Notes under the pieces: generated by a model | Databases searched by the model: none | Told to the model about the DNA's origin: nothing | The model's input: the letters and a program-made list of their open reading frames with translations, nothing else | Program-made: the position numbers and the translations under genes | IMG/VR virus record: IMGVR_UViG_3300030090_004494 | Location: 1-24,515 of that record | Reading direction: 5' to 3' (one strand) | Length of the DNA stretch: 24,515 nucleotides | From: a virus | Part shown: positions 1-24,515 of the stretch, piece after piece | Numbering within the stretch: position 1 is the stretch's first letter | Layout of the letters: the number at the start of each line of letters is the position of its first letter

Positions 1-1
1 G

Positions 2-210
2 ACCACGGTGGCCCCGACGACCACGACGACCGTCGCCCCCACTACGACTTCCAGCCCACCCCCAACCACTACAGCTTCCACAACGACTTTGCCTCCAACC
101 ACGACGGTGCCTCCGACCACCACGACGACAACCCTGCCCCCGGTGACGACCCTTCCACCGACCACCACCGTTCCGCCGACCACCACCTCGACCACGACGC
201 TGCCTCCGGC
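2..210 (+). repeat. Threonine-codon low-complexity repeat
   Basis: A run of ACC/ACG/ACA/ACT codons broken by CCN and CTG codons encodes the Thr/Pro linker. The third bases vary, so the repeat is kept at protein level rather than as an exact DNA microsatellite. A second, purer run lies at 14404-14511. Confidence 0.8.
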
Positions 211-754
211 AGTTGAGGAGGCCGTCGAGGTTCTGGAAACTTTTGAGGACGAGGAGCTGGCGGAGGAGCTTGAGGAAATCTTTGTCGAGGAAGAGATCAC
301 GGTCGAAGAAGCCGAAGCGCTCATCGAGGTGGTCGAGGAAGTTCTCGTGGTCGAGGGCCTGGACGAAGAGCAGGTCGAAGAGTTGGTCGATGACGTTGTT
401 GAGGTCATGGCTTCCGAGACGGTGACCGAAGAAGCCATCGAAGAATTGGTCAACAACGAAAGTTTCGATGAGCTGAGCGAAGAAGCAGTTGGGGCGATCG
501 GGATCAGCCTCAACGACGACAGCTACGAAGTTCGTGAAACCTTTGAGGAAGAGGTCAATGTTTTCGGCAGCGACGAGCTGGACGAATACATCCCCTCAGG
601 CTCACGAGTTCCAGTCGAGGACCGCAGGGTAGTGATCGCTGGTACAGCAGCCGTCGCTATCGGCGCTGCACCTCGACCAACACCACCGACAGCGGCGGCA
701 TCAAGTAGCGGCGGGGCAAGTGGCCCAGCCGGACCATCACGGCGAAGGAGGTAG
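2..754 (+). CDS. Thr-rich and acidic repeat protein, 5' truncated
   Basis: The reading frame is open to the left edge, so the true start lies outside the window. The visible part (about 250 residues) has three zones. First comes a linker of about 68 residues made of TTT, PPTTT and TLPP units. A strongly acidic helical zone (about residues 69-200) follows, with E-rich repeats of the type TVEEAEALIEVVEEV and TEEAIEELV. Last is a tail with the hydrophobic stretch VVIAGTAAVAIGAA followed by Pro/Ser/Gly and RRRR. A hydrophobic segment before an arginine tail resembles a C-terminal membrane anchor. Thr/Pro linkers are typical of exported or virion-surface proteins of actinobacteria and their phages. 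It sits just before a lysis-like cassette, so a tail, wall-binding or lysis-linked role is possible. I do not recognise the family. It ends 2 nt before the next gene and contains that gene's GAAGGAG ribosome-binding site. Confidence 0.75.
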   Translation, partial: TTVAPTTTTTVAPTTTSSPPPTTTASTTTLPPTTTVPPTTTTTTLPPVTTLPPTTTVPPTTTSTTTLPPAVEEAVEVLETFEDEELAEELEEIFVEEEITVEEAEALIEVVEEVLVVEGLDEEQVEELVDDVVEVMASETVTEEAIEELVNNESFDELSEEAVGAIGISLNDDSYEVRETFEEEVNVFGSDELDEYIPSGSRVPVEDRRVVIAGTAAVAIGAAPRPTPPTAAASSSGGASGPAGPSRRRR

Positions 755-756
755 CC

Positions 757-945
757 ATGAGGCTATGGAAGTTCATTAGACGAGCGATCGAAGAAGCAGG
801 CGTGCTGGCCTGGACGATCGGGGGCACGGCACTCGTGCTCATCACCCTGAGCGGGCCGATCTTTCGGCTTGGGCTGTACATCAGCACGATTGCGTTGGCC
901 GTCCACATCATCGGGCTTTGGGCAGCGTTGGGAGATGATGAGTGA
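757..945 (+). CDS. Small two-helix membrane protein, possible holin partner
   Basis: A 62-residue protein with a short basic amphipathic N-terminus (MRLWKFIRRAIEEAG) and two hydrophobic segments, about residues 17-36 and 38-58, ending in DDE. The GAAGGAG at 744-750 gives a strong ribosome-binding site 6 nt before the ATG. It overlaps the next gene by 4 nt (GTGA), so the two are translationally coupled. Its size, two membrane helices and place ahead of a recognisable r1t-type holin suggest a lysis-cassette membrane protein such as a second holin or antiholin. No family-specific motif was recognised, so that role is inferred from context only. Confidence 0.75.
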   Translation: MRLWKFIRRAIEEAGVLAWTIGGTALVLITLSGPIFRLGLYISTIALAVHIIGLWAALGDDE

Positions 946-1202
946 TGCGGATGCTCGGACCAATCATCATGCGAATCACTGCCGTTTTCTTGTATTCGGC
1001 AATGGCGGTGATCGGCGGTGCATCTCTAATCGCACCAGAGATTCCGGCACATCAAGCGGCGATGCTGGCGGGCATCTCGGCAGCAGCCCACGTTATCGAA
1101 AAGTTAGCGAGGGCTTACGCCGATGATGGAAAGATTACGCTGGAGGAGTTGAACGCAGCTTTCAACCCGTCAGCTATCGACCATCACCACGACGAAGAAT
1201 AG
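942..1202 (+). CDS. Small membrane protein of the lysis cassette
   Basis: The protein has 86 residues if it starts at GTG 942, which gives a 4-nt overlap with the previous stop; ATG 945 is an alternative one codon later. GGGAG at 930-934 serves either start. There are two hydrophobic segments, about residues 8-31 and 36-55. A soluble tail then carries ADDGKITLEELNAAF, which resembles an EF-hand-like D-D-G-x-I-x-x-x-E loop, and it ends in a His/Asp/Glu cluster. From memory, similar short proteins (membrane anchor plus ADDGKLTLEE tail) occur beside holins in actinobacterial phages. The likely role is a lysis-timing membrane protein (holin-like or antiholin). The exact activity cannot be told from sequence. 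Confidence 0.75.
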   Translation: MMRMLGPIIMRITAVFLYSAMAVIGGASLIAPEIPAHQAAMLAGISAAAHVIEKLARAYADDGKITLEELNAAFNPSAIDHHHDEE

Positions 1203-1211
1203 GATTGGGAG

Positions 1212-1439
1212 ATGTTCTCTCCTACGAATCTCCGTGACATGGGCGAGCGGGCAGCCGCTACGTTCGCTCAAACGATGCTCGCCCTTGTCGGCACCGATGC
1301 AACCGGCGTGCTCGCCGTAAACATTGGCGAAGCGCTACTTGCCAGCCTCGTGGCTGCGGGCCTCAGCGTCCTCAAGGCAGTTGCGGCGATCCGTGGCCCT
1401 GGTGGCCCGAACGCCAGCCTCGTCAACCTTGATGGCTGA
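1212..1439 (+). CDS. r1t-type holin
   Basis: 75 residues. The pattern ERAAATFAQTMLALVGTDA, then a hydrophobic stretch GVLAVNIGEALLASLVAAGLS and SVLKAVAAIRG, matches the Phage_r1t holin family as I know it. Family members share an ER..KTFAQ.LLAL motif, a DW/NI..AL..A second helix and a short Gly-rich tail. Holins of this family collect in the cytoplasmic membrane and open lesions that let the endolysin reach the wall. It starts at ATG with GGGAG at 1207-1211 directly upstream, a tight spacing. It follows two other small membrane proteins; an endolysin is not seen nearby and may lie left of the window. It overlaps the next gene by 8 nt. Confidence 0.85.
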   Translation: MFSPTNLRDMGERAAATFAQTMLALVGTDATGVLAVNIGEALLASLVAAGLSVLKAVAAIRGPGGPNASLVNLDG

Positions 1440-1569
1440 CCCTAACCGTCTCAAAGACGTACCCTCACCGTCTGAAACCGACGAGATCGACTGGGGCGAG
1501 GGCGCAGAAGAGGTGATCGAGGCCGCTTGCGACCTAGAAAATCCTGAGTCCTGCGAAAGCTGCCAGTAG
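1432..1569 (+). CDS. Small acidic hypothetical protein
   Basis: 45 residues starting at the ATG that overlaps the holin stop (ATGGCTGA). The start matches the coupling seen in this gene string; the same frame is open further upstream only as a shadow of the holin. The protein is acidic (DEIDWGEGAEEVIEAACD) and ends with three cysteines in CDLENPESCESCQ, which might bind a metal or form disulfides. I recognise no family. A short acidic protein next to a holin could be a lysis modulator, but nothing in the sequence shows it. Confidence 0.55.
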   Translation: MADPNRLKDVPSPSETDEIDWGEGAEEVIEAACDLENPESCESCQ

Positions 1570-1570
1570 G

Positions 1571-1738
1571 TCAGCCGTCTCGGGTAAGTTCCTCGTTGGC
1601 TCGCTCGACATAGCGCCGGGCCTGCTCGGGGTGCTTGAAGAAGTCATGGAACTTTCCGTCCAGCGTGACGGTGTAGCCACTAATGAACAGTCCTCGGCCC
1701 AAAGCAACATCTTGCTTCACCATTGCGTATCCGCTCAT
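1571..1738 (-). CDS. Minus-strand micro-protein of 55 residues
   Basis: Reading the minus strand from ATG 1738 to TGA 1571 gives a clean 55-codon frame. It begins MSGYAMVKQDVALGRG and contains the folded-looking stretches YTVTLDGKFHDFFKHPEQA and RRYVERANEELTR. The mixed beta-then-helix pattern with conserved-looking aromatic residues is unlike a shadow frame. No plus-strand gene covers this stretch, since 1570-1839 would otherwise be empty. GGGA lies 4-7 nt upstream of the start on the minus strand, a weak ribosome-binding site. It converges with the gene ending at 1569. Function unknown. Confidence 0.6.
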   Translation of the reverse strand: MSGYAMVKQDVALGRGLFISGYTVTLDGKFHDFFKHPEQARRYVERANEELTRDG

Positions 1739-1839
1739 AGTTCCCGATTGTAACGATCGCTAGCTTTGGTGCCAATGCTTCATTCATTTCAATAGGCGGC
1801 TCTCGATCCAATCGCTGTTGAAATGTACGCTGAGCTGCC

Positions 1840-2037
1840 GTGGACCCCTCAACGATTTTGCTCGCTGTGCTCACGGCCCTTCTACTTCCCTGGATGGCCT
1901 GGTGCTCGAAGCAGTTGCTGCAAATCCAAATCAGGCTCGCAAGGGGTGAGGAAAACTTTGACCGCCTCGCTGACCAGTTAGCTGACCACGAAGCTCGCAT
2001 CAGGGTGATCGAGGCCTCGATGCGACGAGAGAACTAA
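1840..2037 (+). CDS. Single-pass membrane protein with coiled-coil tail
   Basis: 65 residues from GTG 1840; an in-frame TGA at 1831 rules out any earlier start. Residues 5-24 (TILLAVLTALLLPWMAWCSK) form one membrane helix. The rest is a charged heptad-like helix (QIQIRLARGEENFDRLADQL, then ADHEARIRVIEASM). An N-terminal anchor with a cytoplasmic or periplasmic coiled coil is seen in spanin-like and XhlA-like phage proteins, although XhlA has the reverse order. No clear Shine-Dalgarno is visible. It lies 9 nt before the terminase gene and may be co-transcribed with it. Confidence 0.65.
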   Translation: MDPSTILLAVLTALLLPWMAWCSKQLLQIQIRLARGEENFDRLADQLADHEARIRVIEASMRREN

Positions 2038-2046
2038 TCTTTCTCC

Positions 2047-3465
2047 ATGCCGCTCGTACTTGGTCGCCCACCTCAAGATCGAGATGAGCTATGGCTCTAC
2101 CTGAAGGTCGTGTGGGGCATGACTATCCCTCGCCACTCGGTATGCCCAAATCACTCCAGCCCCTTCGAGGCTCTGGCTCAGGCGTACTTCGGTGAGGTGC
2201 CCGTCTCGATCTGGAAAGGCAGCCGAGGCTTCGGCGGCAAGTCCACCCTGATGGGCACGCTGTGTGCGATCGAGGCTGCAACCCTCGGGGCACAGATCAC
2301 CGTGCTTGGCGGATCGGCGTCGCAGAGCCAGCGAGTGCATGACGTGGCTCGGGAAAGATTTGAGTACGAGGCCGCACCGGCTGGCCTCATCAAAGGCGAC
2401 CCGACGATGTTCCAAACGAAGCTCAAGAACGGGGCTTGGATTCTGGCCCTGCTTGCTTCGCAAAAATCAGTTCGAGGCCCACACCCCAACCGCCTTCGGA
2501 TTGACGAGGCCGATGAGGTCGAGATCGACTTGATCGAGGCTGCCCAGGGTCAGCCGATGTCGGGCCGTGGCATGAAGGCACAGACCGTGTTCTCGTCCAC
2601 GCACCAGTACCCCGACGGCACGATGACGGAGTTGATCCGCCGAGCCAACGAAAAAGATTGGCCCGTCCACGAATGGTGCTGGCGTGAAAACATTGGCACG
2701 CCGGAAGAACCTGGCTGGCTCTCGATGGAAGAAGTCGAGCGCAAGAAGCAAGAAGTCTCGGCCCGAATGTTTGCCGTCGAGTATGACCTGCAAGAGCCGA
2801 GCTTCGACGGTCGTGCGATTCAAGCCGAGTTCGTGGAAGCCATGTTCGACCAAGCCAACTACGGCTGGTTCGAGGGAGCTTGCGACGAATACATCACCCT
2901 GGAAGAACCAGTCGAGGGAGCCACCTACGTCACCGGGGTGGATTGGGCGAAGGAGAACGACTGGACGATCATGCGGACCTACCGCACCGATGTCGATCCG
3001 TGGGTCGAGGTGGCATTCCTTCGCACCGGCCGAAAGCCGTGGCCCGAGATGGTGGCCGACCTCGATGACGTGCTCTTCAAGTACGGCGGCATCTGCGTCC
3101 ACGATGCGACCGGCCTCGGTGGCGTGGTCGATGACCTCATCACTTACCAGAAAAGGTCGGTGAAGCCGGTCGTGCTTCGAGGCCGTGAGCGGGAAAGCAT
3201 CTTCACCCAGTACATCGCTGGCATCGAGCAGAACGGGATGGTCGGACCTCGTATCCAATTCGCCTACAACGAGCACAAATATTGCACCCACAAAGATTTG
3301 TATGGCAGCGGCCACCCGCCTGACTCTTTCATCGCCGGGGCGCTGGCGTGGTCGATCAGGCTGAAGCGCCATCGCATCGACGTTCGCCCTGGCTTGCTCA
3401 CCCGAGAGACAAGCCCGTGGCGGCCGGACGGCGGAACCGAAAGAATCGTGAGGACGGCGATATGA
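2047..3465 (+). CDS. terL: Terminase large subunit
   Basis: 472 residues, the usual size for this family. The N-terminal ATPase has a Walker A-like GSRGFGGKST (about residues 58-67), a Walker B LRIDEADE (150-157) and the coupling motif SSTHQ (183-187). The C-terminal RNase H-fold nuclease carries three acidic positions in the usual contexts: D299 in GVDWAKENDW, D353 in VHDATGLGG and D426 in HPPDSFIAGALAWS. The enzyme cuts concatemeric phage DNA and drives it into the prohead through the portal. No small subunit is obvious next to it. Its stop overlaps the next gene by ATGA. The portal is not adjacent but about 19 kb to the right, an unusual split of the packaging genes. Confidence 0.93.
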   Translation: MPLVLGRPPQDRDELWLYLKVVWGMTIPRHSVCPNHSSPFEALAQAYFGEVPVSIWKGSRGFGGKSTLMGTLCAIEAATLGAQITVLGGSASQSQRVHDVARERFEYEAAPAGLIKGDPTMFQTKLKNGAWILALLASQKSVRGPHPNRLRIDEADEVEIDLIEAAQGQPMSGRGMKAQTVFSSTHQYPDGTMTELIRRANEKDWPVHEWCWRENIGTPEEPGWLSMEEVERKKQEVSARMFAVEYDLQEPSFDGRAIQAEFVEAMFDQANYGWFEGACDEYITLEEPVEGATYVTGVDWAKENDWTIMRTYRTDVDPWVEVAFLRTGRKPWPEMVADLDDVLFKYGGICVHDATGLGGVVDDLITYQKRSVKPVVLRGRERESIFTQYIAGIEQNGMVGPRIQFAYNEHKYCTHKDLYGSGHPPDSFIAGALAWSIRLKRHRIDVRPGLLTRETSPWRPDGGTERIVRTAI

Positions 3466-4202
3466 AGACGCTCATCATAGATATTGAGACATCGCCCCAC
3501 CTTGCCTGGTGTTGGGGAATGTGGGATCAGCGGATCGGGCTAAACCAGCTCGTCAAGACCACTGATGTGATGTGTTGGGCAGCCAAGTGGCACGGGGGCA
3601 AAAAGATTTACTTCAAGTCGAGCTACGAGCACGGCCATGAAGAGATGGTCGCAGAAGCGCACCGGCTCGTGGATGAAGCGGATGCGATCGTTCACTACAA
3701 CGGCGTTGCCTTCGACATGAAGCACCTGCGCCGGGAGTTCCTGCTGGCTGGCTTGCCGCCTACCTCCGAGCACAAAGACATCGACCTGCTCAAGACGGTC
3801 AGGCAGCAGTTCAAGTTTGCTTCTAACAAGCTCGATCACGTTGCCACCGAGTTGGGCCTCGGCTCAAAAGTTTCTCACAGCGGCTTCGAGCTTTGGGTCG
3901 GTGTGATGCATAACGACAAGGCCAGCCTCAAAAAGATGCGTGAGTACAACATCCAAGATGTCGTTCTCACTGAGCAGTTGTACGACCATCTGAAGCCTTG
4001 GCTGAAGGGTCCGCCCAATCAGTCGGTCTTCAAGGGTCGGCCCGATGTGTGCCCGAGGTGCGGAGCAGAAGGGCCGTTCCAAGCTCGGGGCTTCAAGACC
4101 ACGCAGACGATGCGCTACCGACGGTGGCAGTGCAACACCTGCCGTGGCTACTTCCGCAGCCGGAAGGCCGAGCCGGGCGACCGCCCCGAGTACGTCAGCT
4201 AG
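3462..4202 (+). CDS. DEDD-type 3'-5' exonuclease with C-terminal zinc ribbon
   Basis: 246 residues from ATG 3462, coupled to the terminase stop. The N-terminal IDIET gives D7 and E9, HYNGVAFDMKHL gives D85, and EYNIQDVVLTEQLY gives a Y-x3-D motif (Y162, D166). Together these form the DEDDy set of DnaQ/YprB-like RNase H-fold exonucleases. Residues 197-227 add a zinc ribbon with CPRC and CNTC pairs around a basic, aromatic stretch, probably a nucleic-acid clamp. It could act in proofreading, recombination or end trimming during packaging. Its position beside terminase, rather than beside the polymerase, is worth noting. It converges with, and overlaps by 8 nt, a minus-strand gene. Confidence 0.85.
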   Translation: MKTLIIDIETSPHLAWCWGMWDQRIGLNQLVKTTDVMCWAAKWHGGKKIYFKSSYEHGHEEMVAEAHRLVDEADAIVHYNGVAFDMKHLRREFLLAGLPPTSEHKDIDLLKTVRQQFKFASNKLDHVATELGLGSKVSHSGFELWVGVMHNDKASLKKMREYNIQDVVLTEQLYDHLKPWLKGPPNQSVFKGRPDVCPRCGAEGPFQARGFKTTQTMRYRRWQCNTCRGYFRSRKAEPGDRPEYVS

Positions 4203-4368
4203 CTCCCCGCCTAAATACAGGGTGAGCGGGGTCGTAGTTGTACGGCTTGGGTTCACCGAGGCGGTCGGTCGATGGTGACTCGAACCAGTCGATCCGACAC
4301 TCCTGCGAGCAGAAGTACGTGTCGGTGATCGGGTCGCCACACCACTTGCACTCGTTCTTCATCGCCAT
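4195..4368 (-). CDS. Minus-strand zinc-finger micro-protein
   Basis: A 57-residue frame on the minus strand from ATG 4368 (or ATG 4362, two codons later) to TGA 4195. It reads MAMKNECKWCGDPI, then TDTYFCSQECRIDWFESPS. The C-x2-C, C-x3-C spacing with a Cys-Ser-x-Glu-Cys-Arg second knuckle is the pattern of small zinc ribbons such as YacG or DUF2116-type proteins, so zinc binding is well supported. No clear Shine-Dalgarno is seen. It is the last gene of the minus-strand block after primase and helicase. Its C-terminus overlaps the convergent exonuclease end by 8 nt. Role unknown; a nucleic-acid or protein contact is plausible. Confidence 0.7.
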   Translation of the reverse strand: MAMKNECKWCGDPITDTYFCSQECRIDWFESPSTDRLGEPKPYNYDPAHPVFRRGAS

Positions 4369-4497
4369 GCCAGATTATTGCATGGAGGCCGCCTCCCGGC
4401 GAGTGACCCAACTACACCCGCCGAGAGACTTTGCCCCTACTGAGAGCACAACGCTCAAGCCCAAAGGGGGAGGGGTGGGCGAGCGCCTAGCGCACTC
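4369..4497. other. Short intergenic stretch between two minus-strand genes
   Basis: No gene is seen. On the minus strand a hairpin with a GCGC stem closed by GAG/CTC lies at 4481-4498, right at the primase stop. It is followed by a C-rich rather than T-rich tract, so it is a poor intrinsic terminator. A weaker CGGCG/CGCCG pairing spans about 4397-4423. Transcription probably reads through to the zinc-finger gene. Confidence 0.4.
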
Positions 4498-5376
4498 TCA
4501 AAACCTGCTCGCTGATCCAGCGACAGCATAGACCTGCTGGCTGGCCATGTCACCGATGTCTTTGCAATCTCTCGGCCAGTACCCCGGCGAGCTAGTCAGG
4601 ATGCCCGTGCCCACCAAAAGCTCTTTGAGCTGAGCCTTGCACGCTCGACCCGCTGCATCGTTGTCAGTCAAGATCAGCAGCTCGACCGGGCTTAGTGCTT
4701 CGAGCAGTTTGAGTTGGGCGGCTGAGCACCGAGCACCGAGCAAAGCGACCGATGGAATGTCGTGCTGCCACAGCGTCAGGGTGTCGATGCTGCCCTCGGT
4801 GATGGCGAGCTGGGTGAGGCCGTCCACCTTGGCGGCTTGATGGAACCCGTAGAGCAGTTCGCTGATCTTCAGCCCTCGGGGGTACTTGTATTTCGGCTGA
4901 CCCTCCATCGGCTCAAAGAACCGACGCACCGCACCGAGCGGAGTTCCCCATCGGTCATGCAGCGGGATCATCAAGGCGTCGTCCTCGATGGAGTAGCCGA
5001 GGTCGAAGGCGTCGAGTACCGCTTCGCTCGTGATGCTGCGGTCAGCCCATCGTTCTCGGCTGAGCTTCCAGTAGTCGATCCACGCTGGGTCGAGTTCAGG
5101 CTCAGGCTCCTCGGGAGCGTCAAGCTCTTTGAGCTTACGGCGTAAGTCGGCTGTCGATGTCGTGACAACGAAGTCGGATCGCTCACCCGTGATGTGCTCG
5201 ACCAGCTTGGGGAACGCACCCTTCTCGCCGCAGGCGTAGCAGATGAAGAGCCCTCGCTGGACGTTGATCGAGAAGCTGGCGTCACGCTCATCATGGAACG
5301 GGCAAAGGCACTGCCACTCGTTGCCAGCCCGATTCTTTACCTTGAGGTGAGTTTCAACGAACGAGCGATAGTTCAC
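4498..5376 (-). CDS. dnaG: DnaG-like primase (CHC2 zinc finger plus Toprim)
   Basis: 292 residues, short for a DnaG primase but normal for phage forms. The N-terminal CHC2-type zinc finger has CPFH (C25, H28) and CYAC (C46, C49), used to recognise template DNA. The central region includes PLGAVRRFFEP. The Toprim fold shows AITEGSID (E194) and LILTDNDAAG (D238, D240), the metal-binding acids of primer synthesis. The helicase-binding C-terminal domain of cellular DnaG is missing or reduced. The gene follows the DnaB-like helicase with a 4-nt overlap, so both are made together. It would lay primers for the DnaE-type polymerase at 16449-19121. Confidence 0.9.
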   Translation of the reverse strand: MNYRSFVETHLKVKNRAGNEWQCLCPFHDERDASFSINVQRGLFICYACGEKGAFPKLVEHITGERSDFVVTTSTADLRRKLKELDAPEEPEPELDPAWIDYWKLSRERWADRSITSEAVLDAFDLGYSIEDDALMIPLHDRWGTPLGAVRRFFEPMEGQPKYKYPRGLKISELLYGFHQAAKVDGLTQLAITEGSIDTLTLWQHDIPSVALLGARCSAAQLKLLEALSPVELLILTDNDAAGRACKAQLKELLVGTGILTSSPGYWPRDCKDIGDMASQQVYAVAGSASRF

Positions 5377-6641
5377 GCCAGTTGCTCAAGTTTGTCCTCG
5401 GCCATGATGTCGTTGGCCTCGTCGCCGCTGATCTCGGTGAACGATCCCGAGTTCGGGCGAAACTCGGTGTACCACATCTGGCCATCCATCCCGTGCCGGT
5501 ACTTGGCAAGGTTGAAGCGAATGACGTGGCGGGTCATCTGCTGCATCGTCACCACGCAATCGGCATCCTGACCGATCGCATCGGAGCCGCTGAGATGCTG
5601 AGCGCCGGGCTGATCGACACCGACCGCAGTTCGGTTGATCTGAGCTGCGGCAACGATCGGCACCCGGTACTTCATGGCGATGCCCTTCATCTCTCCCGAG
5701 AGTGCGGCGATCTGCTGCCAGTCACCGGCACCGCCCATCAGGGTGAGGTAGTCGATGAACACGATGTCGGGCTTGTTGCGCTCGATCTGTGCAGCGATGG
5801 TCGCCGGGGAGACTTGTCCCCGAGAGGTGTCGTTGACGATGAGCTTGCCGGTCAAAGTTTCTTTGAGGGTGGAGAGAAACTTTTTGTAACCCACGAGGTC
5901 GAGGCCCTTGCCCGACATGACCTGGCTAGCCGTGAAACTTTCCTGAGCATTCTTGCTTTGCAAGAAAGTGTGGGCACGCATCGCAATCTGCGCTCGGCTC
6001 TGCTCAAGGGCGTCGTACTGAACGGTGGCACCATGAGCGATAGCCGTGGCAGCCATACGGATGAGAGTCCAAGTTTTGCCCTGGCCAAGTCGAGCAGCGA
6101 CGATCCAGTAGTCGCCCTCTTGAGGGCCATTAGTTGCCAAGTCGAGAGTGTTGAAGCCAGTTGGGATTCCGCTCATGCCGGTGCGAGCAGTTCGCTCCTG
6201 ACGACGAGAAACCTCGTTGTAGATTTCTTCCCAGTCATCGAGCACCGATGATTCATTCTGGGCGCCAACGGCATCGCCTTGGATTTCGACCAGTGAAGTT
6301 TGGAGTTCGAGCAAAACTTTGGCTGGGTCATCTCGATCACTAATCGAGTCGATCGAAACGTCGATGGCCTTCACCAAGGAGCGACGAACAAACTCATCTC
6401 GGAGTTCACCAAGGCAGTATTCGACATCATCACTTTTCAGGAGTTGAAACTTTGGGTACTTGCTCTTGAAGAGAGTTTTGGATGGACATGAACGATGTCG
6501 ATCTATGTACCTAGAAATCCAATCCCACTCGTCTGGAAATGATGAAAACCATTTCGGGGTGACCCCATTCAAGATGGGTGAGATGTGATCTTCCTGGCGA
6601 AGAACAGCAGAGATGAAGAGCTGTTCTGATTGCTGACTCAT
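5373..6641 (-). CDS. dnaB: DnaB-like replicative helicase
   Basis: 422 residues from ATG 6641, chosen over earlier frame-open codons because CCAGGAG lies just upstream on the minus strand. The N-terminal helical domain (about 1-125) begins QSEQLFISAVLRQEDHI. The RecA-fold motor (about 155-422) has Walker A ARLGQGKT (183-190), an H1a-like ALEQSR with E213, Walker B DIVFIDY (292-298) and AAQINR with Q334. These are standard DnaB/RepA-family helicase motifs. It would unwind DNA at the phage fork and recruit the primase encoded directly after it. The pair runs opposite to the long rightward operon, implying its own promoter in the 6642-6859 region. Confidence 0.9.
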   Translation of the reverse strand: MSQQSEQLFISAVLRQEDHISPILNGVTPKWFSSFPDEWDWISRYIDRHRSCPSKTLFKSKYPKFQLLKSDDVEYCLGELRDEFVRRSLVKAIDVSIDSISDRDDPAKVLLELQTSLVEIQGDAVGAQNESSVLDDWEEIYNEVSRRQERTARTGMSGIPTGFNTLDLATNGPQEGDYWIVAARLGQGKTWTLIRMAATAIAHGATVQYDALEQSRAQIAMRAHTFLQSKNAQESFTASQVMSGKGLDLVGYKKFLSTLKETLTGKLIVNDTSRGQVSPATIAAQIERNKPDIVFIDYLTLMGGAGDWQQIAALSGEMKGIAMKYRVPIVAAAQINRTAVGVDQPGAQHLSGSDAIGQDADCVVTMQQMTRHVIRFNLAKYRHGMDGQMWYTEFRPNSGSFTEISGDEANDIMAEDKLEQLA

Positions 6642-6859
6642 GGCTTCTCCTGGCTGGTTGCCGCCTTGGCGGCTACAGCTCTGGGCGTTGGGAAATGGGA
6701 CGGTATCACACGTCGTCAAGCCAATGTGTGCATCCTCTCGGAACTTACGTCAGTTTGCTCTACATAAAATCAAGGTAAGGCTATTGCCGCTAATTGGTTA
6801 CGATTAGATTCCAAGGCTGTTGCTTGCCGCACCAATCGTTACCAATGCCTGTACCTTTG
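6642..6859. other. Divergent leader and likely promoter region
   Basis: No gene is seen. It separates the minus-strand helicase from the rightward operon, so promoters for both directions are expected here or just beyond. On the minus strand the helicase leader contains a perfect 14-nt inverted repeat (GCCGCC/GGCGGC, 6660-6673), 18 nt before the start codon. AT-richer patches such as TACATAAAAT (6761-6770) could hold a -10 element, but I found no -35 partner at 16-18 nt, so no promoter is called. Confidence 0.4.
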
Positions 6860-7114
6860 TAAGTGAGCCTCCCGCTCATAGCCAGGGAGGACGGACCGCA
6901 AGGGGCGCCACGGCGCAACCCACGGGAGGGACCGGGTGGCACCGGCCGAGGCAGGGGCAGCAGCCGCCTGCCGAGTTGGGGCCTCGCTTTCGGGCGGGGC
7001 TGGACAAGCGATCGGGGGTGCCCGATCACCAGCGGAGCGGATCACCCGTAGCCGTGCGTGCGGCAGTGAGAACTAGGACCTGTGGCTGGCTTTGCCAGTT
7101 GAGGAAACCTACTG
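6860..7114 (+). ncRNA. Candidate structured non-coding RNA ahead of the hammerhead
   Basis: About 255 nt without a coding frame that looks real, but crowded with stable hairpins. TGAGC/GCTCA (6864-6878) has a CTCCC loop that can pair with GGGAG 6885-6889 as a pseudoknot. CC-GCAA-GG (6896-6903) has a GNRA loop. GCGC/GCGC spans 6905-6916. GGCAGG+GGC / GCC+CCTGCC (6950-6972) gives nine pairs. GCCTCGC/GCGGGGC (6981-7000) gives seven pairs. GATCGGG/CCCGATC (7010-7027) gives seven pairs with a GGTG loop. GCCG/CGGC spans 7051-7064. CTGGC/GCCAG (7086-7098) has a TTT loop. I looked for RNase P RNA, tmRNA, group I and group II signatures and saw none. Boundaries are estimates; the 3' end would be set by ribozyme cleavage after 7120. 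Confidence 0.6.
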
Positions 7115-7171
7115 GTCGTCCACCCCTAATGCCGGGGTGCTGAGGATGGCGCATGGCAGCGCCGAAACGAC
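7115..7171 (+). ncRNA. Type III hammerhead ribozyme
   Basis: All elements are present in order. Stem III 5' strand is GTCGT (7115-7119), followed by cleavage-site C17 at 7120. Stem I is CACCCC/GGGGTG (7121-7126 with 7134-7139), closed by a 7-nt loop. The core CTGAGGA (7140-7146) fits C3-U4-G5-A6-N7-G8-A9. One extra U sits at 7147. Stem II is GGCGC/GCGCC (7148-7152 with 7159-7163), loop ATGGCA. The core GAA follows (7164-7166), then stem III 3' strand ACGAC (7167-7171), giving A15.1-U16.1. Loop I TGCC (7130-7133) is complementary to loop II GGCA (7155-7158), the kind of loop-loop contact that speeds natural hammerheads. An extra base between A9 and stem II is known in some natural examples. 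The Shine-Dalgarno AGGAGG (7172-7177) follows stem III directly. Confidence 0.9.
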
Positions 7172-7183
7172 AGGAGGAAAGAT

Positions 7184-7420
7184 TTGAGCGCACACCAACG
7201 CTATCTCGAAGCCCCATACGAAGCCGCTGCTCGTGACGAGCTGGCGTTCGAGTATTGGGAAGAGAACATCGCACTGGCCGATTACAACCGTCTCGTAGAG
7301 GGCGGTGTAGTTGAGGCCGACGAAGATAACGAGCCGCTCCGCTTTGAGGACTGGCTCGGCAGCCGTCAGGGCCATCAAAACTTTGAGTCCTGGCTGGACG
7401 ACGAGGAGGCAGGGATATGA
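7184..7420 (+). CDS. Acidic hypothetical protein, first gene of the rightward operon
   Basis: 78 residues from TTG 7184; AGGAGG at 7172-7177 with 6-nt spacing fixes this unusual start. The protein is acidic and mostly helical, with aromatic residues in FEYWEENIALADYN and two related-looking W-containing segments, FEDWLGS and FESWLDDE. No family is recognised. Its leader contains the hammerhead ribozyme, so its message would have a self-generated 5'-hydroxyl end 63 nt before the start codon. The stop overlaps the next start (ATGA). First position in the operon and small acidic nature would fit an early host-interaction protein, but this is inference. Confidence 0.75.
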   Translation: MSAHQRYLEAPYEAAARDELAFEYWEENIALADYNRLVEGGVVEADEDNEPLRFEDWLGSRQGHQNFESWLDDEEAGI

Positions 7421-7530
7421 GCCGCCTCACCGACTTCGCTGCCCTCACTGCCCTGGCCTTTGTCGCCTGGGTGGTCGCCACTCGGTTCCATGTCTTCTAT
7501 GACTCGGCCGTCTGCTGGACCTCGTGCTGA
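7417..7530 (+). CDS. 37-residue membrane micro-protein
   Basis: The frame runs ATG 7417 to TGA 7530. It overlaps the previous stop by 4 nt and the next start by 1 nt (TGATG). It starts MSRLTDFAAL and has one hydrophobic helix (about residues 7-22, ALTALAFVAWVVATRF), then DSAVCWTSC. The tight coupling on both sides and the clear membrane segment support a real gene. Upstream, AGGAGGCAGGGAT (7403-7415) offers a good ribosome-binding site. Function unknown. Confidence 0.65.
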   Translation: MSRLTDFAALTALAFVAWVVATRFHVFYDSAVCWTSC

Positions 7531-7730
7531 TGCCGAAGTTTCGCAACCCAACCAATCAGGCCGTCTGGGATGAGTTGAGCAATCGGCTCGGTCAGGCGGC
7601 CTCGACCCACTCGCTTGTCATCCACCTCGGTCTCCCGAAGAGCCGAGTCACGGCGAGTCTCCGCCAGCTTGCCCAACGTGGGCTGATCGAGAAGATGACA
7701 GAGGCCGGGGATGTATGGGTCATCAAGTGA
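7530..7730 (+). CDS. Winged-helix DNA-binding protein
   Basis: 66 residues from ATG 7530, coupled to the previous stop; GTG 7524 in the same frame is possible but overlaps more. The order of segments is a short helix (TNQAVWDELSNRLGQ), a helix-turn-helix (THSLVIHLGLPKSRVTASLR, then QLAQRGLIEKM), and a beta wing ending EAGDVWVIK. This is the compact MarR/ArsR-like winged-helix plan, in which K/S/R residues of the third helix read DNA. It is probably a small transcription regulator of the operon. No second domain for ligand binding is present. Confidence 0.75.
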   Translation: MPKFRNPTNQAVWDELSNRLGQAASTHSLVIHLGLPKSRVTASLRQLAQRGLIEKMTEAGDVWVIK

Positions 7731-7756
7731 CCCGCCCTCGGTGTCACACCCAACCC

Positions 7757-7787
7757 GTACTCTCAAGTACCCAACAAAGAAGAGGAG
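7757..7787 (+). promoter_or_regulatory. Leader hairpin, CCCAAC box and Shine-Dalgarno of the AAA+ gene
   Basis: A GTACT/AGTAC hairpin with a CTCA loop (7757-7770) runs directly into the CCCAAC box (7770-7775). GAGGAG (7782-7787) then sets the start at ATG 7793. The box ends 17 nt before the ATG. Confidence 0.6.
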
Positions 7788-7792
7788 TCTCT

Positions 7793-8959
7793 ATGGCTAA
7801 GTCCAAGATGACCAACCGTCCGCCCGTCGCCAAAGTTCGCAAGATCGTCCGTGACCTTCAGCGGGACGGCACCCCCTACACCGACGGCGTTGTCGAGGCT
7901 CTTGAATGGGCTATCGACGGTGCCGACCACGCTCGCCTGACTTCGGTCATCGAAGGCGATGCTCCGGTTATCGACCCGATCGCCACCTTGGTTGCCGAAG
8001 CGCAGGCCGAGGTCGCAGTGGTCGAGGCCCCCGCTCCTGAGATGGAGTTCACCGCCTCGATCCCCGGTGATCGTTCGATCAAGCACCTCGTCCCGTCCGA
8101 CGAGTTCATCGACACCTACGTCAGCCGTGACGTTCACGGCGGCAAGCGTGACCTCGATGTCCTCGCCGCAGCTCACGAGGAGGGCTTCAATGTTCTCCTC
8201 AAGGGTCCGACGGGTTCGGCCAAGACCAGCTTCGTCTACGCCTACGCCGCTTCGATCGGCAAGCCTGTCGTCAACATCGCCTGCAACGGTGCGATCGACA
8301 TGCGTGCCCTTCTCGGTGGCTGGGTGCCGACGGCTGACGGCAGCTTCCGGTTCGAGCCGGGCGAGCTTCCGCTGGCTGTTGAGCAGGGTGGGATCATCCT
8401 TCTCAACGAGGTCAACTTCATGCCGCCGAAGATTGCGGCTGTTCTCTACGGTCTGCTCGATCGTCGTCGCACTCTGTACCTGCCCGATGCGGCGGGTTCG
8501 GATTACCCGACCACGATTGTGGCGCACCCTGAGACGTTCGTTGTTGCGGACTTCAACCCCGGCTACCGGGGCACCCGTCCTCTCAACGAGGCGTTCGAGA
8601 ACCGCTTTGCCGTCCATCTCAACTGGGACTACGAGGATGCTGTCGAGTCGCAGCTCGTCACCTCGGCGTCGCTCCTTGAGATGGCCGTCAGCCTTCGTGA
8701 GCGTGTGCTCACGGGCGAGCTGTCCACCGCCATCCCCACCAACTCCTTGATGGAGTTCGAGGCGATGGCCACGAACGGCAGCCTCGGTTACGAGTTCGCC
8801 GCTCACAACTTCACGGGTCGCTTCTCCAAGCTGGAGCAGCCAGTCGTGTCGGAAGTGCTGGCCGTCTACCGTCTCCGCATCGAGATCGAGCTTGGCCTTG
8901 CCGAGCCGGTCCGTGAAGCAGAGTCGGTGCCGACCTTCGCTTCCAGCGAGCCTTTCTGA
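7793..8959 (+). CDS. MoxR/CobS-like AAA+ ATPase
   Basis: 388 residues from ATG 7793, supported by GAGGAG at 7782-7787. After a variable N-terminal part (1-100), the AAA+ domain has Walker A GPTGSAKT (138-145), Walker B IILLNEVNF (201-209), a sensor-1-like VADFNPGYRGTRPLNEAFENR (251-271; N255, and R271 as a possible finger) and a helical lid. The ILLNEVN form and the CNGAIDMRALLGGW loop fit the MoxR/CbbQ/CobS group, which works as a hexamer remodelling a VWA-domain partner. The very next gene encodes such a partner, so the two probably form one machine. Phage copies of this pair are often labelled CobS and CobT, although a role in cobalt chelation is unlikely here. Confidence 0.88.
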   Translation: MAKSKMTNRPPVAKVRKIVRDLQRDGTPYTDGVVEALEWAIDGADHARLTSVIEGDAPVIDPIATLVAEAQAEVAVVEAPAPEMEFTASIPGDRSIKHLVPSDEFIDTYVSRDVHGGKRDLDVLAAAHEEGFNVLLKGPTGSAKTSFVYAYAASIGKPVVNIACNGAIDMRALLGGWVPTADGSFRFEPGELPLAVEQGGIILLNEVNFMPPKIAAVLYGLLDRRRTLYLPDAAGSDYPTTIVAHPETFVVADFNPGYRGTRPLNEAFENRFAVHLNWDYEDAVESQLVTSASLLEMAVSLRERVLTGELSTAIPTNSLMEFEAMATNGSLGYEFAAHNFTGRFSKLEQPVVSEVLAVYRLRIEIELGLAEPVREAESVPTFASSEPF

Positions 8960-8966
8960 AGGCTCC

Positions 8967-9008
8967 TGCCTGAATGGTTGTACCGAGGTTCGATTCCTCG
9001 GCAGGCAA
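8967..9008 (+). ncRNA. tRNA-like minihelix in the leader of the VWA gene
   Basis: TGCCTG (8967-8972) pairs with CAGGCA (9002-9007) like an acceptor stem. CCGAGG (8983-8988) pairs with CCTCGG (8996-9001) like a T stem around the loop TTCGATT (8989-8995). That loop fits the tRNA consensus T54-T55-C56-R57-A58, flanked by G53-C61. Only 10 nt (8973-8982) link the acceptor strand to the T arm, so the anticodon arm is absent; this is not a decoding tRNA. There is no CCA at the 3' end. It lies between the stop of the AAA+ gene and the start of the VWA gene. Confidence 0.65.
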
Positions 9009-9019
9009 CTACACCACGT

Positions 9020-9036
9020 TCCCAACAGAAAAGGAG
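9020..9036 (+). promoter_or_regulatory. CCCAAC box and Shine-Dalgarno of the VWA gene
   Basis: CCCAAC at 9021-9026 ends 17 nt before ATG 9044. AAGGAG at 9031-9036 fixes that start against earlier in-frame codons in the leader. Confidence 0.6.
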
Positions 9037-9043
9037 ATGCCAC

Positions 9044-11119
9044 ATGGCACAACGCAAGAAGGCATACACCCAAATGCCGTACCACGTTCACGGCGAGATC
9101 AAGAGCTGGTCTATGCGGCACGCCACTACCCCGGCTGGTCTTGTTGACCAAGCAGGGGCCGAAGAGCTTGCCAAGAAGGCAGAGCGCTGGGTGACCGCAG
9201 CTTCTGAGCTGTCGTCCCGAGTCGCTAGCGTTCTCGGTCGGACTTCGATCCCGGTCAACTGGGTCACTACTGCCGACCCCAACAACGCTGGGGCTATTGC
9301 CTACACCGACGGCGACGGCATCTTCCTCAACCTGTCGTGGTTCCTCCACCATGTTGTTGCCAAGGCGCTGTCGCTCGACTGGAACGCCGACCGGGACGAC
9401 GCCAAGCTCGCTTGGGTTGTGTTCAAGGGCATCGTGTTCCACGAGCTTTCGCACATCCTCTTCACGCCGAGGCAGACGCAGAAGCCGATGCCTCAGCTCA
9501 AGAAGCTGGCGGAAGAGTCCGGTCGGTTTGGCTACGATGGTCTGCTCTACAGGGCGATGAACATCCTTGAGGACAGCCGCATCGAGAGCCTCTTCACGTT
9601 GCGCTACGCACCGGCCAAGCCAGTGCTGACCGCTGTTGTGCGTGAGGCAATCCTCGATGACAGCAACGCCGACAGCCCTATGGCTGCTCTGCTCTTGCAC
9701 GGCCGCAAGTACCTGCCGCTCGATGTGCGGATGGCTGCCGACAAGGCATTCATCGACCACCTCGCTGGCAAGGGCCGGGAGCAGTTGGCCCATACGATCC
9801 TCGCCAAGATTGACGAGTATCTTCTGCTGACCTTCCCGGCTGATACCGATCGTGCGATCGAGATCATCGTCGCTATTGCTGACTTCCTCGAAGGGGATGA
9901 GGCAGAGAATGGGCAGCAGCTCAGGAGCTTTGACGACCACACCAGCATGAAGTCCGGCAAGCCCGCTTCCCCGGCTGAGCAGCGTCAAGCTGCGGCCGAG
10001 ATGGCTAAGGCTTGCGCCGCCGACAGCGCTGAGGCCGACAAGGCTGACGACGCTGACGACGCTGACGCTACCGACGATGCCGACGACGCCGCCGATTCCG
10101 GTGACGCCGACGATGTTGACGACAGCAACGACAGCGACGCTGGCGAGGAAGTTACCAATGCGACCGGCGCCTCTGACTCGGATGAGTCGGCTGGCTTCGG
10201 TAGTGGCGATGGCTACAGCCCCGACGGTGGCATCAGCGATCAGCCGGACCTCCGTGATGAGATCAACCTCGATGCTCTCGGGGACACTCTCGACACCGAG
10301 TTCCGCCAGATTGCCGAGGCCGCAGTTGACGCCGATACCGTCAGCCGTGTCCCGACCGTGGCCAAGAACCCGTGGGAGAGGCTTGACCGCTCCTTTGGCA
10401 CTTGGCCTTGGATTGCTCGTGAGGGCCTCTCGTCAAAGATTGGCGAGGTGTTCTTCGAGGCTCAGGAAAGCTGGGTCCGTGGTCATCAGAACGGACGCCT
10501 CAACGTCACTGACGTGATGGGCGCCCGTGGCCAGCACTTCGATGTGTTCGACCGCTGGGTCGATAACGCCGAAGAGGCGACTTCTTTTGAGGTTGTCGTG
10601 CTGCTCGATCAGAGCGGCTCGATGAACTCTTGGAACATTCGCCACCCGCATCTCGATGTCCCTGCCGCTCAGGCGTGCTGGGCCATTGAGCGGGCGATGG
10701 CTGACCACGAGATTCGTACCACCATCATCGGCTTCGGGAGCAAGACTGTTCTCCTCAAGTCGGCCGATGACTCGTTCACTGAGGACGCCGCTCCTCTTTG
10801 GAAGAGCGACGGTGGCACGAACATCGGCACGGCAGTCCACTGGGCTACCGACATCTTCCGTCGTAGCGAAGAGACCAACAAGATTCTGTTGACGCTGACC
10901 GATGGTCAGTTCCATGCCAGTCTTGACCAGTTCAACACTCTGCACGAGTACGCCTCCAGCGTGCTGGTTCGGTTGGGCGTCTACGGCGCCACTGGTCAGC
11001 ATGGTCATCAGGAAGTTGTTGACTTCGCTACGCCGAAGGACGACCTCAAGCGCCTGCCGCATCTGCTCGGGAGCAAGATCATTTCGATCTGCAACCAGCA
11101 GCAGATGATGGCTGCGTGA
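9044..11119 (+). CDS. CobT-like VWA protein with an HExxH metallopeptidase-like domain
   Basis: 691 residues from ATG 9044. The N-terminal domain holds VFHELSHILF (H133-E134-x2-H137), a zinc-peptidase HExxH motif. NILEDSRIE (E176) follows in a position fit for a third ligand. Residues about 328-369 form an Asp/Ala low-complexity linker. The C-terminal VWA domain (about 515-690) has a complete MIDAS: DQSGSM (D522, S524, S526), GGTNIGT (T592) and LTDGQF (D620). The AAA+ gene just upstream is the expected partner, as in MoxR-VWA and CobS-CobT pairs. The peptidase-like motif suggests an ATP-driven proteolytic or remodelling machine, possibly acting on a host or capsid protein. Its target is not visible from sequence. 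Confidence 0.88.
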   Translation: MAQRKKAYTQMPYHVHGEIKSWSMRHATTPAGLVDQAGAEELAKKAERWVTAASELSSRVASVLGRTSIPVNWVTTADPNNAGAIAYTDGDGIFLNLSWFLHHVVAKALSLDWNADRDDAKLAWVVFKGIVFHELSHILFTPRQTQKPMPQLKKLAEESGRFGYDGLLYRAMNILEDSRIESLFTLRYAPAKPVLTAVVREAILDDSNADSPMAALLLHGRKYLPLDVRMAADKAFIDHLAGKGREQLAHTILAKIDEYLLLTFPADTDRAIEIIVAIADFLEGDEAENGQQLRSFDDHTSMKSGKPASPAEQRQAAAEMAKACAADSAEADKADDADDADATDDADDAADSGDADDVDDSNDSDAGEEVTNATGASDSDESAGFGSGDGYSPDGGISDQPDLRDEINLDALGDTLDTEFRQIAEAAVDADTVSRVPTVAKNPWERLDRSFGTWPWIAREGLSSKIGEVFFEAQESWVRGHQNGRLNVTDVMGARGQHFDVFDRWVDNAEEATSFEVVVLLDQSGSMNSWNIRHPHLDVPAAQACWAIERAMADHEIRTTIIGFGSKTVLLKSADDSFTEDAAPLWKSDGGTNIGTAVHWATDIFRRSEETNKILLTLTDGQFHASLDQFNTLHEYASSVLVRLGVYGATGQHGHQEVVDFATPKDDLKRLPHLLGSKIISICNQQQMMAA

Positions 11120-11195
11120 GAGGCAGGGCGGGCGTGCGGCCCTGGTAATCAAACAGCACGGGACCCTCCTGAGTATGAGGCAAAACTGCTCACAC
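11120..11195 (+). other. Intergenic leader with one hairpin
   Basis: No gene is seen. CAGGGC/GCCCTG (11124-11129 with 11139-11144, 9-nt loop) lies 4 nt after the VWA stop. No T-run follows, so it is not an obvious terminator; it may protect the 3' end of the upstream message. Confidence 0.4.
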
Positions 11196-11269
11196 GCCTT
11201 GAGCTGGTGCTCCGTGGTTTTTTCCTCCTGTTCTCCCACGGTTGTGCAGTTCGATTCTGCACCAAGGCA
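11196..11269 (+). ncRNA. Compact tRNA-like cloverleaf in a leader
   Basis: Almost every base falls in an arm. The acceptor stem is GCCTTG/CAAGGC (11196-11201 with 11263-11268). A tiny D-like arm is AGC-TGGT-GCT (11202-11211). The middle arm is CCGTGG/CCACGG (11212-11217 with 11236-11241) with an 18-nt pyrimidine-rich loop instead of a 7-nt anticodon loop. After TT comes a T arm, GTGCAG/CTGCAC (11244-11249 with 11257-11262), around TTCGATT. There is no CCA and no normal anticodon loop, so it is not a working tRNA; a degenerate tRNA or a tRNA mimic fits better. It shares the T-loop and the acceptor-then-GA pattern with the element at 8967-9008. Confidence 0.65.
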
Positions 11270-11270
11270 C

Positions 11271-11287
11271 TCCCAACGAAAGAAGGA
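11271..11287 (+). promoter_or_regulatory. CCCAAC box and Shine-Dalgarno after the cloverleaf
   Basis: TCCCAAC (11271-11277) begins two bases after the last pair and discriminator-like A of the cloverleaf and ends 13 nt before ATG 11291. GAAGGA (11282-11287) is the ribosome-binding site. Confidence 0.6.
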
Positions 11288-11290
11288 AAC

Positions 11291-11500
11291 ATGGCTACAG
11301 AAACTTTGACCCCGGTCTTCCCACCGGAAGGCCAGAACCCTCCGCCACACTTCGGCGGCACCGCCGAGCAGCGTGCCGTCAACGAGGCCACCCACCGTTA
11401 CTTGGCGGGTGACCAAGACCCTCGATGCATCGCCTGCGACTGCCGCCCTTGGGGCCGGTGGTCTGGCTGGGCTTGCGAAGCTGCTCAACCCAACGCCTGA
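11291..11500 (+). CDS. Small Cys-rich hypothetical protein
   Basis: 69 residues from ATG 11291, set by GAAGGA at 11282-11287. The N-terminal half is Pro-rich (TPVFPPEGQNPPPHFGG). The C-terminal half has AVNEATHRYLAGDQDPRC, then IACDCRPWGRWSGWACE, giving a C-x2-C-x-C-x8-C pattern with W residues that could bind zinc. Short proteins with a CDCRPWGRW-like motif occur, from memory, in other actinobacterial phages, but without a known function. It ends 11 nt before the deacetylase-fold gene, and its last codons plus the spacer hold that gene's AAAGGA ribosome-binding site. Confidence 0.65.
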   Translation: MATETLTPVFPPEGQNPPPHFGGTAEQRAVNEATHRYLAGDQDPRCIACDCRPWGRWSGWACEAAQPNA

Positions 11501-11511
11501 AAGGACCCAAC

Positions 11512-12417
11512 ATGATTTTTTATTCACCTGACTACAACGCTTCCGAGCACGACTTCGACACCGTGAGGAAGGCCGACCTCGTTGCGGGCAAGATTCGCCA
11601 AGGCTTTGGCCAGCTTGTTGAGCTTGAGGCCCCGACTTCTGCAACGGCCGAACAACTCACCGCAGTTCACTCCGCCAATTACATCGGGGCAGTGGCGACC
11701 GGCGCTCCCAAAAGTTTGGCCGAGTCGCAAGGCTTCCCGTGGGACCAGCAACTTTTCAAGGCTGCTGCGTCCTCGACTGGAGGCGTTGTCGATGCTGCCC
11801 TTCATGCCTTGGACTCGGGCCACCACTCTGGCTCTTTGAGTAGCGGCCTTCACCATGCTCGATTTGAGCACGGCGCAGGCTTCTGCACTTTCAATGGCTT
11901 GGCGCTTGCCGCCTTGGAGGTCGCCCGCAGAGGTGGTCGCACGCTCATCCTCGACTTGGATGCCCACTGTGGTGGAGGCACCGCTGAGCTAATCAGTGGT
12001 TCCCTGCTCGGCTGGGTTCGTCAGCTCGATGTTTCAGTTGTCCCCTTCGACAGCTACACGAACACCGCTAACGCTGAGCTTCACTTGGCCGAGGCTGACG
12101 ATTACCTTGCTGTCATCGAGATGGCGCTTTCTGGTGTTGACACCGATGGCGTCGATCTCGTGCTCTACAATGCCGGGATGGACCCACACGAGCAGGCAGG
12201 CGGGATTCGAGGAATCGACGCCGACATGCTGGCAGAGCGTGAGCGCATGGTTTGGCAGTGGGCTGAAGCAAATGCCCTGCCCACCGCATTCGTCTTGGCA
12301 GGAGGCTACGAGGGTCTCGACTTCACCTTGGGTGACGTTGCCGACCTTCACATGCTGACCGTCGATGAGTATGTGCTCACCGAGTTCTTCTCGACCGAGT
12401 TGGCGGAAGCCTCGTGA
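11512..12417 (+). CDS. Histone-deacetylase-fold amidohydrolase
   Basis: 301 residues from ATG 11512, with AAAGGA at 11500-11505 and a CCCAAC touching the ATG. Family marks run in order: GLHHARFEHGAGFCTFN gives the paired catalytic histidines H114-H115; LILDLDAHCGGGTAEL gives zinc ligands D150 and H152; YNAGMDPHEQAGG gives ligand D224; and LAGGYEG gives the transition-state tyrosine Y266. All active-site residues known from HDAC, AcuC and acetylpolyamine amidohydrolase enzymes are kept, so it should be an active zinc amidohydrolase. Substrates in the family include acetyl-lysine, acetylpolyamines and acetoin-related compounds; which one applies here cannot be told. It is unusual among replication genes and may alter host proteins or polyamines. 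Confidence 0.88.
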   Translation: MIFYSPDYNASEHDFDTVRKADLVAGKIRQGFGQLVELEAPTSATAEQLTAVHSANYIGAVATGAPKSLAESQGFPWDQQLFKAAASSTGGVVDAALHALDSGHHSGSLSSGLHHARFEHGAGFCTFNGLALAALEVARRGGRTLILDLDAHCGGGTAELISGSLLGWVRQLDVSVVPFDSYTNTANAELHLAEADDYLAVIEMALSGVDTDGVDLVLYNAGMDPHEQAGGIRGIDADMLAERERMVWQWAEANALPTAFVLAGGYEGLDFTLGDVADLHMLTVDEYVLTEFFSTELAEAS

Positions 12418-12584
12418 GCACTCTTGCCGCTTACGGGTTTCTTGCCTCGGTTTTTGCGTTTATGATCCTGGCAGTCGAGTTGAGGCGCTGGCGCTCTGGC
12501 GCTAAGCGCCTTGACCCGTGGGAACAATTTTATGCCGACGCACGCAAAGAGGGGAAGAAGCGTGGCGCCTCGCAAGATCAGTGA
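12414..12584 (+). CDS. 56-residue membrane micro-protein
   Basis: Runs from GTG 12414, which overlaps the previous stop by 4 nt (GTGA), to TGA 12584. It has one membrane helix at residues 4-21 (LAAYGFLASVFAFMILAV). A basic soluble part follows, ELRRWRSGAKRLDPWEQFYA and DARKEGKKRG. Positive residues after the helix suggest the tail stays in the cytoplasm. Too short for many gene finders but clearly coupled on both sides: its last 23 nt overlap the next gene. Function unknown. Confidence 0.65.
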   Translation: MSTLAAYGFLASVFAFMILAVELRRWRSGAKRLDPWEQFYADARKEGKKRGASQDQ

Positions 12585-12708
12585 CTGGAAGCCGAGCGGT
12601 CAAACTCGCCGCAAGCGGCCCGGTGTTCATGCCAAAACCAAAACTTCTTCCCAACCCTCGTCTCGTAACTATCGAAAGAAGTATCGAGGTCAGGGGCGTC
12701 GGCCATGA
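12562..12708 (+). CDS. Small very basic protein
   Basis: 48 residues from GTG 12562, with GAGGGGAAG at 12549-12557 as the ribosome-binding site. Codons further upstream in this frame shadow the membrane micro-protein. The protein reads MAPRKISDWKPSGQTRRKRP, then GVHAKTKTSSQ and NYRKKYRGQGRRP. From memory, a GVHAKTKTS...NYKK.YRGQGR pattern recurs in short basic proteins of many phages and bacteria, which argues for a real conserved gene. High Arg/Lys content suggests nucleic-acid binding. It overlaps the next gene by 4 nt (ATGA). Confidence 0.7.
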   Translation: MAPRKISDWKPSGQTRRKRPGVHAKTKTSSQPSSRNYRKKYRGQGRRP

Positions 12709-12983
12709 GTCAGGGAGATGAAATGGCCCGCCACTTTTACCAGCACCGAATCTCGGTGTCAGTTGACTTGCTCGTAGACGATGGAGTTTTCTGGCCGGTC
12801 GATGTTCAAGATGAAGTCCAAGACATTGACGAGGATCAAGGTGCCGAGTTCCACTCGGCCGCACTCATCGAGTTTCTAGGCTCCCGCCTGGAGGCCGTGC
12901 ATGGTGCGAGAGTCCTCAGCGTCAAGGCAAAGCCCACCTCTTCTGTGCCGTTCATCGGCCGAGAAGGAAAAGAGGTGGGATGA
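12705..12983 (+). CDS. Hypothetical protein of 92 residues
   Basis: ATG 12705 overlaps the previous stop. ATG 12723, with AGGGAG at 12712-12717, is an equally good start and would give 86 residues (MARHFYQHRISVSV...). It is a mixed beta/alpha protein with an acidic middle (VDVQDEVQDIDEDQGAEFHS), a helix (AALIEFLGSRLEAVHG) and a C-terminal strand with basic residues. No family recognised. It lies just before the probable ssDNA-binding protein, so a link to replication is possible. Confidence 0.65.
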   Translation: MSQGDEMARHFYQHRISVSVDLLVDDGVFWPVDVQDEVQDIDEDQGAEFHSAALIEFLGSRLEAVHGARVLSVKAKPTSSVPFIGREGKEVG

Positions 12984-12991
12984 TGAAATGC

Positions 12992-13051
12992 ACCCAACCG
13001 AGTTCAATCTCGTGCTATGGTTCCTTCTCGGTTCACCCAACGATGAAGGGA
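12992..13051 (+). promoter_or_regulatory. Leader hairpin, CCCAAC box and Shine-Dalgarno of the SSB-like gene
   Basis: CCGAG (12998-13002) can pair with CTCGG (13027-13031), with a competing inner CGAG-TTCAAT-CTCG hairpin. ACCCAAC (13035-13041) follows 3 nt later and AAGGGA (13046-13051) precedes ATG 13060. A second CCCAAC lies at 12993-12998. Confidence 0.5.
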
Positions 13052-13059
13052 ACATCCCA

Positions 13060-13785
13060 ATGAAGCTAGCAACACGGCAGTTCGGTTCTGTCGATGAAGT
13101 CAAGGCCAGTCTCAAGCGAGGCGGCTCCAACTCAGGCACCGCCTGGGTGAAGGCCATCCCCGCCGAGGGTCTGGTCGTCCGGTTCCTGGCGGAACCCCAC
13201 GAGTGGTTCGGCTATTTCGAGTATTGGGACCAGCAGGCCAGCACGTTCGTGCCGATGGCCGAAGGTGAGGTTCTGCCCGATGGCGTGAAGCCGTCGTTCC
13301 GCTACCTCGTCAACGCTGTCGATACGGCAAGCGATCAGGTGCTGGCGCTCAAGCTGCCCAAGTCGGCTGCCAACGCCCTCATGCTCAAGTTCGACAAGTA
13401 CGGCACGATGCTCGATCGTGACTACGAGCTGGACAAGCATGGCACCGGCCTCGACACTACCTACGAGGTCACTCCCGCAGCCCCGGCTCCCAAGGCCATC
13501 GACAAATACGAGCTTCACGACTTGGAGGAAGTCTTGGTCTCCGCCCGTGCTTCCGCCCTTGGCGAGCAGGCTGAGGCGGCTGCTGATCCCGACCCTTTTG
13601 ATTCGACCGACATTGACGATGACGACGATGATGTTGTCGAGTCGTCAACGGCGGCTGATGACCTGTCGTCCCTGCCCATCTCGCAGCTTCGCAAGATGTA
13701 CGGGATGTTGACCAACGGCGGTGACGCCGACAGCTTCGAGAAGGACCAGTTGGTCGATCAACTGGTTGACCTTCTGGAAGAGTGA
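13060..13785 (+). CDS. Probable single-stranded DNA-binding protein
   Basis: 241 residues from ATG 13060; the AAGGGA and CCCAAC box support this start over ATG 12988. The core holds GTAWVKAIPAEGLVVRFLAE, WFGYFEYWD, FRYLVNAVD, LKLPKSAANALMLKFDKYG and LDRDYELDKHGTGLDTTYEV. This is the OB-fold-like pattern I associate with gp32-like and other phage SSB proteins (beta strands with aromatic and basic residues, then a D-Y-E-L..G.G strand). An acidic stretch (DSTDIDDDDDDVV) follows at about 190-202, typical of SSB tails. Unusually the protein does not end there: a helical LSSLPISQLRKMYGML...DQLVDQLVDLLEE segment, SAP-like, comes last. It would coat ssDNA at the phage fork and recruit partners. Confidence 0.75.
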   Translation: MKLATRQFGSVDEVKASLKRGGSNSGTAWVKAIPAEGLVVRFLAEPHEWFGYFEYWDQQASTFVPMAEGEVLPDGVKPSFRYLVNAVDTASDQVLALKLPKSAANALMLKFDKYGTMLDRDYELDKHGTGLDTTYEVTPAAPAPKAIDKYELHDLEEVLVSARASALGEQAEAAADPDPFDSTDIDDDDDDVVESSTAADDLSSLPISQLRKMYGMLTNGGDADSFEKDQLVDQLVDLLEE

Positions 13786-13797
13786 GTTAGCTGGGCC

Positions 13798-13825
13798 GGG
13801 CGGGGAACGCTGTTGGACAGCGCCC
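13798..13825 (+). other. Intergenic hairpin after the SSB-like gene
   Basis: CGCTGT/ACAGCG with a TGG loop (13808-13822), inside GGG/CCC (13798-13800 with 13823-13825) across a one-sided internal loop. It lies in the gap between the SSB-like gene and the terminator. Confidence 0.45.
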
Positions 13826-13853
13826 TAGCCAACGAGACGGCCTAGCCCCCCAA

Positions 13854-13916
13854 GGGTGCTGTTAGTAGAAGGTTTTTTTGTTTCTCCTTCCCTTCTACTG
13901 GCAGCACCCTTTTTTT
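13854..13916 (+). terminator. Strong intrinsic terminator
   Basis: GGGTGCTG (13854-13861) pairs with CAGCACCC (13902-13909). After a TT/GG internal mismatch, AGTAGAAGG (13864-13872) pairs with CCTTCTACT (13891-13899). That makes 17 pairs around an 18-nt T-rich loop, followed by seven Ts (13910-13916). It is by far the strongest terminator shape in the window. It stands inside the rightward operon, only 26 nt before the next start codon, so it may act as an attenuator. Confidence 0.85.
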
Positions 13917-13918
13917 GT

Positions 13919-13925
13919 ACCCAAC
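13919..13925 (+). promoter_or_regulatory. CCCAAC box after the terminator
   Basis: ACCCAAC begins three bases after the terminator T-run and ends 17 nt before ATG 13943. The ribosome-binding site between them (AGAAAG, 13928-13933) is weak. Confidence 0.5.
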
Positions 13926-13942
13926 ACAGAAAGTTGCATCCG

Positions 13943-14335
13943 ATGGAAAAATCTTTGGACCCTAAGTACCCCGATCCTGAGCAGCTTCGCCAGAGTTACT
14001 GCGAGATACTGGCTGATGCTCGCCAAGCGAGGGCTGAGGCTGAAGCGCTCGCTCGGAGTGTGACCGAGAAGTTGCTCAACATCGCAGGTGATGAAGAGCA
14101 GTGGGAGTTGCCTTCGGGCGGCTCTGCATCTGTTGTTCGTCCGACCTCGGTGAAGGTCGAGGCCGAAGAGTTGCGTGCCCGAGTCGGGGAAGAGGTCTGG
14201 AGCCAGATCACAAAGCCAGTCCTTGATGATGACTTGCTAAGCGAGGCGATCACGAAGGGGCTTGTCTCGATCGAGACTGTCAGTGACTGCTCGACGGTGA
14301 CCATCCGCTCGCCCTACGTCCGGCTCAGCAAATGA
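13943..14335 (+). CDS. Coiled-coil hypothetical protein
   Basis: 130 residues from ATG 13943; upstream codons in this frame run through the terminator hairpin and are not plausible. A helical first half (PEQLRQSYCEILADARQARA, then EAEALARSVTEKLLNIAGD) looks like a coiled coil. A beta-rich second half contains WELPSGGSASVVRPTSVKVE and ETVSDCSTVTIRSPYVRLSK. The helix-then-beta plan recalls Gam/Gp157-like nuclease inhibitors, but the match is too loose to name. It ends in ATGA overlap with the lipoprotein gene. Confidence 0.65.
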   Translation: MEKSLDPKYPDPEQLRQSYCEILADARQARAEAEALARSVTEKLLNIAGDEEQWELPSGGSASVVRPTSVKVEAEELRARVGEEVWSQITKPVLDDDLLSEAITKGLVSIETVSDCSTVTIRSPYVRLSK

Positions 14336-14907
14336 GGTGGCTTCTCGCTGCTGCGCTGTTGCTGACCAGTTGCGCTGCCGATGACCCGATCGTGGCACCA
14401 GCTACGACTACCACCACAGCACCGACCACCTCGACTTCGACCACAACCACCACGACCTCGACCACCACCACGACAACCACGACAACGACCACGACCACTA
14501 CGACCACCACGGTTGCGCCATTGCCACCGCCACGGACTCGGGGTTATGTACCTGCTCCAGTTCTGGAAGCAGTCCAATCTTTGTGGCCAGAGGACCAGTG
14601 GGCGTTGGCTCTCGAAGTGGCGTTCTGTGAGTCGGGCTATCGGCTCGATGTCAAGAATCCGACAAGTTCCGCCTCGGGCCTGTTCCAGATTCTGATCCCG
14701 TGGGCCAGGGAACCCGGCACCGGCCGAACGGTATGGGGTTGGGAATACACCGAGGATGGCGAAAAACTTTCCGCTGCCGCTGGCCTGGGTATCTCGGAGC
14801 ATGACGCTCGATGGACAATCCGCAACGCCGAGGTGGCTTACGAAATCTGGCGACGTGCCGGAGGTTCGTGGAGTGCATGGAACGCATCTCGACATTGCTG
14901 GGGCTAA
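14332..14907 (+). CDS. Lipoprotein lytic transglycosylase-like enzyme
   Basis: 191 residues. The N-terminus MRWLLAAALLLTSC is a lipoprotein signal peptide with lipobox LTSC (C14). A nearly pure threonine linker follows (about 25-60). The C-terminal domain (about 68-191) has VAFCESGYRLDVKNP with catalytic-type E100, then SSASGLFQILIPWA. This is the E-S-x-x and GLFQI pattern of SLT/Rpf-type transglycosylases, which cut the glycan of peptidoglycan. The signal means it is exported by the host and lipid-anchored outside the membrane, unlike a holin-released endolysin. A role in lysis, wall softening or blocking of superinfection is possible. It lies among replication genes, not in the lysis cassette. 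Confidence 0.82.
   Translation: MRWLLAAALLLTSCAADDPIVAPATTTTTAPTTSTSTTTTTTSTTTTTTTTTTTTTTTTTVAPLPPPRTRGYVPAPVLEAVQSLWPEDQWALALEVAFCESGYRLDVKNPTSSASGLFQILIPWAREPGTGRTVWGWEYTEDGEKLSAAAGLGISEHDARWTIRNAEVAYEIWRRAGGSWSAWNASRHCWG
14404..14511 (+). repeat. Threonine-codon triplet repeat
   Basis: About 36 nearly uninterrupted Thr codons (mostly ACC, ACG and ACA, with a few Ser and Pro) make the linker of the lipoprotein. Such a tract can change length by slippage or recombination with the similar tract at 2-210. Confidence 0.8.
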
Positions 14908-14973
14908 AACAAAAACAGAAATCTTGCTTGATTGACGCCAACGCTCGTGAATCACGATGTATGGTGCAGTCTC

Positions 14974-14990
14974 GCCCAACCAAGAGAGGA
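14974..14990 (+). promoter_or_regulatory. CCCAAC box and Shine-Dalgarno of the ParB-like gene
   Basis: GCCCAAC (14974-14980) ends 18 nt before ATG 14999; GAGAGGA (14984-14990) is the ribosome-binding site. The 91-nt gap after the lipoprotein stop also holds a small CGTG-AAT-CACG hairpin at about 14946-14956. Confidence 0.55.
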
Positions 14991-14998
14991 AATACCCA

Positions 14999-15856
14999 AT
15001 GAGCTTTACCAAGCCCAAGGCGAAGCCCGTGTCAGTCATGGTGCGACGCTTCACGCCGAAACAGGCACAGAAACTACTCGACAAGTCAGAGGAGATGGCT
15101 AGCGACGGCACCGCTATTCGCAACCGCCCTGTCAACAGCCGTCGAGTCCACCGCTACTCGGAGATGATGCGAGATGGCCAGTGGAAGATGACCGGCGAGC
15201 CGATTCAGATTCACAGCGACGGCTACCTGCTCAACGGCCAGCACCGACTTCATGCGATGGTCGATGCAGACATTGAGTTGGATGTTGTCGTGGTTGAGAA
15301 CGTCGATGACGACAGCTTCCGTGTCATGGACACTGGCATGGCTCGCCGCCCGGCCGATGCGATCCTTGATCTGGATGTGCCGTCGAAAACCACCGTGATG
15401 GCTTCTGCCCGACTGCTCGTTGCTCTCGACGCTGGGCTTGCAGTCGCCAACAGCCATGAGCTTCGCCTCGTGACTCGGCAGGACCAGGCAGATTACGTCG
15501 CAGCAAATCTTGAGTGGTATCAGAACAACATCGCTCGTGCCGTCAAGGTCGGAACGCATCGCATTGGCACGACCACTGCCTGGGCAGCGTTCCTCAAGCT
15601 GACCGACTCGGCTGGTCTCGGTGACAAAGGCATCGAGTTCCTTGACGGTGTTGCATCGGGAGCGAACCTTAGTGACGGCGACCCTCGTTTGGCGCTGCGC
15701 TCGTGGCTGCTGAGCCAGTCCGGCACGCCGACTCCGATCCTGCTGGGGACGATCCTCCGCTCCTTCAACGACTGGGTAGCCGGTCGCACTCGTAGGATGG
15801 TGCGCCCCTTCAACCCGGCCACACAGGAGTGGCCCACTGCTACGGTGGTGAAGTGA
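14999..15856 (+). CDS. ParB/sulfiredoxin-fold protein
   Basis: 285 residues from ATG 14999. The N-terminal half has VNSRRVHRYSEMMRDGQWKM, TGEPIQIHSDGYLLNGQHRL and HAMVDADIELDVVVVENVDD. The G-x-LLNGQHRL signature is the nucleotide-binding or nuclease loop of ParB-like phage proteins of this size. The C-terminal half is helical (MASARLLVALDAGLAVANSH...). Phage members are linked to DNA partition, nicking or host-DNA handling, but the activity differs between groups and is unproven here. It is coupled to the next gene by TGATG. Confidence 0.75.
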   Translation: MSFTKPKAKPVSVMVRRFTPKQAQKLLDKSEEMASDGTAIRNRPVNSRRVHRYSEMMRDGQWKMTGEPIQIHSDGYLLNGQHRLHAMVDADIELDVVVVENVDDDSFRVMDTGMARRPADAILDLDVPSKTTVMASARLLVALDAGLAVANSHELRLVTRQDQADYVAANLEWYQNNIARAVKVGTHRIGTTTAWAAFLKLTDSAGLGDKGIEFLDGVASGANLSDGDPRLALRSWLLSQSGTPTPILLGTILRSFNDWVAGRTRRMVRPFNPATQEWPTATVVK

Positions 15857-16179
15857 TGACTCAACAGCACAACAACATTTTCCATCCATCTCGTGATCCG
15901 AAAAAGCACGCCGTCACGGAGCTTTTGCTTTCGGGTGACACGATTTCTTGGTCGGACATCCTCCAGCACAACGGCAACTTCTCGCCTCGGGCGATGGGCC
16001 ATGTCTTGCGAGGGCTTGAGGACCAAGGCGCAACCATCTTGCGAGTTCGTGATCCCGAGCACGGCACGTTGTACCGCTACGACCCCGAGGTCGAGTACGA
16101 CGAGCGCTATCGCTTGAGCAAGGCCGACGGCGCTGATGCAGTTCGTCAGCACCAGTTGTTCGGTGAACCTCAGTCGTAA
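15856..16179 (+). CDS. Predicted winged-helix protein
   Basis: 107 residues from ATG 15856, coupled to the previous stop. After DPKKHAVTELLLSGD comes a helix-turn-helix (ISWSDILQHNGNFSPRAMGH, VLRGLEDQGATILRVRD), then a strand-rich wing (GTLYRYDPEVEYDERYRL). The order and spacing fit a winged-helix DNA-binding fold, so it may regulate transcription or help at a replication site. No known family is recognised. Confidence 0.65.
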   Translation: MTQQHNNIFHPSRDPKKHAVTELLLSGDTISWSDILQHNGNFSPRAMGHVLRGLEDQGATILRVRDPEHGTLYRYDPEVEYDERYRLSKADGADAVRQHQLFGEPQS

Positions 16180-16447
16180 ACAACGCCGCCGTAAGTGGCT
16201 CTTCTGCGATGTCTGCGGTCGGCTGGTCTACACCGATCAGCCGGAGATTCAGTGGTGGCTGGTGGGCAGTGATTACGGAACAGACGTAGTTCGCTGCCCC
16301 CAGCACATTACTGAGTGGTCACTTCGAGTTTCGGGCCGTGGCCGCACGATGGAGTCCTATCGGTGGATGCGGCTCGCTAAGCATTACGACAACTACGACC
16401 CGATGGTCGAGCTAACCCAACCAGTTCCCCTCTACCACGACGAGTGA
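16136..16447 (+). CDS. Small zinc-finger-like protein
   Basis: 103 residues if it starts at ATG 16136, which overlaps the previous gene by 44 nt; GTG 16163 would give 94 residues and a 17-nt overlap. Neither has a convincing ribosome-binding site. After the basic SRKQRRRKW comes FCDVCGRLVY and later VVRCPQHITEW, a C-x2-C ... C-x2-H set that could hold zinc. The C-terminal part includes YRWMRLAKHYDNYDPM. It ends 1 nt before the polymerase start. Function unknown. Confidence 0.65.
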   Translation: MQFVSTSCSVNLSRKQRRRKWLFCDVCGRLVYTDQPEIQWWLVGSDYGTDVVRCPQHITEWSLRVSGRGRTMESYRWMRLAKHYDNYDPMVELTQPVPLYHDE

Positions 16448-16448
16448 C

Positions 16449-19121
16449 TTGAGCTTCTTCCATACCCACGTTCATTCTGAGTTCTCGTGCCTCGACGGCA
16501 TGGCCGACATCCCCACCTTGGTGGAGAAGGCCGCTCGCCTGGAGCAGCCGGGCATCGGGCTGACCGACCACGGCAACATGAGCGGCACCTTCCAGTTGTA
16601 CGGCGAGGCCCGCAAGCACGGCGTCAAGCCGTTCCTCGGGCTGGAGGCGTACTACGTCGATGATGTCAACGACAAGAAGGCGAAGCGCTACCACCTGTCG
16701 CTCCTGGCCTACACGACCAACGGTTACAAAAACTTGGCAAGGCTCTGCTCGTTATCAAACGGGCGGAGCCATTTTCATTTCAAGCCACGGATCGACAGGC
16801 TCGATCTCGTCAAGGCTGCGGCAGCGGGTGAGTTGGAAGGGATCGCCTGCCTGACCGGGTGCTACTTCTCGGCAGTCTGTCAGGCGATCGTCGCTGAGCC
16901 TGACGAGGATGCGGGAGTTGCTGCCGCAGTTGGGCAGGTCAAGTTTTTCCAAAGCCTCTTCCCGATGGTTTTTGTGGAGGTGCAGCACCACCACACGCCA
17001 CACCCTCATGGCTGGGATGATGATCGCCTCGTTCGTGCCCTTTGGAAATTGAGCAACATCACCGGCGCTCCGCCAATCATCACGAATGACTGCCACTACT
17101 GCGACAAGTCCCACGCCGATGCCCACGCCATGATGAAGTCGGTGGCTTACTCGTCCGACATTTCCGAGGTGTCCTTCCCCGGCGACTCGTATCACTTCGC
17201 AACCGAAGCCTGGATCAAGCGCCACTACCGGGAGCACATGGATGTTTGGCAGGCAGCCGAAAGTTCTTACGAAACTTTGCTGGACGCTCACCGCCTCCGC
17301 ATCCCTCCCCTGGACAAATACGAGTACCACGTTCCAAAGATTGCAGATGACCCCGACGCTGTTCTACGTGACCTATGCAACATTGCTTTGGGGCATCTGA
17401 GCCTGGACAATGAGACGTATCAAGATCGACTTGAATACGAGCTTGGGGTCATAGATGGACTGGGTTTCGCTGACTATTTTCTACTCGTACACGACTACGT
17501 TCAATGGTGCCGAGCGGAGTCCATACTTGTACTCGCACGGGGGTCAGCGGCGGGATCGCTCGTCTGCTTCCTCCTCGGCTTCACCCAGGTGGACCCGCTT
17601 CTTTGGTCGCTCACGTTCGACCGATTCCTGACGCCTGACCGTGAGCGGCCACCTGACATCGACCTCGACATCGAGGATGTTCGCCGGGCTGATGTCGTTG
17701 AGTACCTGAAGGAAAAGTACGAGATTCTCCAGATCGGCACCTACAACCGGATGGGCTACGACGAGGAGACTGGCCGAGGGTCGCTGTTCATTCAGTACAT
17801 GAGTGCCCAGCGAAAGATTCTCGGGGACGACTTCGCTCGGGAGCTTGGCCGAGTTCAGAACTTGCACGACCTCGATCAAGTGCGGCCTGATGACGCTCGA
17901 CGCCTACGAGAGTTAGGCACGGTTCCTCTTCGACGCTCGCCGGGTGCCCATGCGGCTGGATTCGTTTTGTCGGCACCGCCCGATCACAACATCGAAGAGT
18001 GGCTGCCGACGATGTTGATCCCGTCGAGCGACACCACGGTGACGCAGCACATGATGGATGATGTCGAGGATGCCGGGTACATCAAGATCGACCTGCTCGG
18101 GCTGCGGTCGCTGACTACCCTGCGGCGGTGTCAGGAGTTGACCGGCGTTCTTGCTGAGGACATCCCACTGGACGACAACGAGACGTTCAAGTTTTTGCGG
18201 AAGGGCAAGGCCGAGACGGGCGTCTTTCAGTTGGAGGGGTTCACCGCTGCCCGTGGCTGCCGGGAGGTCAAGCCCAAGTCCGTCGCTGACCTGATCCTCA
18301 TCAACGCCTTGTACCGCCCGGCCACGATTGACTTCGGCTACACCGCCGCTTTCTTGGAGAACCGAAAGAATCCTGCCGAGGTCACCTACCCGCACGAAAT
18401 CTTTGAGCGTCACCTCGATGAAACTTTCGGGGTGCCGGTCTTTCAAGAGCAGGTGCTGGCGATTCTGCGTGACCTCGGTATGCCGGTCGAAAAGCTCAAC
18501 GACTTCCTCACGGCAGTCAAGGGCAAGCACGCCAAGGGCGGCTACTCGGACAAGAGCGACGCCTTGGTCGCTGGTGCCCGAGCAGATTTTGATCGCCTGT
18601 GTAGCGGTCACGGGATGGCCAGTAGGGAGATCACGGAAGCGTGGTCGCTAGTCGAGGGCTTCGCCGCCTATGGGTTCAACCGTGCCCACGCCACGGCCTA
18701 CTCCCTGCTCGGCTACCAGCTCGCCTACCTGAAGGTTCACCACCCGGTCGAGTTCCATGCAGCCCTGCTGGAGACGACTGTCGGCACCCCGAAGGAGTCC
18801 AAGTACATCGCTGAGTCACGGCGAGTCGGCATTCCTGTGCTGGGCGTCTGTGTCAATCGCTCGTCTGTTAGTTGGTCGGTGGATCAGTCGGGCAAGGCAG
18901 TTCGCCGTGGGCTATTGTCGGTGAAGGGGATCGGGCCTCGTGCCGCCGAAGCTGTAGCAGAGCACGCACCATTCGAGTCGATGGAAGATTTGATTGAGCG
19001 TTGTCCTGCCCGTCCAGTCACGGGCGGCAAGAGTTGGGAAAAAGAAGGAAAGCTGGCCGGTGTGCTGGCCAAGCTCCAGAAAGCTGGGGCGCTACAAAAG
19101 TTGGGAGTTCCAAGAGGATGA
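16449..19121 (+). CDS. dnaE: DNA polymerase III alpha subunit (DnaE type)
   Basis: 890 residues from TTG 16449, one base after the previous stop. The N-terminal PHP domain keeps its metal site motifs: FFHTHVHSEFS, GLTDHGNM and the later NDCHYCDK. The polymerase core has LARGSAAGSLVCFLLG, then PPDIDLDIED (catalytic-type D403 and D405), PGAHAAGFVLS, YIKIDLLGLRSLT and FNRAHATAYSLLGYQLAYLK. A helix-hairpin-helix (VKGIGPRAAEAV) lies near residue 825. Bacterial DnaE is about 1,160 residues, so the C-terminal OB and tau-binding parts are missing. This is the phage's replicative C-family polymerase. It is coupled to the RecA-like gene by ATGA. Confidence 0.95.
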   Translation: MSFFHTHVHSEFSCLDGMADIPTLVEKAARLEQPGIGLTDHGNMSGTFQLYGEARKHGVKPFLGLEAYYVDDVNDKKAKRYHLSLLAYTTNGYKNLARLCSLSNGRSHFHFKPRIDRLDLVKAAAAGELEGIACLTGCYFSAVCQAIVAEPDEDAGVAAAVGQVKFFQSLFPMVFVEVQHHHTPHPHGWDDDRLVRALWKLSNITGAPPIITNDCHYCDKSHADAHAMMKSVAYSSDISEVSFPGDSYHFATEAWIKRHYREHMDVWQAAESSYETLLDAHRLRIPPLDKYEYHVPKIADDPDAVLRDLCNIALGHLSLDNETYQDRLEYELGVIDGLGFADYFLLVHDYVQWCRAESILVLARGSAAGSLVCFLLGFTQVDPLLWSLTFDRFLTPDRERPPDIDLDIEDVRRADVVEYLKEKYEILQIGTYNRMGYDEETGRGSLFIQYMSAQRKILGDDFARELGRVQNLHDLDQVRPDDARRLRELGTVPLRRSPGAHAAGFVLSAPPDHNIEEWLPTMLIPSSDTTVTQHMMDDVEDAGYIKIDLLGLRSLTTLRRCQELTGVLAEDIPLDDNETFKFLRKGKAETGVFQLEGFTAARGCREVKPKSVADLILINALYRPATIDFGYTAAFLENRKNPAEVTYPHEIFERHLDETFGVPVFQEQVLAILRDLGMPVEKLNDFLTAVKGKHAKGGYSDKSDALVAGARADFDRLCSGHGMASREITEAWSLVEGFAAYGFNRAHATAYSLLGYQLAYLKVHHPVEFHAALLETTVGTPKESKYIAESRRVGIPVLGVCVNRSSVSWSVDQSGKAVRRGLLSVKGIGPRAAEAVAEHAPFESMEDLIERCPARPVTGGKSWEKEGKLAGVLAKLQKAGALQKLGVPRG

Positions 19122-20149
19122 GTACCGCTCAAGACTTGATGAAAGAGATCAACGCAGCCCTCGGGTCGGGCACGGTGATGCTGGCTAACGACGAGACCCT
19201 ACGAGTTGGGCGCTTGCCCACCGGGGTGCTGCCGATCGACGTTCTGCTCGATGGCGGGATTCCGACCGGGCGCTTCACCGAGTTGTTTGGCGCTTACTCC
19301 ACCCTCAAGTCCTACATCGCTCTGTCGTGCATCGCTCAGACTCAAGCGACGGGCGGAATCTGCGCCTTGATCGACACCGAGCACGCTTACGATCCTGAGT
19401 GGGCGGAGAGCATCGGCGTCAACACAGCCGACCTGATCTACCAGTCGCCGGAAACTGGCGAAGAAGCTATCGACGTTTCCGAGGTGCTGATCCGCAACGG
19501 TGTTGACCTCATCGTGTGGGATTCGGTAGCTGCCACACTGCCGCAGGCCGAAGGCAACAAACGGATGTCAAAGGAGTCCGTGCAGCCCGCTCGCCTCGCT
19601 GCCCTGATGTCCCTCGGCATGAGGAAGCTCACGGCCGCCAACGACAAGACGGCGATCCTCTTCATCAACCAGACTCGGCTCAGCGTCGGTGTCGTCTTTG
19701 GCGATCCTGAAACCGTGCCGGGTGGTCGAGCGCTTCCTTTCTACGCCAGCTATCGAGTGGCGCTGCGGAAGGCAGGCAAGGAGAAGGAGAAGGTCGATGT
19801 CACCGGGCCTGACGGCAAGAAGGCCCAGGTCAATCAGGTGACCGGCCACAAGATTCGGGCGACACTGGAGAAGTCGAAGTTGTCGGCCCCGAGTCGAGAT
19901 GTGCTGTTCACGTTCGACCTTGAGACGGGCGCAGTCGATGAGGCTGCCTATGTCTTGGGGGCTGGAGTTGAGCATGGGATCGTCAAGCATGAAGGCAGGT
20001 CGTGGTGGCTAGAGGGAGACGAAAAGATCGTGGGGACGGCCAAGTTCCTTGGCTGGCTGAAGAGCAATCCCGAGAAGCTGGAGAAGGCAAAGGCGGAACT
20101 CTTGGAGCGCCTTGGCGAACAAGAACCCGCCAGCAAGACGGACGAGTAA
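19118..20149 (+). CDS. recA: RecA-like recombinase
   Basis: 343 residues from ATG 19118, coupled to the polymerase stop, with AAGAGG at 19113-19118 as a tight ribosome-binding site. The core has GRLPTGVLPIDVLLDGGIPT, a P-loop GAYSTLKS (58-65), IDTEHAYDPEW with catalytic-type E88, Walker B LIVWDSVAATLP (131-142) and INQTR. The P-loop departs from the cellular GPESSGKT: the Gly before the lysine is Leu, though K64 and S65 remain. It would pair single strands with homologous duplex for repair and recombination-dependent replication. It is followed by three nucleases that fit the same pathway. Confidence 0.9.
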   Translation: MSTAQDLMKEINAALGSGTVMLANDETLRVGRLPTGVLPIDVLLDGGIPTGRFTELFGAYSTLKSYIALSCIAQTQATGGICALIDTEHAYDPEWAESIGVNTADLIYQSPETGEEAIDVSEVLIRNGVDLIVWDSVAATLPQAEGNKRMSKESVQPARLAALMSLGMRKLTAANDKTAILFINQTRLSVGVVFGDPETVPGGRALPFYASYRVALRKAGKEKEKVDVTGPDGKKAQVNQVTGHKIRATLEKSKLSAPSRDVLFTFDLETGAVDEAAYVLGAGVEHGIVKHEGRSWWLEGDEKIVGTAKFLGWLKSNPEKLEKAKAELLERLGEQEPASKTDE

Positions 20150-20403
20150 CCGAGAAGAAGATCGCCAAAGAGTTGGGTGCCACTCTCCACCCAAACTCGG
20201 GTGCCTTGCGAATCAAGCACGATGCGTCGGATGCCGAAACGCTCTACGAGATCAAGGACGCCAACAAGACGTACACGCTCAAGGCCGAGGAGTTGAACGA
20301 GCTTTGGGTGCGTGCAGCTCGGGAGGTCAAGACCCCCGAGTTCATTGTCACATTCCGCCACCATAATGTGACTGCACGAATCTCGATTCAGAAAGACATC
20401 TGA
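20146..20403 (+). CDS. Small resolvase-like nuclease with no standard start codon
   Basis: The frame carries TEKKIAKELGATLHPNSGAL, RIKHDASDAETLYEIKDANK and EFIVTFRHH. The order E..IAKELGA..PNSG, then D and E-x-K, fits the small Hjc/VRR-type PD-(D/E)xK resolvases of about 85-110 residues. At the place where the GTGA overlap would put the start, the codon is GTA (20146-20148), inside the RecA-like stop context GAGTAACC. The next possible start, TTG 20172, would remove the conserved N-terminus. The frame is open back to 20002, but that part looks like a shadow of the RecA-like gene. Possible explanations are a GTA start, a base error or a frameshift fusion. It is coupled to the next gene by TGATG. 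Confidence 0.65.
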   Translation, partial: VTEKKIAKELGATLHPNSGALRIKHDASDAETLYEIKDANKTYTLKAEELNELWVRAAREVKTPEFIVTFRHHNVTARISIQKDI

Positions 20404-21182
20404 TGAGCGACCTGAAAAAGCACATCAAGATTCTCAAGGCCGGGGGCGGAGTGGTTACCCCGAAGCTCATGGGCTGGCTCAGCAACAACGACGGAGTTCA
20501 CGCCCCGACGCCCGAGATCATGGAGAAGGCGGTGGGCATCCTCACCCCGCATGACGGTGATCGCTCAGGCCACTTCCACCCGAGCCAGCTTTACCAATGC
20601 AAGCGCAAGCAGCTCTTCGAGTTCTACGGCTTGCCGGGCAAGACGAGCTACAACCCCACGCTGCAAAACCTGTTCAACGATGGGCACTTCCGCCACCTGC
20701 GCTGGCAGATCATGTTGCTGTCGGCAGGGCTGCTGACCGATGTCGAGGTCCCGGCAAAGATGCCCGAGTTTCGCCTCGGCGGGTCAATGGACGGCGTGAA
20801 CGAAAAAGAGGGCTGGGTCTTCGAGCTGAAGGGCACGAGCAACTTTGCCGGTGTTCAGCGCAGCGGGGTGATGGCTGCCCACAAGAAACAGACCCAGGCT
20901 TACCTGCTCGCCTCTGGCTACAAGAAGTGCGTCGTCATCTACGAGTGCAAGTCGAGCCAGCAGTGGGCCGAGTTCGAGGTTGAGCGTGACGACGAAATCG
21001 CTGCGGAGATCACTGCCATCCTGACCGAGTTGAACCATGCCATTGACAGCGGAGAAATGCCCGAGGTGCTAGATGACTGTAAAAATCAAACAGGTGCGAC
21101 CTTTGCTCGATGCCCCTACGCAAGCTCATGCCTCGGCATCGGGAGCACCGATGAAATCGTTACGCCAGTTTCCATTGGCTAG
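20403..21182 (+). CDS. Cas4/RecB-like nuclease with iron-sulfur cysteines
   Basis: 259 residues from ATG 20403. Motifs: FHPSQLYQCKRKQLFEF with C66; RLGGSMDGV with D130; WVFELKGTS with E141 and K143; KKQTQAYLLASGY with Q163. A C-terminal cluster has C226, C237 and C243 (DDCKNQTG, RCPYASSC). One early and three late cysteines around a PD-(D/E)xK core is the Cas4/AddB-type layout, where they hold a 4Fe-4S cluster. Such phage enzymes trim DNA ends (5'-3' exonuclease) and are common in actinobacterial phages without any CRISPR array. It probably prepares ends for the RecA-like protein. Confidence 0.85.
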   Translation: MSDLKKHIKILKAGGGVVTPKLMGWLSNNDGVHAPTPEIMEKAVGILTPHDGDRSGHFHPSQLYQCKRKQLFEFYGLPGKTSYNPTLQNLFNDGHFRHLRWQIMLLSAGLLTDVEVPAKMPEFRLGGSMDGVNEKEGWVFELKGTSNFAGVQRSGVMAAHKKQTQAYLLASGYKKCVVIYECKSSQQWAEFEVERDDEIAAEITAILTELNHAIDSGEMPEVLDDCKNQTGATFARCPYASSCLGIGSTDEIVTPVSIG

Positions 21183-21501
21183 TGGCATCGCAGGGGTCGA
21201 GAGCCTGCGTGCTGAGCTTGATGAGTACACCGATGTGCTGATGGGCCGAGTTGAGCCGCCCATCGACAACGGCCCTTTGTCGCTGATGGAGTACGCCAAC
21301 GCTGTCTACAGCCGGGCAGTCGAGATCACGATTCTTCTCCAGCGGGCTGAAGCTGATGGCCATGTCACCAAAGGCTCGAAACTTTACCGGTTCCGCACGG
21401 GTGAGTTGAGAAACTTTGTCGAGCTTGCCTCGAAGGCCATTGACCTCGGCAGCAGGAGGATCACGGCTGCACGCATGAACTACGATGAGGCGTATGGATG
21501 A
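21151..21501 (+). CDS. Helical hypothetical protein
   Basis: 116 residues from ATG 21151, chosen because GGGAG lies just upstream (21140-21144). ATG 21073 is in frame but would overlap the nuclease by 110 nt. The protein is mostly helical: GVESLRAELDEYTDVLMGRV, LMEYANAVYSRAVEITILLQ, RAEADGHVTKGSKLYRFRTG and LRNFVELASKAIDLGSRR. The shape would suit a small DNA- or protein-binding helper; a small terminase subunit is conceivable but unsupported. It sits between two recombination nucleases. Confidence 0.65.
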   Translation: MKSLRQFPLASGIAGVESLRAELDEYTDVLMGRVEPPIDNGPLSLMEYANAVYSRAVEITILLQRAEADGHVTKGSKLYRFRTGELRNFVELASKAIDLGSRRITAARMNYDEAYG

Positions 21502-21982
21502 CTGCGTGCATCTCGGGATTGACCCAGCATCCACTCGCATTGCCCTCGTCGCCTATCACGATGCCGACGAGCCAATCTTTGCCGAGAACAAAAAGTTGGG
21601 GAAGTCAGGTGCCCCAGCCTGCTCGGCTGCACGTCAGGAAACTTTAGCCTTCGTCGAAAAATGCCGTGAGCGTTGGCCGGGGCTAGCGGTTGTCGCTGCT
21701 GTCGAATCTCCGGTTGTCGGCCGTGGCGGGCCAAGAGCGACTATTGTTCAGGCGTTCGCATCGGGCGCTATCCAAGGCGCCCTTTTTGATGCAGGTGTCG
21801 AGGTGTCGCTAGCCAATGTTTCCTCATGGAAGAAGCGAGTCATCGGAAACGGACGAGCCTCCAAAGAGGACATCGCCAATTTCGTGGGACTTCGATGGCC
21901 TACTTTCTTCAGCCAAGCAGAAGGAAGTCAGGACCTCGCTGATGCAATCTGCATCGCACGTTACGGAGAACTCACCGCTTGA
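21494..21982 (+). CDS. RuvC-like Holliday junction resolvase
   Basis: 162 residues from ATG 21494 (ATG 21485 would add three). The RNase H-fold motifs of RuvC are present in order: VHLGIDPASTRIALV with D10, VVAAVESPVV with E71, and SQDLADAICIARYG with D147 and D150. ATIVQAFASGAIQGAL and VSSWKKRVIGNGRASKEDIA match the middle helices and the product-release region of the family. It would cut four-way junctions made during phage recombination, clearing branched DNA before packaging. The gene overlaps the WhiB-like gene by about 40 nt. Confidence 0.82.
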   Translation: MDDCVHLGIDPASTRIALVAYHDADEPIFAENKKLGKSGAPACSAARQETLAFVEKCRERWPGLAVVAAVESPVVGRGGPRATIVQAFASGAIQGALFDAGVEVSLANVSSWKKRVIGNGRASKEDIANFVGLRWPTFFSQAEGSQDLADAICIARYGELTA

Positions 21983-22253
21983 TGACTGGCTGCCCTACGC
22001 AGCTTGCCGGGGAAAGATTGACCTATTCTTTCGCCACACCTGTACGCCACGCTGCAATGTTGTCGGCTGCCAGAGGCTGAGTTCAGTCAAGGCGTGCCGG
22101 GCGATATGTGCAGCCTGCCCGGTTCTCATCCAATGCCGGAAGTGGTCGGTGGTAAAAGTTCCAGTCGGATTTACGGGTGGGCTAACCGAGTCCGAGCGGG
22201 CACAGCTCGCAGCTCTTCTCGGAGTTCAGCAAGACTTCGGTTCGCAGCTCTAG
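21942..22253 (+). CDS. WhiB-like iron-sulfur transcription factor
   Basis: 103 residues from ATG 21942. The WhiB signature is complete: WLPYAACRG (C22), then C56-x2-C59-x5-C65 in ICAACPVLIQCRKW, and the turn GFTGGLTESER (canonical GVWGG). The basic C-terminal helix that follows GG in many WhiB proteins is short here. WhiB proteins bind a 4Fe-4S cluster and the primary sigma factor of actinomycetes. Phage copies can compete with host WhiB proteins to alter division or block superinfection. Three extra cysteines in TCTPRCNVVGC, between the first and second ligands, are unusual. The family is restricted to Actinomycetota and their phages. Confidence 0.88.
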   Translation: MQSASHVTENSPLDDWLPYAACRGKIDLFFRHTCTPRCNVVGCQRLSSVKACRAICAACPVLIQCRKWSVVKVPVGFTGGLTESERAQLAALLGVQQDFGSQL

Positions 22254-22312
22254 CCGACAGAACCAAACGAGAGTAGCTTTAGGCGAGTTCCTGGCATTGA
22301 AGGATTGGTGCG

Positions 22313-23716
22313 GTGGCTCCTCAAAACACCAATAAAGACCTATTCGATGAGACAGGCCTCACTGGTCTACGCCGAAGCGCTGGCTATGTCCAAGAAGAGT
22401 TCCTTCCGCAGCTCAAGGGCTACCGTGCCATCTCGACCTACCGAGAGATGCGGGACAATGACCCGGTAGTCGGTGCCATTCTTTACGCCATCGACAAGTT
22501 GGTGCGCCAGGTCAACTGGAGAGTTCAGCCCGCTAGCAAGTCGGCCAAGGACAAGAAGGCAGCGGCCTTTGTCGAGTCCTGCATGATGGACATGAGCACG
22601 GCGTGGCCCGATGTCGTCAGCGAGATCATGTCGATGCTGACCTACGGCTGGTCCTACCACGAGGTCGTTTACAAGCGCCGCCAGGGTGACAACCGTGATC
22701 CGTCGAAGCGCTCGAAATACGACGATGGCAAGATCGGCTGGCGGAAGCTGCCGATCCGCTCGCAGGACACTCGGGAGCGCTGGGAGTTTGATGATAAGGG
22801 CGGGATTCAGGGCTGCTGGCAAAGCGCTCCACCTACCTACAGCCTGACGTACATCCCGATCGAAAAGGCGCTGCTCTTCCGCACTACTTCCGAGAAGAAC
22901 AATCCCGAAGGCCGTTCCGTTCTGCGGAACGCCTACCGCCCCTGGTACTTCAAGCGCCGCATCGAGGAGATCGAGGCCATCGGCATCGAGCGAGACCTCG
23001 CCGGCTTCCCGGTTATGTACGTCGATCCCGAGATCATGCGGGACGACACCACGGGAGCCAAGCAAACAATCTTCAATGATTACAAAGAGGCCGTCGTAAA
23101 CATTCGCCGGGATCAGCAAGAGGGCATGATTCTTCCCTCGATCTATGACGACTCGGGCAATCAGATGTATCGGCTGGAGTTGCTGTCGAGCGGAGGCAAG
23201 CGCCAGTTCGATACCAGCGCAATCATCCAGCGTTACGACCAGCGGATCGCCACTACGGTCCTGGCCGACTTCATCCTGCTCGGCCAGCAGGCTTACGGCT
23301 CCTATGCGCTGAGTTCCGACAAGACCAATCTTTTCGCCGTCAGCCTTCAGACGTACCTCCAGATCATCCAGTCGGTGATGAACGAGTACGCCATCCCTTC
23401 ACTCTTCCGAGTCAACGGGATGCCCGAAAAGGCTTTGCCCGAGTTGATGTTCGGTGACATCGAGACTCCCCCGCTCACCGAGATCGGCACGTTCATTCAG
23501 CAGTTGGCTGGTGCCGGTGCGCCGTTGTTCCCCGACGATGACTTGGAGAACCACCTGCGTGGCATGGCTAGCCTTCCCGAGCGGCGAGAGTCGGCCAAGG
23601 GCGACATGGGCGGGACACCCCCGGCTACCTCTGGGCCAGCCGACCAACTTCCGACGCCGCCTCCGCCACCTACCCCTAAACCTGAGGAAGCGCCCACCGC
23701 TGAGAACGGAGGCTAA
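22313..23716 (+). CDS. Portal protein
   Basis: 467 residues from GTG 22313, with GAAGGA at 22299-22304. Features of the DUF935/Mu gp29-like portal group are visible: RDNDPVVGAILYAIDKLVRQ near the N-terminus, MLTYGWSYHEVVYKRR, the stem-like NNPEGRSVLRNAYRPWYFKR, QQEGMILPSIYDD and DKTNLFAVSLQTYLQIIQSV. The tail is Pro-rich (PTPPPPPTPKPEEAPTAENGG). Twelve copies form the ring through which terminase pumps DNA. It opens the head gene cluster and is 2 nt from the next gene. The 59-nt gap before it carries no CCCAAC box. Confidence 0.9.
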   Translation: MAPQNTNKDLFDETGLTGLRRSAGYVQEEFLPQLKGYRAISTYREMRDNDPVVGAILYAIDKLVRQVNWRVQPASKSAKDKKAAAFVESCMMDMSTAWPDVVSEIMSMLTYGWSYHEVVYKRRQGDNRDPSKRSKYDDGKIGWRKLPIRSQDTRERWEFDDKGGIQGCWQSAPPTYSLTYIPIEKALLFRTTSEKNNPEGRSVLRNAYRPWYFKRRIEEIEAIGIERDLAGFPVMYVDPEIMRDDTTGAKQTIFNDYKEAVVNIRRDQQEGMILPSIYDDSGNQMYRLELLSSGGKRQFDTSAIIQRYDQRIATTVLADFILLGQQAYGSYALSSDKTNLFAVSLQTYLQIIQSVMNEYAIPSLFRVNGMPEKALPELMFGDIETPPLTEIGTFIQQLAGAGAPLFPDDDLENHLRGMASLPERRESAKGDMGGTPPATSGPADQLPTPPPPPTPKPEEAPTAENGG

Positions 23717-23718
23717 CC

Positions 23719-24515
23719 ATGCCTCTGCCCACGACTGGTGACTTCACCAGCCCACAGATGGCGCAGCGCATTGTGGATGAAGCCATCGCTCTTGCCGAAG
23801 GTTTCCGTGATGCCTTCACCCAAGCCATCAGCGAGATCGTTGAGAATGCCGAGCTGCTTCAGCTTTTGCAGGACATCCAGAACGGCCAGTTTGTCGGCCT
23901 GACTCCTGGCGTCCTCGACATCATTGACTCGGTGGAGATCGACCCTGATGACATGCTCCGCATTCAGCAGGAGGCGCTGGTTCAGGCTGCCGACATCACC
24001 AACCAAGAAACTGGCCTCGCCTTCCAGTTCGACATCATCAACCCTCGGGCTGCACAGGCCGCTCTCAACATTGGCTCGTATCTTGTCAGGTACATCAACG
24101 AGTCGGTGAGGGAGCGGCTGCGGGAGATCATCGCTGAGCAGACGAGCGGCCTAATCAGTGTGACCGAGGCTCGCCGGATCATCCGTGATCGAGTTGGGCT
24201 GCTGCCCCAGCACGCTGTCGCAGTTCAGAACTATGAAGCTGGCCTCCTGGCGACGGGCATCGACCCGACCCGTGTGCAAACTTTGGCGGCTCGATACAGC
24301 GAGCGCCTTTTGCGTTACCGAGGCGAAATGATTTCTCGCACTGAGGTTGCCCGTGCCACGTCGGTGGGTCAGCAGGAGTATTGGCTTCAGGCTCGGGACG
24401 CTGGCCGCTTGCCACCCAACACGATGCGAATCTGGATCGTCAACATTGACGAGTTGACCTGCGACATCTGCCGCCCGATGCAGGACTCGGAGCCGATCGG
24501 CCTCGAAGATTACTG
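23719..24515 (+). CDS. Head morphogenesis protein, Mu gpF-like, 3' truncated
   Basis: ATG 23719 follows the portal stop by 2 nt, and the portal end AACGGAGG gives the ribosome-binding site. The frame stays open to the right edge, giving 265 residues of a longer protein. The N-terminal part is helical (QMAQRIVDEAIALAEGFRDA). The diagnostic part lies near the edge: RYRGEMISRTEVARATSVGQ, then IWIVNIDELTCDICRPMQ, the Mu F-like (PF04233) pattern with its C-x2-C. Family members sit beside the portal and help assemble the prohead; some are fused to other domains, which would lie beyond this window. Confidence 0.85.
   Translation, partial: MPLPTTGDFTSPQMAQRIVDEAIALAEGFRDAFTQAISEIVENAELLQLLQDIQNGQFVGLTPGVLDIIDSVEIDPDDMLRIQQEALVQAADITNQETGLAFQFDIINPRAAQAALNIGSYLVRYINESVRERLREIIAEQTSGLISVTEARRIIRDRVGLLPQHAVAVQNYEAGLLATGIDPTRVQTLAARYSERLLRYRGEMISRTEVARATSVGQQEYWLQARDAGRLPPNTMRIWIVNIDELTCDICRPMQDSEPIGLEDY

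Follow-up and report, generated by a model that had tools for sequence, protein, structure and literature searches.

Hammerhead ribozymes flanking phage genes were reported in 2011, and one of them lies 13 nt before the start codon of a phage helicase gene (PMC3088659). In natural hammerheads, a loop pseudoknot of at least four pairs is common, and loop–loop complementarity speeds these ribozymes; variants with other insertions in the core also exist and are frequently slow, one of them having low activity (PMC3088659). Large phage RNAs encoded near tRNAs are likewise already known (PMC12286853). The locus described here lies in an IMG/VR record of 24,515 nt (24.5 kb; hereafter the window) from a phage related to actinophages, and brings together a hammerhead-like element and a leader located in a divergent gap of the phage. 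We assign a probability of roughly 0.5 to the reading that this leader (positions 6860–7120, plus strand) is a structured non-coding RNA that is cut from its operon by the hammerhead, at a place where relatives have tRNA-like elements instead. The 5′ limit of the leader is nominal, and its 3′ end is the predicted cut.

The leftward side of the gap is occupied by a DnaB-like helicase gene (5373–6641) with a primase gene below it. The rightward genes comprise an ORF of 78 amino acids with a TTG start (7184–7420, plus strand), for which a search found no relatives, an ORF at 7524 with a weak winged-helix likeness, a MoxR-type AAA ATPase gene (7793) and a VWA protein gene (9044). This rightward small-ORF/MoxR operon is probably an early operon. 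A simple sigma-70 scan revealed no promoter-like site upstream of the leader. The window helicase shares 52–71% identity with its IMG/VR relatives and ∼40% identity with helicases of Gordonia and Brevibacterium phages, and an IMG/VR helicase fragment with 96% identity stops short of the leader region.

The hammerhead-like element spans positions 7115–7171 of the plus strand and consists of three helices that surround the core, with stem III open as in a type III hammerhead. Stem III (7115–7119/7167–7171), stem I (7121–7126/7134–7139) and stem II (7148–7152/7159–7163) contain 5, 6 and 5 bp, respectively, as checked pair by pair. The core includes CUGAGGA (7140–7146), in agreement with the CUGANGA pattern, and GAAA (7164–7167), in agreement with GAA(A). 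The A15.1–U16.1 pair is formed by A7167 and U7119, and the UH cut site is GUC (7118–7120). The predicted cut falls between C7120 and C7121, so that the leader ends exactly at the hammerhead cut, as the preliminary description had stated. Stem II does not directly follow A9; an extra base, U7147, is located between them and could be a sequencing error, and because of this base the site is named hammerhead-like. UGCC of loop I (7130–7133) is complementary to GGCA of loop II (7155–7158), which would permit a 4-bp contact. A hammerhead descriptor that allows at most one inserted base matches once in the window and has no match in first-order Markov sequence totalling 73.5 Mb. The Rfam hammerhead models RF00008, RF02276 and RF00163 give no match at this site. 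The element probably derives from a working ribozyme, and cleavage after C7120 is likely.

Immediately 3′ of stem III is a Shine–Dalgarno sequence, AGGAGG (7172–7177, plus strand). This proximity bears on a reading in which the hammerhead alone is of consequence: the upstream 260 nt would be an ordinary GC-rich untranslated leader, and cleavage would set the 5′ end of the mRNA or free the ribosome site. The latter effect is conceivable because additional CUG/CAG and CCU/AGG pairs could lengthen stem III across the Shine–Dalgarno sequence (7108–7177, plus strand). The lengthened stem gains 4.3 kcal/mol over the core alone (−28.9 versus −24.6 kcal/mol) and, when the transcript is short, hides the site; phage hammerheads near start codons also have precedent (PMC3088659). 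The total folding energy of the leader, which is ordinary, also fits such a reading. However, the masking is gone in longer transcripts, and both the short-range hairpin excess of the leader and the long RNAs in the same slot of relatives, described below, argue for a leader that is more than a spacer; we regard the hammerhead acting by itself as the less likely reading, but as a serious one. The idea that stem III locks the ribosome site was rejected on the grounds that masking varies with transcript length.

Four ORFs cross the leader, two on the plus strand (6820–7143 and 6863–7051) and two on the minus strand (6790–7029 and 7026–7481). None of them has a match in PHROG, and the two that were also checked against Pfam belong to no family. 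A protein-coding reading of 6860–7120 was rejected on this basis, the preliminary claim that the stretch holds no credible gene is borne out by these empty searches, and the leader region is probably non-coding as far as its sequence allows testing.

The predicted fold of the leader contains seven hairpins with stems of at least 4 bp, compared with a mean of 3.0 in shuffled sequences, and seven were reached in 0 of 150 shuffles. When pairs are limited to a span of at most 30 nt, the folding energy of the leader differs from that of shuffles with a z-score of −3.1; two coding controls lack the short-range hairpin excess. The total folding energy is unremarkable (z = −0.67; 45 of 200 shuffles equally good) because the stretch is ∼70% GC. 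The at least eight stable hairpins first proposed are therefore better described as an excess of short-range hairpins, seven in the fold, in an RNA of ordinary overall stability. Three hairpins of the plus strand are seen in all folds, namely GGCAGG...CCUGCC (6950–6972), a hairpin around GCCUCGC...GCGGGGC (6979–7001) and GAUCGGG/CCCGAUC with seven perfect pairs (7010–7027). The predicted fold also includes CUGGC-UUU-GCCAG (7086–7098, plus strand) and, as the first hairpin, CCUCCC/GGGAGG (6863–6890, plus strand), which could alternatively adopt an H-type pseudoknot by complementarity. In this pseudoknot, which had been suggested earlier, CUCCC (6869–6873) and GGGAG (6885–6889) are indeed exactly complementary and the other stem is UGAGC/GCUCA, but the zero-nucleotide connectors make the arrangement sterically marginal, and in the predicted fold the bases 6869–6873 and 6885–6889 pair with each other as a plain hairpin instead. 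For the reported GNRA loop, the candidate is a GNRA-like GCAA (6898–6901), but it is weak, would close on 2 bp and is absent from the predicted fold.

The two strands fold about equally well, and the hairpin excess therefore does not tell which of them matters. Equal folding would also be expected of a DNA-level element, such as an origin or operator region, in which inverted repeats mimic RNA hairpins and the hammerhead-like fold has decayed. The divergent gap adjoins genes for a replicative helicase and a primase, and the hammerhead core is imperfect, both of which accord with such an element. Nevertheless, the hammerhead stems are all intact and the loops are complementary, features that decay does not favour, and the RNAs in the same place of Gordonia phages vary by compensatory pairs. 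A DNA element is thus highly improbable.

The Rfam comparison proposed in the preliminary description, including GOLLD and ROOL, was run at gathering and permissive thresholds and with single-family searches, and no known RNA class matches the window leader. The GOLLD (RF02032) and ROOL (RF03087) covariance models give no match in the window; the ROOL model is silent in control genomes too. ARAGORN and Rfam detect no tRNA or tmRNA fold in 6860–7120, consistent with the earlier statement that tmRNA signatures are absent. A nucleotide search with the leader against phage records gave nothing beyond 35 nt within recT, a match at chance level, and an nhmmer search of all loci collected returned no match. 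In local alignments with the leaders of relatives (11 comparisons), L056 is the single one to exceed its shuffles (z = 3.65), and a second aligner places the match differently, so that homology of the window leader to the L015/L056 leader is no more than suggestive. None of the relatives sought by MoxR alone, by the 78-amino-acid ORF or by hammerhead DNA patterns shares the window leader, and the hammerhead stems are absent by eye from the 27 DNA-pattern matches. A genome-contig scan with the helicase yielded two loci only. With no convincing homologue of the 260 nt among these searches, the window leader is at most a putative conserved RNA class in its own right.

The genomic slot of the leader is more widely used. 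Twenty-nine helicase relatives were fetched, and their upstream gaps were read where long enough. Long gaps without an evident gene, as judged by reading rather than by a gene finder, precede the rightward genes in L055, L059, L060, L063, L064, L065, L007/L050, L015/L056 and L021. The leader RNAs of these relatives and the window leader occupy the same slot between the helicase gene and the rightward operon, and those of the relatives are longer (400–900 nt). The relatives that are closest by helicase (L002, L004, L005, L006 and L011) have no such leader RNA.

Most of the relatives' gaps terminate, before the first gene, in an element composed of an acceptor stem and a T-arm. In L055, L059, L060, L063 and L064, this element is ∼50–60 nt long, too short for full D and anticodon arms, whereas the L007 gap ends in a larger tRNA-like element and the L015 gap in a tmRNA-like element (Rfam tmRNA, 64.7 bits). 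The short elements, or minihelices (L055 8072–8121, L059 14865–14914, L060 8499–8551, L063 10156–10098 and L064 9895–9953), share a conserved GCCAGTG...CACTGGC, change from GCAGG/CCTGC to TCGGG/CCTGA in the T-stem and score under the Rfam tRNA cut-off. The tmRNA match (L015 1781–1862, minus strand, equivalent to L056 5913–5991) covers 82 nt only, too few to accommodate a tag reading frame. Among 14 tRNA-like elements cut out by hand, both sides change at 11 of the 12 positions and 98% of the cells pair, a figure that is inflated because the descriptor itself selected for pairing and still yields 5.8 matches per set on a Markov control. Independent support for the tRNA-like elements is confined to their shared genomic position and to the T-stem changes within the homologous L055–L064 group.

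Close to their 5′ ends, the leaders of several relatives carry a CCTTGA(A/C)AACTGAAG-like motif, which we take to resemble boxA of rRNA leaders. This common motif, together with the position of the window leader where a probable early operon begins, would suit a leader that acts in cis on RNA polymerase, through HK022 put-like or boxA-type antitermination, and is then trimmed by the hammerhead. The boxA-like motif is not significant in the window, however, and transcription control of this kind appears improbable. A different motif, CGCCGCCACC, repeats ahead of several successive genes in L020 (upstream region) and is also found 3′ of the leaders in L055, L059, L060, L063 and L021. L145 870–970 holds a non-coding element that is also present ahead of the MoxR-type gene in L004 and L005; its outer stem, CCACTGCTGG/CCAGCAGTGG, has 10 bp, and its inner hairpin shows compensation, with CTACG-GAGAG-CGTAG in L005 versus CTTGG-GAGAG-CCAAG in L145.

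Further elements are dispersed in the rightward part of the window. Between the MoxR-type and VWA genes, just ahead of the VWA ribosome site, positions 8967–9008 form a minimal tRNA-like element with an acceptor stem and a T-arm (TTCGATT) separated by 10 nt, which is a possible RNase P/RNase Z site. Another tRNA-like element (11196–11269) precedes the next small ORF and displays, in its anticodon-like arm, a large pyrimidine-rich loop, TTTTTTCCTCCTGTTCTC, that includes an anti-Shine–Dalgarno-like CCTCCT; akin pyrimidine-rich arms are observed at L184 2588–2668 and L200 2235–2307. Inside the rightward operon, a long terminator-like hairpin (13850–13915; GGGTGCTG...CAGCACCC) with a pyrimidine-rich loop is followed by a T run. 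Two other MoxR-bearing phages contain type II hammerheads above the Rfam cut-off (L194 3269–3331 and L240 about 304–365), each immediately 5′ of the ribosome site of an ORF, which counts in favour of a leader cut by a hammerhead in the window. The L194 operon also has a long gap that terminates in a tRNA-like element (2921–2993).

Isolated phages offer a closer view of the slot. Gordonia phages of the Chidiebere group have a conserved, mostly unannotated gap of ∼0.8–1 kb beside the helicase region (L124 1880–2750, corresponding to phage positions 55984–56854, and also L125–L129), and this gap, used as an 871-base query, is 86–100% identical across the group. A ∼360-nt part of it contains six compensatory pairs among four sequences, which are effectively two main variants. 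By its sequence variation, the Chidiebere-group gap likely encodes a large RNA with structure. In GMA6 there is an RNA-sized gap that is similar in part. Because these isolated Gordonia phages (the Chidiebere group and GMA6) carry position-matched leader RNAs, the class is accessible to ordinary RNA sequencing of infected cells.

In the favoured reading of a leader RNA cut by the hammerhead, the stretch would serve the rightward operon as a structured 5′ leader that encodes no protein. After transcription, the type III hammerhead-like element, placed where the leader meets the genes, would cut after C7120 and generate two products, a ∼260-nt leader RNA with a cyclic-phosphate 3′ end and an mRNA that starts with a 5′-OH at C7121 and has its Shine–Dalgarno sequence 51 nt downstream of the new 5′ end. 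The window leader would correspond in position to the relatives' longer leader RNAs, of which it may be a reduced form or a replacement; many of those have tRNA-like ends that could be cut by host RNase P and RNase Z. The transcription start, the cleavage, the release of a stable RNA and the common descent with the relatives' RNAs are steps that we infer. The non-coding RNA with a ribozyme-made 3′ end, as first proposed, thus stands in part: the hairpin excess, the hammerhead-like fold and the position-matched leaders favour it, but the lack of a convincing homologue, U7147 in the core, the missing Rfam match, the ordinary total folding energy and the absence of the RNA from the relatives closest by helicase do not.

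We lean towards a leader that is made for its own sake as an RNA because the relatives spend 400–900 nt on theirs; antitermination, action in trans and a GOLLD/ROOL-like RNA assembly are candidate roles. A broader proposal, put forward only tentatively, is a class of leader RNAs that are freed by interchangeable processing elements, mostly minimal or larger tRNA-like or tmRNA-like elements and, in the window, a hammerhead. The window RNA would then be a small member in which a ribozyme has replaced the RNase P-type end. If true, a phage hammerhead would gain a defined task, the formation of a leader RNA's 3′ end, and would be linked to tRNA-like elements to which this task may fall in relatives. 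Large phage RNAs of a probably new group would then stand alongside GOLLD and ROOL.

The arrangement, initially proposed as new, is less so: hammerheads located between phage genes and close to start codons have been described (PMC3088659). Their occurrence together with minimal tRNA-like ends in a single genomic slot was not found in the open-access literature searched. The HK022 put RNA (PMC9378689) is not described as self-cleaving, and a sequence relation to the window leader is not claimed; like the window leader, it is a structured RNA that opens a phage early operon. Phage theta (HDV-like) ribozymes (PMC10879173) resemble the window element as self-cleaving RNAs tied to RNA processing in phage genomes, but they have another fold and are linked to tRNAs, in contrast to the leader before a protein gene in the window. 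GOLLD and ROOL (PMC12286853) are non-coding, multi-hairpin phage RNAs near tRNAs, and the relatives' leaders similarly end in tRNA-like elements, although the window RNA is far shorter and is matched by neither model. Phage type III hammerheads (PMC3088659) share with the window element the three stems, CUGANGA, GAAA, GUC, a possible loop I–loop II pairing and a location between phage genes near a ribosome site. The window element differs from known type III hammerheads in the extra U before stem II, in the silence of the Rfam models and in the ∼260-nt structured leader directly upstream.

Follow-up and report, generated by a model that had tools for sequence, protein, structure and literature searches.

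An extra core U in a predicted type III hammerhead ribozyme from the leader of a replication operon in a phage

Introduction

The haloviruses HF1 and HF2 carry a hammerhead ribozyme, HHphage, that is located 13 nt in front of the start of a helicase gene with which an early polycistronic message opens, and the mapped 5' end of the early transcript lies no more than 3 nt from the cleavage site (PMC3088659). The related hammerhead HHmeta needs high salt (PMC3088659). Other phage and prophage hammerheads occur in clusters and flank genes (Perreault et al., 2011; PMC3088659), and an enrichment near genes of Mu-like phages has been described (PMC10085705). The clustered copies are found on the sense strand between phage genes and are believed to divide transcripts into pieces the length of a gene. 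The role of hammerheads in phages has been a question since 2011.

In alignments of known hammerheads, insertions next to the CUGAnGA motif are limited to one or two bases (PMC10085705), and an extra core base as such is therefore not new. The plus-strand hammerhead of chrysanthemum chlorotic mottle viroid (CChMVd) has one such base, an A, between A9 and G10.1, together with loop–loop contacts. For this position, a review (PMC3705267), which traces the kinetic data to De la Pena and Flores (2001), states that an A lowers the cleavage rate moderately, that C or G is strongly harmful and that a U speeds up cleavage 3–4-fold; natural or tested hammerheads with an extra A10 or U10 are given there as active. 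The wider hammerhead family is not defined by a stem II that directly adjoins A9.

Here, we analyzed a predicted hammerhead in a window of 24,515 nt, which is the whole stretch of viral DNA under study (positions 1 to 24,515 of IMG/VR record IMGVR_UViG_3300030090_004494). Like HHphage, it is a phage hammerhead shortly before a start codon with an inserted core base; however, the insertion of HHphage adjoins C3 and stem I, whereas that of the window is situated between A9 and stem II, where a U is reported to be helpful. With the CChMVd hammerhead it has in common the single extra base between A9 and G10.1 as well as loop–loop contacts, which are predicted for the window, but the viroid element serves RNA processing in replication, has an A instead of a U and is not located in an mRNA leader. 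Unlike the clustered arrays, it is a single copy in a leader. The window hammerhead and its leader layout belong to an already known kind, to which HF1/HF2 and the phages LKA1 and jiawei (see below) can be counted, and offer a clean setting for the question of function, with one ribozyme, one leader and one replication block.

Results and Discussion

The Sequence at 7115–7171 Matches a Type III Hammerhead With One Extra Base

All parts of the predicted ribozyme are encoded on the plus strand. The 5' strand of stem III (GTCGT, 7115–7119) pairs with its 3' strand (ACGAC, 7167–7171), whereby U16.1 corresponds to 7119 and A15.1 to 7167. Next to the 5' strand is the scissile base H17 (C7120), 3' of which cleavage is predicted from the core position, followed by the stem I hairpin (CACCCC-TAATGCC-GGGGTG, 7121–7139), in which 7121–7126 form six Watson–Crick pairs with 7134–7139. 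The catalytic core CUGANGA (CTGAGGA in the DNA; C3–A9) occupies 7140–7146 and the catalytic GAA (G12–A14) 7164–7166; both were assigned, as was the 3' strand of stem III, by direct reading and by alignment to the model R1 described below. Between them is the stem II hairpin (GGCGC-ATGGCA-GCGCC, 7148–7163) with five Watson–Crick pairs of 7148–7152 to 7159–7163. Thus, all core letters (C3 U4 G5 A6 N7 G8 A9 ... G12 A13 A14), the pair A15.1–U16.1 and H17 are present, the three helices around the core comprise 5, 6, and 5 pairs (stems III, I, and II), and the topology is that of type III, with loops closing stems I and II and stem III open. Loop I contains TGCC (7130–7133), which is complementary to GGCA in loop II (7155–7158), and this predicted pairing would provide the tertiary contact between the two loops that fast natural hammerheads have.

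An initial annotation of this DNA had proposed a type III hammerhead with an intact core, perfect stems of these lengths and complementary loops. On direct reading all of its coordinates proved correct, the stems were borne out as entirely Watson–Crick, and the complementary loops were found. What had been missed is T7147, the extra U at position 10, which sits between A9 (7146) and stem II without a pairing partner and by which the strict consensus (PMC3088659), with stem II directly adjoining A9, is broken by one base. The type III assignment is backed by the R1 model, by covariation across the phage class and by the placement of most class members beside a ribosome-binding site; it needs amending in that the motif is the extra-U form instead of the plain consensus. 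When tertiary contacts are left out of account, the hammerhead fold merely ties with the best local fold and loses to the best fold of a longer stretch.

The Motif Is Rarely Expected by Chance and Is Not Called by Rfam

With a loose descriptor (types I and III, 0–2 inserted bases, G–U pairs allowed, long loops), 7115–7171 was the single match in the window. When 824 Mb of Markov sequence with matched dinucleotide composition were scanned, equally scoring matches appeared 5 times, which corresponds to 0.0003 per window. A hit to the Rfam hammerhead covariance models, by which the initial annotation was to be verified, was not obtained: cmscan of the window yielded no hammerhead, an 86-base slice gave none even at E up to 10, and a direct search of the record with RF00008 (Hammerhead_3) was empty, so that the window does not reach the gathering cut-off of 48.5 bits. 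Type III topology, core, and cleavage site are shared with RF00008, but the extra-base phage class is poorly covered by this model and the test lacks power for the extra-U variant. In 13 phage loci, Rfam placed 0 of 48 descriptor-defined hammerheads above the gathering score. Below this score it touched two plain type III copies in one locus (L098), and a RAGATH-1-hammerhead match covered one plain type I copy in another (L131), while none of the inserted-base copies of these loci was called; in a separate test, one extra-U copy (L167) was called with 36.5 bits compared to the cut-off of 48.5. Since Rfam misses nearly all comparable phage hammerheads, its empty result is at most weak evidence against the window motif. 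The Rfam hammerhead models overlook many phage hammerheads, and therefore published counts are probably too low.

Extra-U Hammerheads Are Widespread but Patchy in Phages

A pattern with fixed stem II matched three viral contigs, all of which showed hammerhead architecture and all shortly upstream of a start codon. A wider scan of viral contigs allowed one free base between CUGANGA and GGC...GCC; only listed matches were counted, and a match passed if the remaining stems I and III were present in type I or type III order. Hammerhead architecture was found in 96 of the 119 distinct listed matches with flanks, compared to a pass rate of 1.1% for shuffled flanks. Broken down by the inserted base, the passing fractions among the matches listed were 85/95 for U, 7/14 for A, 4/7 for G, and 0/3 for C, and the numbers of passing copies broadly follow the kinetic order reported for the viroid hammerhead. 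The base counts match the published kinetics independently and point to selection for the extra U. Further hammerheads of the same loci, which the search pattern had not picked out, comprised 27 plain copies, 15 U copies, and 2 G copies; thus, the extra U is common even where it was not selected for, but only among phages pre-chosen for one. Of 124 matches of the U pattern in bacterial genomes, 18 were hammerheads compared to 85 of the 95 listed viral matches, as would be expected if extra-U hammerheads were mostly viral. The hammerheads are spread very patchily over phages and prophages of many phyla. A search of the open literature, with subscription papers and preprints outside its scope, found no description of a phage-wide extra-U class, and the novelty of this generalization is uncertain. 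One putative inserted-base case (L058) was dismissed because its extra G is equally readable as a bulge inside stem II, and a pattern anchored on stem III gave 5 matches in viral contigs, all of them chance matches without stem I/II pairing.

Among isolated phages, the Pseudomonas phages LKA1 and HHBS14_1 and the Mycobacterium phage jiawei have U10 type III hammerheads with loop pairing as in the window. In all three the element is located just upstream of an ORF near a genome end, which in LKA1 is the early region, whereby the phages and their downstream genes are unrelated to those of the window. Stem II of LKA1 differs from that of the window by compensating pairs, and in this phage the cut is predicted after 1506, with the start of ORF2 at 1571. 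LKA1 and jiawei, having the same layout, present themselves as test cases. In jiawei (locus L315, 485–542), stem III reaches right up to the annotated start codon, and loop II contains a purine-rich GGAGG; ribosome binding and ribozyme folding might therefore compete there.

Covariation Argues for a Genuine Hammerhead Fold

The covariance model R1 was built from 33 listed type III inserted-base phage hammerheads, the window being excluded, which aligned without trouble. It matched the window in full length (7115–7171) with 64.8 bits and an E-value of about 1e-15, a score that is partly circular since the members had been retrieved through core and stem II letters which occur in the window as well; by construction, only these letters are shared, not the loops or stems I and III. 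Among the 33 copies, 97.8% of the pair cells are standard compared to 65.0% after shuffling, and the covariation score is 0.806 compared to 0.149 for shuffled copies and at most 0.114 with the partners slid, whereby these figures partly follow from the stem-requiring filter and the pass rate of shuffled flanks given above is the fairer test. All 6 pairs of stem I covary in the class, as does the stem III helix, and the core is kept across very different stems. Loop–loop runs of at least 4 pairs are present in 15 of 57 copies (partner shuffles: mean 4.0, maximum 11), with the compensating pairs TGCC/GGCA, TGCT/AGCA, AGCA/TGCT, and TCCT/AGGA in the class. Fold, class, covariation, and position were all obtained by computation. 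Judged from its sequence, 7115–7171 is a genuine extra-U hammerhead of type III that is located in the leader of a phage operon, and its RNA is predicted, almost certainly, to cut itself.

It could also be that the region is a structured leader, in which two stable hairpins before the ribosome-binding site protect or regulate the message without any cutting and the hammerhead letters are coincidental or decayed. On their own, the hairpins would be enough to stabilise a 5' end, the hammerhead is absent from related phages, and its fold competes with alternatives. However, two hairpins leave the core letters, the U–A closing pair, and the 5-bp stem III unexplained, no core letter is changed in a motif that is so rarely expected by chance, and the class retains its core over very different stems. 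We consider such a non-cleaving leader highly improbable.

The Predicted Ribozyme Precedes a Replication Block

Directly 3' of the ribozyme is the Shine–Dalgarno-like sequence AGGAGG (7172–7177, plus strand), just as the initial annotation had it, and at 7184 the TTG start of a 78-aa ORF without known family (7184–7420). This is the first ORF of a plus-strand block that continues with genes for an HTH protein, an AAA ATPase (7715–8959), and VWA, histone-deacetylase-like, SSB, DnaE, RecA/UvsX-like, RuvC-like, and portal proteins. The AAA/VWA, SSB, DnaE, RecA/UvsX-like, and RuvC-like genes bear out the view of the region as the leader of a replication operon. On the other side of the leader, a divergent gene encodes a DnaB-like helicase (5373–6719, minus strand; PF03796, 2.6e-31). 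The placement is like that of HHphage, with the ribozyme on the sense strand, followed by the Shine–Dalgarno sequence at 7172, the start at 7184, and replication genes. A scan for the sigma-70 consensus upstream of the ribozyme gave no promoter, and neither a terminator nor a tRNA was found in the leader.

Two further observations were made within the plus-strand block. The region 11503–12414 encodes a histone-deacetylase-fold protein (PF00850, 1.2e-27), and in the intergenic gap after the SSB-like gene (13849–13918) there is a long near-perfect hairpin (AAGGGTGCTG...CAGCACCC) followed by TTTTTTT, which looks like an intrinsic terminator; a microRNA match to this hairpin was weak and due to chance.

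By direct scan, no relatives of the 78-aa ORF, AAA, and VWA proteins were found in viral contigs. Relatives were reached through DnaE and DnaB, and the synteny with the AAA gene was then traced. There are 12 distinct contigs with the divergent DnaB–AAA arrangement and 1.2–3.3 kb between the two genes, and none of them has a hammerhead in this interval; thus, the ribozyme is lineage-specific and not essential to the phage group. The contig of the closest relative (L052; DnaB 96%) ends inside DnaB, before the leader. Near DNA relatives were not found among sequenced phages, nor was a close homologue of the ribozyme copy. Among the relatives, three contigs (L034, L040, and L044) have in common a leader motif ACCTTNACAACTGAAGA beside hairpins upstream of dnaB, without a hammerhead, which may be another structured leader RNA. 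Contig L041 has a tmRNA-like end domain between dnaB and the AAA gene (4781–4862, minus strand; RF00023, 64.7 bits), perhaps an attachment site, and the AAA ATPase match of L060 (IMGVR_UViG_3300018424_000130) contains one in-frame TGA.

Extra-Base Copies Are Positioned at Gene Borders

Of the type III inserted-base copies, 38 of 47 have a ribosome-binding site plus start codon within 120 nt downstream (median 20.5 nt), the corresponding figures being 25% for random positions and 16 of 138 for the antisense side. Without exception (63/63), the type I inserted-base copies start close to the stop codon of the preceding ORF, with a median distance of -2; copies of this type (e.g., in L193, L172, and L131) often carry the common motif GGTTAACTGANGA.

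These data bear on the explanation that the hammerhead is a selfish or neutral passenger, i.e., that hammerheads move between phages or arise anew without benefit in a leader. Their absence from the equivalent place in the 12 relatives, the very patchy spread and the lack of a close homologue of the window copy would fit such a passenger, but the strong sense-strand bias directly before ribosome-binding sites argues for use by the downstream gene. We judge a passenger to be unlikely. Extra-U phage hammerheads probably trim the start of a gene's message.

A Model for Cleavage in the Operon Leader

Taken jointly, we hold it to be very probable that 7115–7171 is a type III extra-U hammerhead which cuts after C7120 and sets the 5' end of the operon mRNA. 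Cleavage, its timing, and its effect on the fate of the mRNA are what we infer here. In the nascent plus-strand transcript, the hammerhead would fold and loop I would dock on loop II through TGCC/GGCA. After the cut 3' of C7120, the upstream leader would depart with a 2',3'-cyclic phosphate and the message of the replication block would begin at 7121 with a 5'-hydroxyl and open directly with the stem I hairpin, keeping a 63-nt leader with AGGAGG ahead of the TTG at 7184. Most likely, such processing would provide one defined, structured 5' end for the operon mRNA, whichever promoter it comes from, and such an end may also hinder decay that depends on a 5'-monophosphate. With type III cleavage, both catalytic hairpins would stay on the downstream message, with the 5'-hydroxyl beside stem I, and with type I cleavage they would end up on the upstream message, at its 3' end; for this reason, we prefer a model in which processing would set protected message ends.

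It might also be that the ribozyme acts as a translation switch, in that CCTACT (7108–7113) extends stem III and hides AGGAGG (7172–7177) until cleavage. The initial annotation had likewise considered a release of the ribosome-binding site. In the fold of 7100–7200 this part holds, as the Shine–Dalgarno sequence is 24% unpaired with the hammerhead and 64% once the 5' part is removed. It does not hold in the unconstrained fold of 7080–7260, in which the sequence is open whether the 5' part is present (0.95) or removed (0.96), nor as a tendency of the class, since in 37 type III cases the upstream–downstream pairing amounts to -6.0 compared to -6.3 kcal/mol for shuffled sequences. Sequestration was thus rejected as a class feature, and for the window we find a switch improbable.

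Extended to phages in general, the processing model would mean that they possess a large and mostly overlooked hammerhead subclass in which U10 is selected and makes cleavage faster. Within operons, this subclass would set the ends of mRNAs, 5' ends by type III and 3' ends by type I copies, and separate messages would arise in this way instead of through promoters and terminators. We propose this tentatively, as a generalization that is conceivable but rather doubtful.

Some phage contigs (L131, L110, L193, L145, and L179) harbor three to seven descriptor-defined hammerheads each, which are located in successive gaps on the same strand, and several of these contigs mix plain and extra-U copies. 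Twister-P1 and twister-sister matches (L110, 3805–3890; L106, 4894–4973) share contigs with extra-U hammerheads, which suggests that such self-cleaving elements are interchangeable.
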